NCBI GenBank assembly: GCA_903900235.1
Contig: CAIUMH010000051.1
Location: 1-53,610 of the forward strand
Reading direction: 5' to 3'
Origin: an uncultured Actinomycetes bacterium
GTDB lineage: Bacteria; Actinomycetota; Acidimicrobiia; Acidimicrobiales; RAAP-2
Length of the DNA: 53,610 nucleotides
The notes beneath the pieces are model-generated. The model made no database searches. It saw only the letters and a program-made list of their open reading frames with translations, and was not told the origin of the DNA. A program made the position numbers and the translations under genes. Below, piece by piece: positions 1 to 53,610 of the stretch. Position 1 is the stretch's first letter, and each line of letters opens with the position of its first letter.

Positions 1-436
1 CGGCTGCGATCACCTGAATCGGGTGTCCGTCGACCATCGCGTCCAGTGCCAGCAAGTCGCACCCTCCCGACTCGGTCGTCAAACCGGACTTGATCCCAAC
101 CACACCATCAACGCCGACGAGTGGCGTATACGACATCTGCATCGCTGCCGTCGGGATCTCGACAGATTGCTGTTTCACGATGGCGGCGAGCGACGCCACT
201 CCCGTGACCGCTACCGCCCCCTGCCCCACCGTTGGCCATATCGGCTCCTCCGGCGCTCCCGGCACCCAGCGAAGCGACGGGATCGACGGATTCACCTGAG
301 CGGCGAGCGCTGGCCCTTCCTTGATCACGATCACGGCGGAGCCAATCACCATGGCTGCCACCGTCACCGCCAGCAGGGGAACCCAGTGCTCTGGTCGATG
401 CCACAAGGGCCGCCGATGTAACGCGTGCCTAGCCAT
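1..436 (-). CDS. D-Ala-D-Ala carboxypeptidase-like (S11) protein, partial, apparently lacking the catalytic core
   Basis: Open frame from an ATG 8 nt after the ftsK stop, running off the left edge (145 codons visible). Residues 17-38 form a membrane or signal-anchor helix. Residues 65-79 (PIWPTVGQGAVAVTG) resemble the start of actinobacterial S11 D,D-carboxypeptidase domains. Residues 106-126 resemble the KTG-box region (LVGVDGVVGIKSG, then TTESGGC). In S11 enzymes about 150 residues carrying the SxxK and SxN motifs separate these two blocks. Here only about 30 residues do, and no SxxK is visible. It may be a non-catalytic paralogue, a gene with an in-frame deletion, or an assembly collapse. 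Family assignment is by motif recall. No good ribosome binding site was seen, so translation may depend on ftsK. Confidence 0.6.
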   Translation of the reverse strand, partial: MARHALHRRPLWHRPEHWVPLLAVTVAAMVIGSAVIVIKEGPALAAQVNPSIPSLRWVPGAPEEPIWPTVGQGAVAVTGVASLAAIVKQQSVEIPTAAMQMSYTPLVGVDGVVGIKSGLTTESGGCDLLALDAMVDGHPIQVIAA

Positions 437-444
437 CGGTTGGA

Positions 445-2811
445 TCAGCCAGGTGGGTTGAGCTGATCCTCAGTGACCAGCACGGCGCGCGCCTTCGAAC
501 CTAGGGACGGACCGACGACTCCCTGTTCTTCAAGGAGATCCATGAGTCGACCTGCACGGGCGAACCCGACCTTGAGCTTGCGCTGGAGCATTGAGGTCGA
601 CCCGATCTGGTTGCGTACGACGAGGTCGCGCGCCTGAGTCAGCAGTTCGTCGTCATCGTCATTCCCGCCGAACTCGCTGCCCCCTTCACCAACCTCAAGG
701 CCACTACTCAGGGCCACCACTGGCTCGGTCTGCCCACCTTGGGCCTTCCACGCGGCAACGACCGCCCGCACTTCGTCCTCCGAGACCCACGGAGCCTGGA
801 TGCGCTGAGCGACATTCGACGAAGCGGTCAGCAGCAACATGTCACCCTTGCCCACCAGGCGCTCCGCTCCGGGTTGATCCAGGATCACTCGGCTATCGGA
901 CAAGGAGGAGACGCTAAACGCCATCCGTGACGGGACGTTGGCCTTGATCACCCCAGTGATGACATCCACCGATGGTCGCTGCGTGGCGAGAACAAGGTGG
1001 ATGCCCACCGCTCGAGCCATCTGTGCGATTCGGACAACCGAGTCCTCGACATCGCGTGCCGCGACCATCATCAAGTCGTTCAGCTCGTCAACCACCACCA
1101 CGATGAAGGGCAGCGGATCAAACTCCTCCTTCTCAACTTCGAAGGCCTCGATGTCGAACACCTCTCCGCGTGCCTCGGCTCGCGCCCTCTCGACGACCAA
1201 GTTGACCTCGGCAGAGGTATCGGGCGGACCAACGTGCTTGAGCGTGTCTGCGGCGAGGGCTTCGTGATAGCTCGTGATATCCCGGACACCCTGGGCCGCC
1301 AGAATGTCGTAGCGACGCTCCATCTCCTTGACGGCCCACGAGAGCGCGTTTGCAGCGAGCTTGGGGTCCACCACCACTGGACTCAGCAGGTGTGGCACTC
1401 CGTTGTACTGCCCGAGTTCAACCCGCTTGGGGTCGATCAGGATGATCTTGACCTGCTCAGGCGTGGTGCGCATCAGCAGCGACGTGATCAGCGAGTTGAT
1501 AGCCGAACTCTTCCCTGCTCCCGTAGCCCCAGAGATCAGCACGTGGGGGAATTCCGCGATGTTCTGCATCACGGTGCGACCAGCGATGTCCCGACCGAGT
1601 GCCACGGTGAGCGGATGCAGTGCTGCGGCCGCTTCATCGCTCCCCAGCAGGTCGCCCAGGGTCACCAGCTGTCGCTTCTTATTGGGCACCTCGACACCGA
1701 TGGCCTGACGTCCCGGAATCGGGGCGAGGATCCGAACGTCGGGCGACGCCATGGCATAGGCGATGTCCTTGGCCAGCGTGGTCACTCGGGCCACCTTCAC
1801 CCCCGCTCCGAGCTCGAGCTCGAATCGGGTCACCGTCGGTCCGACCGTCAATCCGATCAACGATGTTGCAACGCCATGAGCCTCGAGTGCAGCGACCAAC
1901 TCGCGACCGGCAGCCTCGACAGCCTGCTGGTCATGACGATGCTGCGTGGAGAGGCCGAGGAGATCCAAGCTGGGCAGCACCCATGCGCCCTTGCGCACTG
2001 GCTGCGCCGCCGACCGCTTTCTCGTCCGAGGCGCTGGGGCCGGATCTGGATCTGGATCGGGATCTGGATCGGGCACCAAGCTCAGCACAACCGGTGCCTC
2101 CTCCACCGGAACGAAGTCATCCGTCAGCCGGCGTCGGGGGCGCACGGGCTTGTCCGGCTCATCGTCTTCTTCGAGGTCGATCGGGCGCCGCCGCATCGAC
2201 CCTCCGGCCCACCAGGCAGCGAGCAGGGACCCACCCTTCTTGGCCCAGACAGCCAGGAAGGGCAATGCCGTGCGCAGCGGGATACCGGTGGCCACGACAC
2301 CGGCAAGAACCGCCACCGCCAGCAGGACGATGCCAGCTCCCAGCGAGCCCAAGGCGATTGAGAGGCTGTGGCCGACGAGAGCACCCAGGTAGCCGCCTGC
2401 CTGACGAAGATCGTGCGGTGAAGCACCGAAGGAGGGGTTGCCGCCGATCAAGCCCGCCAGGCCCGTCAGTGCCACCAGACCAAGGGCGCCTCCGGTGGCC
2501 AGCCGCACGGTCTGCGCCCGCTCTCGCGTCGCAAGCAACACGGCAACCCCGCCGACCAAGAGGATCGGCACCAGATATCGCACCGTGCCGAAGATTGACC
2601 CCAGGGCGAGGTTGAGCCAGCGGCCAACAGGGCCCAGCGCAGAGAACCAGACGGCCAAGATGGTCAGTACGGCCAAGGTCGACAGGCCCACTGCCGTCAG
2701 GTCAGTCGCATGCGCGGCCAGGATCCCCGGCTGCACTGCCGCCTTCGCTGAGCGCGAGGACTTCGGTGCTGGCTTCTTTGAGCGAGCATGCTGAGATCGA
2801 GATTGGGCCAC
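445..2811 (-). CDS. ftsK: DNA translocase FtsK
   Basis: Septal DNA pump that moves chromosome ends through the closing septum and aids XerCD dimer resolution. The 788-aa product has four or more N-terminal membrane helices (about residues 40-190), a charged Asp-Pro-rich linker (about 205-275), and the FtsK/SpoIIIE motor with Walker A GATGAGKS at 428-435. Walker B is VVVVDELNDLMM near 571-582, and a C-terminal winged-helix gamma domain (about 725-785) should read polar chromosome motifs. A charged segment of about 45 residues (about 520-565) precedes Walker B. The start is GTG. A possible -10 box lies 9 nt upstream. A XerC/D-type recombinase, its expected partner, is encoded at 32.4-33.3 kb. 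Confidence 0.97.
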   Translation of the reverse strand: MAQSRSQHARSKKPAPKSSRSAKAAVQPGILAAHATDLTAVGLSTLAVLTILAVWFSALGPVGRWLNLALGSIFGTVRYLVPILLVGGVAVLLATRERAQTVRLATGGALGLVALTGLAGLIGGNPSFGASPHDLRQAGGYLGALVGHSLSIALGSLGAGIVLLAVAVLAGVVATGIPLRTALPFLAVWAKKGGSLLAAWWAGGSMRRRPIDLEEDDEPDKPVRPRRRLTDDFVPVEEAPVVLSLVPDPDPDPDPDPAPAPRTRKRSAAQPVRKGAWVLPSLDLLGLSTQHRHDQQAVEAAGRELVAALEAHGVATSLIGLTVGPTVTRFELELGAGVKVARVTTLAKDIAYAMASPDVRILAPIPGRQAIGVEVPNKKRQLVTLGDLLGSDEAAAALHPLTVALGRDIAGRTVMQNIAEFPHVLISGATGAGKSSAINSLITSLLMRTTPEQVKIILIDPKRVELGQYNGVPHLLSPVVVDPKLAANALSWAVKEMERRYDILAAQGVRDITSYHEALAADTLKHVGPPDTSAEVNLVVERARAEARGEVFDIEAFEVEKEEFDPLPFIVVVVDELNDLMMVAARDVEDSVVRIAQMARAVGIHLVLATQRPSVDVITGVIKANVPSRMAFSVSSLSDSRVILDQPGAERLVGKGDMLLLTASSNVAQRIQAPWVSEDEVRAVVAAWKAQGGQTEPVVALSSGLEVGEGGSEFGGNDDDDELLTQARDLVVRNQIGSTSMLQRKLKVGFARAGRLMDLLEEQGVVGPSLGSKARAVLVTEDQLNPPG
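2041..2075. repeat. Hexanucleotide repeat in the ftsK linker
   Basis: Five imperfect copies of a 6-bp unit (GGATCT or GGATCG) in tandem. In the ftsK frame they encode alternating Asp-Pro, within the flexible linker between the membrane domain and the motor. Simple in-frame repeats of this kind can change length by slippage without breaking the gene. Confidence 0.85.
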
Positions 2812-2820
2812 GGTCCCCCA

Positions 2821-2826
2821 AAACTA
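2821..2826 (-). promoter_or_regulatory. Candidate -10 box of ftsK (TAGTTT)
   Basis: TAGTTT on the minus strand ends 9 nt before the ftsK GTG, implying a 5' leader of only a few bases. There is no convincing -35 box and no Shine-Dalgarno sequence between box and start. It resembles the other short-leader promoters in the window but is one of the weaker cases. Confidence 0.35.
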
Positions 2827-2917
2827 GTGCCCCGCTACGACGATCAGCGGGACGCCATCTGACCGATATCCTCTCCGGCGAGGGCAGGTCGCCCGAAGAA
2901 GACGTTGAGGATGCCCC

Positions 2918-3691
2918 ATGGCTGAGCTGCCCCCCACCGACACGCCCAGTCTTCTGGCGAGGCTTCCTGGCGTGACGGCTCTGGCCTTGACCATCGTCGC
3001 CAAGGCAGATCTTTCCCCGGCGATCATCGAGCTCGAGTTGGCCGGACCCCTCGAAGGCCTCGTCGCCGCTCCCGGCAATGACCTCATGCTTGCGGTTCCC
3101 GTCGAGGGAGGTGACGGATCGTTCCGTCGCCGCTATTCCATCCGGTCGATCGATGCCCACACAGGCCGGCTCCGCCTATGGATCGATCGCGCCGCCGGTG
3201 GTCCCGGCGCCCGATGGGCCGCGACGGCCGAGCTCGGGACAACCATCGAAGCCATCGGGCCACGCGGCAAGGTGACCCTCGACACGCTCGCCGACTGGCA
3301 CCTGTTCATCGGCGACCTCTCATTTCTCTCGGCCGCCTACAACATGGCCGAGGCCATCGAACCTCCGGGCCAGGCCCTCTTCGTCATTGAGGCCGACGAG
3401 CGATCACATCTTCCAATACCCGCCCTGGCCGACGGTATCGGCGTGACGATGGGGATCATCGAACGTCATGGTCGCGGCCTCGACGATCCCACCGGCCTGC
3501 TCGCTGGCCTCGCTGCGATCGATTTCCCCGAGGACGATGGTCACGTCTACATCGGCGGAGAGCTCCAGGTGGTCGCCGCCATGCGACGTTCCCTGATCGA
3601 GCGCGGCATCACTGCCGAGCAGATCAGCTCCAAGCCCTATTGGCGGCTCGGGACCTCCAATCTCGCCCACGGCGAGCCTCAGAAGTCCTGA
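2918..3691 (+). CDS. Siderophore-interacting protein (NAD(P)H-dependent ferric-chelate reductase family)
   Basis: Flavoprotein of the ViuB/YqjH siderophore-interacting family, which reduces ferric chelates in the cytoplasm to release iron. The 257-aa product has an N-terminal FAD-binding barrel with the flavin motif RRYS at 71-74, then a C-terminal NAD(P)-binding region. It ends with KPYWRLG at 239-245, close to the family's KxYWRxG signature. Length is typical. It is a lone gene, divergent from ftsK and convergent with rnj, and no siderophore transport genes are adjacent. A weak GAGG ribosome binding site lies 7 nt before the ATG. The substrate cannot be told from sequence. Confidence 0.85.
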   Translation: MAELPPTDTPSLLARLPGVTALALTIVAKADLSPAIIELELAGPLEGLVAAPGNDLMLAVPVEGGDGSFRRRYSIRSIDAHTGRLRLWIDRAAGGPGARWAATAELGTTIEAIGPRGKVTLDTLADWHLFIGDLSFLSAAYNMAEAIEPPGQALFVIEADERSHLPIPALADGIGVTMGIIERHGRGLDDPTGLLAGLAAIDFPEDDGHVYIGGELQVVAAMRRSLIERGITAEQISSKPYWRLGTSNLAHGEPQKS

Positions 3692-3703
3692 CGTCAGGTC
3701 ACC

Positions 3704-5401
3704 TCACGTAGCGACGATCACCGGGACGATCATCGGCTTCTGGCGGGTCTTGTTGCCGATGTAGCGACCTAGTGCACGACGGGCCACCTTGTTCAGGCCC
3801 TCGATGTCGTGATTCTCCTCACGCAAGGCGGCTCGCAAGGCGTCTTCGACTGCTTTGGCGGCGTCCTTCGTCAGCATCTCGACAGGCGTCTTGCCCGCCC
3901 AGCCACGAGTCAGGACCTCCGGACCGGCCACGACCTCACGGTCGTGCAGGTCAACCGAGGCCACGACCATCACCATCCCTTCGGCCGCAAGAGTCTGGCG
4001 GTCACGCAAGACCCCATGGTCGACGTCACTGGCCGCACCATCGACATAGAGGTAGGCGGCAGGAACCTGTCCATCGAATCGAATGCCGGCAGCATCAAGC
4101 CGCACGACATCGCCGTCAGTGGCCTGGAGCACCCGGCCGGGATCGACCCCCATGGTTCGGGCAAGCTCGGCGTGGTGCTTCAAATGGCGATACTCGCCGT
4201 GGACCGGGATGAAGCAGTCAGGCTTGGTCAGCGACAGCAGGGTTGAGAGCTCCCCACGTCGAGCGTGGCCTGACACATGCACCGGTTCGTGCGCCGAATG
4301 GACGACCTCGCAGCCACGACGGTGGAGGTTGTTGATGACCTGCCCGACTCCGTACTCGTTCCCAGGAATCGGGTGGGCGCTCAGGATCACGACGTCATCC
4401 TCGCCGAGCTCAAGCCAGCGAGACTCGCCCTGGGCCATCAGCGACATCGCTGCCATGGGCTCACCTTGGGAGCCCGTCGACAGCACGCAGACCTCACCAT
4501 CGGGATGGGAGTCGATCTCGGTGATGTCGATCATCATCCCCTTGGGAATGGTGAGGATGCCCAACTTGCGGGCCAGTTCGACATTGTTCTTCATCGATCG
4601 ACCAAGCGTGGCCACCTTGCGGTTGTTGTCAGCCGCCGCGTCCACGATCTGCTGGATCCGGTGGAGGTGACTAGCGAAACAGGCAACAATGATCCGGCGC
4701 CCCGGCCGCATGGCGAAGATCCGCTTCAGGGTCACGCCCACGGTGGATTCGGAATCAGTGAAGCCAGGCTCCTCTGCGTTCGTGGAGTCGGCCAGCAAGA
4801 GACGAATGCCCTTGGTCTGCGCCAGTTCGCCGATCCTCGCGAGGTCAGTGCGACGCCCATCGACGGGTGCGAGGTCGATCTTGAAGTCTCCCGAGTGGAG
4901 GATCACCCCCTGTGGTGTGTGGAAGGCGATCGCCATGGCCGACGGAACCGAGTGAGTCACAGGGATGAACTCGACCGGGCAATCCCCGATCATCACCGTC
5001 TCGTTGTCCGCCACCTCGATGAATGTGGCTTTCTTCGACTGTCCCGCCTCACGCACACGGTGGGCGGCCATGCCAACGGTCAGGGCCGATCCGTAGACCG
5101 GAGCCTCGAGATCGCGCAGCAGGTAGGACAACCCGCCGACGTGGTCTTCGTGACCGTGGGTCAGCACGACGCCGTCGACCCGGTGGGCGTTGTCGCGAAG
5201 GAAGGTGAAGTCCGGCAGGACCAGGTCCACTCCGGGCATGTCGGGCTCCGGGAACATCAGCCCGACATCGATGACAATCAGTCGGCCGTTGACCTCGACA
5301 CAGGCGCAGTTGCGCCCGATCTCTCCGAGGCCTCCAAGGAAGATGACCCGAACATCATTCGAGGTCGGGGTGGACTCGTGGCGGTCAGGGCGCTTAGACA
5401 C
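3704..5401 (-). CDS. rnj: Ribonuclease J
   Basis: Metallo-beta-lactamase-fold RNase with 5'-to-3' exonuclease and endonuclease activity, used in mRNA decay and rRNA maturation. The 565-aa product has the zinc motif HGHEDH at 82-87, a second metal motif SGDFKID, the beta-CASP region, and a C-terminal domain ending in RYIGNKTRQKPMIVPVI. The GTG start is chosen because it overlaps the dapA stop (GTGTCTAA, 8 nt shared), so the two are probably translationally coupled. An ATG 18 codons upstream lies inside dapA and would add a low-complexity Ser/Pro stretch. With pnp and an RNase E/G in the same window, the core RNA-decay enzymes are well represented. Confidence 0.96.
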   Translation of the reverse strand: MSKRPDRHESTPTSNDVRVIFLGGLGEIGRNCACVEVNGRLIVIDVGLMFPEPDMPGVDLVLPDFTFLRDNAHRVDGVVLTHGHEDHVGGLSYLLRDLEAPVYGSALTVGMAAHRVREAGQSKKATFIEVADNETVMIGDCPVEFIPVTHSVPSAMAIAFHTPQGVILHSGDFKIDLAPVDGRRTDLARIGELAQTKGIRLLLADSTNAEEPGFTDSESTVGVTLKRIFAMRPGRRIIVACFASHLHRIQQIVDAAADNNRKVATLGRSMKNNVELARKLGILTIPKGMMIDITEIDSHPDGEVCVLSTGSQGEPMAAMSLMAQGESRWLELGEDDVVILSAHPIPGNEYGVGQVINNLHRRGCEVVHSAHEPVHVSGHARRGELSTLLSLTKPDCFIPVHGEYRHLKHHAELARTMGVDPGRVLQATDGDVVRLDAAGIRFDGQVPAAYLYVDGAASDVDHGVLRDRQTLAAEGMVMVVASVDLHDREVVAGPEVLTRGWAGKTPVEMLTKDAAKAVEDALRAALREENHDIEGLNKVARRALGRYIGNKTRQKPMIVPVIVAT

Positions 5402-6296
5402 CGACGAGGCCGAGCTGCGCGGCGAGGGAATGCGCCAGGGCATCAAGTTCGGCATCCGCCGGCCCCATCGGGAGGCGGCACTGGCCTACTCGAAGCCCCA
5501 TGGCTCGCAGCATGGATTTCGTCGGTAGCGGATTTGGCCACCGATCTGAGGTCTCAAAGTCAAACGACTTGATCATGGCAGCATTCTCCTGACGGGCGAC
5601 ATCGATGTTTCCGGATCTAAAGGACGTGATCATCCGCGCCATCTGCTCGCCTACCCAGTGGGTGGCGACTGAGATCACACCGGTCGCCCCGACGGACAGG
5701 AGCGGGAGTGTCAGACCATCATCTCCGCTGTAGACCACCAGCTCAGGGTCAGCAGCGAGGAGCGAGGCTGTGGCCGCTGGGTCGCCCGCCGCGTCCTTGA
5801 CCCCGATGATGTTGGCACAGCGTTCACGCAGCGACAGGATCGTCGTTGAGGCGATCTTTCGGCCGGTGCGCACGGGGATGTCGTAGAGGATCACCGGCAG
5901 GTCGGTGGCACCGGCGATGGCCGCGAAGTGGCTCTCGAGCCCCGTCTGGGACGGACGGTTGTAGTAGGGAGTGACCGCAAGGATCCCCATGGCTCCGAGC
6001 TCGGCTGCCTTGGCCACAAGACCGAGGGAGTGAGCGGTGTCATTGGTCGTCATGCCGGCGATCACCGGTACCGACACCGCTGCAGCCACCGCCTCGACGA
6101 GATCGAGACGCTCGGGATCGGTCAGCACTGGCGCCTCACCCGTCGTGCCGGCCACACACAGGGCATCTGAGCCATGCGCAACGAGATACCGGGCGAGCTC
6201 GGCTGCCGCGTTGAGGTCAAGCGCACCCGATGCATCGAAGGGAGTCACCATCGCTGTGATCACGCGGCCGAAGTCGGTTGCAAGAGGAGCGCTCAC
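5394..6296 (-). CDS. dapA: 4-hydroxy-tetrahydrodipicolinate synthase
   Basis: Condenses pyruvate with aspartate semialdehyde, the first committed step to diaminopimelate and lysine. The 300-aa TIM barrel shows GTTGEA at 50-55, YYNRPSQTGL near 111-120, the catalytic Tyr138 in LYDIPVRTG, and Schiff-base Lys167 in GVKDAAGD. The start is GTG, with an extended -10 box (TGC-TAGGTT) ending 6 nt upstream and no Shine-Dalgarno, so it is probably a leaderless mRNA. Its stop overlaps the start of rnj. dapB lies 2.6 kb away on the same strand. A dapA-rnj pairing is common in actinobacteria. Confidence 0.97.
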   Translation of the reverse strand: MSAPLATDFGRVITAMVTPFDASGALDLNAAAELARYLVAHGSDALCVAGTTGEAPVLTDPERLDLVEAVAAAVSVPVIAGMTTNDTAHSLGLVAKAAELGAMGILAVTPYYNRPSQTGLESHFAAIAGATDLPVILYDIPVRTGRKIASTTILSLRERCANIIGVKDAAGDPAATASLLAADPELVVYSGDDGLTLPLLSVGATGVISVATHWVGEQMARMITSFRSGNIDVARQENAAMIKSFDFETSDRWPNPLPTKSMLRAMGLRVGQCRLPMGPADAELDALAHSLAAQLGLVGV

Positions 6297-6302
6297 ACGC
6301 TC

Positions 6303-6308
6303 AACCTA
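6303..6308 (-). promoter_or_regulatory. Leaderless-type -10 box of dapA (TAGGTT)
   Basis: Extended -10 TGC-TAGGTT on the minus strand ends exactly 6 nt before the dapA GTG, so transcription would start at or next to the start codon. No -35 consensus or ribosome binding site is visible. This matches the TANNNT-to-start spacing known for leaderless genes in mycobacteria. Confidence 0.6.
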
Positions 6309-6361
6309 GCAACTGCTCGCAAGGGCGAGCCTCAGCCTGCGCGGTGTCGCTCCACGGGCGC

Positions 6362-6393
6362 GACGAATCCCGCCCTACGGGGCGGGATTCGTC
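6362..6393. terminator. Perfect 14-bp hairpin between the diiron-protein gene and dapA
   Basis: Two 14-base arms (6362-6375 and 6380-6393) pair perfectly around a TACG loop. Read on the plus strand the loop is c(UACG)g, a UNCG-type stable tetraloop. It lies about 40 nt after the stop of the ferritin-like gene and upstream of the dapA promoter. No U-tract follows on either strand, so it is not a classic intrinsic terminator. It may stabilise a 3' end or end transcription without Us. Confidence 0.55.
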
Positions 6394-6434
6394 TAGGGAG
6401 ACGTCGCCACCTCAGTCGGTGGCGGGCACTCGAG

Positions 6435-7592
6435 TTAGTCGAGGGTGACCCAGTCGACTGGTGACCCATCAGCTTGAGCGGCGATCTCCGCCTCGGTGTC
6501 CTCAAAGTCCTCGAACTGAATGATCCCGATCTCCGTGAAGCGGGCACGCAGCCAGCCGTCACCCGCATCGAGTAGGCCCAACTTCTTGCAGTTCGGCACG
6601 ATCTTCCCGAAGAGCAGCGACTGAAAGTCGACTCGAGTCGTGTCCTGCTCGGCGATCTTGGCCGCCACAGCTGGATCGATACCCATCCGGGCCCAGACCT
6701 CCTGACCCTGCATCCGGTCACGCATGCGGACGGCGGCCTCGAAGGCGAACTCCTGCCGATCGAGAATCTCGGCCTGGGTCATGTCGGCATAGATCTCCTG
6801 GAGAGACAGGACACCAAAGGCCACATGCCGAGCTTCATCGGCCATGACGTAGCGCAGCAGCTGACGAAGCAGTGGCTCCGGCGTCGTCTGCGCTATGAAA
6901 CCGAACGCTGCAAGGGCGAGCCCCTCCACCATGATCTGCATGCCGAGGTACGTCATGTCCCAGCGACTGTCGGCGATGATGTCGTCGAGCAGCAGACCGA
7001 GGTGGCCATTCATCTGGTAGTGACCCGAGAGCTTCGTGTCGAGATAGCGAGCGAAGACCTCGACGTGACGGGCCTCATCCATGACCTGCGTAGCGGCGTA
7101 GTACTTGGCGTCGATCCACGGCACCGTCTCGACGATCTTCGCCGTGCACAGCAGGGCACCCTGCTCGCCGTGCATGAACTGCGAGAGCATCCAGTTGGTG
7201 TACTCCATGTTGAGCTCGACCCACTCCTTCTCCCCCCACAGCTGCAATGGGGTTCCCGAGAGGTCAAGATCAGGATTCGACAGCGGGCCGGTGGCACCCT
7301 CAAGGTAGGCCTCATGAGCCAGGCGCTCCTGGTCCACCTCAGTCTCCCAGGGCAGGTCCGTCGAGCCATTCCACTGCGATCGCTTGGCCTTCTCATAGAG
7401 CTTGTCGAGCTTCGGGCGCTCGCCCTTGTCATAGTTCCACGTGAAGATGGCCTCGCAGTTGTCCTTCACCGAGTGATCAGTCGACTCGTCGGGGTTACCA
7501 ATGAACGCGAAAATCTCGTCGAAGTCGTTGACCTCGTCGCGACCGAGCATCTCGGCATCGGTCTTCATCTCGCTATTCTCAATGATTGCCAT
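6435..7592 (-). CDS. Ferritin-like diiron protein (R2/R2lox-type superfamily), function unknown
   Basis: The 385-aa, mostly helical protein carries two copies of the diiron ligand pattern: E143 (HGEQ) with E173-x2-H176 (DEARH), and E223 (MVEG) with E253-x2-H256 (DEARH). That is the full ligand set of ferritin-like carboxylate diiron oxygenases. It lacks the cysteine pattern and length of class I ribonucleotide reductase R2, and the substrate cannot be read from sequence. A strong ribosome binding site (AGGAG, 7 nt) precedes the ATG. Two TetR genes lie directly upstream on the same strand and may control it. A redox, lipid or xenobiotic oxidation role is possible but only inferred. Confidence 0.8.
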   Translation of the reverse strand: MAIIENSEMKTDAEMLGRDEVNDFDEIFAFIGNPDESTDHSVKDNCEAIFTWNYDKGERPKLDKLYEKAKRSQWNGSTDLPWETEVDQERLAHEAYLEGATGPLSNPDLDLSGTPLQLWGEKEWVELNMEYTNWMLSQFMHGEQGALLCTAKIVETVPWIDAKYYAATQVMDEARHVEVFARYLDTKLSGHYQMNGHLGLLLDDIIADSRWDMTYLGMQIMVEGLALAAFGFIAQTTPEPLLRQLLRYVMADEARHVAFGVLSLQEIYADMTQAEILDRQEFAFEAAVRMRDRMQGQEVWARMGIDPAVAAKIAEQDTTRVDFQSLLFGKIVPNCKKLGLLDAGDGWLRARFTEIGIIQFEDFEDTEAEIAAQADGSPVDWVTLD

Positions 7593-7655
7593 GGGATGAC
7601 TCCTGTAGTTGTTGGTGTTGTCAGAAAAGGTTGATTCGATGGTGGACCGAGCCCG

Positions 7656-8297
7656 TCACGACCTGTTGCGCTCTTGAAGCGCGTGAACTCCGGGCAGCAC
7701 GAACTGCCGCAGAAGGTCGCGGACCTGAATCGGATCGGTGAGATCGATGGTGTCGCTGGGATTCGAGAGGTACGACGTGACGATGCGCACGGCCCAGTCG
7801 GCAGCCCGTGCCGCCTGCGCCGGCTCCAGCCAACGACCGAAGAAGGGACCGGTGAAGTCGACTGCCAGCGCCAAAGCGCGGTCCATCTGACCGAATGAGA
7901 CGTGCTGCATGATGACCCATGGCTCGACCTCGAGCAGGGTCGTCAGCGCGGGGGAGTTCGAGAGCCAACGCGCTGAGGAGGTGATGCCGTCGACCAGCGC
8001 CGCCTCAAGGGTGTTCGCCGCTCCCATGGCGACAGCCAGTGCTGAAAAAAACCGTGCCACCTCTGTCTCGACGGTGGCCTGGATGATGGCCTCTCGGCCG
8101 CCGGGGATCGTCCGATAGAGGGTGGCTCGTGACATGCCCGAGGCCCGCGCCACGTCATCAACCGTGGTGAGACGCAATCCCTTGGCAGCGATGCATGCCA
8201 GTGCACCGTCGACGATGGCCACACGCTTGGTCACCTCGGGTGCCGAGACGGGACGCAAGGGCACCACGACGGCGTTCGATCGGACAGCAGAATCCAC
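7656..8297 (-). CDS. TetR-family transcriptional regulator (first of two)
   Basis: The 213-aa protein has a TetR_N helix-turn-helix at about residues 42-66 (TTVDDVARASGMSRATLYR) and a ligand-binding domain of no recognised specificity. The GTG at 8297 is chosen because a -10 box (TATTGT) ends 6 nt upstream and a TTGACA -35 lies 18 nt before it. An upstream GTG at 8342 would place the promoter inside the gene. A perfect inverted repeat overlaps the promoter, suggesting autorepression. The gene lies 63 nt upstream of the diiron gene and follows a second tetR, which shares the AGxSRATxYR recognition helix. Confidence 0.85.
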   Translation of the reverse strand: MDSAVRSNAVVVPLRPVSAPEVTKRVAIVDGALACIAAKGLRLTTVDDVARASGMSRATLYRTIPGGREAIIQATVETEVARFFSALAVAMGAANTLEAALVDGITSSARWLSNSPALTTLLEVEPWVIMQHVSFGQMDRALALAVDFTGPFFGRWLEPAQAARAADWAVRIVTSYLSNPSDTIDLTDPIQVRDLLRQFVLPGVHALQERNRS

Positions 8298-8299
8298 AG

Positions 8300-8333
8300 C
8301 GAGACAATAAGACGAAAACTGTCTCGGTGTCAA
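8300..8333 (-). promoter_or_regulatory. Promoter with palindromic operator for the tetR gene at 7656-8297
   Basis: On the minus strand TTGACA (8328-8333), an 18-nt spacer and TATTGT (8304-8309) form a near-consensus sigma-70 promoter, 6 nt from the GTG. Inside it lies a perfect inverted repeat, CGAGACA at 8300-8306 and TGTCTCG at 8320-8326, with a 13-nt gap. It covers the -10 and most of the spacer, the usual place for a TetR autorepressor site. Confidence 0.65.
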
Positions 8334-8338
8334 TGACC

Positions 8339-8917
8339 TCACGACGAGATGGGCATGATTCCCGAGAGCAGTTCAACCTCGACGAGCTCGGCTACCTGTA
8401 TCGGGTCATCGAGGTTCCATTGACCTGGCGATCCCATGTAGCTCAACACCATCCGAGCCAGGAAGTCAGCTGCGGCATCCACCTCGATCCCTGGCCGAAG
8501 TTCATGTCGCTCGAGATACGGGGTCAAGAACTCCGCGACGAGCTCGCGCGTGGGCTGCCCCTCGGCGGAGAGGGCCGGCTCGAGGATCTCGGGCTCGGTT
8601 CTCAGGATCATCTGGAGCACCTCGTGCTCCTCGATTGCCTGGTGCGCCACCATCAGTCCACGCTCCATGACCTCTTCGAGGGTCTCGGCACCGCGAAGCG
8701 CCTCATAGAGAGCTAAGAAGAATCTTCGGTACTCCCAGGTCACGACGGCATCGATCAATTCGGCGCGCCCCCCGGGGAAGTATCGGTACATGGTGGCTCG
8801 TGACACGCCAGCAGCCTGTGCCACGTCCTCGACCGAGGTCCGAGTCGGCCCAAAGCGAGCGATGCACGCATAGCCGGCGGCAGTGATCTGCTCACGGGTG
8901 TCGGGGACCTGCCCCAC
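8339..8917 (-). CDS. TetR-family transcriptional regulator (second of two)
   Basis: The 192-aa product has a TetR_N helix-turn-helix at about residues 26-46 (RTSVEDVAQAAGVSRATMYRYF) and an effector domain of unknown ligand. The GTG start lies one base after the dapB stop. A GGGAG ribosome binding site at the end of dapB sits 5 nt upstream, which decides the start against longer frames overlapping dapB. It appears co-transcribed with dapB, while the next tetR has its own promoter. Its C-terminal part (DDPIQVAELVEVELLSGI) resembles that of the first TetR (TDPIQVRDLLRQFVLPGV), so the two may be an old duplication. Confidence 0.88.
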   Translation of the reverse strand: MGQVPDTREQITAAGYACIARFGPTRTSVEDVAQAAGVSRATMYRYFPGGRAELIDAVVTWEYRRFFLALYEALRGAETLEEVMERGLMVAHQAIEEHEVLQMILRTEPEILEPALSAEGQPTRELVAEFLTPYLERHELRPGIEVDAAADFLARMVLSYMGSPGQWNLDDPIQVAELVEVELLSGIMPISS

Positions 8918-8918
8918 A

Positions 8919-9704
8919 TCAGCTCCCGAGCAGGGCGTCGAGCCCGATGGTGACCCCACGACGCTTCGAGATCGACCGGATGGCGAGCAGTACCCCAGCC
9001 ATGAACGAGATCCGGTCATAGGAGTCGTGTCGGATGGTCAGGCCCTCGCCTGGACTCCCGAAAAGGATCTCCTCATGAGCCACCAGACCAGGGAGCCGAA
9101 CGCTGTGGATCCGCACCCCACCCGGACCAGATGCTCCACGGGCACCCTCGATCACAAACGACTCAGTGGGGTCCACGCAGTCGTCGAGTCCGGCAGATGC
9201 TCGGGCCGAAGCAATCCGCTCAGCGGTCTTGAGCGATGTACCCGAGGGCGCATCACGCTTCGCCGCATGATGCAGCTCGATGACTTCGACACTCTCGAAA
9301 TACGGTGCTGCGATCTCAGCAAAGCGCATGGCCAGCACCGCTCCGAGGGCGAAGTTTGCTGCCACCAGCAAATTGCCTGGACCCTCCTGCGCCGCAGCCA
9401 CTGCTGAAGCCATTGCCTCCGCCGAGATGCCCGTGGTGCCAACGACCACATGAAAGCCTCGACCGATGGCTTCAGCCACGTGCTCCTCGGCGGCTGCGGC
9501 GATGGAGAAGTCAACCAGCACGTCGGCCGCTCCCGCAGGCAGCGCAGCAACAGTGGTGCTTGTCACGACACGGTCATGAATCTCGATCGAGCTGATCATG
9601 GGGTCGACGGCCGCCGTGAGGATCAGATCTTCGGCATCCTCGACCGCAGCGACGACATTCTGGCCCATGCGACCGGCCGCACCGATGACTCCAACGCGTA
9701 TCAT
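8919..9704 (-). CDS. dapB: 4-hydroxy-tetrahydrodipicolinate reductase
   Basis: Reduces the DapA product with NAD(P)H on the way to diaminopimelate. The 261-aa protein has the nucleotide motif GVIGAAGRMG at 5-14, the catalytic motif HHAAKRDAPSGTS at about 145-157 (His and Lys residues of the active site), and a C-terminal dimerisation region. Its ATG overlaps the stop of the upstream YfhO-like gene by 4 nt (ATGA). Length and motifs are typical for the family. Confidence 0.97.
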   Translation of the reverse strand: MIRVGVIGAAGRMGQNVVAAVEDAEDLILTAAVDPMISSIEIHDRVVTSTTVAALPAGAADVLVDFSIAAAAEEHVAEAIGRGFHVVVGTTGISAEAMASAVAAAQEGPGNLLVAANFALGAVLAMRFAEIAAPYFESVEVIELHHAAKRDAPSGTSLKTAERIASARASAGLDDCVDPTESFVIEGARGASGPGGVRIHSVRLPGLVAHEEILFGSPGEGLTIRHDSYDRISFMAGVLLAIRSISKRRGVTIGLDALLGS

Positions 9705-12442
9705 GCACGAACCCTATCGGTCCGCCGTCGACTGCCACCGACTACGAGCACGATGATGACCAACCCGAGAAGTGCGATAGCTAGGGCCGAGAGTTCGAGT
9801 CCGGTTGACAGCCCCGGGGCGTCGTAGCGGAACGTGACCCGCCACGTCCCGGCTGGGAGGGTCACGGACTGCACCAGGTCGTGTGGCACCACGGTGACCG
9901 AGCGCTCTGCACCGCCCCCGGCAGGGGCCACGAAGGCCTTCCAGCCCGACAACATGCTTTCAGAACGCACCACCGTCGCCGTCCGGTTCAGGTGCACTAC
10001 ATCGACCTCTCCCCCGTTGGGCTGAGCCGACGAGGAGTCCACGGTTCCTCGTGACTTCCCTCCCACCACGTAGACCGCCGGCACGAGCGGAGCCACTCGG
10101 CTGAATACCTGGAGTGACCCCTCCGTGCGCTCGAGTCTCCAGGCGGGTGCGTCGAGCGCATCTTGATAGATCCCGCCGAGCGACGAGACCTGGCCGGTGA
10201 CATCCACCACCGCTGAGGTGTCCATCACCTTGTGAACCGGTCCTGAAACGATGAGTCCACCGAGGAGAGGGCGACCCGACACGCTGATCGTCCACCCGCG
10301 CGTCGAGGTCGATACGGTGGTGGTCAGCGGGATCCGCTTGCCGCTCGGTCCGATACCACTGACCTGGAGCGAACCGGCAAGCCGCGCATCGGCCATCACC
10401 GATGGAGAGCGGGCGGCGAGGAAGATCGACCGTACTTCTAGTACCTGTCCAAAATAAAACGGGCGAGTGCCAGCGTGAGCCACTGGTGGTGCGGTGGGGC
10501 ACGTTCGATTCGCAAGCCGCAGGTAGGTCCCTGCACCATTGAACACCAGCGGAGTACCGATGCTCGGGGCCAACGAACCAGCCGACATCACCATGGTCTT
10601 GAGTCTCAGCTGGTCAAAACGCCCCACCGCGAGTTGACACGCATCGAGGCCGTCCTGGACGTGGGCTCCGGTTGCTTCGCCGTAGGTCGCACCGATAAGT
10701 GACCCATAGCCCTGCACGCTTGGGAGACCCGTGAACACATTCGTGTCTGGCTTGCCGATCGCCACGAACTGGTCCTCATGGGCAAGAAAGGGATCAATCA
10801 AAGCGAAACGGCCCGTGGTGCCGAGCTGCGAAGCGGCCACAGCGGCAGAGGGCTTCGTTGGTACGTGTCCCCCAACCAGACCGGTCGAAGTGCTGATCAG
10901 GAATACCGCTGCATCGAGGGCGAACACGATGCTGAGCCAGCGGGCCACCCATCGATCTCGCCCAGGGTTCGCCGCTCTCATGATCACAAGGAGCCCGATC
11001 GACAATGCAATTGGCACGACGAGCCACGGCAGCAGGAAATGCCCAAGGTCGACCTGATCAGGAGTCACCCCCCAGAACCCATAGGACGCTGCCGGAACGA
11101 TGATGGCCACAAGTGCAACCATGCTGGTGACCACCAGCGGCGAGGCGGTCAGCCAGCCACGCCAACGCCGGAGTGAGGCACCCTCTCGATCCCCCGCCAG
11201 AAGTCGTGCGACAAACCATGCGACAGCCATGCCGGCGGCCAGGTCGACCACGACCAGATTCCTGCTTTGAAGCCTCGTTCGCCCGAGGAGCGGCACCTCG
11301 TGCAGAACATGCCCGAGTGGCGTAGAGGACCCCCATGCCGAAACCATCCCCACGACGCCCAAGAGAGCAACCAACCAGAGCCAGAGGGGCTGACCCCGTC
11401 GCCGGCGACCCACGAGCGCACCGAGCACGGCTGCCAAGCTGGCGAGACCAATGATTCCGATGTAGCCGTTCAGCTCCGAGATGTTGTAACTCACGAAGAA
11501 GTTGGGCTGATGGAGCATGCCGACTCCACCAAAGAAATCGGGGATCGCCAGAAGGATGGTTCGATTCAACGCGAGGGAACCCGAACCGAAGAACCAATAG
11601 CTCAGACTGGATCGTTGCGATAGGTCGATGAAGTCCTGGCCAGGAAGCAGCTGCGCCGCCGCCCCTGCGACGCCCCAGGCAACCGCCAGACCGATGAGAC
11701 CCACCACTACAAGCCGCCGAACCAGCCCTGACCGTGCCGCAGGGGCCGCGACGGCATAGGGCACCACCACCAGGGCCACTATCTCTAGGTCGGCAATCGA
11801 TCGGGGCTCTCCAGTCAGGAAGACCATCGATACGAGTACGCAGAGACCCACGAACGGCCAACCAGCCGCCCACACCGCGCCGGACAGTGCATCTGGTGAG
11901 CCCTCACCACGGAGCCGGTCTGCGACCACCAAGACACCGAGCACCACCCACGGCAGCCATCCTTGGCCCTGGATGACGGCAAGGTGCACAAGCTGCCCCG
12001 TCATCATCCCGAGGTAGGCATAGGTGAGCGCACCCAAGAACGCTGGCAGCGGACCGACCTTGAGCCATCGGGCCAATGCATAGAGACCGAGACCAGCTGC
12101 CCAGTAGCAGGTCACGACATTGACCAGCCATGCCGCGAGATCACCGAGGCCGACGAAGGCGAAGGTTGTCGGGTAGAAGGAGCCGGCGTTCATCGCCCCG
12201 AGAAGCGGGCTGCCGCCGAAGATCAGACTGTTCCAAACAGGAAGATGGCCCGAGCGCATCATCTGTCCACTCAGGGACCGCAAGGGGAAATTCTGAATCA
12301 GGTTGTCCTGCGTGATCGGCGGATGGCCCAACACGGTCGGGATTCCGAACATGACCACCGGGAAGATGACCAGCAGCAGGACGGCACGTCGATCGGTCCG
12401 GGTCACCCCGGAGACTGCCCGACGAAGCCGCTCCCCTCTCAT
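9701..12442 (-). CDS. YfhO-like multi-pass membrane protein
   Basis: The 913-aa protein has about a dozen predicted membrane helices in its first ~560 residues, a large extracytoplasmic region (about 560-870), and one last helix near the C-terminus (LELSALAIALLGLVIIVLVV). An early motif, PITQDNLIQNFPLRSL then PVWNSLIFGGSPLLG, resembles YfhO/GT-C-type proteins, which include transferases using lipid-linked sugars. Specific chemistry cannot be assigned. It overlaps the M16 peptidase by 4 nt upstream and dapB by 4 nt downstream, so the three are probably one transcript. Confidence 0.75.
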   Translation of the reverse strand: MRGERLRRAVSGVTRTDRRAVLLLVIFPVVMFGIPTVLGHPPITQDNLIQNFPLRSLSGQMMRSGHLPVWNSLIFGGSPLLGAMNAGSFYPTTFAFVGLGDLAAWLVNVVTCYWAAGLGLYALARWLKVGPLPAFLGALTYAYLGMMTGQLVHLAVIQGQGWLPWVVLGVLVVADRLRGEGSPDALSGAVWAAGWPFVGLCVLVSMVFLTGEPRSIADLEIVALVVVPYAVAAPAARSGLVRRLVVVGLIGLAVAWGVAGAAAQLLPGQDFIDLSQRSSLSYWFFGSGSLALNRTILLAIPDFFGGVGMLHQPNFFVSYNISELNGYIGIIGLASLAAVLGALVGRRRRGQPLWLWLVALLGVVGMVSAWGSSTPLGHVLHEVPLLGRTRLQSRNLVVVDLAAGMAVAWFVARLLAGDREGASLRRWRGWLTASPLVVTSMVALVAIIVPAASYGFWGVTPDQVDLGHFLLPWLVVPIALSIGLLVIMRAANPGRDRWVARWLSIVFALDAAVFLISTSTGLVGGHVPTKPSAAVAASQLGTTGRFALIDPFLAHEDQFVAIGKPDTNVFTGLPSVQGYGSLIGATYGEATGAHVQDGLDACQLAVGRFDQLRLKTMVMSAGSLAPSIGTPLVFNGAGTYLRLANRTCPTAPPVAHAGTRPFYFGQVLEVRSIFLAARSPSVMADARLAGSLQVSGIGPSGKRIPLTTTVSTSTRGWTISVSGRPLLGGLIVSGPVHKVMDTSAVVDVTGQVSSLGGIYQDALDAPAWRLERTEGSLQVFSRVAPLVPAVYVVGGKSRGTVDSSSAQPNGGEVDVVHLNRTATVVRSESMLSGWKAFVAPAGGGAERSVTVVPHDLVQSVTLPAGTWRVTFRYDAPGLSTGLELSALAIALLGLVIIVLVVGGSRRRTDRVRA

Positions 12443-13695
12443 CGACCCACTACCCGATCAAGGGCGGCGACGGCGTCGGGATCGATCGGACCGACCAGGG
12501 TGGCGACCGTCGGCCCCTCGACGATCCTCGCCGCCATTGCCCGCACATCGTCGACGGTCACTGACTCGAGCACCTCAATGCGGTGAGCTGTCTCGATGAC
12601 CGCATCATGGACCAGGGCATCGGCTCCAAGTCGGCCCAGCCTTGTCAGCGGCTCATCGGCGCTCAGCAGCAGGTCCGTGCGAAGTGCCTCCCCCGAGCGA
12701 TCGACCTCCACATCGGTCACCCCACCATTACCGACATCAGCAAAGGCCCGCTCGATGAGGTGAATCACCTCCGCCATATTCAATGGGGCACTCGCCGCAT
12801 AGGCCGAAATCGAACCCGCACCCGCATAGAACGAGAGCTCGGTGCCCACGCCATAGGCCAGACCCCGCTCCTCTCGGACTTCGCGGAACAGTCGGCTTGA
12901 CACCCCACCACCAAGGAGATGCGAGAGCACCCCAAGCGTGGAGCGCTCCCTGGCATCGAGGCCGCCAAGGGGCATTCCGATTACGAGGTGCGCCTGACTC
13001 CCCGGCTGCTCCACCACCCGAGCACCTGACGTCGGTCGGGGCGGATCGGAGCGCGCCAGGAGATCTGCGGGACGTGCGGAGATCAGCTCATCGGTCAGGT
13101 CGCAGATCGCGTCATGGTCGACTGCGCCGACGGCCACTACAGCCATTCGACTTGTGCCGTAGGTCGATCGATGGAACGAGGCGAGCAGGTCGACGTCGAG
13201 TAGCTCAAGGGTCTCAAGGGTACCGAGCACGTCACGACCAAGAGGATGGCCGGGAAAGCACAGCTCCTCGAACGCTGATGCAGCGAGATCTGCCGGCTCG
13301 TCGTCTCGAGCGAGGATCTCGTCAGCCACAACCGCCAGCTCAGAGTCCACGGCTTCGTGCTCCAGCGTCGGCGAGGTGATCACCGAGGCGAGCAGGGCGA
13401 GTGCATCAGCGGTGCGCTCCGGCAGCGTTCGGACATAGGCGGTCATCATCTCCTTATCTGTGTAGGCATTCGAATCACCGCCTAGCCGGTCGAGGAGGTC
13501 GGCGATCGCTCGGCCATCGCGACCAGCTGACCCTCGGAAGAGCAGGTGTTCGAGGAGGTGCGATGCACCCTGTTGTCCTGGTGACTCGAAGCGCGAACCC
13601 GCCGCCACCATGACCCCGAGCGCGACCGAGCGGGCGCCCGGGATCACCTCAGTGACCACCTGGCACCCGCTCGAGCGTCTCGATCTACGGATCAT
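12439..13695 (-). CDS. M16-family zinc metallopeptidase
   Basis: Processing-peptidase-like enzyme of 418 aa. The inverted zinc motif HLLEH lies at 46-50, and the third ligand Glu126 falls exactly 76 residues after the second His, as expected for an active M16 subunit. A second, non-catalytic M16 half follows (about 170-400). The ATG lies 20 nt after the pnp stop. Genes of this type next to pnp are common in Gram-positive bacteria and actinobacteria, but the substrate is unknown. Confidence 0.93.
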   Translation of the reverse strand: MIRRSRRSSGCQVVTEVIPGARSVALGVMVAAGSRFESPGQQGASHLLEHLLFRGSAGRDGRAIADLLDRLGGDSNAYTDKEMMTAYVRTLPERTADALALLASVITSPTLEHEAVDSELAVVADEILARDDEPADLAASAFEELCFPGHPLGRDVLGTLETLELLDVDLLASFHRSTYGTSRMAVVAVGAVDHDAICDLTDELISARPADLLARSDPPRPTSGARVVEQPGSQAHLVIGMPLGGLDARERSTLGVLSHLLGGGVSSRLFREVREERGLAYGVGTELSFYAGAGSISAYAASAPLNMAEVIHLIERAFADVGNGGVTDVEVDRSGEALRTDLLLSADEPLTRLGRLGADALVHDAVIETAHRIEVLESVTVDDVRAMAARIVEGPTVATLVGPIDPDAVAALDRVVGR

Positions 13696-13715
13696 CGTGG
13701 GATCCGACGTCGGGC

Positions 13716-16139
13716 TTAGCGACGGCGTCCTCGGCTCCGTGAGCGGCCTCCACCATCGCTGGTGGGGGTCGGAGCACCAGGACCGAGGTCGCCCAGCTCG
13801 GCTTCGAGCTCTGCCTCAAAGCTGTCCTCGAACGATGATGAGGCCGTCGGGGCCGATGCGTCGTCACGAGGCTCACGAGGCTCACGAGGTGCACGCTCAC
13901 GAGGTGCACGCTCACGAGCCGGCTCGTCAGAGCGCTCATTCGAACTCTCCGGGGCACCAGCAAGCGACAGCGACACCTTGCCCTGCGGGTCGATGTCGTC
14001 GACGCGCACCTCGATGGCCTGACCAAGGTCGAGGACATCTTCAACCTGACCAATGCGCTTGCCACCGGCAAGCGACGACATCTTCGAGATGTGCAGGAGG
14101 CCATCACGACCGGGGAGGATGTTCACGAAGGCACCGAACTTGGTGACATTCACGACCTTGCCCTGGTAGACCTCACCGACCTCTGCAGTCGGAGGGTCGA
14201 GGATCAGGGCGATCCGTCGACGGGCCTCCTCGACGGCATGACCGTCGACTGCACCGATAGTCACCGTGCCTACGACGCCGTCGTCGTCGACAGCGATGTC
14301 CGCGCCGGTCTCTTGCTGGAGCGTGTTGATGACCTTGCCCTTCGGGCCGATGACCTCACCGATCTTGTCGATCGGAATCTCCATCGACACGATCTTCGGA
14401 GCACTCAGGGCGACGTGGTCGCGAGGCTCGGCGATGGTGTCCGTCATGACCTTGAGGATCTCAAGACGGGCCACCTTGGCCTGGTGCAGCGCCTTGGCCA
14501 AGACATCTGACGGAAGGCCATCGATCTTGGTGTCGAGCTGCAGTGCCGTCACTGCGTCGAGCGAGCCGGCGACCTTGAAGTCCATGTCACCAAAGGCGTC
14601 TTCGGCTCCGAGGATGTCGGTGAGGGTGACATAGGCGTCTCCCTCTTTCACGAGGCCCATGGCGATGCCGGCGATCGGCGCCGCGATCGGCACGCCAGCC
14701 GCCATCAGCGAGAGAGTCGATCCGCAGACCGAGGCCATCGACGTTGACCCATTCGACGCCATGATGTCAGAGACCAGACGGAGGGTGTAGGGGAACTTCT
14801 CCTGCACCGGGACCACTGGCAGCAGGGCACGCTCGGCGAGCATGCCGTGACCGATCTCACGACGCTTCGGTCCACGCATGAACCCGGTCTCTCCCGTCGA
14901 GTACGGCGGGAAGTTGTAGTGATGCATGTAGCGCTTGGTCTGATCCGGCGTGATCGTGTCGATCAGCTGGTTCATGCGAGGCATGCCAAGGGTGGTGACA
15001 TTGATGCACTGCGTCTCACCACGCTGGAACATGGCCGAGCCATGCGCCGTCGGGAACAGGTCGATCTCCGCGGTGAGCGGACGGATCTGGGTGACCGAGC
15101 GACCGTCGATGCGGACCCCATCGTCGATGATGCGCTTGCGCACCAGCTTCTTGGTCAGCGATCGGATCGCACCCTTGATCTCGCCCTGACGCTCCGGGAA
15201 GCGCTCAGCGAGCTCCGCGATGATCTCGGCACCAGCGGTGTCGAGAGCCTCGTTGCGCTCAGACTTGGTCGTCTGCACGTTGGCGGCGGTCAGTCGATCG
15301 GTGCCGACCTCCTCGACGGCGGCGAAGACATCATCGGCGTAGTCCGAACTGACCGTGTAGGGCATCGGGGTGATCGGGCCGCGCTCAGCCACGAAGTCAG
15401 CAACGAGCTTGCGCTGCAGAAGGATGGCCTCACGGATCCAGACCTTGGAGGCCTCAAGTCCGGCGGCAAGGACGTCCTCGTCAACCTTGGGAGCGCCAGC
15501 GGCGTACATGTCGAAGCTGCCCTCGGTCCCACCGGCCTCCACCATCATGATGGCGATGTCGGTGTCGTCGGTGTCGCTCAGGGCGCGACCGGCGACAACG
15601 AGCTCGAAGGTCGACTCGTCGCCCTCTTGGAACGTGGGGTGCGGGATCCACGTGCCATCAGTCGTGTAGGCCACCCGGACGGCACCGATGGGGCCGTCGA
15701 AGGGGATGCCGGACAGCATCAGCGCTGCTGAGGATGCGTTGATGGCGATGATGTCGTGGGGGTTCTTCTGGTCAGCACCGAAGACGGTGCCAACAACGTG
15801 GACCTCATTGCGGAAGCCCTTCGGGAATGATGGGCGAAGCGGGCGGTCGATGAGCCTGCAGATCAGGATTGCCTGGTCTGAGGACTTGCCCTCACGACGG
15901 AAGAACGATCCGGGGATCTTTCCTGCGGCATAGGTCCGCTCCTCGATGTCCACGGTGAGGGGGAAGAAATCCGCCCCGTCGCGCACGTGGCGGGCTGCAG
16001 TGGCGGTGGCGAGGACGATGGTGTCCCCGATCCGGGCCACGACAGCACCGTCGGCGAGCTGTGCGAGCTTTCCGGCCTCAAAGCTCAGGGTGCGGTCAGT
16101 GCCGCTGATGGGTCCTTCGACCCGAATGGCGTCTGCCAT
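13716..16139 (-). CDS. pnp: Polyribonucleotide nucleotidyltransferase
   Basis: 3'-to-5' phosphorolytic exoribonuclease of the RNA decay machinery. The 807-aa product contains two RNase PH domains, a KH domain (about 590-650) and an S1 domain (VVNVTKFGAFVNILPGRDGLLHIS). An extra C-terminal tail of about 80 residues is rich in Arg, Glu and Pro and ends in a basic stretch; it makes the protein longer than the usual 700-750. An AAGGAA ribosome binding site lies 7 nt before the ATG. It follows rpsO, the classic rpsO-pnp order. Confidence 0.98.
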   Translation of the reverse strand: MADAIRVEGPISGTDRTLSFEAGKLAQLADGAVVARIGDTIVLATATAARHVRDGADFFPLTVDIEERTYAAGKIPGSFFRREGKSSDQAILICRLIDRPLRPSFPKGFRNEVHVVGTVFGADQKNPHDIIAINASSAALMLSGIPFDGPIGAVRVAYTTDGTWIPHPTFQEGDESTFELVVAGRALSDTDDTDIAIMMVEAGGTEGSFDMYAAGAPKVDEDVLAAGLEASKVWIREAILLQRKLVADFVAERGPITPMPYTVSSDYADDVFAAVEEVGTDRLTAANVQTTKSERNEALDTAGAEIIAELAERFPERQGEIKGAIRSLTKKLVRKRIIDDGVRIDGRSVTQIRPLTAEIDLFPTAHGSAMFQRGETQCINVTTLGMPRMNQLIDTITPDQTKRYMHHYNFPPYSTGETGFMRGPKRREIGHGMLAERALLPVVPVQEKFPYTLRLVSDIMASNGSTSMASVCGSTLSLMAAGVPIAAPIAGIAMGLVKEGDAYVTLTDILGAEDAFGDMDFKVAGSLDAVTALQLDTKIDGLPSDVLAKALHQAKVARLEILKVMTDTIAEPRDHVALSAPKIVSMEIPIDKIGEVIGPKGKVINTLQQETGADIAVDDDGVVGTVTIGAVDGHAVEEARRRIALILDPPTAEVGEVYQGKVVNVTKFGAFVNILPGRDGLLHISKMSSLAGGKRIGQVEDVLDLGQAIEVRVDDIDPQGKVSLSLAGAPESSNERSDEPARERAPRERAPREPREPRDDASAPTASSSFEDSFEAELEAELGDLGPGAPTPTSDGGGRSRSRGRRR
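13862..13918. repeat. Tandem repeats in the 3' end of pnp
   Basis: Short direct repeats built on GCTCACGAG, including two adjacent copies of a 15-bp unit at 13880-13894 and 13895-13909. In frame they encode repeated Arg-Glu-Arg-Ala-Pro and Arg-Glu-Pro units in the disordered tail. Confidence 0.85.
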
Positions 16140-16263
16140 GTGATGATTCCTTTGTGTGAGGGGTGACCCCGCACCGGATCCCAGTGGTCGACCACCTTTG
16201 CTGCCCCGAATGGACAGGAGGTGACCGGCGACTGGCAGCCGACGGCGGGAGCACCCGTGTTAT

Positions 16264-16295
16264 GACGATCCGTGCCCGACGGGGCTTGGATCGTC
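16264..16295 (-). promoter_or_regulatory. Hairpin in the rpsO-pnp intergenic region
   Basis: Six nucleotides after the rpsO stop, 8-bp outer arms (16264-16271 and 16288-16295) and 4-bp inner arms (16274-16277 and 16282-16285) form a stem with a 2x2 internal loop and a 4-nt apical loop. No U-tract follows. Its place matches the processing and termination region between rpsO and pnp in other bacteria, so an RNase cleavage or partial termination role is plausible. Confidence 0.5.
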
Positions 16296-16301
16296 GCCTC
16301 G

Positions 16302-16559
16302 CTATCGGCGGATGCCGAGCTTGGCGATGATGGAGCGATAACGCTCGACGTCGTTGTCGCGGACATAGTCCAACAGGCGACGGCGACGGCCGATGAGCTT
16401 CATCAGACCCCTACGGGTGTGGTGATCGCCCTTGTGCACCTTCAGGTGCTCAGTGAGGTGGGAGATGCGATCGGTGAGCAACGCGATTTGGACGTCGGAA
16501 GAACCCGTGTCCGTGTCGTGCAGCCGGTTGTCCGCAATGATCTCCTGCTTCTCAGCCAT
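16302..16559 (-). CDS. rpsO: Small ribosomal subunit protein S15
   Basis: 85-aa protein that binds 16S rRNA and nucleates assembly of the 30S platform. It has the family blocks [30 protein letters not shown] and [14 protein letters not shown] lies 7 nt before the ATG as ribosome binding site. It heads the rpsO-pnp unit. The 144-nt region before it, after ribF, holds an extended -10-like TGC-TAGCAT with no good -35 box. Confidence 0.98.
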
Positions 16560-16703
16560 GTCGTCGTCCTCTAGTGGATTGTGTACGGAGGGAACGGTCA
16601 GCGGCTACGCCACTGGCCACAGCGCCCGCGCCCAAGAGATGAGCCCGCGACGTGCGTTCTCCATGCTAGCAGGCGTAAGACCCAGATCTCGGGAGGTGCT
16701 GGC

Positions 16704-17648
16704 TCAGGTGTCGAAGTGGTCGGCGCAGAGGATCGCGGAGACTTCAATGTCTTGCTGCATCTGAGCAATGAGGTCACCAACGGAATCGAAGCGTTCCTCG
16801 TCTCGGAGACGTGCAAGGAACGAGACTCGTGCTGCATGGCCATACAGGTCGCCAGAGAACCCGATCAGATGAACCTCGACGAGCGGATCCGCCGACGCAT
16901 AGAAGGTGGGCCGTCGACCGATGGAGATGGCTGCCGGCCAGCGTCCGACAGCGTCGTCCTCGTAGAACCCGGCATAGATGCCCACCGCAGGCAGTGCCAT
17001 CGCGTCGGGGACGTGAACATTGGCGGTAGGGCAGCCCAGCTCAGGTCCCCCTCGCCCGTCACCAGCGAGGACCGGACCACGCACCTGGTGAAGCCGGCCG
17101 AGCAGCACTGCGGCCTCGGCCACGCTTCCGTCAGCGATCAAGGTACGGATTCGGGTCGACGAGATCGGATCGCCGTCGGACTCGCCGAGCACGACGCCCT
17201 CGACTTCGAACCCGAGGGCATCCCCCGCCGCCCGCAGCAGGTCGACGTCACCGAGACGATCATGTCCGAATCGGAAATCCTCCCCCACGATGACCTTTGC
17301 GGCACCGAGCTGACCCACAAGGACATTGGCGATGAAGTCGTGCGCCGTCTCAAGGGCACGGGCAGAATCGAAGGGAATGACGGCCACCGTGTCGACGCCA
17401 AGGTTGTCCAGCAGCTCGAGGCGCTGGTCGAGATCGCAGAGCAGCAACGGGGCATGCTCCGGTCGCACCACCTCAGCGGGATGGCGGTCGAACGTTGCGA
17501 CCACCGAACGTAATCCTTTGGCCTTCGCCTCGCTGACGACTCGTCCGAGCGTCCGTTGATGGCCTCGGTGCACCCCGTCATATACCCCGATCGTTACGAT
17601 CGAGCCCGCAGGAGGCAGGGTGGGTTCTGTGGGAGCAAGAACGTCCAT
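16704..17648 (-). CDS. ribF: Bifunctional riboflavin kinase / FAD synthetase
   Basis: Makes FMN and then FAD from riboflavin. The 314-aa product has the N-terminal adenylyltransferase motif GVYDGVHRGHQ and the C-terminal riboflavin kinase motif GCPTANV followed by GIYAGFY. The start could be the TTG at 17651 or the ATG directly after it; ATG is listed. TAGGTT ends 6 nt before the TTG and 9 nt before the ATG with no Shine-Dalgarno, pointing to a leaderless or very short-leader mRNA separate from truB. Confidence 0.97.
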   Translation of the reverse strand: MDVLAPTEPTLPPAGSIVTIGVYDGVHRGHQRTLGRVVSEAKAKGLRSVVATFDRHPAEVVRPEHAPLLLCDLDQRLELLDNLGVDTVAVIPFDSARALETAHDFIANVLVGQLGAAKVIVGEDFRFGHDRLGDVDLLRAAGDALGFEVEGVVLGESDGDPISSTRIRTLIADGSVAEAAVLLGRLHQVRGPVLAGDGRGGPELGCPTANVHVPDAMALPAVGIYAGFYEDDAVGRWPAAISIGRRPTFYASADPLVEVHLIGFSGDLYGHAARVSFLARLRDEERFDSVGDLIAQMQQDIEVSAILCADHFDT

Positions 17649-17657
17649 CAATCGTGA

Positions 17658-17663
17658 AACCTA
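17658..17663 (-). promoter_or_regulatory. Short-leader -10 box of ribF (TAGGTT)
   Basis: TAGGTT in the 44-nt truB-ribF gap, the same hexamer as at dapA. It ends 6 nt before a TTG and 9 nt before the ATG of ribF. No -35 consensus or ribosome binding site accompanies it. Confidence 0.5.
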
Positions 17664-17695
17664 GACGGTGGCCGACGGGTCGATGTCCGGGGCAG

Positions 17696-18616
17696 CTATC
17701 CGGCCTGGAGGACCACTGATGCGACCAGCATGCCGCCCTTGGGCTGATAGACGGCCAGCAGCGCTCCGGACCCATCGAGGATGGCCACCGGATCGCCGGA
17801 GGTAGTGAGGTGCTCGTCTGCCTCAAGCGACCGACCAGTGGCCACCCGAGCAGCTCCGTCCGCATCGACGACATGGATGGCGAGGTGCCGGAGCGCCTCC
17901 GCCGGAGAGAGAAGCACCGGGCTCGTGCCCGACGACGCACTGTCGGTCTGCTCAGCGATGACCTCGAGGGTGGCAGCCTCAATTATCCCGAAGGTTCCGA
18001 CCGCTGTGCGGCGGAGCGTCAAGAGGTGCGCCCCGCCACCGAGGTTGCGCCCGAGGTCATCGACCAATGTCCGTACATAGGTCCCTGATGAGCAAATCAC
18101 CGAAAAGCTCCAGATCATGGGGTCATCCGTCGGATCGACCGAGAAACGGTCAATCCGGACAGGTCGAGCCGCGCGTTCGACCTCGATGCCCTGGCGAGCC
18201 AACTCGTGCAGGCGAACCCCGTCAACTTTGAGTGCAGAGACCATGGGTGGGACCTGCAGGATGTCGCCGGTCAGTGCTCCAACTGCCTCCATCACCGAGC
18301 CTGCATCCAAGCCCTTCATGTCGTAAGTTCCGGTCACCTCGCCATCGGCATCAAGTGACGTCGTAGTGACCCCGAACACCAATGTGCCCTCGTAGCACTT
18401 GGTCGTGTCCTGCAAGAACCGAATCAGGCGCGTGGCGCGACCCATGCCAACAAGAAGGACTCCGGTGGCCGACGGATCGAGTGTTCCGGCATGTCCTGCA
18501 CGGCGTTGTCGGAAGATCTTCCGGATGCTGGCCACAACGTCATGGCTGGTCGACCCTGATTCCTTGTCGACGACCACCAAGCCGGTTGGTCCGTCTGCCG
18601 ACCCCCGCCTGGCCAT
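17696..18616 (-). CDS. truB: tRNA pseudouridine(55) synthase
   Basis: Converts U55 of the tRNA T-loop to pseudouridine. The 306-aa product has the catalytic motif GHAGTLDPSATG with Asp47, a KCYEG block, and a C-terminal PUA-like region. Its ATG overlaps the rbfA stop by one base (TGATG), so it is co-translated with rbfA in the usual nusA-infB-rbfA-truB order. Confidence 0.98.
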   Translation of the reverse strand: MARRGSADGPTGLVVVDKESGSTSHDVVASIRKIFRQRRAGHAGTLDPSATGVLLVGMGRATRLIRFLQDTTKCYEGTLVFGVTTTSLDADGEVTGTYDMKGLDAGSVMEAVGALTGDILQVPPMVSALKVDGVRLHELARQGIEVERAARPVRIDRFSVDPTDDPMIWSFSVICSSGTYVRTLVDDLGRNLGGGAHLLTLRRTAVGTFGIIEAATLEVIAEQTDSASSGTSPVLLSPAEALRHLAIHVVDADGAARVATGRSLEADEHLTTSGDPVAILDGSGALLAVYQPKGGMLVASVVLQAG

Positions 18617-18999
18617 CAGTCCTCGTCGGACGCGTCCGCCAGCCGGCGGAGCGCCTCATCGATCTTCGCCCCCTCAGTCACGCCGGGATCGACGGCGAAA
18701 TGGAGCTTCGGGGTCCGCTTCATTCGCGCCTGACGCCCCACGAGAGCCTGGAGCGCTGGTCGACGCTGCTCGAGCGCCGCCAAGGCTTCGTCCGACAGCG
18801 AGCTGAAGTACACCGTGGCGTTCCGGAGATCAGAGAGTGTGTTGACCTCTGTCACCGTGGCCATGCGAAGCCGCTCATCAGCGTCGGCCAAACGCTCAAT
18901 CTCCTCCGCCAGGACCTGGCGGAGCAATTGGTTTATCCGTCTCGTCCTTGGATAGTCGGCCGCACCGCCATAGGCGCGATCACGGGGTCGTCCAGCCAT
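18616..18999 (-). CDS. rbfA: Ribosome-binding factor A
   Basis: 127-aa KH-fold factor for maturation of the 16S rRNA 5' end. It shows the family blocks RRINQLLRQVLAEEIERL, VTEVNTLSDLRNATVYFS and MKRTPKLHF. It starts 4 nt after the infB stop and its stop overlaps the truB start. Length is typical. Confidence 0.97.
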   Translation of the reverse strand: MAGRPRDRAYGGAADYPRTRRINQLLRQVLAEEIERLADADERLRMATVTEVNTLSDLRNATVYFSSLSDEALAALEQRRPALQALVGRQARMKRTPKLHFAVDPGVTEGAKIDEALRRLADASDED

Positions 19000-19003
19000 C
19001 GCC

Positions 19004-21691
19004 CTAGACCCTCGGGATCTCGCGCTCCTCGTAGGTCTCGATGATGTCGCCTTCCTTGAGGTCCTGATAGTCGGTCAGGCCGACACCGCACTCGAAGCCC
19101 GTCTGGACCTCTCGCGCGTCGTCCTTGAACCGCTTGAGGGAGTTCACCGCACCCTTCCAGATGATGGTGCCCTCTCGCAGGAAGCGAACCTTCGAGCCAC
19201 GAGTGATGGTCCCCTCTCGGACCATGCATCCAGCAATGGCCCCGACCCGCGGGATCCGGAAGACCTCACGGACCTCCGCTTCACCGGTGACAACTTCCTC
19301 ATACTCCGGAGCGAGCATGCCGATCATGGCCGACTCGATGTCCTCAATGAGCTTGTAGATGATCTCGTAGGTACGAACCTCGACGCCATCACCCGCAGCC
19401 ATGTCCCGGCTCCGCTTGTCGGGTCGGACGTTGAAGCCAATGATCGTGGCATTCGACGCAGCGGCCAACTGCACATCGTTCTCGTTGATGCCGCCGACTC
19501 CCCGACGAATGAACGCCAGCTTGACGTCGTCGCGCTCGAGCTTCTTCAGGCTTTCGGTGCAGGCCTCAAGTGACCCTTGAACATCAGCCTTGAGAACCAC
19601 GTTGAGGGTGGCCGTCTCCCCTCGCTGAATCTGCTCGAAGATGTCCTCGAGTCGAGCTCCCGCTGCCGCTGCAACCGGGAGGTGTCCCGAGAGTCGCATC
19701 CGCTGAGCTCGGGTCTCTCCCAGCTTGGAGGCGTGAGCAAGGTCGGTGGCGGTGCGAACCTCATCACCGGCGTGAGGAGGCTCAGAGAATCCGAGCACCT
19801 GCACGGGAGTCGAGGGGCCAGCCGACTTGATCTGCTTGCCTTGGTCGTTGATCAACGCCTTGGCCTTGCCCCACGCCGCTCCTGCCACGATCGGGTCGCC
19901 GACCCGAATGGTGCCGCGCTGGACGATGATCGTGGCCACAGGACCACGACCGACCTCAAGGTTCGCCTCGAGCACTACGCCGCGGGCACGCCCGTCAACG
20001 GGAGCTCGCAGCTCCTCAATCTCGGCCACGATGACCAGCTGCTCGAGCAGGTCATCGATGCCGGTTCCCTGGAGCGCTGATACTTCGACAACAATCGTGT
20101 CGCCGCCCCACTTCTCTGCCACGAGCTGGTGCTCGGCGAGCTGCTGCAAGACGCGATCGGGATTGGCGTTCTCGCGGTCCATCTTGTTGACCGCCACGAT
20201 GATCGGTACATCCGCCGCCTTGGCGTGGTCGATGGCTTCAACTGTCTGAGGCATCACGCCATCATCGGCGGCCACCACCAAAATGACGATGTCCGTCGCT
20301 TGGGCGCCTCGGGCGCGCATGGCGGTGAAGGCTTCGTGGCCTGGGGTGTCGATGAAGGTGATCGCGTGACCCTTCCATTCCACCTGGTAGGCACCGATGT
20401 GCTGAGTGATCCCACCCGCCTCACCGGCAACGACATTGGCGGAGCGGATCTTGTCAAGCAGGAGCGTCTTTCCATGGTCAACATGACCCATGACCGTCAC
20501 CACCGGAGGACGCGGCTCGGACTCGACGTCCTCTTCCTCCTCCTCTTCCTCTTCGAAGAACTTGGCTAGGAGTTCAGCTTCCTTCTCCTCGCCCGGGTCG
20601 ACCAGCCGGATCTCTGCGCCGAGCTCCGCCGCGAAGATCTCCATCATGTCGTCGGTGAGCGACTGCGTCGCCGTGACCATCTCGCCCTGCAGCAGCAGGA
20701 AGCGGATGACATCGCCGGCAGAGCGGTTGAGCTTTGCTCCGAGGTCGCGGGCTGTCGAGCCGCGCTCGACGATGATCTCGCCCTCGGGTACCGGTGCCGT
20801 CGACGGCACGTACTCGGTCATCTGCGTCGGCTCGAGCTCCTCGGTGTTGCGACGCCGACGACGAGACCTGCGCTGAGGCGGACGCGGTCCACCACGACCT
20901 GGGGGACCACCACGGCCCGCCGGGGGACCGCCAGGTCCGCCACCGAAGCCGCCGGGGCGTGCCCCACCAGCTCCTCCGCCACCTGGACCACCACCGAAGC
21001 CGCCAACACGCGGTCCACCAGTCCCTGCGAACCCGCCAGGGCGAGGACCACCGGGGCGCGGTCCGCCCGGACGGGCTCCCGCTCCTGCGGGGCCACCGGG
21101 GCGACGCGACCCAGGCGGTGGCGGAATGGGCTTGCCGGTGGCGCTCATCGGAGCACGACGAGGCGGCGGCGGAATGGGCTTGCCGGTCTCACTCAGCGGC
21201 GGACGCGTCGGCGCTGGCCTGCGCCCTGGGTCAAGCGGGTTTGGAGAAGGAGCAGGACGCGCTGCGGGAGGTGTGGCAGCCGTGGCTCCAGACTCGTCCA
21301 CAGGGGCCACGGCAGCACCGGGCTCCTCGCTGACGACTGGTCGGGCGGGTGCGGGTTTCGGCGCCACGGGTCGGGCAGAGCTCACCAGGCGCTTGGGTGC
21401 AGCCTCAGTGGGCGTATCCACCACGGGCTGCTCGGGTGCTGGAGTATCCGGTACCGGCGTCGGTGCGGGCTCCTTCGTAGCCTTGGTGGGCTTGGCGGGC
21501 TCTTCAGGCTGGACGTCGCGACGCAGTCCGTCGGCATCGGCCTTGCGTCGGACTCGGTCGGCCTGTGCGTCCTCAATCGACGACGAGTGGCTCTTGACCC
21601 CGATACCAAGGCCCACGGCAAGATCAACCGTCTCCTTGTTCGTCAGGCCCAGCTCTCGTGCCAGCTCGTAGACGCGGATCTTCTTCGGCAA
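19004..21691 (-). CDS. infB: Translation initiation factor IF-2
   Basis: GTPase that delivers initiator tRNA to the 30S subunit. The 895-aa protein has an N-terminal IF2_N domain, a Pro/Ala then Gly/Arg-rich linker (about 60-282), a second IF2_N, and a G domain with G1 GHVDHGKT at 402-409, DTPGHEAF and NKMD. EF-Tu-like domains follow. The linker holds a duplicated TGKPIPPPP block from a DNA direct repeat near 21115-21190. A run of Glu (about 380-387) precedes the G domain. The start is TTG, with GAGGA about 5 nt upstream. Confidence 0.98.
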
Positions 21692-21748
21692 GGTTTCCTC
21701 TGTGTTTCACTCACACCACACGCCTCGACGGCGGCGGAACTTCTATTC

Positions 21749-22021
21749 TCACACATCCACACCGGAGTCCACGCCGAACAGGCTTGCCAGTCGCCCAACG
21801 AGGGCTTCCGGGTCCTGCTCGGGGGCGCAGCGCAGCGCCCTAGCAAGGGAACCTGATGTCACCGCCCGCTTCAGGCACAAGGCCCCCGGGCAGATCCATG
21901 CTCCCCTGCCGAGATGTCCCGATGCTGGCACGATTACCCCAGTTGGGCTCGTGCGCAGACGGATCATCTCCGCAGCCAACCTGCGACGCCGGCAGCCGAC
22001 GCAGGTCCGCTCAGGTGCTAC
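21749..22021 (-). CDS. ylxR: YlxR-family (DUF448) RNA-binding protein, without an ordinary start codon
   Basis: Between nusA and infB, the standard place for ylxR, the frame encodes ERTCVGCRRRR, then MIRLRTSPTG, then GRGAWICPGALCLKRAV and SLARALR, all YlxR hallmarks. The only standard start codon in frame is a TTG at 21979, which would drop the conserved Cys-x2-Cys block. Upstream, the frame is open to a TGA at 22031-22033 and contains no ATG, GTG or TTG. The best-placed codon is GTA at 22019-22021, overlapping the nusA TAG, which would give MAPERTCVGC. The listed end uses it. Possible explanations are non-canonical initiation, a -1 shift from nusA, or a sequence error. Confidence 0.75.
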   Translation of the reverse strand, partial: VAPERTCVGCRRRRLAAEMIRLRTSPTGVIVPASGHLGRGAWICPGALCLKRAVTSGSLARALRCAPEQDPEALVGRLASLFGVDSGVDV

Positions 22022-23310
22022 TGCTCTCCCTCATCGCTCACGGGTGACGCCTCCTCGGCGTTCGCCTCCTCGGACTCTGTTGGCTCGGACTCTGTTGGCT
22101 CGGACTCTGTTGGCTCAGAAGCGCCGGGGACCTCATTAGCTTCCGCTGACTCCGTCGCCGCAGCAGCAACCTTGGCGGCGACGGCGGCAGCTCCTTCGGT
22201 CTCGGCGGCCGTCGAGTAGTCGGCTGCGGTCAGCACGTCGCCACCCTCTGCCGGCTTCCAGACCTGGTTCCCAAGGTCGTCGACCACCCATTCGCCCTCA
22301 GCCCACTCCTGTCCCTCGAGGCCGGCCTCCTCCTCTTCGAGCTGAGTCTCGGACTTGATGTCGATCCTCCACCCGGTGAGGCGGGCGGCGAGACGAGCGT
22401 TCTGCCCCTCCTTGCCAATGGCCAGCGAGAGTTGGTAGTCGTTCACGATCACCGTGGCGGTTCCTGTGGTGTCATCGAGCCGGACCTCACGAACCCGGGC
22501 CGGAGCCAGCGCGTTCTGGATCAACTCGATCGGGTCGTCCGAGTACGGGATGACGTCGATCCGCTCACCCTTGAGCTCATTGGTGATCATCCGGACGCGG
22601 CTGCCACGCGCTCCAACGCAGGCCCCCACCGGGTCGACATGAGGATCGTTCGACCACACGGCGATCTTGGTCCGATGACCGGGCTCCCTTGCCGCAGCCC
22701 GAATCTCGACAACGCCCGTCGAGATCTCCGGGACCTCGAGCTCAAAGAGGCGCTTCACAAGACCTGGGTGGGTCCGGCTCACGACGATCTGCGGGCCCTT
22801 GGTGGTCTTGCGCACTTCGACGATGTACGCCTTGAGACGCGCACCGTGCTCGTAGCGCTCATAGGGCACCTGCTCCGCCTGAGGCATCAGGGCTTCCACC
22901 TTGCCAAGGTCGAGCAGCGTGTAGCGGTTGTCGGTCTGCTGGACGATTCCGGTCACGATGTCACCCTCGCGACCGGCGTACTCGTCGTACTTCATGTCCC
23001 GCTCGACCTCGCGGATGCGCTGCATGATGACCTGCTTGGCCGTCTGGGCAGCGATCCGACCGAAGTCCTCAGGCGTGTCATCCCACTCTCGGATCACATT
23101 GCCCTCGAGATCGAGCTCCTGGCCATAGACCTTGATCTCGCCGTTGTCGGGGTCGATGGTGACCACGGCCTCCTCGGCGGAGTCCGGTATGCGCTTGTAC
23201 GCAGCCACAAGTGCATTGGCCAGAGCGTCGAGCAGGGTATCGACGGAGATGCCCTTGTCCCGCGCGATTTGACCGAGGGCGTCGAGGAACTCGAAGTTTG
23301 TGCTGCTCAT
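22018..23310 (-). CDS. nusA: Transcription termination/antitermination protein NusA
   Basis: RNA polymerase-binding factor for pausing, termination and rRNA antitermination. The 430-aa product has the NusA N-terminal domain, an S1 domain (GDIVTGIVQQ), two KH domains (GACVGARGSRVRMI; LAIGKEGQNARLAARL) and a long acidic tail. The ATG at 23310 is chosen because it overlaps the rimP stop by 4 nt (ATGA); a longer frame into rimP has no family similarity. The tail has three 15-bp DNA repeats encoding Pro-Thr-Glu-Ser-Glu. Confidence 0.98.
   Translation of the reverse strand: MSSTNFEFLDALGQIARDKGISVDTLLDALANALVAAYKRIPDSAEEAVVTIDPDNGEIKVYGQELDLEGNVIREWDDTPEDFGRIAAQTAKQVIMQRIREVERDMKYDEYAGREGDIVTGIVQQTDNRYTLLDLGKVEALMPQAEQVPYERYEHGARLKAYIVEVRKTTKGPQIVVSRTHPGLVKRLFELEVPEISTGVVEIRAAAREPGHRTKIAVWSNDPHVDPVGACVGARGSRVRMITNELKGERIDVIPYSDDPIELIQNALAPARVREVRLDDTTGTATVIVNDYQLSLAIGKEGQNARLAARLTGWRIDIKSETQLEEEEAGLEGQEWAEGEWVVDDLGNQVWKPAEGGDVLTAADYSTAAETEGAAAVAAKVAAAATESAEANEVPGASEPTESEPTESEPTESEEANAEEASPVSDEGEQ
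22069..22113. repeat. Three tandem 15-bp repeats in the nusA tail
   Basis: Three identical copies of CTCGGACTCTGTTGG (22069-22083, 22084-22098, 22099-22113). In the nusA frame each encodes one Glu-Pro-Thr-Glu-Ser unit of the acidic tail. Confidence 0.95.
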
Positions 23311-23855
23311 GGCATCGTCACCTTCTGTGAGGGGGTCTTCTTGGGGGTCTTGGTTCGCTTGGTCGGTCCACCACGTGAGGGTGAGGGCTTTGCCCCTCCA
23401 CCCCATGCGTAGATCGTCCGAGCCTTCTCGATCTGGTCGTACCGCAGGGTTACGGCTTCGGCACCGTCATCGGGGGCCACGACGATGCCGTCGCTACCAG
23501 CTTCGACGAGCTCACCCTCGACCCGTCGCCCGGGCAGGCTGTCAACGTCGGCCGAGGCCTTGATCGATACCGTTTCGCCGATGGCTGCGCTGAAGTGATC
23601 GGGGCGCCGGAGCTTGCGTTCGATACCCGGGCTCGACACCTCAAGGGTGTAGCGACCCTCGAACGGTTCATTGGCGTCGAGGTGCTCAGAGATGGCACGG
23701 TTTGCCTCGGCCAGCTGCTCGAGCGAGATCCCGCCATCCTTGTGGATTGTGACCCTGATCAGGGCTTTCGTGATCTCCACATCGTGCAGTGTGAGTCCGA
23801 GACTCTCGGTGATCGGGGTGAGTTCGACGACGAGGGCATCAGGCGTGGTCCCCAT
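23307..23855 (-). CDS. rimP: Ribosome maturation factor RimP
   Basis: 182-aa 30S assembly factor. It has an N-terminal domain with RVTIHKDGGISLEQL and AISEHLDA, the hinge motif YTLEVSSPGIERKLRRPDHF, and an SH3-like C-terminal domain, with a basic Lys/Thr/Pro tail. The ATG at 23855 is preferred over a GTG 9 nt upstream because an AGGAGG ribosome binding site lies 8 nt before it. It heads rimP-nusA-ylxR-infB-rbfA-truB. Confidence 0.96.
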   Translation of the reverse strand: MGTTPDALVVELTPITESLGLTLHDVEITKALIRVTIHKDGGISLEQLAEANRAISEHLDANEPFEGRYTLEVSSPGIERKLRRPDHFSAAIGETVSIKASADVDSLPGRRVEGELVEAGSDGIVVAPDDGAEAVTLRYDQIEKARTIYAWGGGAKPSPSRGGPTKRTKTPKKTPSQKVTMP

Positions 23856-23916
23856 CTCTCTCACCTCCTCAAACAGCGAACTTCATCGGCACGGGCATCC
23901 AGACGACTCGGGCGCC

Positions 23917-23948
23917 AAATAGAAGAAGCGCGGGCCCCAGCCCACGCT
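23917..23948 (-). terminator. Intrinsic-type terminator between ispG and rimP
   Basis: On the minus strand an 8-bp stem (arms 23941-23948 and 23927-23934, one G-U pair) with a 6-nt loop is followed by a U-rich stretch (UCUUCUAUUU). It lies after ispG but also inside the presumed rimP leader, so it could end ispG transcription or attenuate the rimP operon. Confidence 0.6.
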
Positions 23949-23984
23949 CCAACCTTGGTACTCTCACCGACCGGACCGTCGTCC

Positions 23985-23990
23985 ATAGTA
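23985..23990 (-). promoter_or_regulatory. Candidate extended -10 box of the rimP operon (TACTAT)
   Basis: TGC-TACTAT on the minus strand, just after the ispG stop. No clear -35 box. If used, it gives a leader of roughly 120 nt that includes the terminator-like hairpin at 23927-23948. Confidence 0.4.
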
Positions 23991-23998
23991 GCACTCGT

Positions 23999-25246
23999 TC
24001 AGGGCTTGACGCCGGACTCGTCCCCCATTCGCTCCCGGATCCGCTCGATCTTCACCGCAGCGTGATTGGCATCGGCTCCCTTTGCGTCCAGCAGTGCAGC
24101 TCGATCTGCTGCAGCCTCGGCCTCAGCAGACGCATCGGCCGCGGCCAGTCGAGCCTCCACGCCCTCTGCCACCAACTTCTCTGCCTCATCGACCAGGGCC
24201 GCCACCATCTGGTCCTCCGGCACCACTCTGACGATCTTTCCTTGGATGAACAGATGTCCCTTCTTGCGACCCCCGGCGATACCAAGATCGGCGTGCTTCG
24301 CCTCTCCGGGACCATTGACGACGCATCCCATTACCGCCACCTGAATGGGCAGATTCCGACTCTCAAGGGCTGCTTGGGCTTCGGCGGCGATGGCAATCAC
24401 GTCAACCTCTGCACGCCCGCAGCTGGGACAGGCGATCAGGTCAAGGCCGGTGCGCTCACGCAGGCCCAGCGCCTCGAGGAGCTGTCGACCCGCTCTTGCC
24501 TCCTCGACGGGATCCGCCGTCAGCGAATAGCGAATCGTGTCACCGATCCCCTCGGCGAGCAATGTGGCGATGCCGGCTGTTCCCTTGAGCAGACCAGCTG
24601 GCGGCGGACCAGCCTCGGTCACACCGAGGTGGAGGGGGTGGTCGAATCGCTCTGACGCGAGGCGGTACGACGCGATCATCAGCGGGACTGACGATGCCTT
24701 CACCGAGATCTTCACATCCTCGAAGCCAACCTCCTCGAAGTAACGAAGCTCGAGCTCCGCCGACTCAATCAGCGCCTCTGGGGTTGCTCCACCATGCTTG
24801 GCCGAGATATCCGGGTGCAGCGATCCGGCGTTCACGCCGATGCGGATGGGGACTCCACGGTCCTTGGCCTCAGCAGCGATCGACTTGATCTCCTCTGGCT
24901 TGCGCAGGTTTCCTGGGTTCAGCCGAAGGCCTTGGACGCCAGCCTCAAGCGCTGCGTAGGCCATCTCCTGATGAAAGTGAATGTCGGCGACGATTGGGAC
25001 TGGCGAGCGGGGGACGATGTGCGCAAGACCCTCCGCCGCTGCCTCCTCGTTGCAGGTGCAGCGCACGATGTCTGCTCCAGCTGCCGCCAACTCGTAGATC
25101 TGCTCGAGAGTTCCCTCCACGTCCGCCGTCTTCGTCGTGGTCATCGACTGGACGGATACACGGGCATCACCGCCGATCTTCACCGAGCCGATCTGGATTT
25201 GTCGGGTTGGTCGGCGAGGGCTCAGGAGCTCTTGGGGGGTCTGCAT
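23999..25246 (-). CDS. ispG: 4-hydroxy-3-methylbut-2-enyl diphosphate synthase
   Basis: Iron-sulfur enzyme of the MEP isoprenoid pathway, converting MEcPP to HMBPP. The 415-aa product has an N-terminal TIM barrel (SVQSMTTTKTADV) and a C-terminal 4Fe-4S domain with cysteines in ACPSCGR and MGCVVNGPGE. An Ala-rich acidic extension of about 45 residues follows. It lies 31 nt after rseP. dxr, also of this pathway, is two genes upstream. Confidence 0.98.
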   Translation of the reverse strand: MQTPQELLSPRRPTRQIQIGSVKIGGDARVSVQSMTTTKTADVEGTLEQIYELAAAGADIVRCTCNEEAAAEGLAHIVPRSPVPIVADIHFHQEMAYAALEAGVQGLRLNPGNLRKPEEIKSIAAEAKDRGVPIRIGVNAGSLHPDISAKHGGATPEALIESAELELRYFEEVGFEDVKISVKASSVPLMIASYRLASERFDHPLHLGVTEAGPPPAGLLKGTAGIATLLAEGIGDTIRYSLTADPVEEARAGRQLLEALGLRERTGLDLIACPSCGRAEVDVIAIAAEAQAALESRNLPIQVAVMGCVVNGPGEAKHADLGIAGGRKKGHLFIQGKIVRVVPEDQMVAALVDEAEKLVAEGVEARLAAADASAEAEAAADRAALLDAKGADANHAAVKIERIRERMGDESGVKP

Positions 25247-25277
25247 GGTCCTAGTCTGCCCTGTTCGAGCACCCGAC

Positions 25278-26603
25278 CTAGCGGAATGGGTTCGCCGCCG
25301 GGTGGGCGATGTCGAGATACATCGACGTCGATACCAAGACCAGGAGGAACGCCAGAAACGCGTACACCACCGGCATCATCTTCGTGACGTCAGCCTGGTA
25401 GCGCGGCCGACCCCGTCGCGTGCGCACCCACTCATAGGCGGCGATGGCCACATGCCCGCCGTCAAGCGGCAACATCGGAAGCATGTTGATCACTCCGATG
25501 AAGATATTGAGCGAGATGAAGACCTCGATCAACGGGAGCGCACCTGCATGCGCTGCCTGATCAGCGGTCCGCACCGCCCCGATGATGGATTCGGGGCGCC
25601 CCGACTGCGGAGAGGATGACGCCGAAGACCCCGTCGCGGTTGGGTGGGCCACTTGATTGGCGTAGTGAGTCAATCCGCTGGGAGAAAAAAGGTGGATGAT
25701 CCCAGTCACCGCTCCGCTGGTGGCCTGCGCAACAATTGACCCCGATTGCGTCAGCGCCGCCCATGGACCAAGACGGGAAGATCCCTCGGTCAAGCTCACT
25801 CCGAGATACCCCCTCGACGGTCCTGTCGTCGGGGCCAGTGGCTGGCCATCGATCGTCACCGTTCGCCCATCGATCGGTGTGACCGTCAGTTCTCTTTCCT
25901 TGCCGACTCGCTCAACGGTGACCGTGAGCGGCCGACCCGATGAACGATGGACGACCTTGCTCATCTGGCTGCTCGAAGAGATCGTCTGCCCATCGATCGC
26001 CACGATCCGATCTCCAGGAGCGACACCGGCCGACTGAGCCGGCGTGGTCGCAGCTCCACCGAGGTCAAGAAAGGACGAAACGACCACGATCGATGGATCC
26101 GGGCGACCGATGAGCGCTAGTGCGCCGAAGGCCAACAGGAAGGCGATCACCAGGTGCATGGCAGATCCAGCCGAGGCAACGATGATCCGCTTCGGGAAAG
26201 CCTGGTTGCGATACGCCCGTGGCTCGTCCGAGGGATGTACCTCCTCAGCACTCGTCATCCCGATGATCCGGCAGTACCCGCCTGCCGGGATTGCCTTCAC
26301 CCCATATTCGGTTTCACCCTTTCGGACGGACCAGAGGCGTGGACCGAACCCGACGAAGAACTCAGTGACCTTCATTCCGGATCGCTTGGCCGTGAGGTAA
26401 TGGCCGAACTCGTGAAGCAGGACCATCACGATGATGGCGAGGATCACCAGCAGCAGGATGCCCCATCCCAGCATCACGAACACCACACTGACAACGGCGA
26501 GACCAAGCAGGAGACGCAAGGCGGCCGCTGCACCACTCATCGGTGATACCCCTGGCTCACCCTGCTCCGCGGTCTCAATCTCGTCGGGGGCGTGCGTCGT
26601 CAT
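25278..26603 (-). CDS. rseP: Site-2 intramembrane zinc protease (RseP family)
   Basis: Membrane protease that cleaves substrates, typically anti-sigma factors, within the membrane. The 441-aa product has the zinc motif HEFGH at 64-68 inside the second helix, a PDZ domain (about 185-265), and the third-ligand motif NMLPMLPLDGGH near the C-terminus. The ATG overlaps the dxr stop by 4 nt, which sets the start. It belongs to the conserved dxr-rseP-ispG order of actinobacteria. Confidence 0.96.
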   Translation of the reverse strand: MTTHAPDEIETAEQGEPGVSPMSGAAAALRLLLGLAVVSVVFVMLGWGILLLVILAIIVMVLLHEFGHYLTAKRSGMKVTEFFVGFGPRLWSVRKGETEYGVKAIPAGGYCRIIGMTSAEEVHPSDEPRAYRNQAFPKRIIVASAGSAMHLVIAFLLAFGALALIGRPDPSIVVVSSFLDLGGAATTPAQSAGVAPGDRIVAIDGQTISSSSQMSKVVHRSSGRPLTVTVERVGKERELTVTPIDGRTVTIDGQPLAPTTGPSRGYLGVSLTEGSSRLGPWAALTQSGSIVAQATSGAVTGIIHLFSPSGLTHYANQVAHPTATGSSASSSPQSGRPESIIGAVRTADQAAHAGALPLIEVFISLNIFIGVINMLPMLPLDGGHVAIAAYEWVRTRRGRPRYQADVTKMMPVVYAFLAFLLVLVSTSMYLDIAHPAANPFR

Positions 26604-27760
26604 CGGACCATTCTTCCTTGCACGATGGCCGCTGTGACGTCGCGGGCCGCCGAGTCCACGGCGAGCACGGTCGCCACGTCGACAAGGTCGACGGGCATGA
26701 ACTGCTCCATCGCTTCGGCCACGACCTCGGCGATGCCCCGCCACGAGATCTGCTCGGCCAAGAAAGCTTCTACCGCTATCTCGTTGGACGCGCTCAGCCA
26801 TGCCGGCGCCGAGCCCCCCACCCGACCAGCCTCGTAGGCCAAGGACAGGCAGGGGAAGCGCTCGCGGTCGGGAGGGAGAAACTCGAGAGCCATCGGCTGC
26901 GTCAGATCGAGCCCGCCAAACGCGACATCGAGCCGATCGGGGAACCCCAGGGCATAGGAGATGGGCAGGCGCATGTCAGGCATCGAGAGTTGAGCAATGG
27001 TGCTGCCGTCGACCATCTCGACCATCGAATGGATCACCGACTGCGGATGCACCACCACATCGATCTGTTCGATCGAAAGCCCAAACAGCGCCTGGGCCTC
27101 GATGACTTCGAGACCCTTGTTCATGAGCGTCGACGAGTCGACGGTGATCTTCGGGCCCATCGACCATGTCGGATGGTCGAGGGCCTCCTCCACCGTGATC
27201 GAGGCCAGTCGCTCTGCCGGCACATCACGGAAGGGTCCGCCCGAGGCCGTCAAGATCAGTCGGCGCACCTGCGATGCTGCCGCCTCTGGTGGAAGACACT
27301 GATGGATCGCGCAGTGCTCTGAGTCGACCGGGACGATGAGGGCACCTGGGGTCGTGCGCACCTGCGCCACCACTGGTGCGGCAGCGATCAGCGACTCCTT
27401 GTTGGCCAGCGCCAGTCGTCGGCCTGCGCGCAGTGCCGCCATGGTCACGGGAAGCCCAGCGAAACCCATGACCGCGTTCACGGCCACATCGGCACTTCCG
27501 GCAGCCACCTCGAGCCCCTCGGCGCCCGTCAGGATCTCGACCGAGCTGTCAATCCTCTCGGCCAGTATCCGACCCTGCTCCTCGGAGGCGAGGACGACCA
27601 TGCGCGGCCGCCATGCCATGACCTGAGACACCAAGAGCTCCGAGCATCGTCCCGCCGACAACGCCTCCACCGCGAACCTCTCCCCATGATGCGAGAGGAC
27701 GTCGAGGGTCTGGGTCCCGATGGAGCCCGTCGAACCGAGAACTGAGACCGTGGTCGTCAT
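26600..27760 (-). CDS. dxr: 1-deoxy-D-xylulose-5-phosphate reductoisomerase
   Basis: First committed enzyme of the MEP pathway (DXP to MEP, NADPH and divalent metal). The 386-aa product has the NADPH motif SVLGSTGSIGTQTL at 5-18, LANKESLIAAAP, the metal and substrate block VDSEHCAIHQCL, and SGGPF. The ATG at 27760, 5 nt after the cdsA stop, starts directly on the Rossmann fold. A longer frame would add unrelated residues from within cdsA. Confidence 0.98.
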   Translation of the reverse strand: MTTTVSVLGSTGSIGTQTLDVLSHHGERFAVEALSAGRCSELLVSQVMAWRPRMVVLASEEQGRILAERIDSSVEILTGAEGLEVAAGSADVAVNAVMGFAGLPVTMAALRAGRRLALANKESLIAAAPVVAQVRTTPGALIVPVDSEHCAIHQCLPPEAAASQVRRLILTASGGPFRDVPAERLASITVEEALDHPTWSMGPKITVDSSTLMNKGLEVIEAQALFGLSIEQIDVVVHPQSVIHSMVEMVDGSTIAQLSMPDMRLPISYALGFPDRLDVAFGGLDLTQPMALEFLPPDRERFPCLSLAYEAGRVGGSAPAWLSASNEIAVEAFLAEQISWRGIAEVVAEAMEQFMPVDLVDVATVLAVDSAARDVTAAIVQGRMVR

Positions 27761-27765
27761 CGACC

Positions 27766-29244
27766 TCAGCCGAGGTGGAAGGCGCGGACCACGAAGTAGG
27801 TGGCGGGCAGCACGAAGAGCAGCCCATCGACACGATCCAGCATCCCGCCGTGACCCGGAAGCAGACGACCCATGTCCTTGAGGCCCAGGCTTCTCTTGAT
27901 CATTGACTCGGCCAAGTCGCCGAGCGGCGCCACGATCGACACCACAATGCCGAGGGTAAGGGCGCTGACCAAGGTCCACGGGTGGATCAGCTGAACCACG
28001 ATCACCGAGACCAAGATGGCGGCGGCCGACCCTCCGATGAGCCCCTCAAGGGTCTTCGCTGGACTGATCGACGGGGCGATCGGTCGCTTGCCGAGCGAGG
28101 CTCCCACAAAGAGGGCTGCGATGTCGTAGGAGATCGTTGCCAGAATCGCGCCGAGGAGAAAGGCCAGGCCGTGGCGATGAGGGAATAGGTTCGGATTGAG
28201 CAGCAGGGCGGCGAAGGAACCGAACACTCCAACCCAGACGAAGACCAGCATCGTCGACGAGATGCCAGTCAGCATGTTGGCCCGATCGTTGCCGGCCATG
28301 AACCACACGATGGTGAACACGAAGAGCAGCACCGCCACCAACCCGAGCGCCTGGGTCCCTCGGTTGTAGGTGGCGATCATCAAGGTGACAATTGCCACCA
28401 GGCCGAGCAACGTAGCGGGGTGCTGATGGCCACGACGGAAGGCTGCAAAGGCCTCAGCGGCCGAGAGAGTGACAACCACCACGACCAAGAGCAAGGCGAG
28501 CACGGTGCCGATGTCGAAGGTAACCAGGACCAGCAGCGCGATCAGCGTACCGGTCGCAACTGCCGCCGGAATGTTGCGGTCAGCTCGAGCACCTTGGGCG
28601 ACACCTGCGCTGGTCGGCTCTGGACGGTCGAGTGTCGCTGGCGACCCCGCGGTGAATTCCTGCGCTTGAGAGCTCACGACATTTCGTCCCCGTCCGCGCT
28701 GGCGGGAGCGGTCATTCGAGGTGCTCCGGCTATGTGCGGCCCGGCGTCGAGCCGGAGGAGCAGAGTCGGTTGGCGATGCGGTCACGCTGTCACCATTGTC
28801 GGGATCGGTGTTGGCCGGGGTCGCACCCGGCACCAGATCCTCGGTGAGGTCGAACTCCCAGGGCTGGCGATCCTCAAGGACCGCCTCGGGGGCGATCGGC
28901 ATGGAGATCTCCTCGTCGACCGAGGACAAGAGCGACGCGTCAAATGCCTCTTCCTCTGCCACCCAATCGCTGTCAGCCTCGCGCCACGTGGGCGACTGCA
29001 CCGCCGACCACGGGTCTTCATCGGTATCTGCGTCGGGACGGTTCAGGACTGCAGGGACCTGGCCGGTGGCGTTCTCCGTCCAGTGAGGCAGTTCGGTCTC
29101 GGGTGCCGGAGGCGTCGCCACCTCATCATCGAACTCAGTGAACAGGTCATCGGAGGCCGGCGTCGCCCCAGAGATTCTGACAACCGGTGCTGTCGGCCGT
29201 TCATCCTCGGGCTCGTCGAAGAGATTCGGGTTCTCGTCAGACAT
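27766..29244 (-). CDS. cdsA: Phosphatidate cytidylyltransferase with long N-terminal extension
   Basis: Makes CDP-diacylglycerol, the precursor of phospholipids. The 492-aa product has a C-terminal catalytic membrane domain (from about residue 225) with SPAKTLEGLIGG and the signature GDLAESMIKR...KDMGRLLPGHGGMLDRVDGLL. The first ~224 residues are Asp/Glu/Pro-rich with a basic Arg-rich patch before the first helix, look disordered, and are not needed in shorter CdsA proteins. The ATG overlaps the frr stop by 8 nt. Confidence 0.95.
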   Translation of the reverse strand: MSDENPNLFDEPEDERPTAPVVRISGATPASDDLFTEFDDEVATPPAPETELPHWTENATGQVPAVLNRPDADTDEDPWSAVQSPTWREADSDWVAEEEAFDASLLSSVDEEISMPIAPEAVLEDRQPWEFDLTEDLVPGATPANTDPDNGDSVTASPTDSAPPARRRAAHSRSTSNDRSRQRGRGRNVVSSQAQEFTAGSPATLDRPEPTSAGVAQGARADRNIPAAVATGTLIALLVLVTFDIGTVLALLLVVVVVTLSAAEAFAAFRRGHQHPATLLGLVAIVTLMIATYNRGTQALGLVAVLLFVFTIVWFMAGNDRANMLTGISSTMLVFVWVGVFGSFAALLLNPNLFPHRHGLAFLLGAILATISYDIAALFVGASLGKRPIAPSISPAKTLEGLIGGSAAAILVSVIVVQLIHPWTLVSALTLGIVVSIVAPLGDLAESMIKRSLGLKDMGRLLPGHGGMLDRVDGLLFVLPATYFVVRAFHLG

Positions 29245-29809
29245 CGAGGAGTTCCGCTTCCTTGTGGGCGAGCAGCGCGTCGATGGCCTCCACGCCATCG
29301 TGGGTCACCTTCTCGAGTGCCTTGGCTACCCGCTCGTGCTCGTCGGAGGAGAGCTCACCATCCTTCTCAAGCTGGTCGAGCTCATGGCGGGTCGCTCGGC
29401 GCAGGTTTCGGACCTGCACGCGTCCATCCTCCGCCTTCTGGCGAACCACTTTGACCATGTCTCTCCGGCGCTCCTCAGTCAGGGGCGGAAAGGCGAGTCT
29501 GATGACCTGGCCATCGTTCGAAGGGTTGATGCCGAGATCCGACGAACTGATCGCCTTCTCAATGGAGGCCATGGCCCCTTTGTCGAATGGAACGATCTGC
29601 AGCAATCGAGCCTCGGGGACATTGAAGCTAGCGAGTGACTTCAGCGGGGTCGCCGTGCCGTAGTAGTCAATCATCAGGCCTTCAACGATCGCCGGCGTCG
29701 CTCGGCCGGTCCTGACGGTGCCGAAGTCTGCCTTCACGTGGTCGAGCGCCTTCGCCATCTTCTCTTTGGCCTCGTCGAGAACCATCGCTGCCATGTCGTC
29801 GTCCATCAC
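29237..29809 (-). CDS. frr: Ribosome recycling factor
   Basis: Splits post-termination ribosomes together with EF-G. The 190-aa protein has the family blocks FGTVRTGRATPAIVEGL, YYGTATPLKSLASFNVPEAR, SSDLGINPSNDGQVIRLAFPPLTEERR and VRNLRR. The ATG overlaps the pyrH stop by 4 nt; a second ATG follows at once. A few extra N-terminal residues relative to the usual ~185. Confidence 0.98.
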   Translation of the reverse strand: MMDDDMAAMVLDEAKEKMAKALDHVKADFGTVRTGRATPAIVEGLMIDYYGTATPLKSLASFNVPEARLLQIVPFDKGAMASIEKAISSSDLGINPSNDGQVIRLAFPPLTEERRRDMVKVVRQKAEDGRVQVRNLRRATRHELDQLEKDGELSSDEHERVAKALEKVTHDGVEAIDALLAHKEAELLDV

Positions 29810-30525
29810 GAGACCAGCGTACCGACGGAACCGCCAGAAAGCGCAGTTCGCAGGTTATTCGGCGCCATGAGGTCAAATACCCTGATGGGAAGCTCGTTGT
29901 CGGAGCAGAAGGTGATGGCTGTCAGGTCCATCGCCCGGAGGTCCTTGGTGACCACGTCACGGAAGGTCACGTGGTCGTAGCGCTCGGCCCAGGGATCAAC
30001 CTTGGGGTCTGCCGAATAGATGCCGTCGACGCCTCCATGAGTTCCCTTGAGCAGCATGGACGCCTCAATCTCGGCGGCGCGCAATGCCGCTGCGGTATCC
30101 GTCGTGAAATACGGATTGCCCATCCCCGCTGCGAAGATCACCACCCGCTTCTTCTCGAGGTGACGCATGGCCCGCCGACGGATGTAGGGCTCGGCCACCT
30201 CGGTCATCCGGATGGCGGAGAGCACCCTCGTCGGCTGATTGTGTGACTCGAGGGCGTCTTGGAGGGCAAGGGCGTTGATGACCGTCCCCAGCATCCCCAT
30301 GGCGTCGGACGTTGAGCGGTCCATGCCGGCCATCTCACCGGTCGCGCCCCGCCAGATGTTTCCTCCGCCCACGACGATTGCCAACTCGAGATCGAGCTCT
30401 TCTCTCGTCTCGGCGATCTCTCGGCAGAGCCGGTCGACCGTGGCGGCGTCAATAGTCTGGTCCGATGCCGTCGAGGCAAGCGCCTCACCCGACATCTTCA
30501 GCACCAGCCTGTTCTTGACGCCCAT
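29806..30525 (-). CDS. pyrH: UMP kinase
   Basis: Phosphorylates UMP to UDP. The 239-aa amino-acid-kinase-fold protein has LVLKMSGEAL, VVGGGNIWRG, the TDTAAALRAAEI block and GVDGIYSADPKVDPWAERY. A GGGAG site lies 7 nt before the ATG. It is placed between tsf and frr as in most bacteria. Confidence 0.98.
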   Translation of the reverse strand: MGVKNRLVLKMSGEALASTASDQTIDAATVDRLCREIAETREELDLELAIVVGGGNIWRGATGEMAGMDRSTSDAMGMLGTVINALALQDALESHNQPTRVLSAIRMTEVAEPYIRRRAMRHLEKKRVVIFAAGMGNPYFTTDTAAALRAAEIEASMLLKGTHGGVDGIYSADPKVDPWAERYDHVTFRDVVTKDLRAMDLTAITFCSDNELPIRVFDLMAPNNLRTALSGGSVGTLVS

Positions 30526-30536
30526 GACCGTCTCCC

Positions 30537-31331
30537 TCAGCCGCCGATGATGACCTGGGCGAACGAGACCAATGTCGCACTCCCGAGCAGGTCAGCGATC
30601 GACTTCTTCTCGTCCTTGACATACGACTGCTCAAGGAGGACACGATCCTTGTACCAGCCGTTGAGTCGACCTTCGATGATCTTCTCCATGGCTGCCTCAG
30701 GCTTGCCCTCATTGCGGCTGATGTTCTCGATCGTGGCTCGCTCAGCAGCCACCTGATCGGCAGGCACCTCTTCACGCCTGGCGAACTCCGGTCGAGCGAA
30801 GGCCACGTGCACCGCAATGTCGTGTGCCGTCTCTTCGGTGCCGCCCTCGAGCTGCACGATCACCGCGTTCACGCCACGGTCGGCCTGCAGGTGGACATAG
30901 GTATCGAGCACCTGACCCTCGGTGGCCTTGAGGTAGACCACCTGACCCACCGAGATGTTCTCCTTCAAGGTGGTGCGCAGCTCGTCGATCTTGGCGGCGA
31001 ACGACTCAGCCGCTCCCGGTCCCTCTGCACACACCTTGGCGGTCATCTCGTCGACCAGACTGACGAACTCAGCAGACTTGGCGACGAAGTCCGTCTCGCA
31101 GCGGAGCTCGACGATGGCGGCTGCGCCGTTTTCACGGATGGCCGTGACCGCGCCTTGGGACGCCTCGCGGTCGTTGCGCTTGGCAGCGCTCGAGATCCCC
31201 TGCTCGCGCAGCCACACGGTGGCCTTGTCGATGTCTCCATCATTTTCGATGAGGGCGCGCTTCGCGTCCAGCATGCCGACGCCGGTCGACTTGCGCAGCG
31301 ACTGCACATCCTTTGCGCTGATATCTGCCAT
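30537..31331 (-). CDS. tsf: Elongation factor Ts
   Basis: Nucleotide exchange factor for EF-Tu. The 264-aa product has the N-terminal motif LRKSTGVGMLDAKRAL, the catalytic core region NGAAAIVELRCETDFVAKS, and LLEQSYVKDEKKSIADLL near the end. It starts 5 nt after the rpsB stop. Length is typical of the shorter actinobacterial forms. Confidence 0.98.
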   Translation of the reverse strand: MADISAKDVQSLRKSTGVGMLDAKRALIENDGDIDKATVWLREQGISSAAKRNDREASQGAVTAIRENGAAAIVELRCETDFVAKSAEFVSLVDEMTAKVCAEGPGAAESFAAKIDELRTTLKENISVGQVVYLKATEGQVLDTYVHLQADRGVNAVIVQLEGGTEETAHDIAVHVAFARPEFARREEVPADQVAAERATIENISRNEGKPEAAMEKIIEGRLNGWYKDRVLLEQSYVKDEKKSIADLLGSATLVSFAQVIIGG

Positions 31332-31336
31332 GGTGA

Positions 31337-32236
31337 TCAGACCTCCGTGGGAGCAGTGGCAACCGCGTCGTCCGCGGTAGCCGAGATGGGAGCCTCCGCA
31401 ACGTCAGTCGTCGTCGCGGGGGCCTGGACGGGCGCAACCTCGGCCTCAGGAGCCGTGGTGGCATCAGGTGCTGTAGCCACCTCAGGTGCGGGGGCGGCGG
31501 GTGCCGGAGCGGCCGCAGGAGCGGCAGCGGCCTGAGCCTTGGGTCGGTTGGCCGCAATGTAGCGACCTTCCACCACGGCATCAGCGATCACTCGGCAGAG
31601 CAGTTCACCAGATCGGATCGCATCGTCGTTGCCGGGGATGACGTAGTCAATCAGGTCAGGGTCACAGTTCGTGTCGACCACTGCCACCACCGGAAGTCCA
31701 AGCTTGTTGGCCTCGTTGACGGCGATGTGCTCCTTGTTCGTGTCGACCACGAAGATGGCATCAGGCAACTTGCCGAGGCCAGAGATTCCGCCGAGGTTGC
31801 GGTCGAGCTTGTCGAGCTCGCGGGAGTGACGGAGCGCCTCACGCTTGGGCATACCCTCGAAGTCACCGGCCCGCTGCATCACCCGCAGTTCCTGGAGCCG
31901 CTTCACGCGACCTGAGACCGTCTGGAAGTTGGTCAGCATGCCGCCGAGCCAACGGTGGTTGACGTACGGCATCCCACAGGCATCGGCGTAGCCAGAGATC
32001 GGCCCCTGTGCCTGCTTCTTGGTGCCGACAAACAAGATGGTTCCACCACCGGCAACGAGGTCTCGCACATAGGTGTACGACGACTCAATGCCCGACAGGG
32101 TCTTGTGGAGGTCGATCAGGTAGATCCCAGAACGCTCTCCGTAGATGAAGCGTCGCATCTTGGGGTTCCAACGTCGCGTCTGGTGTCCGAGGTGGACCCC
32201 AGCGTCGAGCAGCTGGCGCATCGTGACCACAGCCAT
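31337..32236 (-). CDS. rpsB: Small ribosomal subunit protein S2
   Basis: 299-aa protein of the 30S subunit with [30 protein letters not shown] and [29 protein letters not shown]-type blocks. The last ~65 residues are an Ala/Pro/Thr-rich extension beyond the fold. The ATG at 32236 is chosen over one 6 nt upstream because AAGGAG lies 6 nt before it. Confidence 0.98.
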
Positions 32237-32368
32237 GGTCATCTCCTTCGTGTCTTAGCGGTTGTCGACCCATGCTGCAGCGCTCCGCTGGGCGGAGCGA
32301 CCGTAAGGACGCAGCAGGGCAGTACTCCTCGTTGGTGTCGTGCCGATTGACACGACCCCTAGACACTA
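32237..32368 (-). promoter_or_regulatory. rpsB leader with hairpin and candidate -10 box
   Basis: A -10-like TAGTGT at 32363-32368 on the minus strand would start a leader of about 115-120 nt. The leader contains a perfect 8-bp hairpin (arms 32281-32288 and 32292-32299, 3-nt loop) and a second GTCGTG/CACGAC pair further upstream. Ribosomal protein S2 often controls its own leader; whether this one does so cannot be decided from sequence. Confidence 0.4.
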
Positions 32369-32400
32369 GCCCGGCTCCACCCACTCGCCCCACCGTGAGG

Positions 32401-33279
32401 TCACGATCGCGGGTGGGTGCGGTCGTAGACCTGCTGGAGGCGATCTTTTGAGACGTGGGTGTAGATCTGCGTCGTCCCGAGACTGGCGTGACCGAGCAGC
32501 TCTTGGACCACGCGAAGATCGGCCCCACCATCGAGCAGGTGGGTGGCGTAGGTGTGCCGCAGCGCGTGGGGGTGCGTGGGCTGACTGGATCGGCGATCGA
32601 GGATCCGACGGACGTCGCGGGGACCAAGCCGCCTCCCCAATCGGTTGAACAGCAGCGCAGCGGCAGGTGAGTCCTGGCGCATCATCGCCAGGCGGGCATC
32701 GCTGAGATATCGCTCGATCCACTGCGCACACCGCTCATGGATCGGGACTCGACGCTCCTTGGCACCCTTGCCCATCACCGTCACCATGCCCATGGCCAGG
32801 TCGACGTCATCAACGTCGAGGTCACAGAGCTCGGCCACTCGGAGTCCTGCGGCGTAGAGCACCTCGATCACGACCTGATCGCGGATCCAGTAGGGGTCAT
32901 GTCGATCCTCGGGGCCGTCGAGCAACTCAGTCAGCTCAACCTGGCCCACCAGGTCGGGCAGCCGCGATTTCGCCGAAGGAGAGCTCAGTCGAGCCGCCGG
33001 GTCATCGACCAGCACTCCGCGCTCGACTAGCCATGAGAAGTACGCCCTGATCGACGCCGCCTTGCGAGCGATCGTCGCCTTGGCCAGGCCACGATCGGTC
33101 ATCGATGCCATCCATGACCGCAGGTGGAGCCGGGAGACCATGGCGGGGTCAGCAACGCCCACTTCGCCGAGCCATACCTCGAGTTGGCGGACATCGGAGC
33201 AGTAGGCCCGGCGCGTCGCTGGGGATCGGCCCTCGAGCCAGAGCCCGAAGTCATCATGCCGGAACAGATCGACAGACAT
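32401..33279 (-). CDS. xerC: Tyrosine recombinase XerC/XerD
   Basis: Site-specific recombinase that resolves chromosome dimers at dif, with FtsK. The 292-aa product has an N-terminal SAM-like core-binding domain (about 8-85) and the catalytic set Arg147, Lys171/174, His238-x2-Arg241, His264 and nucleophile Tyr273. Length, the lone position before rpsB and the lack of any mobile element argue for a housekeeping Xer rather than an integrase; XerC and XerD cannot be separated with certainty. The mRNA is probably leaderless: TAGCCT ends 6 nt before the ATG. Confidence 0.93.
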
Positions 33280-33285
33280 AGATCG

Positions 33286-33291
33286 AGGCTA
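33286..33291 (-). promoter_or_regulatory. Leaderless-type -10 box of the xer gene (TAGCCT)
   Basis: TAGCCT ends 6 nt before the ATG at 33279. No ribosome binding site lies between. The plus-strand response regulator gene starts 110 nt away in the other direction. Confidence 0.55.
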
Positions 33292-33388
33292 CGCCGGGAG
33301 CGTCCGCAGATTGCGCAGGGTCGTGCCCTAACGTGATCGACGAGGGTACGCCTTCGATCACAACGATGCAGAGGAGGAGCTCAGTTCG

Positions 33389-34069
33389 ATGCCCGATCGG
33401 ATCCTCATCGTTGAAGATGATGAGCGCATCCGCTCATCGATGCGCTTGTCGTTCGAAGGCGAGGGCTACGAGGTAGCTGAGGCCGCAAGCGGCGAGGCGG
33501 CTCTCGACCGATTCGCCGTTGGTGGAATCGACCTGGTCCTCGTTGATCTGATGCTCCCGGGCATCGACGGCTTCGAGTGCTGCCGGGCCATTCGTCGTGG
33601 CTCAGCGGTCCCGATCATCATGGTGACCGCCCGTTCCGACACTCACGACGTCGTGGCCGGTCTCGAGGCGGGCGCGGACGATTACGTCACCAAACCGTTC
33701 GTCCCCAAGGAGCTCGCCGCACGGATGCGAGCGCTGCTGCGGCGCTCGCGCAGCGACGAAGACGCAGCCATGGTGACCATCGGCGACATGCAGCTGCTGC
33801 CCGACGAGGGAGTACTCCGCCACCCAGATGGTTCAGAGGTTCACTGCACTCGCACCGAGTTCCGCCTCCTGTGCGAGATGGCGGCCACGCCAAACAAGGT
33901 GGTAACCCGAGAACACCTCCTCGAGCGGATCTGGGGATATGGCTATTTCGGCGATGGTCGTCTCGTCGATGTCCACGTTCGTCGCCTCCGCACCAAGATC
34001 GAACCCGACCCCGCACTCCCCCGCCACCTCGTCACGGTTCGCGGCATCGGCTTCAAGCTCGTCCCGTGA
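33389..34069 (+). CDS. OmpR/PhoB-type response regulator (MtrA-like)
   Basis: 226-aa regulator with a receiver domain (acidic Asp10/Asp11, phosphoacceptor Asp53, Lys102) and a winged-helix DNA-binding domain (about 130-225; TRTEFRLL, VDVHVRRLRTKI, VRGIGFKL). It is followed by a histidine kinase and a GerMN lipoprotein, the order of mtrA-mtrB-lpqB, which in actinobacteria controls cell-wall and division genes. Orthology to MtrA is inferred from this context. A GGAGGAG ribosome binding site lies upstream of the ATG. Confidence 0.9.
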   Translation: MPDRILIVEDDERIRSSMRLSFEGEGYEVAEAASGEAALDRFAVGGIDLVLVDLMLPGIDGFECCRAIRRGSAVPIIMVTARSDTHDVVAGLEAGADDYVTKPFVPKELAARMRALLRRSRSDEDAAMVTIGDMQLLPDEGVLRHPDGSEVHCTRTEFRLLCEMAATPNKVVTREHLLERIWGYGYFGDGRLVDVHVRRLRTKIEPDPALPRHLVTVRGIGFKLVP

Positions 34070-34079
34070 GTCCCTCGCC

Positions 34080-35504
34080 ATGACCATCGGGCCCGAGCGC
34101 CCTGGTCGACTCGGCCTTCGGGCCAGGCTCATCGCCGCGTTCGCCCTCGGTGCACTGAGCCTGTCGGTCCTCATGGGTGGACTCGCCTACTTCACCGCTC
34201 GCCACACCCTGATCGTGGAGCAACAAGGCGCAGCGCTCCGACAGGCCTATGCCAATGCAGCCCTGCTCCGAAATGCACTCGGGGCATCGGTTCCTTCCAT
34301 CGACGCACAAGTGACCAGCCTCGACACGAGCCGCTCGACCGCATCGCTGCTGAACAACGACGGCCGATGGTTCTCCACCTCGCTGTCGATCTCGCGCTCG
34401 AACATTCCCTCCTCGCTGCGCCGCGAGGTTCGGCAGGGTCACGTGGCCACAGTGACCGCCCCGACTTCCTCCTCGCCCCATCTCATGGTCGGCGTTCCGC
34501 TCCCAGCAGTGCGCTCCTCGTACTACCTCGTCGTCGACCTCAGCGATCTCGATCACACGCTCAGGGTTCTGCTGGCCGCTCTTGCCGCCGCAGCTGCCAT
34601 CAGTACGGTGCTCGGCGCCCTGGTCGGCCTCTTGGCCAGTCGCAGGACCATGCGGCCCCTGACTGAAGTCTCCGTCGCCGCTGCAGCGATCGCCGTCGGG
34701 GACCTCACCACCCGTCTGCCAGTTGATCGCCGCGACCCGGATCTCGGGGCGCTGTCGACCTCGTTCAACACGATGGTCGACAAGCTCGAGGATCGAATAG
34801 AGCGGGATGCTCGGTTCACCTCCGACGTCAGCCATGAGCTGCGCTCGCCGCTGACCACGCTCGCCGCATCGCTCGAAGTACTCGAGTCCACCCGCTCCGA
34901 GCTCCCCGAGCGAGCCGAACAGGCCGTCGATCTGATGGCCGGTGACCTACGCCGATTCCAGCGCATGGTCGCCGACCTACTCGAGATCTCTCGGCTCGAC
35001 GCCGGATCAAGTGATCTCCTGCTTGACGAGGTGGTCGCAGGCGAGCTCGTCCGGCAGTGCGTGAGTGCTGCCAGCCAGAGCCTTCCCGCCACCGAGCAGC
35101 CCCCCATGCACATCTCTGCAAGGGCTGACGCTGCCGTCCTCTTGGTGGACAAACGGCGAGTAGAGCGAATCATTGCGAACCTGCTCGAGAACGCCAGCCT
35201 CTACGCAGGGGGGGCGACTGATGTGACGGTAGCCATCACGGCAGACGACCACGGTCTCGAGATCGCCGTGAACGACGCCGGACCGGGCATCGAAGCCGAC
35301 GATCGTCACCGGATCTTCGAACGCTTCTACCGAGGGGTCACCTCTGGCAGGCGCGGCACCACCGATGGCTCTGGGCTCGGTCTGGCCCTGGTTGCCGAAC
35401 ATGTCCGAAGACTCGGTGGCGACGTGCGCATCGAGGCCGGCCGGGAGGGCGTTGGTTCCTCGTTCATCGTCACCCTGCCACTCAGTCAGGAGTCCTCGGC
35501 ATGA
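34080..35504 (+). CDS. Membrane sensor histidine kinase (MtrB-like)
   Basis: 474-aa kinase with two membrane helices (about 16-40 and 160-187) enclosing an extracytoplasmic sensor of about 120 residues, a HAMP linker, HisKA with phospho-His252 (SHELRSPLTT), and an ATPase domain with NLLENA, DAGPGI and GSGLGLALV. The ATG at 34080, 10 nt after the response regulator stop, sets it; a longer frame overlapping that gene lacks domain content. It overlaps the lipoprotein gene by 4 nt. Confidence 0.92.
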   Translation: MTIGPERPGRLGLRARLIAAFALGALSLSVLMGGLAYFTARHTLIVEQQGAALRQAYANAALLRNALGASVPSIDAQVTSLDTSRSTASLLNNDGRWFSTSLSISRSNIPSSLRREVRQGHVATVTAPTSSSPHLMVGVPLPAVRSSYYLVVDLSDLDHTLRVLLAALAAAAAISTVLGALVGLLASRRTMRPLTEVSVAAAAIAVGDLTTRLPVDRRDPDLGALSTSFNTMVDKLEDRIERDARFTSDVSHELRSPLTTLAASLEVLESTRSELPERAEQAVDLMAGDLRRFQRMVADLLEISRLDAGSSDLLLDEVVAGELVRQCVSAASQSLPATEQPPMHISARADAAVLLVDKRRVERIIANLLENASLYAGGATDVTVAITADDHGLEIAVNDAGPGIEADDRHRIFERFYRGVTSGRRGTTDGSGLGLALVAEHVRRLGGDVRIEAGREGVGSSFIVTLPLSQESSA

Positions 35505-36085
35505 AATCCCTCGTGCGAGTCGCCGCCTGTGGCCTCGCTGGCCTCGTCCTCGGCGCCTGCGGCATCCCGACGTCACACGACGCCCGATCTGTCTCTGATC
35601 ACCGGGTGCCCTTCCACCTCTTGTCCCCCACCATCCCCTCCACCACCACTACGACCCAGCCGGCTGCTGCCTTCGTGTCGGAGCCGATCTTCCTCGCAGA
35701 CTCGAGCAATGTGGTCGAGGTCCGTCGTGACGTCGTGGTTCCTGCTGGACTCATCGACGTGCTCAAGGCGCTCTTTGCTGGACCCACGACCGCCGAGACC
35801 ACGCAGGGGCTGACCACTGCACTGCCCTCTGAGGTCAAGGTGCTCGACACCACGACCCAAGGGACCCGCGTCACCCTCGATCTCAGCCAGAGCTTCGGTC
35901 AGATCACCGGCGAGGCCGAGGTCACCGCCGTGGCCCAGATCGTGCTGACCACGACAAGCCAGCCTGGAATCTCCGAGGTCCTCTTCTCAATCGGTGGGCA
36001 CTCCATCAGCGTGCCTACGCCAAGTGGCGTGACCACGGCGCTGCCGGTCAGTGCAGCGGACTACCGACCACTTGTCCGCCCCTAG
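35501..36085 (+). CDS. GerMN-domain lipoprotein (short LpqB-like)
   Basis: 194-aa exported lipoprotein. The signal peptide ends in lipobox LGAC with acceptor Cys20, then a Thr/Pro linker (about 45-60) and a GerMN-like domain (about 65-175). In mycobacteria LpqB follows MtrB and tunes it, but is near 580 aa with a large C-terminal domain, absent here. The ATG overlaps the kinase stop (ATGA). Its TAG stop shares a CTAG palindrome with the convergent rsfS stop. Confidence 0.82.
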   Translation: MKSLVRVAACGLAGLVLGACGIPTSHDARSVSDHRVPFHLLSPTIPSTTTTTQPAAAFVSEPIFLADSSNVVEVRRDVVVPAGLIDVLKALFAGPTTAETTQGLTTALPSEVKVLDTTTQGTRVTLDLSQSFGQITGEAEVTAVAQIVLTTTSQPGISEVLFSIGGHSISVPTPSGVTTALPVSAADYRPLVRP

Positions 36086-36513
36086 TGCGCTGTGGTCTCG
36101 TCAGCCGCCTCGGGACGACTCACGAAGGCTGAGACGTCGATGCGCGGAGCATTCGACCAGAGGTGCTCTAGGTCATAGAACTCGCGGGTCTCCTCGAGGA
36201 ACACGTGGATGACGACGTCGCCGTAGTCCATCAGGACCCATGACGGCTCCCGATGTCCCTCAAGACGAATGGGTGACCTCGTTGTGGCCACCTTGATCTG
36301 CGCCTCGATCTCCTCGACGATCGCCGACACCTGTCGCTCATTGCGACCCGACACAATGACGAACGCCTCCACGACTCCGAGGAGCTCGGCGAGATCGAGA
36401 ACTATTGGGTCGATGCCCAGCTTGTCATCGGCTCCCCGAACAGCTGCCTCCACCAAGGCGAGGGTGTCTGCCGTGGGGTTACTAATGATCTCGACAGCCA
36501 CGGCATCGCTCAT
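36082..36513 (-). CDS. rsfS: Ribosomal silencing factor RsfS
   Basis: 143-aa Iojap-family protein that binds L14 on the 50S subunit and blocks joining in starvation. It has GIDPIVLDLAELLGVVEAFVI, SGRNERQV, the WVLMDYGDVVIHVF block and REFYDLEHLW. The ATG overlaps the stop of the preceding small gene by 4 nt; a longer start would add unrelated residues. It follows nadD plus one small gene, close to the usual actinobacterial order. Confidence 0.97.
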   Translation of the reverse strand: MSDAVAVEIISNPTADTLALVEAAVRGADDKLGIDPIVLDLAELLGVVEAFVIVSGRNERQVSAIVEEIEAQIKVATTRSPIRLEGHREPSWVLMDYGDVVIHVFLEETREFYDLEHLWSNAPRIDVSAFVSRPEAADETTAH

Positions 36514-36740
36514 CGGACACCCCACAATGCACCAAGGGACGCAGCGAACGGGGCGGCGAGAAGGAGCACTGAAACGGCCATCCATCGTGTGCGCTCACGG
36601 TGCGCTGCTGCAGTGGCCGCCCGACGGGACCGTCGGCTCGGGGCGGCGTGGTGTCCGAAGCTGGCAGCATGCGCTCCGTGCTGACGGGAGCGGTGAAGGA
36701 CTGCGCCACGACGCTGGTGTGAGGGGGTCTCGAGGGTCAT
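36510..36740 (-). CDS. Small single-pass membrane protein between nadD and rsfS
   Basis: 76-aa product: a basic, His/Arg-rich N-terminal half (no acidic residue from 8 to 48) followed by one membrane helix (about 53-73) at the very C-terminus. A strong GAGGAG site, formed across the nadD stop, lies 3 nt before the ATG, and its stop overlaps the rsfS start (ATGA), so the frame is well supported. In Streptomyces-type genomes a LytR-CpsA-Psr gene often sits between nadD and rsfS. This product resembles only the basic-plus-helix anchor of such proteins, so it may be a shortened relative. Function unknown. Confidence 0.72.
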   Translation of the reverse strand: MTLETPSHQRRGAVLHRSRQHGAHAASFGHHAAPSRRSRRAATAAAHRERTRWMAVSVLLLAAPFAASLGALWGVR

Positions 36741-36747
36741 CTGCTCC

Positions 36748-37341
36748 TCAAGCGTACAGACCGTGCTCGTCGATGTGCCGGATGATGGCCTCCGGCACCC
36801 GGCCGGACACCGATACACCCTGTGCTACGTCACGGCGGATACTGGTGCTTGAGATGTCGAGCTCATCGCTCTCGAGCGCCACGCTGCGCCAGCCCCGCGG
36901 GAGTCGCAGGGGGCTTCCGGGTCGAGATACGACAGCGACGCGGACGAGCCTTCGCAGCTCGTCGGCTCGCTCCCACGTGTCGAGCGTGCCAGCGAGATCA
37001 GCCCCCACGACCAGCCACGGGAGCACCACCCCACCCTCGCCGAGCTGCTCAACGGTGTCGATGGTGTAGCTCGGTCCCCCGCGCTCGACCTCGAAGTCGC
37101 AGACTTCCAGGCCCTCATGGCCCTCGACCCCCAACTTCGCCATGGCCAGCCGCTCGACCGCGGGAGAGACCATTCGCCCTGGCGACTTCTGCCAAGGATC
37201 GTTGGCGACCACGATCAGCACGCTGGTCAGGCCGAGCGATTGGCGAGCCCGATCAGCCGCCGCCACATGGCCGAGGTGCAACGGGTCGAAGGTGCCGCCA
37301 AAGATCCCCACCGAACCCGGCTGCTGAGGCATCGCCACCAT
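36748..37341 (-). CDS. nadD: Nicotinate-nucleotide adenylyltransferase
   Basis: Makes deamido-NAD from nicotinate mononucleotide and ATP. The 197-aa product has [18 protein letters not shown] and a C-terminal block [13 protein letters not shown]. The ATG at 37341 is preferred because it overlaps the stop of a 16-codon upstream ORF and an AAGGGG site lies 3 nt before it; an ATG 9 nt further in is an alternative. A longer frame running to the DAHP synthase promoter is not conserved in type. Confidence 0.94.
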
Positions 37342-37391
37342 CAGCCCCTTCGACGCCAAGCACCGACGGTGGACCGATGCCGCTGAGCCAT
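37341..37391 (-). CDS. Leaderless 16-codon upstream ORF coupled to nadD
   Basis: ATG at 37391 lies exactly 6 nt after a TAGGCT -10 box, so it would be the first codon of the transcript. It encodes [16 protein letters not shown] and stops with a TGA that overlaps the nadD ATG (TGATG). The peptide itself shows no domain; its role, if any, would be to load ribosomes onto nadD. Confidence 0.5.
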
Positions 37392-37397
37392 CTTCCG

Positions 37398-37446
37398 AGC
37401 CTAGAACCTCGGTCGGCGACCGAGCCCACGCCACGTCCCGTAGCAT
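37398..37446. promoter_or_regulatory. Divergent promoter region of nadD and DAHP synthase with shared palindrome
   Basis: Minus-strand -10 TAGGCT (37398-37403) faces the upstream ORF and nadD. Plus-strand -10 TAGCAT (37441-37446) ends 7 nt before the DAHP synthase GTG. Between them is a perfect palindrome with 8-bp arms and a 1-bp centre (37408-37424, CTCGGTCG-G-CGACCGAG) that reaches the -35 region of both promoters. Confidence 0.55.
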
Positions 37447-37453
37447 CAGTGCC

Positions 37454-38812
37454 GTGACCGAGACCCGAGACCCTCAGGACTGGAGCCCCGGGTCCTGGCG
37501 CGCCCATGAGGCGGCCCAGCAGCCGACCTGGCCCGACGCTTCTGCGCTTGCGGCGATAGAGGCACACCTAGCCCTCCTGCCACCGCTCGTCTTCGCCGGC
37601 GAGGCGCGTCGCCTGTCGGCCGACCTCGCCGACGTTGCCGCCGGTCGGGCCTTCCTCCTCCAGGCCGGCGACTGTGCGGAGTCCTTCCACGACTCCGCCG
37701 CCGACCAGATCCGGGACAAGCTCAAAGTCATCCTGCAGATGGCTGTCGCCTTGACCTACGCCTCTGGCGTCCCGGTGGTCAAGGTCGGCCGGATCGCAGG
37801 GCAGTTCGCAAAGCCGCGATCGAGCGCTACCGAGGAGCGCGACGGCCTGGTGCTCGACTCGTTCCGGGGCCACATCGTTAACTCCGAGGTGTTCACCGCT
37901 GCCGATCGGACGCCGGACCCCACGCGCCTGCTTGAGGCCTACCACCAGTCGGTGGCGACGCTGAACCTGCTTCGTGCTTTCACCAAGGGTGGGTTTGCCG
38001 ACCTCAGTCAGGTCCACTCATGGAACCAGGAGTTTGTCGCATCGTCGCTCGAGGGTCAGCGCTACGAGACGATTGCAGGCGAGATCGACCGGGCGTTGCA
38101 CTTCATGGCTGCCTGTGGCATCGACTTATCGCGCGAGGGTTCGCTCCACGAGGTCGATTTCTACACCAGCCACGAGGCATTGATCCTGCCCTACGAACAG
38201 GCGCTCACCCGGATCGACTCAACAACCGGCGACGCCTACGACTGCTCGGCGCACATGCTCTGGATCGGTGACCGCACCCGCCAGATCGACGGCGCCCACG
38301 TCGAGTTCCTTTCCGGCGTCAAGAACCCCATCGGCATCAAGGTTGGACCCTCCGCCGACGTCGATGAGATCGCCGCTCTGTGTGACACGCTCGATCCCGG
38401 GATGACCCCAGGACGGCTCACGCTCATCACCCGCTACGGCGCCGACCGGGTGAGTGCCCATCTGCCGGAACTCATCGAGGCGGTTGGCCGCTCAGGGCAT
38501 CCAGTGGTGTGGGCATGTGACCCGATGCACGGGAACACCTTCACCTCGTCAAGCGGTCACAAGACCCGGCGCTTCGACGACATCGTGGCCGAGATCGCCG
38601 CATTCTTCGCCGTCCACCGATCTATGGGCACCTGGCCCGGTGGCGTGCACATCGAGCTCACCGGCGACGACGTGACCGAGTGCCTCGGCGGCTCGGAGTC
38701 CATCCTCGAGGGCCATCTGGCGGACAACTACACGACGATCTGCGATCCACGACTCAATGCTCGCCAATCGCTCGATCTGGCGTTCTTGGTCGCCGAGCAG
38801 CTCCGAGCCTGA
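37454..38812 (+). CDS. aroG: 3-deoxy-7-phosphoheptulonate synthase, class II
   Basis: Condenses PEP with erythrose 4-phosphate, the first step of the shikimate pathway. The 452-aa product is a class II (plant/mycobacterial-type) enzyme: WSPGSWR, metal Cys in [27 protein letters not shown], a [11 protein letters not shown] block, [18 protein letters not shown] and DPRLNA. The start is GTG with TAGCAT 7 nt upstream and no Shine-Dalgarno, so it is probably leaderless. The symbol follows mycobacterial usage. Confidence 0.96.
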
Positions 38813-38817
38813 CCGAG

Positions 38818-38837
38818 AGGCGGCTACCGAGCCGTTT
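38818..38837 (+). terminator. Weak hairpin after the DAHP synthase gene
   Basis: Eight-base arms (38818-38825 and 38830-38837, two G-U pairs) around a 4-nt loop, a few bases after the stop. Only a short T run, mostly inside the stem. It may end transcription towards the convergent phosphatase gene. The rest of the 135-nt gap shows nothing firm. Confidence 0.35.
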
Positions 38838-38947
38838 CGGCCCCGATCAGCGGCAGATTCACATTCGTCGGTGCGGTCGGCCTGACTCCGGTGCACGACA
38901 CAACCATGAGCCCGGCACGCAACGTGCCCGGCGGCAGCGCTCCGACA

Positions 38948-39634
38948 TCAGCTATGCACGTCGTTGTAGCGCTTGAGTCGCCATCCGAAGTCCGAGTGCT
39001 CCCATTCGGTCAACGACGCATGCGCGGTCTGGAGCCGAAGGCGGCGGTGGGGTCCTCCTTCGGGAGATCCCGCAAGAAGCCGAAGCATGGAGGCCTCGAT
39101 CACCCCCGCATGGGTAGCCACGACGACGAGGCGTCCAGATTGGGCACCGGCGATTCGTTCCATGGCCTGACCAACCCGGTCGACGAACCCGTTCCAGGAC
39201 TCTCCGCCGGGGGCGAAGGGGTCGCCGGGATTGGCGTCGAAGTCGCGGGGTTCGAATTGCTCGACGTACTCCTCCCAGAGCAGCCCATCGGCGACTCCTG
39301 GGTGCAGCTCGCACAGATCGCAGTCGATGACCACTTCCGAGGGATCACGACGCAGGGCCGGAGCCAGGATCGCCGCCGTCTCCTGGGCTCGAGCAAGTCG
39401 TGAGGCCATCAGGACTTCCGCATCGGCGAGCTCACCGGTCGCCGCAAGCCGATCGGCCATAGCCGACACCTGACGTCGACCCTCATCGGTCAGCCCGCTG
39501 CAGGTGTCGTGGCCGCCAATGCGTCCCGAGACGTTGACCTCGCCTTGGCCGTGGCGCACCAGCACGATCCTCGTGGCACCCGAGGGTGTCTCCATGGTGG
39601 TGCGGAGTCCTTCGGGTGGCTGGATCCGGCTCAC
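38948..39634 (-). CDS. Histidine phosphatase family protein (phosphoglycerate mutase-like)
   Basis: 228-aa protein with the phospho-His motif RHG at 27-29 (VLVRHGQGEVN), the second-half LMASRLARAQETA block and VATHAGVIEASM with the second catalytic His. Actinobacterial genomes often carry such a gene near rsfS; in Mycobacterium that one is a glucosyl-3-phosphoglycerate phosphatase, but substrate is not predictable here. The GTG overlaps the stop of the VWA gene by 4 nt (GTGA). Confidence 0.88.
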   Translation of the reverse strand: MSRIQPPEGLRTTMETPSGATRIVLVRHGQGEVNVSGRIGGHDTCSGLTDEGRRQVSAMADRLAATGELADAEVLMASRLARAQETAAILAPALRRDPSEVVIDCDLCELHPGVADGLLWEEYVEQFEPRDFDANPGDPFAPGGESWNGFVDRVGQAMERIAGAQSGRLVVVATHAGVIEASMLRLLAGSPEGGPHRRLRLQTAHASLTEWEHSDFGWRLKRYNDVHS

Positions 39635-41091
39635 GCCAGCTCGCCGACGAACTTCTCGAGCTGACGCAGCGTGCGGACCTCAACCACGGAATCGCAGTGC
39701 ACCCCGTACTCTCCGACGATCGAGTCGCCTGATCCCCAATAGGACGACGGCTCCGGGTTGAGCCAGTAGACGTGCCGGGCTCGCGCCTGGAGATCAGCGA
39801 TCACCCAGGCATTCGACGCGTGGTAGTTATTGCGAGCGTCTCCCAAGATCAGCACGCTGGTGCGCGAGTTGATCTCGTCGGCCCATCGGTCATGGAAGCG
39901 CTCGAAGGCGTGGCCGTAGTCCGAATGGCCGTCCACCCAGACCACGTCGGCCTCGGAGTTGATCCGCTCGATGGCCTCCGCTGGGTCATCTGCCACCTCG
40001 AACAGACGGGTCACCTCATCGATGTTGTCGACAAACACGAATGACCGGACCTTGGAGAACTGCGAGCTGATGGCGTAGACGAGGTGGAGGGTAAATCGGG
40101 CGAACGAGGCCACCGACCCTGAGATGTCGGCGATCACGACGATCTCGGGCTTCGAGGGATTGGGGTGTTTGTAGCGCGGGTCGATCGGCACGCCCCCCGT
40201 CGAGAGCGACCGACGCACGGTTTGGCGGAAGTCAAGGGGGCCCTTTCGCCCATGGCGCCGCTTGCGCGTCAGACGCACCGCTAGCTTGCGGCTCAGCGGC
40301 CCGAGTGCCCGCTGGAGCGACAGCATCTCGTCTCGCGAGGCATGCATGACATCGACGTCCTCGGGCAGGGGCTTGCGCACCGATCGAGCCAAAGCCTCTG
40401 CCCCACGATCCTCCACCAGCCGTCGTCGGATCTCAGCCTCCACCGCTCGCTTCATCCCTTCGACGCGCACGCCGAGCTCGTCGCGGGCGAGGCGCTCCTC
40501 GAGTCCCGTCAAGCCGGCCTCACCCTTGTCCCGGCGCTGCTCGTCGAGCACCTTCTCGAGCACCCCGTCGAGATCGAGGTTTCGCAGGGTCCGATAGAGG
40601 TAGTAGGTCCCGCCGACCGGGCGTCCGGGCTCCATCCCGGCGTAACGGCTGACTGCCTGCTGGGCAACGGCAGAGCGCATCTGGGCGTCATTGCTCCGGA
40701 TGGCTGCCTCGAGCATCTGGGCCAACTCCTCAGCCGACATCGTCGACCCGCCGCCCTGGCCCATGGACTTTCCTGCGCCCTTGAGGCCCTTGGCCCCCTG
40801 GCCCTGTGCCTCATCGTCCTGGTCGTCACGATCGTCGTCGTCGTGATCATCGGCGTCATTGTCTGCCGAGCGGTCTCGGCGATCGGCGAAGTAGATCTCG
40901 AATACCGAATCGAAGGCCGCACGGTGGTCCTCGGACTTGACCAAGGTGGCTCGAAGCGAGGACTTAAAAACCGCCCGCTGCCCGAGGTCGATCTCCGAGA
41001 CGGCATTGGCGGCATCGACGTGCTCGGTCAGCGAGATGGGCAGGCCGGCGCGCCGGAGCTCGACGATGAAGTCATTCAGGACGTCGAGCAC
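39631..41091 (-). CDS. VWA domain-containing protein (CoxE-like)
   Basis: 486-aa protein. A Gly- and Asp-rich linker (about 70-115) follows an N-terminal helical region. A basic segment (about 275-295) precedes the C-terminal von Willebrand A domain, whose MIDAS motif DISGS at 322-326 is intact. CoxE-type proteins work with MoxR AAA+ ATPases in metal-cofactor insertion or complex remodelling. The moxR-like gene lies just upstream (9 nt gap). No carbon monoxide dehydrogenase genes are in the window, so the target is unknown. Confidence 0.88.
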   Translation of the reverse strand: MLDVLNDFIVELRRAGLPISLTEHVDAANAVSEIDLGQRAVFKSSLRATLVKSEDHRAAFDSVFEIYFADRRDRSADNDADDHDDDDRDDQDDEAQGQGAKGLKGAGKSMGQGGGSTMSAEELAQMLEAAIRSNDAQMRSAVAQQAVSRYAGMEPGRPVGGTYYLYRTLRNLDLDGVLEKVLDEQRRDKGEAGLTGLEERLARDELGVRVEGMKRAVEAEIRRRLVEDRGAEALARSVRKPLPEDVDVMHASRDEMLSLQRALGPLSRKLAVRLTRKRRHGRKGPLDFRQTVRRSLSTGGVPIDPRYKHPNPSKPEIVVIADISGSVASFARFTLHLVYAISSQFSKVRSFVFVDNIDEVTRLFEVADDPAEAIERINSEADVVWVDGHSDYGHAFERFHDRWADEINSRTSVLILGDARNNYHASNAWVIADLQARARHVYWLNPEPSSYWGSGDSIVGEYGVHCDSVVEVRTLRQLEKFVGELA

Positions 41092-41100
41092 TCCTCTCCC

Positions 41101-42003
41101 CTATCTCCTCGGAGCAGGCTTGGTGCCAAGGAGCTCGTGGCGGGCTCGCTCGATATCGCTCTGGTACTTGAGCAGGATGTGGAGCGTCTCGGCCGTATCG
41201 GTCTCATTGATCTCACCCTTGCCGAGGACCACCAGGGTTCGCGCCCAGTCAATCGTCTCCGATACCGACGGGTGCTTGCGAAGCTCCATGGACCGGATGG
41301 TTCGGACGATCTGGGCAATCTGGAGCGCCAGCTCTCCCGAGATGCCAGGCACGCGACGTTCCACGATCATCCGCTCGCGCTCGACATCGGGGTAGCCCAC
41401 GTGCAGGAACAGGCATCGGCGCTTGAGCGCCTCGGAGAGTTCGCGAGTGTTGTTCGATGTCAGAAACACCATGGGTATCTGCTCGGCCGTGACCGTTCCG
41501 AGCTCAGGTATCGACACTTGATACTCAGAGAGGATCTCGAGCATGAGCGCCTCGGTCTCGAGCTCCACCCGGTCAACCTCGTCGATGAGTAGGACAACCG
41601 GGTCCTTGGCTCGGATGGCTTCGAGCAGCGGTCGGGTGAGCAGAAAGTCCTCGTCGAAGATGTCCTCCTCGAGTTCCGACCAATCCCGATCTTGGGCACT
41701 CCCTTGTCCGGCCTGGATCCGCAGCAGCTGCTTGCGGTAGTTCCACTCGTAGAGGGCCTTGGATTCATCGAGGCCCTCGTAGCACTGGAGCCGGATCAGC
41801 CGAGCGCCCGTGAGCTCCGCAACGGACTTGGCCAGCTGGGTCTTGCCTGTTCCGGCAGGTCCTTCCACCAAGATGGGCTTCTGCAGTCGATCAGCCAAGA
41901 AGACAGTGGCGGCGATGGCCTCGTCGGACAGGTAGTCAACCTCGTTGAGTCGGTCCCCGACCTCATCGGGGCTCGAGAATCGCGGTGCGGTGATGTCGTT
42001 CAC
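41101..42003 (-). CDS. MoxR-family AAA+ ATPase
   Basis: 300-aa ATPase with Walker A GPAGTGKT at 48-55, Walker B LLIDEVDR with Asp141-Glu142, sensor 1 FLTSNNTRELSEALKRRC, and a helical lid. MoxR proteins pair with VWA proteins as chaperone-like modules, and one follows directly. The GTG overlaps the proA stop by 4 nt (GTGA), so it is translated with the proline genes, though no biochemical link is evident. Confidence 0.92.
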   Translation of the reverse strand: MNDITAPRFSSPDEVGDRLNEVDYLSDEAIAATVFLADRLQKPILVEGPAGTGKTQLAKSVAELTGARLIRLQCYEGLDESKALYEWNYRKQLLRIQAGQGSAQDRDWSELEEDIFDEDFLLTRPLLEAIRAKDPVVLLIDEVDRVELETEALMLEILSEYQVSIPELGTVTAEQIPMVFLTSNNTRELSEALKRRCLFLHVGYPDVERERMIVERRVPGISGELALQIAQIVRTIRSMELRKHPSVSETIDWARTLVVLGKGEINETDTAETLHILLKYQSDIERARHELLGTKPAPRR

Positions 42004-43247
42004 GTGCGTGTCTGTCCTTCTCCTCGGATGACCCAGCGGATGCTGGTGAGTGCCTCGAGGCCCATCGGGCCCCGAGCATGGATCTTCTGTGTCGAGATAC
42101 CGACCTCGGCGCCGAGGCCGAGCTCGCTGCCGTCGACAAAGCGGGTGGAGGCGTTCAGCAGCACTGCTGCCGCATCGACCTCGTTCAAGAATCGCTCGGC
42201 GGCCACCACGTCGTCGGTGACGATGGCTTCGGAGTGACCTGAGCTATGGCGGTTGACGTGGTCGATTGCCTCGTCGAGATCAGCCACGACCCGAACGGTC
42301 GCCACGAGGTCGAGGAACTCAATATGGAAATCCTCTTCGGTGGCGGCCTCAATGTCGTCACGGAACCCACACGCCGCCTCATCACCGAGGAGCCGGACCT
42401 CCGGCATGGCGCTCGACAGTCGATCGAGCACCTCGGCCGCCACCGACTCGTGCAAGACGAGCGACTCCATGGCGTTGCAGACCCCAGGACGCTGGGTCTT
42501 GGCGTTGACGATGATCGCGATGGCCATGTCGAGGTCGGCGGCGCGATCGACATAGACATGACAGTTCCCACCGCCATCGAGGACATAGGGCACCGTGGCG
42601 TGCGCTCGCATCGACCCGATCAGCGCCGGTCCACCCCTCGGGATCAGGCAGTCGATGATTCCCTCAAGCTGCATGAAGGCCGCAGCGGTCTCATGGCTTG
42701 TGTCCTCCACCAAGGTGATCGCCGCAGCCGGAAGTCCAACTGCGACGAGACCAGCGCGCAGCGCTGCAGTCACCGCCACATTGGAGCGGATCGACGTCGA
42801 GGATCCCCGGAGGAATGCCGCGTTGCCTGCGGCGATACAGAGACCAGCTGCATCTGCGGTGACATTTGGGCGGTTCTCATAGATGACCCCGATGACCCCA
42901 AGTGGTCGCCGAACCCTCGTGACCTTGAGCCCATTGGGTCGGATACTCCCGTCCACGGTCACGCCAACTGGGTCCGGCAGCCCCGCCACCGTCTCGAGGC
43001 CTCGGGCCATCGCCTCGATCCGTCCCTCATCAAGCCGGAGCCGATCGATGGCGGTCGCCCCAATTTCCGCTGCCTGTGCGGCCACAAGATCGGCCTCGTT
43101 GGCCTCGAGGATCTCGCCCTGAGCCGCGCGAAGTGCCCGTGCGGCTGCCCTGAGTGCCTCCTGGCGAACAGCACCGGAGGCTTGAGCGACCTCGACTGAC
43201 GCCTTCTTGACCTCTGCGCCGAGCACGGCAATGTGGGACAGCGTCAT
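42000..43247 (-). CDS. proA: Glutamate-5-semialdehyde dehydrogenase
   Basis: NADPH-dependent reduction of glutamyl phosphate in proline synthesis. The 415-aa product has VIYENRPNVTADAAGLCIAAGNA, the catalytic Cys in KTQRPGVCNAMESL, and the C-terminal block LLNASTRFVDGSELGLGAEVGISTQKIHARGPMGLEAL. The ATG at 43247 starts directly on the domain. It lies 49 nt after proB; a -10-like TACGCT ends 8 nt upstream, so an internal promoter is possible. Confidence 0.97.
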   Translation of the reverse strand: MTLSHIAVLGAEVKKASVEVAQASGAVRQEALRAAARALRAAQGEILEANEADLVAAQAAEIGATAIDRLRLDEGRIEAMARGLETVAGLPDPVGVTVDGSIRPNGLKVTRVRRPLGVIGVIYENRPNVTADAAGLCIAAGNAAFLRGSSTSIRSNVAVTAALRAGLVAVGLPAAAITLVEDTSHETAAAFMQLEGIIDCLIPRGGPALIGSMRAHATVPYVLDGGGNCHVYVDRAADLDMAIAIIVNAKTQRPGVCNAMESLVLHESVAAEVLDRLSSAMPEVRLLGDEAACGFRDDIEAATEEDFHIEFLDLVATVRVVADLDEAIDHVNRHSSGHSEAIVTDDVVAAERFLNEVDAAAVLLNASTRFVDGSELGLGAEVGISTQKIHARGPMGLEALTSIRWVIRGEGQTRT

Positions 43248-43255
43248 GAGGGCAG

Positions 43256-43261
43256 AGCGTA
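43256..43261 (-). promoter_or_regulatory. Possible short-leader -10 box of proA (TACGCT)
   Basis: TACGCT ends 8 nt before the proA ATG in the 49-nt gap after proB, without a ribosome binding site. Weak evidence on its own; included because spacing resembles the other short-leader promoters. Confidence 0.3.
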
Positions 43262-43296
43262 CCAATGCATCGAGGGAACCCCTGCGGCACCCGGCG

Positions 43297-44361
43297 TCAG
43301 CCGAGGAGCACCAAGTCGTCGCGGTGGACAACCACGAGATTGCCCGCTCCTAGTGCGAACTCGTCAGCCGAGCATCGAACAAGCCCCTTGCCGACCAGCG
43401 AGCTATCGGGCCCATGGATCTCCACAGCATCACCAGGCAAGAATTCGCCCGTCACCTTGGTGACCCCAGCTGCCAGCAGGGACCCCCCACGCTTGACGAG
43501 GGCATCAATGGCCCCATCGTCGATCATCAGCCGGCCGCACGATGCCACGGCGAAGGCGATCCAGAGGCGTCGGGCATTCAAATCGCTCTGACGGGCCACG
43601 AACGTCGTCCCGACGGTGCGGGGCTCGGCGTCGATGAGCCCCAGCACGCCTTCGAGCCCAGCATGAGCGATCACGGTCTCGACCCCCGAGAAGGAGGCGA
43701 TTCTCGCCGCAGCAACCTTCGATGCCATCCCACCCGAACCCACCCCGGTCGTTCCTCCGGCCGCCGCTTCGAGACGGGCATCGACTTCGGTCACAATCTC
43801 GATCAATGATGCCTCGTGGTCCAGCCGAGGGTCAGCGGTCAGCAGTCCCGGGGCATCGGTGAGCATAACGAGGCGACTGGCGCCCACTAGGTGAGCCACC
43901 AGCGCAGCCAGACGGTCATTGTCGCCGAATCGAAGCTCGTCGTCGGCCACCGCGTCATTCTCGTTGACCACCGGGACCACGCCCAGTGAAAGCAGCGTGG
44001 ACAGCGTCTGGCGGGCGTGAAGGTACTGGCGGCGGTCGGTGAAGTCGTGCGGGACGAGGAGCACCTGGCCCACCGTGCGGCCCTGCACCCCGAAGGCGTT
44101 GGCCCAGGTCGACATCAGCTGGTGCTGCCCAATGGCGGAGACGGCCTGGAGGACTGACACGTCGGTCGGTCGGTCCTTACCCTGGCCAATGGTGGCCCAC
44201 CCGGCCGCCACTGCCCCGGAGCTGACCACCACGCTCTCCCACCCCGAGTCACGCAGTTTCTCGAGCTCGGCCGCGAGGGCCATCAATAGCGAAGTATTGG
44301 GGAGACCATCATCACCGGTGACCGACGACGAGCCCACCTTGACGACGATGCGCCGCGTCAA
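43297..44361 (-). CDS. proB: Glutamate 5-kinase
   Basis: Phosphorylates glutamate, the first step of proline synthesis. The 354-aa product has an amino-acid kinase domain (RRIVVKVGSSSVT; SSGAVAAGW; VVPVVNENDAV; FGDNDRLAALVA) and a C-terminal PUA domain. The start is set at a TTG overlapping the obg stop (TTGA); it begins exactly at the kinase fold. Frames further upstream run into obg and lack similarity. No good ribosome binding site, consistent with coupling. Confidence 0.95.
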   Translation of the reverse strand: MTRRIVVKVGSSSVTGDDGLPNTSLLMALAAELEKLRDSGWESVVVSSGAVAAGWATIGQGKDRPTDVSVLQAVSAIGQHQLMSTWANAFGVQGRTVGQVLLVPHDFTDRRQYLHARQTLSTLLSLGVVPVVNENDAVADDELRFGDNDRLAALVAHLVGASRLVMLTDAPGLLTADPRLDHEASLIEIVTEVDARLEAAAGGTTGVGSGGMASKVAAARIASFSGVETVIAHAGLEGVLGLIDAEPRTVGTTFVARQSDLNARRLWIAFAVASCGRLMIDDGAIDALVKRGGSLLAAGVTKVTGEFLPGDAVEIHGPDSSLVGKGLVRCSADEFALGAGNLVVVHRDDLVLLG

Positions 44362-45683
44362 CGAGCAGCCCGCTTCGTGTGGGGTCGGCGGGGAAGATCC
44401 TCTGGAGACAGACCAGCCATCGTCTTGTCCATCCACCAGTCGAACTCGACATCGCCGACGATGACCTTGGCACCTTCGCCAATGCCGGCCTGACGCAGCA
44501 TGCGGGCGACGCCAAGCTTCTCAAGCCGGCGGACCGCTTCATCGAGCGCCCCGTCATCAGTCAAGTTCGAGAAGCGGACCGCACGCTCCGCAGCGCGTCC
44601 AAGGACTTCGAACGCTCCATCGTCATGGCGCACAACCGAGACCATGCGCTCAGCCGGTCGATGGATCTTGATGGCCATCGAGGGGCCTTCCTCGACCCGC
44701 CGAGCCTGAGCGACCATGGTGGCCAGCCGGCCGACCAACTCATCGAGGCCACGCCTCGTAACCGAAGAGATCACGAGATCGCAATCCCCGTCGGCCATCT
44801 CGACGTCGGGAACCAGGTCGGAGCGAGATGCCACCCGGAGTCGTGGTCGATCGATGAGATCAGGTTGGTAGTCCTCGAGCTCACGCAGCAAGACCGCCTC
44901 TTGCTCCGCCAGGCTTCGACCGTCCGGTTCTGCGAGGTCGAGGAGGATCACGAGGACCCGAGCCCGCTCGATATGCCGCAGGAACTGATGGCCAAGGCCC
45001 TTGCCCTCGGCTGCGCCCTCGATCAAGCCCGGGATGTCAGCCATGACGAACTCCGTCATGTCGTACTCTCCACCGACACGCACCACACCGAGATTGGGGA
45101 TCAACGTCGTGAACGGGTAGTCAGCGATCTTCGGCTTGGCCGCCGAGACACTGGCAATCAGCGTCGACTTGCCAACATTCGGGAAGCCGACAAGGGCCAC
45201 ATCGGCGACCAGCTTGAGCTCAAGGTTGAACCAGGTCTCCTGACCAACCTCGCCCTGCTCGGCAAAGGCAGGAGCACGACGACGATTGGAGAGGAATCGC
45301 GCGTTGCCCATCCCCCCTCGGCCCCCCTCGGCTGCCAGCCAGCGGTCCCCTTCGGTCATCAGATCGCAGAGCACCTCACCATCAAGCGACTCGACAACCG
45401 TTCCGACCGGCACCAGCACAATCGTCTCTGACCCTCGAGCACCGTGGCGCTTCTTTCCCTTGCCATGGGTGCCGCTTTCGGCCTTGCGGAAGGGGTGATC
45501 ACGGAATCCCAGCAGCGAGGCCTGATTGCGGTCTGACACCAGCCACACGTCACCGCCGCTCCCGCCATCGCCACCATCGGGCCCGCCACGATCGACATGG
45601 GCTTCTCGGCGCATCGAGATGGCTCCTGCACCGCCGTCTCCAGCCTTGGCGTGGAGCTGTGCCTGATCAACGAACTCCGCCAT
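44358..45683 (-). CDS. obg: GTPase Obg/CgtA
   Basis: Essential ribosome-associated GTPase of 50S assembly. The 441-aa product has the Gly-rich Obg fold (about 1-158), a G domain with GFPNVGKST and DIPGLIEGA, and the C-terminal OCT domain found in Gram-positive bacteria and actinobacteria. The ATG lies 6 nt after a TAGGAT box whose TAG is the stop codon of the upstream dtxR-family gene, implying its own leaderless transcript. Confidence 0.97.
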   Translation of the reverse strand: MAEFVDQAQLHAKAGDGGAGAISMRREAHVDRGGPDGGDGGSGGDVWLVSDRNQASLLGFRDHPFRKAESGTHGKGKKRHGARGSETIVLVPVGTVVESLDGEVLCDLMTEGDRWLAAEGGRGGMGNARFLSNRRRAPAFAEQGEVGQETWFNLELKLVADVALVGFPNVGKSTLIASVSAAKPKIADYPFTTLIPNLGVVRVGGEYDMTEFVMADIPGLIEGAAEGKGLGHQFLRHIERARVLVILLDLAEPDGRSLAEQEAVLLRELEDYQPDLIDRPRLRVASRSDLVPDVEMADGDCDLVISSVTRRGLDELVGRLATMVAQARRVEEGPSMAIKIHRPAERMVSVVRHDDGAFEVLGRAAERAVRFSNLTDDGALDEAVRRLEKLGVARMLRQAGIGEGAKVIVGDVEFDWWMDKTMAGLSPEDLPRRPHTKRAAR

Positions 45684-45689
45684 CTCTTG

Positions 45690-45695
45690 ATCCTA
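45690..45695 (-). promoter_or_regulatory. Leaderless-type -10 box of obg overlapping a stop codon (TAGGAT)
   Basis: TAGGAT ends 6 nt before the obg ATG. Its first three bases are the TAG stop of the upstream gene (45693-45695). The dtxR-family promoter uses the same hexamer followed by the same CAAG. Confidence 0.55.
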
Positions 45696-46382
45696 GGGGG
45701 CCCCTTGGCGCCCCTCGGACTCAAGGGTGTCGATCCACAACGATCGTGCCATCGCCAGGCTCACCACGAGCTCGCCATGCGTCGCCTGCAGCCGGACCTC
45801 GTCGTGAACATCGGGCACCAGCACCTCGGCCGAGGAACCGGGTGTGAACGATACGCCGTCCATCGCTACGAGCACGTCGCGATCATGCTCCACGAGCTCT
45901 CCAATGCGCCGGAGGACGACGACGTCACCCGGCGATGCCTCGGCCAGCGTCGAGCTCGGGCGCTCCGGGCGATTGGCGCTACCGGGGATGGGGTTGCCAT
46001 GCGGGCAGGTCCCCGGATCGCCGAGGAGCGCCACGAGCTTCTCCTCGACATCCGCTGAGATCACGTGCTCCCATCGACCCGCCTCATCGTGCACTTTGTG
46101 CCACTCAAGGCCGATCACGTCGACGAGGAGTCGCTCGGCCAGACGATGCCGACGGGTGACGGTGGTGGCCACCTCCCGGCCGGCATCGGTCAAGTCGATC
46201 ACTCGACCTGTTCGCGCGATGTAGCCATCCTCTTCGAGGCGGTCGAGCATCTCCTTCACCGCCGGGGCAGAGCGGCCCATTCGCTCGGCCACTCGGGCAC
46301 CGATCACCTCGGTACCCTCGTCGCTCAGCGTGGCGATGGTCTCAAGGTACTCCTCGAGCGGGGTGTGGTAGCCGGTCTCCAC
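45693..46382 (-). CDS. DtxR-family metal-dependent transcriptional regulator
   Basis: 229-aa regulator with an N-terminal winged helix (about 1-65), a dimerisation and metal domain, and a C-terminal SH3-like FeoA domain (about 150-220). Ungapped comparison with DtxR keeps the ancillary ligands His79, Glu83, His98 and primary-site Glu105-His106. But the primary-site Met10 is Glu and Cys102 is Gly. An acidic residue at position 10 recalls the manganese regulator MntR (Asp8), so it may sense manganese or another metal rather than iron. GTG start with a leaderless-type -10 box. Confidence 0.9.
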   Translation of the reverse strand: METGYHTPLEEYLETIATLSDEGTEVIGARVAERMGRSAPAVKEMLDRLEEDGYIARTGRVIDLTDAGREVATTVTRRHRLAERLLVDVIGLEWHKVHDEAGRWEHVISADVEEKLVALLGDPGTCPHGNPIPGSANRPERPSSTLAEASPGDVVVLRRIGELVEHDRDVLVAMDGVSFTPGSSAEVLVPDVHDEVRLQATHGELVVSLAMARSLWIDTLESEGRQGAP

Positions 46383-46389
46383 GCGCTTG

Positions 46390-46395
46390 ATCCTA
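46390..46395 (-). promoter_or_regulatory. Leaderless-type -10 box of the dtxR-family gene (TAGGAT)
   Basis: TAGGAT ends 7 nt before the GTG at 46382, without a ribosome binding site. The segment TAGGATCAAG is identical to that before obg. Confidence 0.55.
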
Positions 46396-46416
46396 CCGGG
46401 AAACGTCCGTGGTCCT

Positions 46417-47781
46417 TCAGCCGACCAGCTCGATCACCGCTGCCCTGAACAGGGCTGAGTGGCGATCGACGTCCTCGATGGTCGTCGTGGGGCACATCAG
46501 CGCCATGTTGTGGAACGGCGTGATGAGCACCCCGCGGTTTGCCAAGAACAAGTGCATGAACTCGTCGAGCTCACCGTCGTGGGCCTTCGCCGCCTCGCCC
46601 CCGTTCCTCGGCGCCGGCGAACAGAAGCGATACTCCGACCGACATCCGAGCTGGGCCACGCTCCACGGCACGCCGGTCTCAGCCAGCACTTCATTGACGC
46701 CCTCGGTGAAGCGGGTGGCGAGGTCGATCATCGTCTCGAAGGCCTCCGGAGTCAGCACCTCGTCAAGCGTCGCCCGCATTGCCGCTAGGCAGAGTGCATT
46801 GCCCGCCAGAGTGCCACCGACGCCACCGACATCGACGATGTCGGCACCTTCACCCACTACAGCCTCGATCTTGGGCCACAGCTGCGCGCTGAGTCCATAG
46901 GCACCGCAGGCGATTCCCCCGCCAAGCGCCTTACCCACCGTCACGATGTCGGGCTCGAGACCCCAAGCCTTGGTCGCCCCGCCCCACCCCATGCTGATCG
47001 TGTGCGTCTCGTCAATCATCAGCAGTGTCCCGGTCTCCGTCGTGACACGACGAAGATCATCAAGGAACCCCGGCTCGGGCAGCACGATGCCGATATTGGT
47101 CATGGCTGGCTCGCAGAGCACCACGGCCACGTCGCCATGTGACAGCTCGCGGGCCAGTGCCTCGACGTCATTGAACTCGACGACCCGGGTCGTCTCGGTC
47201 GGATCCACCGCCGGGGCCACATTGCCGGTCCGAGATCGAGGCTGGCCGTCGTCACCCACCACGACGAAGGTCTCGTCCACACTGCCGTGATAGCTGTACG
47301 AGAACACCAGCACCTTTGGGCGCCTGGTCACCAGCCGAGCCAACCGCAGTGCCCACCGATTGGCGTCGGTCGCCGAGAGCGAGAATGACCAGCGGTCCAT
47401 CCCGAAGCGTTGCGAGAGGTTGTTGGCCACCCACTCGGCGTCCTCAGTGGGAAGCATCGTCGTGATCCCGCCAAGGTCGCCGGCTCGCCGGACGATGGCC
47501 TCCACCGTTGGCTGCGGTGAATGACCTGCCATCGCTCCGGTATCGCCGAGTGCGAAGTCAATGCGCTCGTTGCCGTCAACATCAACGATGCGGTTGCCCC
47601 ATGCACGATCGAGCGCCACGGGAAACCCTCCCGACCAGTGGTTCATCCAGGTCATCGGCACCTGGCCAAAGAGATGGCGCCCTGCGTCGAAGACCGCCCG
47701 AGAGCCCGAGTTCTGGGCCTCGTAGTCGGCACGCTCTCGCTCGAGCAGTGCGGCCAACCTGGTCCTGTTGATCTGCGCCAT
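46417..47781 (-). CDS. Class III PLP-dependent aminotransferase (glutamate-1-semialdehyde aminomutase-like)
   Basis: 454-aa fold-type I PLP enzyme with YHG at 164-166, the cofactor Asp257 in MIDETHT, Schiff-base Lys284 in TVGKALGGGI, and a GGVGGTLAGNALCLAA block. It resembles glutamate-1-semialdehyde aminomutases and related transaminases, but no other haem genes are nearby and an extended N-terminus precedes the fold, so the substrate is open. AGAGGG lies 8 nt before the ATG. It is divergent from the small membrane protein gene. Confidence 0.88.
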   Translation of the reverse strand: MAQINRTRLAALLERERADYEAQNSGSRAVFDAGRHLFGQVPMTWMNHWSGGFPVALDRAWGNRIVDVDGNERIDFALGDTGAMAGHSPQPTVEAIVRRAGDLGGITTMLPTEDAEWVANNLSQRFGMDRWSFSLSATDANRWALRLARLVTRRPKVLVFSYSYHGSVDETFVVVGDDGQPRSRTGNVAPAVDPTETTRVVEFNDVEALARELSHGDVAVVLCEPAMTNIGIVLPEPGFLDDLRRVTTETGTLLMIDETHTISMGWGGATKAWGLEPDIVTVGKALGGGIACGAYGLSAQLWPKIEAVVGEGADIVDVGGVGGTLAGNALCLAAMRATLDEVLTPEAFETMIDLATRFTEGVNEVLAETGVPWSVAQLGCRSEYRFCSPAPRNGGEAAKAHDGELDEFMHLFLANRGVLITPFHNMALMCPTTTIEDVDRHSALFRAAVIELVG

Positions 47782-47869
47782 GGTGGCAACCCTCTCGTCG
47801 TCGTGCCCTCTAGCAACAGCCCGAGGTTAGCGACGGCCGACATGGGCACGGGCCTGCCAGACTCGGGGC

Positions 47870-48187
47870 ATGGCCCACAATGACCCCCTCCGCCCAGCCT
47901 TCGGCTGGTTCCTTCTGCTCGATGGAGGCTTGCTCACCCTCATCATGATGGTGATCATGCCCTCGATGGCTGCTCGAATCCGCCGGACGACCCCACTGCC
48001 ATCGGACCGTGTCCTTCGGACCGTGCTCCTCGCAGCGATCATCACCCACCTCGGTGAAGGCATCGCGGCGTTCGCCATGGCCCATCGGCGGGGCCGAAAT
48101 GCCCGAGCATGGGCCATTCAGACCACCATCGTTGGCTTCCCCTCGCTTCGACTCCTTTCTGCATCCACTGCGGTCGGTGACGAATAA
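47870..48187 (+). CDS. Small membrane protein, DUF4499/TMEM254-like
   Basis: 105-aa protein with helices at about 11-33 and 46-70 and a third hydrophobic stretch near 81-95. The pattern HLGEGIAAF then AWAIQTTIVGFPSLRLL resembles the small TMEM254/DUF4499 family (His-x2-Glu in a helix, Gln-Thr before a third helix). This is from memory and only moderately certain. No function is known to me. It lies 89 nt upstream of the HU gene, divergent from the aminotransferase. Confidence 0.6.
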   Translation: MAHNDPLRPAFGWFLLLDGGLLTLIMMVIMPSMAARIRRTTPLPSDRVLRTVLLAAIITHLGEGIAAFAMAHRRGRNARAWAIQTTIVGFPSLRLLSASTAVGDE

Positions 48188-48276
48188 TCGGCGAGTATCC
48201 ACACATCGCGGCGTGTATCGGGTAAGGATCTTGCTCAGTGGCCCAGAACGGGCCCGGACACAAGGAGAGTCACCCC

Positions 48277-48552
48277 GTGAACAAGACTGAACTGATCGAG
48301 GCAGTGGCAGCCAAGGCCGACGTGCCGAAGAGCACCGCCGCTGAGGTGATCAATGCGCTTGAGGACGTCATCGTCGCCACCGTGAAGAAGGGCGACAAGG
48401 TTGCCCTCACCGGCTTCGTGTCCTTCGAGCGCGTCGACCGTGCCGCCCGCACCGCCCGTAACCCGCAGACTGGTGACCCGATCCAGGTGGCCGCCAAGAA
48501 GGCCCCCAAGGTCTCGGCTGGTGCCTCCTTCAAGAAGGCTGTCGCTGGCTGA
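48277..48552 (+). CDS. hup: DNA-binding protein HU
   Basis: 91-aa histone-like nucleoid protein with MNKTELIEAVAAKADVPKST, the VALTGFVSFER core and the arm RTARNPQTG plus KKAPKVSAGASFKKAV. It is the short form, without the Lys/Ala tail of mycobacterial HupB. GTG start with AAGGAG about 9 nt upstream. A strong terminator follows. Confidence 0.97.
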   Translation: MNKTELIEAVAAKADVPKSTAAEVINALEDVIVATVKKGDKVALTGFVSFERVDRAARTARNPQTGDPIQVAAKKAPKVSAGASFKKAVAG

Positions 48553-48589
48553 CGCCTCCAGTCGGCGCAGGCTGACTGTGAACTCGAAC

Positions 48590-48621
48590 GAACCCCCTGG
48601 GCCTCATGGCTCAGGGGGTTC
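48590..48621 (+). terminator. Intrinsic terminator of the HU gene
   Basis: 14-base arms (48590-48603 and 48608-48621, one G-U pair) around a TCAT loop, followed by a T-rich stretch (TTCGTTGTC). About 38 nt after the HU stop. Confidence 0.8.
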
Positions 48622-48668
48622 TTCGTTGTCAGACCTCAATTCCACACCGAGCAGCACCCCAGCAACGA

Positions 48669-48702
48669 CAGAACCCCTGGGACCGGAGTCCCAGGGGTTC
48701 TG
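48669..48702 (-). terminator. Hairpin terminator after rpmA
   Basis: Perfect 14-bp stem (48669-48682 and 48689-48702) with a 6-nt loop, about 37 nt after the rpmA stop, followed on the minus strand by a weakly T-rich TCGTTGCT. Its arms share GAACCCC and GGGGTTC with the HU terminator 50 nt away, which faces it. Confidence 0.7.
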
Positions 48703-48739
48703 ACTACGTCTGGATCCCCCCAGATCTGGGGGCCGAGGC

Positions 48740-48991
48740 TCAGTCGACGAGGATGTCAACCAGCTTGCGTCCCTTACGGCTACCGAACTTCACCGTTCCA
48801 TCGCTCAGCGCGAAGAGCGTGTCATCCTTGCCAATACCCACGTTGCGTCCCGGGTGGAACCGGGTTCCCCGCTGGCGGATGATGATTGAGCCACCCGTGA
48901 CGAAGGTCCCGTCGAAGACCTTGACGCCGAGGCGCTGCGCATTGGAATCGCGGCCGTTCCGAGTGGAACCGCCACCCTTGGTCTTGGACAT
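48740..48991 (-). CDS. rpmA: Large ribosomal subunit protein L27
   Basis: 83-aa protein at the peptidyl transferase centre: [39 protein letters not shown] and VKFG blocks. GAGGAG lies just before the ATG, 22 nt after rplU. The terminator at 48669-48702 follows. Confidence 0.98.
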
Positions 48992-49013
48992 CTCTGCTCC
49001 TCTTCCTCAGGTG

Positions 49014-49325
49014 CTACTTCGCCGAGATCTTGGTGATCTCGACCGTCGAGTAGCGCTGCCGATGGCCCCACTTGCGACGATTGTTTGACTTGTTCTTATA
49101 GGTCATGGCGTTGATCTTCGGGCCCTTCTCCTCCGCGATCACCTGAGCGGTCACGGAGACCCCTGCAAGCTGATCGGGTGAGGACAGGACCGTTTCCCCG
49201 TCCACAAACAGGACAGGGACGAGGGAGATCTCTGATCCCACCTCTTCGGTGCGAAGGTCGATGCGGACGCGCTGGCCCTGCTCAACCTTCTCTTGGGCGG
49301 CTCCGGTGCGAATGACGGCGTACAT
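49014..49325 (-). CDS. rplU: Large ribosomal subunit protein L21
   Basis: 103-aa protein beginning MYAVIRTGAAQEKVEQG, with GPKINAMTYKNKSNNRRKWGHRQ near the end, typical of L21. No Shine-Dalgarno is present; TAGGAT ends 9 nt before the ATG, implying a leader of a few bases. It heads rplU-rpmA, separate from the RNase E/G gene. Confidence 0.98.
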   Translation of the reverse strand: MYAVIRTGAAQEKVEQGQRVRIDLRTEEVGSEISLVPVLFVDGETVLSSPDQLAGVSVTAQVIAEEKGPKINAMTYKNKSNNRRKWGHRQRYSTVEITKISAK

Positions 49326-49334
49326 GACTGTGAG

Positions 49335-49340
49335 ATCCTA
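49335..49340 (-). promoter_or_regulatory. Short-leader -10 box of rplU (TAGGAT)
   Basis: TAGGAT ends 9 nt before the rplU ATG in the 45-nt gap after the RNase E/G gene. Same hexamer as at obg and the dtxR-family gene; no ribosome binding site. Confidence 0.5.
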
Positions 49341-49370
49341 ACTGATGGTTGGCGATTGGGGAAATCGGGC

Positions 49371-51131
49371 TCAGGGAAGAGCTGGGTCGAAGGTGATCCC
49401 GCGTCCATCGCAGTGGCTGCAGGGGGTTGACACTGACTCGATCAACCCTTCGGAGATCCGCTTGCGGGTCATCTCGACCAGGCCGAGCTCGGAGATGTCG
49501 AACACTTGGGTCCGGGTCTTGTCCCTCGAGAGTGCCTGACGCAGCTGGGCAGCCACGGCTTCGCGGTGACCCTTGGCCTCCATGTCGATGAAGTCAATGA
49601 CAATGATGCCGCCGATGTCACGGAGCCGCAGCTGGTGAGCCACTTCCTCGGCTGCCTCGAGATTGTTCTTGAACACCGTCTCTTCGAGGTTGGTCTTTCC
49701 GACGTTCTTTCCGGTGTTGACGTCGATCACCGTCAGAGCCTCGGTACGCTCAATAATCAGCGACCCTCCTGAGGGGAGCCACACCTTGCGATCGAGTGCC
49801 TTGTGGAGCTGCTCGTGGACGAAGTAGCGCTCGAAGAGCGGCAGGTTTTCCGCTGTGGGGTTGTAGTGCTCGACGCGCTCGACCATCTCTGGGCTGACCT
49901 GGCCGACATAGCTGCGGACCTGGTTGTAGAGATTCTCGTCGTCGATCAGCACCCCGCGGTAGTCGCCATTGAGCTCCTCGCGCAGCATTCGGACCGCTAG
50001 GTCGAGTTCACGGAACAACAGACCCGGACGGCCAGACTTAGCCGCCTCCGCCTCGATGGACTTCCATCGGGCAGCGAGCTCGGCAACGTCACGCTTGAGA
50101 TCCTCCGCTGAGGCACCCTCCGCAGCCGTCCTGACGATCAGGCCATGCCCCTCGGGACGGACCTCATCGAGAATCTTGCGAAGTCGCTTGCGCTCATTGT
50201 CGCCCAGACGCTTGGAGATCCCGATGGTCGAGGAGTTCGGGACCAAGACGGCGAAGCGTCCCGGCAGCGAGACCTCCTGGGTCAGACGGGCACCCTTGGC
50301 GCCGATCGGGTTCTTGGTGACCTGGCAGACGATCAACTGCCCGGCACGAAGCACGTCCTCGATGCGGGCTGCCTGGGCGATCCCACCCTCGACATCATCG
50401 GCGTCGAAGTGCACATCCCCGCGGTAGAGAACTGCGTTCTTAGGGATGCCAATGTCGACGAAGGCGGCCTCCATGCCTGGGAGCACGTTTTGGACGCGCC
50501 CGAGATAGAGGTTGCCGTCAATCTGGGTCGTCTCATCGGTCTCGCGCACCACATAGTGCTCGACCAGCGAACGACCCTCGAGCATGGCGATATGGGTCGT
50601 CGTTCCTTCGACGTGGACGCACATGAGGTACCGACCCACGGTGCGGCCCTTGCGCTCACGGCCTCCGCGACGACGGCGACGCTTCGACGATCCACCACCC
50701 TCCTTGGTCGTCTCATCGACCTCACCGGTGGCATCCGGCGCCGCCGGGGTGGCCACGACGGGCTTCGGGGCACGACTGGGATCGCGCGGCGGTCCTTGGG
50801 GCTTGGACTTGACGGGGGCGCTTTCGGTCCCTCCTGCCGCCGGTCGGGTATCGCCGACCTTGGGCGGCGGCATCGGCGCTGCTGGTCGAGGACCAGGAGC
50901 GGAGTCACCCACCTTGGGCGACGCTGGTGGCTCGACAGCAGTAGGCGACGGGGCCGTGTCGCCGATCTTCGGCGCTGAGATGGTGTCGCCTACCTGTGGT
51001 GCAACCGGTCGCGTGTCGCCAACCTTGGGCGTTTCGATCTGTGGTTCAGTACTCGAGGTCGCCTCGACGGGCGTCTCAGTATTGCTGGTCGCCTCGCCGG
51101 TTGCGGCTCCGGTGTCCTCGTGCTCGCTCAT
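49371..51131 (-). CDS. rne: Ribonuclease E/G family protein
   Basis: Endoribonuclease for rRNA processing and mRNA decay. The 586-aa product has a low-complexity N-terminal ~160 residues (five KVGDT-like repeats at 36-95, then an Arg-rich patch at 151-162), an S1 domain inside the 5'-sensor region (about 200-290), the catalytic Asp470 (VIDVNTGKN) and Asp513 (VIDFIDM), and a zinc-link motif CSHC at 571-574. It ends right after the zinc link, so the extension is N-terminal rather than C-terminal. Followed by rplU as in other actinobacteria. Confidence 0.95.
   Translation of the reverse strand: MSEHEDTGAATGEATSNTETPVEATSSTEPQIETPKVGDTRPVAPQVGDTISAPKIGDTAPSPTAVEPPASPKVGDSAPGPRPAAPMPPPKVGDTRPAAGGTESAPVKSKPQGPPRDPSRAPKPVVATPAAPDATGEVDETTKEGGGSSKRRRRRGGRERKGRTVGRYLMCVHVEGTTTHIAMLEGRSLVEHYVVRETDETTQIDGNLYLGRVQNVLPGMEAAFVDIGIPKNAVLYRGDVHFDADDVEGGIAQAARIEDVLRAGQLIVCQVTKNPIGAKGARLTQEVSLPGRFAVLVPNSSTIGISKRLGDNERKRLRKILDEVRPEGHGLIVRTAAEGASAEDLKRDVAELAARWKSIEAEAAKSGRPGLLFRELDLAVRMLREELNGDYRGVLIDDENLYNQVRSYVGQVSPEMVERVEHYNPTAENLPLFERYFVHEQLHKALDRKVWLPSGGSLIIERTEALTVIDVNTGKNVGKTNLEETVFKNNLEAAEEVAHQLRLRDIGGIIVIDFIDMEAKGHREAVAAQLRQALSRDKTRTQVFDISELGLVEMTRKRISEGLIESVSTPCSHCDGRGITFDPALP
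50847..51026. repeat. Degenerate KVGDT-coding repeats in rne
   Basis: Five spaced copies of a five-residue motif, K/Q-V/I-G-D-T/S, at residues 36-40, 46-50, 55-59, 73-77 and 91-95 of the RNase E/G, usually after Pro and separated by Pro/Ala-rich spacers. The DNA copies (for example around GTGTCGCC) are partly conserved. Confidence 0.8.
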
Positions 51132-51152
51132 CAGAGCAGGCCCTCCTCGTTC

Positions 51153-51941
51153 TCATCGGCCGCTCTCCGCGGCCATCGGTGCGGCAGCGCCGAGAAGCTG
51201 ACCATCAGTGGTCAGCGGCTCCAAGCGGATACCGTCGTGATCAATCCATTGCGCCCGCCTGCAGGCTCGGACGAGCCGCAGGGTCGGGGAAATCCCTCTG
51301 AGCAACTCAGCTGGCCGAACCCCTCGGGGTTTGGTGGCAAGCTCAGCCCCCAATCGGAGCACTCCGGGGCTCGATCCGCCCCCTTCAACGCTCAGACTCT
51401 GAATGCTCGGTCGCAGATCGTCGGTGACCCGGCGGCCCTTGCGCTCCCGCTCAATAGGAACGGAGTCGGCGTGGAGCAGGTGCTCAACCCGCTCGACCAG
51501 CTCTGTCTCCGTCATCCCGGTGACCTCCACGCTCCAAGAACACGATGTTACCTGCTCTTGGAGGCTGGTCCGGTCGTCACCGATCGCTGCAGCCGCCTGC
51601 ACCTCCAAACCCTCAGGCAGCAGTGAGTCGAGGAGTGCCCCGACTGCCGAGGCGTCCGCTGGGGTGGCCTCAGGACTTACCACCGGACCGACGGAGGCCT
51701 CCCCGGGGATTGCGAAGCGGAGGTCCGTGTACTCGGCGCCCGATTCACAGCCAGTGGGCAGAGCCAACGAGAAGGCGAGCAGCGGCCGTGGGTTGAAGCC
51801 CTCGGAGTAGGCGATCGGGAGTCGTGCTCTGCGGAGCGCCCGCTCCCATGCACGAGCATTGTCGCGCTGCGAGGTGTAGCGGATCCGCCCGGTTTTCGTG
51901 TACCGAACGCGAAGTCGCTCGGGCAGATGCTCCATGTTCAA
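51153..51941 (-). CDS. Radical SAM-linked protein (TIGR03936/DUF2344)
   Basis: 262-aa protein with the family start RLRVRYTKTGRIRYTSQRD, then YSEGFNPRPLLAFSLALPTG. Such proteins nearly always accompany a TIGR03960-type radical SAM protein, here directly upstream with a 4-nt overlap, and are often next to RNase E/G and L21 genes. Biochemical function is not established to my knowledge; an RNA-related role is a guess from context. Confidence 0.9.
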   Translation of the reverse strand: MNMEHLPERLRVRYTKTGRIRYTSQRDNARAWERALRRARLPIAYSEGFNPRPLLAFSLALPTGCESGAEYTDLRFAIPGEASVGPVVSPEATPADASAVGALLDSLLPEGLEVQAAAAIGDDRTSLQEQVTSCSWSVEVTGMTETELVERVEHLLHADSVPIERERKGRRVTDDLRPSIQSLSVEGGGSSPGVLRLGAELATKPRGVRPAELLRGISPTLRLVRACRRAQWIDHDGIRLEPLTTDGQLLGAAAPMAAESGR

Positions 51942-53610
51942 CCCGGCCGGGCGCTGAGCGCCACCGGCGTCGTCGTCAAGTCGAGACCCTGTCCGGTCCC
52001 TTGGCTGCCGCCAGCCGGCGCCTGAGTGGAAGCCACCACGTGCTCAATCCCAAACGTGGTGCAGGCACCACAGTCGTAGCAGGGCGTCCAGCGACAGTCC
52101 TCAATGCCCACTTCGGCGATGGCGTCTTGGTACTCGCCCCAGAGGAAGTCCGGATGCAGACCCGCCGAGAGGTGCGCCCAGGGCAGCAACTCGTCTTCGT
52201 CGCGACGTCGGGTCGTCATTGCGTCAAGGTCGAGTCCTGCCTCAGAGAGCGCAGTAGTGAACCGCTCGAGGTCGAAATGCTCGGACCACTCTTGGAAGAT
52301 GCCACCACGACGCCAGACCGACTCGAGCACAGCCCCAAGGCGTCGGTCGCCTCGCGACACGATCCCTTCAGCAATCGTGGCTGCCGGCTCGTGCCACCGG
52401 ATCTGGAGGCCACGGGTCAGTCGAGCCTCCTGTCGGAGCATCGCCACCTTGCGCTCAAGCTCGTCCTTGGTGTCCTGGCCATGCCACTGGAAGGGGGTCT
52501 GCGCTTTGGGTACGAACCCTCCGACTGAGGCTGTGACGGTCACGTTCTGGTGATACCGCTTCCCAATCTCGACACATCGCGCTCCAAGCTGAGCGATGCC
52601 AAGGACGTCCACGTCCTCCTCGGTTGGCAGACCAATGAGGAAGTAGAGCTTCACCCGACGCCAACCTTGGCTGAAGGCGGCTTCGACGGCGGCGAACAAG
52701 TCCTCGTCAGTGATGAGCTTGTTGATCACCCGGCGCATGCGCCACGTCCCGCCCTCGGGAGCGAAGGTCAGCCCCGTCCGGCGAACCGAGCCGATGGAGG
52801 CGGCAGTCGCCACGGTGAACGCGTCGACCCGCAGTGACGGGAGACTCACCGACACTCGGCCGTCATTGCGAGGATCCTCCACGATCCCCGACACGATGTC
52901 CTCGATTCCAGAGAAGTCAGCCGTCGAGAGCGACGTGAGCGCCACCTCGTCGTAGCCCGTCCGAGCGAGGCCATTGGCCACCATGTCCGCGACCTGAGCC
53001 GCTGGGCGCTCACGGACCGGACGGGTGATCATGCCGGCCTGACAGAACCGACATCCTCGCGTGCAGCCCCGAAACACCTCGACGTTGAGGCGATCGTGGA
53101 CCACCTCGGTCAATGGGACCAGCTGCTGCTTCGGATACGGCCAGTCTCCGAGATCTGCAACGGTGCGCTTCTCGATCACCGCCGGTGCCGCCGGGTCCAG
53201 GATCTCAAGGCCCACCTGACGTGGACCGTCGAACACCGGGGCATAGAGGCTGGGGACATAGACCCCAGGGATGCCGGCCAGCGCCCGGTGGAGGTCGCGG
53301 CGGTCACGCGACGCTGGCGGAACGGCGATCCACTCCCCCACGATCGCCGAGATCTCGGTGATCACCTCTTCGCCATCTCCTAAGACGACCCCATCAACGA
53401 AATCTGCCATGGGCTCGGGGTTATAGGTGCAGTGCCCGCCGACCAGCACGATGGTGTCGGTCGCCCCTCGATCTTGCGTGCGGATCGGGATCTGACCCAG
53501 ATCGAGCATGTTGAGCACGTTGGTGTAGGTGAGTTCAGCCGACAGGTTGAAGGCAATGACGTCGAAGTCCTGCGCCGCCACATGGTTCTCGACGCTGAAC
53601 AGCGGAATGC
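51938..53610 (-). CDS. B12-binding/radical SAM protein (TIGR03960), partial
   Basis: The frame is open at the right edge, so the N-terminus is missing; 556 codons are visible. First comes part of a B12-binding-like domain (VAAQDFDVIAFNLSAELTYTN, VLVGGHCTYNPEPMADF), then the radical SAM domain with 4Fe-4S cysteines in CTRGCRFCQAG, and a C-terminal Cys pair (CYDCGACTTFG). It overlaps the radical SAM-linked gene (ATGA). The substrate is unknown. Confidence 0.93.
   Translation of the reverse strand, partial: IPLFSVENHVAAQDFDVIAFNLSAELTYTNVLNMLDLGQIPIRTQDRGATDTIVLVGGHCTYNPEPMADFVDGVVLGDGEEVITEISAIVGEWIAVPPASRDRRDLHRALAGIPGVYVPSLYAPVFDGPRQVGLEILDPAAPAVIEKRTVADLGDWPYPKQQLVPLTEVVHDRLNVEVFRGCTRGCRFCQAGMITRPVRERPAAQVADMVANGLARTGYDEVALTSLSTADFSGIEDIVSGIVEDPRNDGRVSVSLPSLRVDAFTVATAASIGSVRRTGLTFAPEGGTWRMRRVINKLITDEDLFAAVEAAFSQGWRRVKLYFLIGLPTEEDVDVLGIAQLGARCVEIGKRYHQNVTVTASVGGFVPKAQTPFQWHGQDTKDELERKVAMLRQEARLTRGLQIRWHEPAATIAEGIVSRGDRRLGAVLESVWRRGGIFQEWSEHFDLERFTTALSEAGLDLDAMTTRRRDEDELLPWAHLSAGLHPDFLWGEYQDAIAEVGIEDCRWTPCYDCGACTTFGIEHVVASTQAPAGGSQGTGQGLDLTTTPVALSARPG

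Follow-up and report, generated by a model that had tools for sequence, protein, structure and literature searches.

In an uncultured member of the Acidimicrobiales, the gene nadD is probably supplied with ribosomes by a leaderless fore-cistron of 16 codons, through termination-reinitiation, and this fore-cistron appears to have taken the place of a gene that was lost. The window, i.e., the whole stretch of 53,610 nucleotides that was analyzed, is a contig (C51) of a 2.40-Mb genome, referred to below as G000. The case suggests that uncultured Acidimicrobiales also possess leaderless coupled small ORFs of the type described in mycobacteria. The locus is of interest since small frames repeatedly appear there where other relatives carry a whole gene. 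It offers, at a single place, a comparative series consisting of the whole gene, the mini-ORF, and a direct leaderless start of nadD.

The nadD-aro intergenic region

In the window, nadD and the gene for a class II DAHP synthase (aro) are divergent, with 112 bp between the nadD ATG and the DAHP synthase GTG. The features of this region are as follows.

36748-37341, minus strand: nadD, nicotinate-nucleotide adenylyltransferase (TIGR00482, 128.6 bits against a cut-off of 112.45; PF01467)
37341 (ATG), 37338 (GTG), and 37332 (ATG), minus strand: start options of nadD, read from the sequence
37341-37391, minus strand: upstream ORF of 16 codons, a leaderless candidate by its spacing, open frame, and 1-base TGA/ATG overlap; the layout is also seen in the related genome G033
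37345-37350, minus strand: AAGGGG in the final part of the upstream ORF, read from the sequence; a possible weak Shine-Dalgarno sequence for nadD
37398-37403, minus strand: TAGGCT, putative -10 box for the transcription of nadD, separated by 6 nt (CGGAAG) from ATG 37391; kept with its flanking bases in G033
37408-37424, no strand: 17-bp palindrome, situated between both promoters and in all likelihood due to chance, as judged from chance counts and the comparison with G033
37441-37446, plus strand: putative -10 box TAGCAT of the DAHP synthase gene, leaderless type, 7 nt before GTG 37454; kept in G033
37454-38812, plus strand: class II DAHP synthase, aro (TIGR01358, 705 bits against a cut-off of 614.7; PF01474)

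The gene rsfS (TIGR00090) was also identified in the gene set. The best named match of the DAHP synthase in the contig collection, 84% identical, comes from the uncultured actinobacterium MAG AM-lipid-02-D3_bin-1372, and many of the other matches listed bear the labels Acidimicrobiaceae, Acidimicrobiia, or Acidimicrobiales. Three MAG records (L085, L101, and L119) that encode DAHP synthases 65 to 70% identical to that of the window carry the title Bifidobacterium breve. Their similarity is like that of the neighbouring Acidimicrobiales records, and these titles may be wrong.

A sequence-only reading of the window had drawn attention to a -10 box located 6 nt before an ATG, a 16-codon frame, and a TGATG junction with nadD. 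All three elements can be read directly from the DNA, and their coordinates are correct. The TGA stop of the upstream ORF (37343-37341) shares one base with the nadD ATG 37341, which places it at a spacing of -1 to this start and +2 to GTG 37338; AAGGGG lies 6 nt before GTG 37338 and 12 nt before ATG 37332. The spacing falls within the range of termination-reinitiation (-4 to +3), and the ORF, with its 16 codons and its end on the next start, falls within the range of the mycobacterial small ORFs (5 to 50 codons, ending at or near the next start). The stop-start overlap arose in 17% of the shuffles of the G000 spacer; taken alone it is weak, and it is notable only through its recurrence in relatives.

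In the proposed mechanism, RNA polymerase would initiate 6 nt downstream of TAGGCT, on ATG 37391 or immediately beside it. A ribosome would bind the 5' end of the transcript at this leaderless ATG, read 16 codons, stop at TGA 37343-37341, and restart on the overlapping nadD ATG 37341 or on GTG 37338, perhaps aided by AAGGGG. The sequence of the peptide would be irrelevant, and only the positions of its start and stop would matter. The slot is envisaged to have held a leaderless F420-dependent oxidoreductase gene, after the loss of which both the leaderless start and the passing of ribosomes to nadD would have been kept or rebuilt.

An N-terminally extended NadD that starts at the leaderless ATG was rejected for G000, in which ATG 37391 is out of frame with nadD. 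In G033 (locus L003), the small frame contains, at 5 nt, a second ATG from which the reading frame continues into nadD, so that an N-terminally longer NadD made independently of coupling is possible there.

Small frames in related genomes

Eight of the genomes compared carry a small frame at a leaderless position upstream of nadD. The length of each frame and the position of its stop relative to a possible nadD start are listed below.

G000: 16 codons, stop at -1 (another start at +2), TGATG
G033: 17 codons, stop at -4 (another start at +2), GTGA
G006: 22 codons, stop at -11
G002: 64 codons, stop at +4
G061: 38 codons, stop at -4, GTGA
G062: 38 codons, stop at -4, GTGA
G026: 15 codons, stop at +3, in the nadD frame, with TAA three bases before the ATG
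G025: 17 codons, stop at -4, ATGA

All eight stops fall between -11 and +4 nt from a possible nadD start. On the DAHP synthase tree, the small-frame state requires five changes, both with 46 genomes and with 44; the former tree had G065 and G074 mislabelled as having a direct nadD start, and the latter omits both. With a window of -4 to +4, for which the chance per small frame in shuffles is 2 to 42%, four of the five origins have their stop at nadD versus approximately one expected (P = 0.0013 to 0.0016, from shuffles). With a window of -11 to +4, which was set after seeing the data, all five do (P ∼5e-5).

The nearest genome compared, G033, has a DAHP synthase 92% identical to that of G000 and is the only one of the compared genomes to share its frame. 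The two frames have the same start and an overlapping stop, and this linkage is conserved above the level of the peptide, in which 8 of the 17 aligned positions are identical; the ungapped codons comprise 4 identical, 4 synonymous, and 9 non-synonymous ones. The peptides of other pairs show 20 identities in 38 positions (G061 and G062) and 2 in 25 aligned columns (G025 and G026). What is kept in the small frames, judging from these alignments, is a start at the presumed tip of the transcript and a stop at nadD, not the peptide. Conservation in relatives had been named as the decisive check of the sequence-only reading; the layout of the frame passed it in G033, whereas the peptide proved poorly conserved and the palindrome is broken there (see below). 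The suggestion that a leaderless frame is coupled to nadD is strengthened by this comparison, and such coupling of the 16-codon frame is likely.

An oxidoreductase gene in the slot of the small frames

An oxidoreductase gene separates aro from nadD in 34 distinct loci, found in 31 family genomes and on three named contigs; it is encoded on the same strand as nadD and runs into it. Its start is found 5 to 9 nt after a TANNNT motif in each of the 34 loci, and its length is 309 codons in the five copies measured. The copy from G032 belongs to the F420-dependent LLM-class family TIGR03621 (284.6 bits against a cut-off of 213.15). In the genus of the window, the gene is present in four of the six genomes compared, G029, G030, G031, and G032, with the first three copies 66 to 72% identical to the G032 query. 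It was not found in G000 or G033, in which the best matches were partial and 39% and 37% identical, respectively. In many relatives (L004, positions 2917-3846, and the 33 other loci), the nadD transcript appears to begin, leaderless, with this F420-dependent LLM-class oxidoreductase gene.

On the DAHP synthase tree, G000 and G033 group with G032 with support values of 99/96. Three of the five places with small frames (g1, g2, and g17) have oxidoreductase genomes immediately around them. The genome closest to the small frame of g6 (G023) starts nadD directly, and the next one carries the oxidoreductase; the place of g3 is ambiguous on the tree. For the genus of the window, the simplest history, given a parsimony reading of this tree for the direction of change, would be that the common ancestor of G000 and G033 lost the oxidoreductase gene.

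The 64-codon frame of G002 resembles, at its start and its end, the oxidoreductase of its congeners and illustrates the form that a loss of this kind can take. A head as good was obtained in 5 of 500 shuffles and a tail as good in none; when compared with windows from the middle of the oxidoreductase, head and tail each scored 0 of 500. An oxidoreductase remnant in the G000 frame was looked for and not found, its head being matched in 213 and its tail in 66 of 500 shuffles. Among G033, G006, G061, G062, G025, and G026, no convincing remnant was found either, the best being a tail in G062 (locus L028) that was equalled in 46 of 500 shuffles. Since the G000 frame holds no detectable oxidoreductase sequence, calling it a remnant is unsupported, and its history is read from position and tree only.

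A more general reading, put forward tentatively, is that leaderless coupled mini-ORFs can be survivors of lost leaderless first genes of operons: a short frame that keeps the start and the stop-start hand-over would survive because the next gene would otherwise be untranslatable. The nadD slot might then display a series that leads from the intact gene (such as in G029 to G032) through the 64-codon intermediate of G002 to eroded frames. Frames of 15 to 38 codons, those of G000, G033, G006, G025, G026, G061, and G062, could possibly represent the eroded stage, and a nadD that is itself leaderless could conceivably be the end state. The series provides a testable proposal for the origin of leaderless mini-ORFs and, if the reading is true, there would be one origin for many unexplained leaderless small ORFs of actinobacteria.

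Predicted back-to-back leaderless promoters and the palindrome

The family search covered 172 genomes, of which 165 gave a DAHP synthase match; 144 regions were classed, the rest being partial or unlisted matches. Regions upstream of the DAHP synthase gene were gathered from the family genomes and the named contigs. Of the resulting 225 loci, 109 (98 distinct) have nadD less than 330 nt from the aro motif, 68 have it further away, and 48, including 19 from family genomes, lack the motif pair. Among the 98 distinct nearby regions, 85 have an ATG or GTG in the nadD frame 6 to 8 nt after TANNNT, eight have a small frame at the leaderless start, and five (L062, L091, L092, L102, and L165) have no leaderless candidate on the nadD side. 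Shuffled regions gave a mean of 1.3 and a maximum of 4 such nadD-frame cases in 20 rounds. Two loci, L009 and L186, with out-of-frame candidates of 1 to 2 codons besides the direct nadD start, were counted as direct. The 144 family genomes comprise 82 with a direct nadD start, 31 with the oxidoreductase, 8 with a small frame, 2 with nadD nearby and no candidate, 2 with nadD far away and something else in between, and 19 with no readable motif pair. Because of these counts, a nadD promoter with a leaderless start can be regarded as a trait of the family.

The most common hexamer at the place of the nadD -10 box is TAGGCT, found in 53 of the 93 tabulated regions. On the aro side, TANNNT precedes an in-frame start by 5 to 9 nt in 96 of the 98 regions (a raw count with no shuffle baseline), a result that supports the earlier proposal of a leaderless DAHP synthase promoter. 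The two -10 boxes are separated by 28 to 34 bp in 54 of the 93 regions; in both G000 and G033, the distance is 37 bp. As far as can be judged from these motifs, the kept feature of the region is two back-to-back leaderless promoters, and such a pair could link nadD and aro with no dedicated operator.

In the genus g2, the divergent -10 boxes lie only ∼6 bp apart (measured in L011, the locus of G002; by eye in L013, L015, L018, and L021), so that both promoters would hardly be usable at once.

The palindrome CTCGGTCGgCGACCGAG at 37408-37424 is exact, as had been reported, and covers the expected -35 place of both promoters. A scan for the sigma-70 consensus detected no site in the region 37200-37600, where none would be expected by chance either. 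Its perfection and its position are what speaks for an operator through which one factor would control both divergent promoters, and co-regulation of NAD and aromatic synthesis had been suggested on that ground. However, perfect palindromes of the 8+1+8 type number 4 in the window versus 3, 5, 0, 2, 0, 4, 3, 1, 0, and 2 in ten shuffles, and the whole genome contains 9 places with up to 2 mismatches to the palindrome versus 5 for the same pattern read backwards. A search of the whole genome found no second perfect copy. In G033, the sequence at this place is CTCGACCCGTGACCACC, which breaks the palindrome, while both -10 boxes and the adjacent bases are kept. A role as an operator is rejected on the chance-level counts and on the loss of the palindrome in the nearest genome compared. 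The palindrome is most likely due to chance, and a shared operator is highly improbable; the tempting notion of one operator common to NAD and aromatic synthesis is unsupported and is herewith removed.

Alternative explanations

The small frame might be incidental, with nadD using its own weak Shine-Dalgarno sequence, AAGGGG, in a transcript whose leader is 50 nt long; the ATG at the 5' tip would be left over from the leaderless start that was lost. The placement of AAGGGG 6 nt upstream of GTG 37338, an overlap that 17% of the shuffles reproduce, and the poor conservation of the peptide would all fit. This reading has difficulty with a layout that recurs in five places of the tree with stops at coupling distance. 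Besides, translation would be expected from an ATG that stands at the usual leaderless spacing, since G000 appears to use such starts (see below), which makes an incidental frame unlikely, albeit deserving of some weight. Less probable still is a regulatory attenuator, in which the peptide or its codons (e.g., the Arg-Arg-Arg near the end) would respond to some signal and adjust nadD. A run of three Arg codons is indeed kept in G000 and G033, and Cys-rich leaderless leaders are described in mycobacteria (PMC4633059). However, no comparable run, by eye, is common to the other six small frames, the peptide is otherwise poorly conserved, and a simple scan for terminators found none in the region 37200-37600.

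As the transcript start is a prediction, it could also be argued that nadD has no promoter here, that the signals are coincidental, and that the gene is read from elsewhere. Against this view, TANNNT at leaderless spacing, mostly as TAGGCT, is found family-wide, and also on the aro side, which renders the absence of a promoter very improbable. NAD-capping of the 5' A as a feedback device was dropped because a NAD-capped leaderless model mRNA is reported to be translated as efficiently as its uncapped counterpart (PMC11514452). Coupling of the leaderless fore-cistron to nadD remains the preferred reading.

Comparison with known systems

In mycobacteria, there is an over-representation of leaderless small ORFs whose stop lies on the following start, and in some cases the linkage persists through changes of the peptide (Shell et al. 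2015, PMC4633059). The nadD frame probably belongs to this kind, to which it adds a partly traceable history. It shares with the mycobacterial frames an ATG or GTG at the presumed tip of the transcript, a length of 5 to 50 codons, and a stop at the next start, and it shares with one mycobacterial example a linkage that is kept as the peptide changes. It differs in its Acidimicrobiales host, in the presence of an oxidoreductase gene in the same slot in relatives, and in being known from sequence alone. Shell et al. define a "coupled" class with an RTGA junction (spacing of -4; PMC4633059). The frames of G033, G061, and G062 (GTGA) and that of G025 (ATGA) have such a junction, whereas the G000 frame lies outside it because its junction is TGATG (-1).

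In Corynebacterium glutamicum, a leaderless bicistronic design works by such a hand-over from a fore-cistron, and its expression dropped when the start codon of the fore-cistron was altered (Liu et al. 2023, PMC10367133). The nadD case resembles this design in having a leaderless promoter and a short fore-cistron, here with predicted translation, before the target gene. However, the design was engineered with AGGAGG, whereas the nadD case is natural and has at best AAGGGG. Coupling is most efficient at spacings of -4 to +3, and the -1 spacing (TGATG) is enriched, according to the review by Brown and Wade (PMC12548453). With termination-reinitiation pairs in general (PMC12548453; Korolev et al. 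2016, PMC4833913), the nadD frame has in common the favoured spacing and an ORF that may do nothing but deliver ribosomes; leader ORFs of those pairs, as described in these two papers, are not required to be leaderless, whereas the G000 frame is of the leaderless type. The titles and abstract openings of the literature searched held no mention of a leaderless upstream ORF of nadD, which is no claim of its absence from print.

Leaderless-type starts elsewhere in the G000 genome

A 213-kb sample of the G000 genome, with home-made gene calls (181 genes), was scanned for leaderless starts. TANNNT was found 6 to 7 nt before an in-frame ATG or GTG at 35 starts, versus 0 to 7 for five alternative spacing pairs; with the reversed motif TNNNAT, there were 12 starts at the 6-to-7-nt spacing and 3 to 6 elsewhere. 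Leaderless spacing in this genome is above chance. Coupled frames, with the nadD case included, number 6 at a spacing of 6 to 7 nt versus 0 to 3 at other spacings for TANNNT, and one of these six is an ordinary 69-codon gene (in L251). For the reversed motif, there are 7 at this spacing and 2 to 8 elsewhere. A genome-wide excess of coupled leaderless frames is therefore not established, as the reversed-motif control yields as many.

Several of the individual cases have distinct layouts. The 69-codon gene at L251:3442-3651 (contig C6), with TAGCAT 6 nt before its ATG, looks by eye like a CcdA-type antitoxin and overlaps, by ATGA, a 102-codon frame that resembles, again by eye, a toxin partner. 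At L265:199-228 (C20), a 9-codon frame encoding MGQHRRGTR, with a spacing of 7 nt and AGGAGG inside, runs by ATGA onto an LLM-like oxidoreductase gene, a layout that resembles the engineered leaderless bicistronic design. Three more short frames at leaderless spacing, each with its end at the start of the larger gene that follows, precede, as judged by eye, a transporter-like gene (14 codons, L255:690, C10), a PHP-like gene (7 codons, L263:408, C18), and a membrane-protein-like gene (11 codons, L263:7465, C18).
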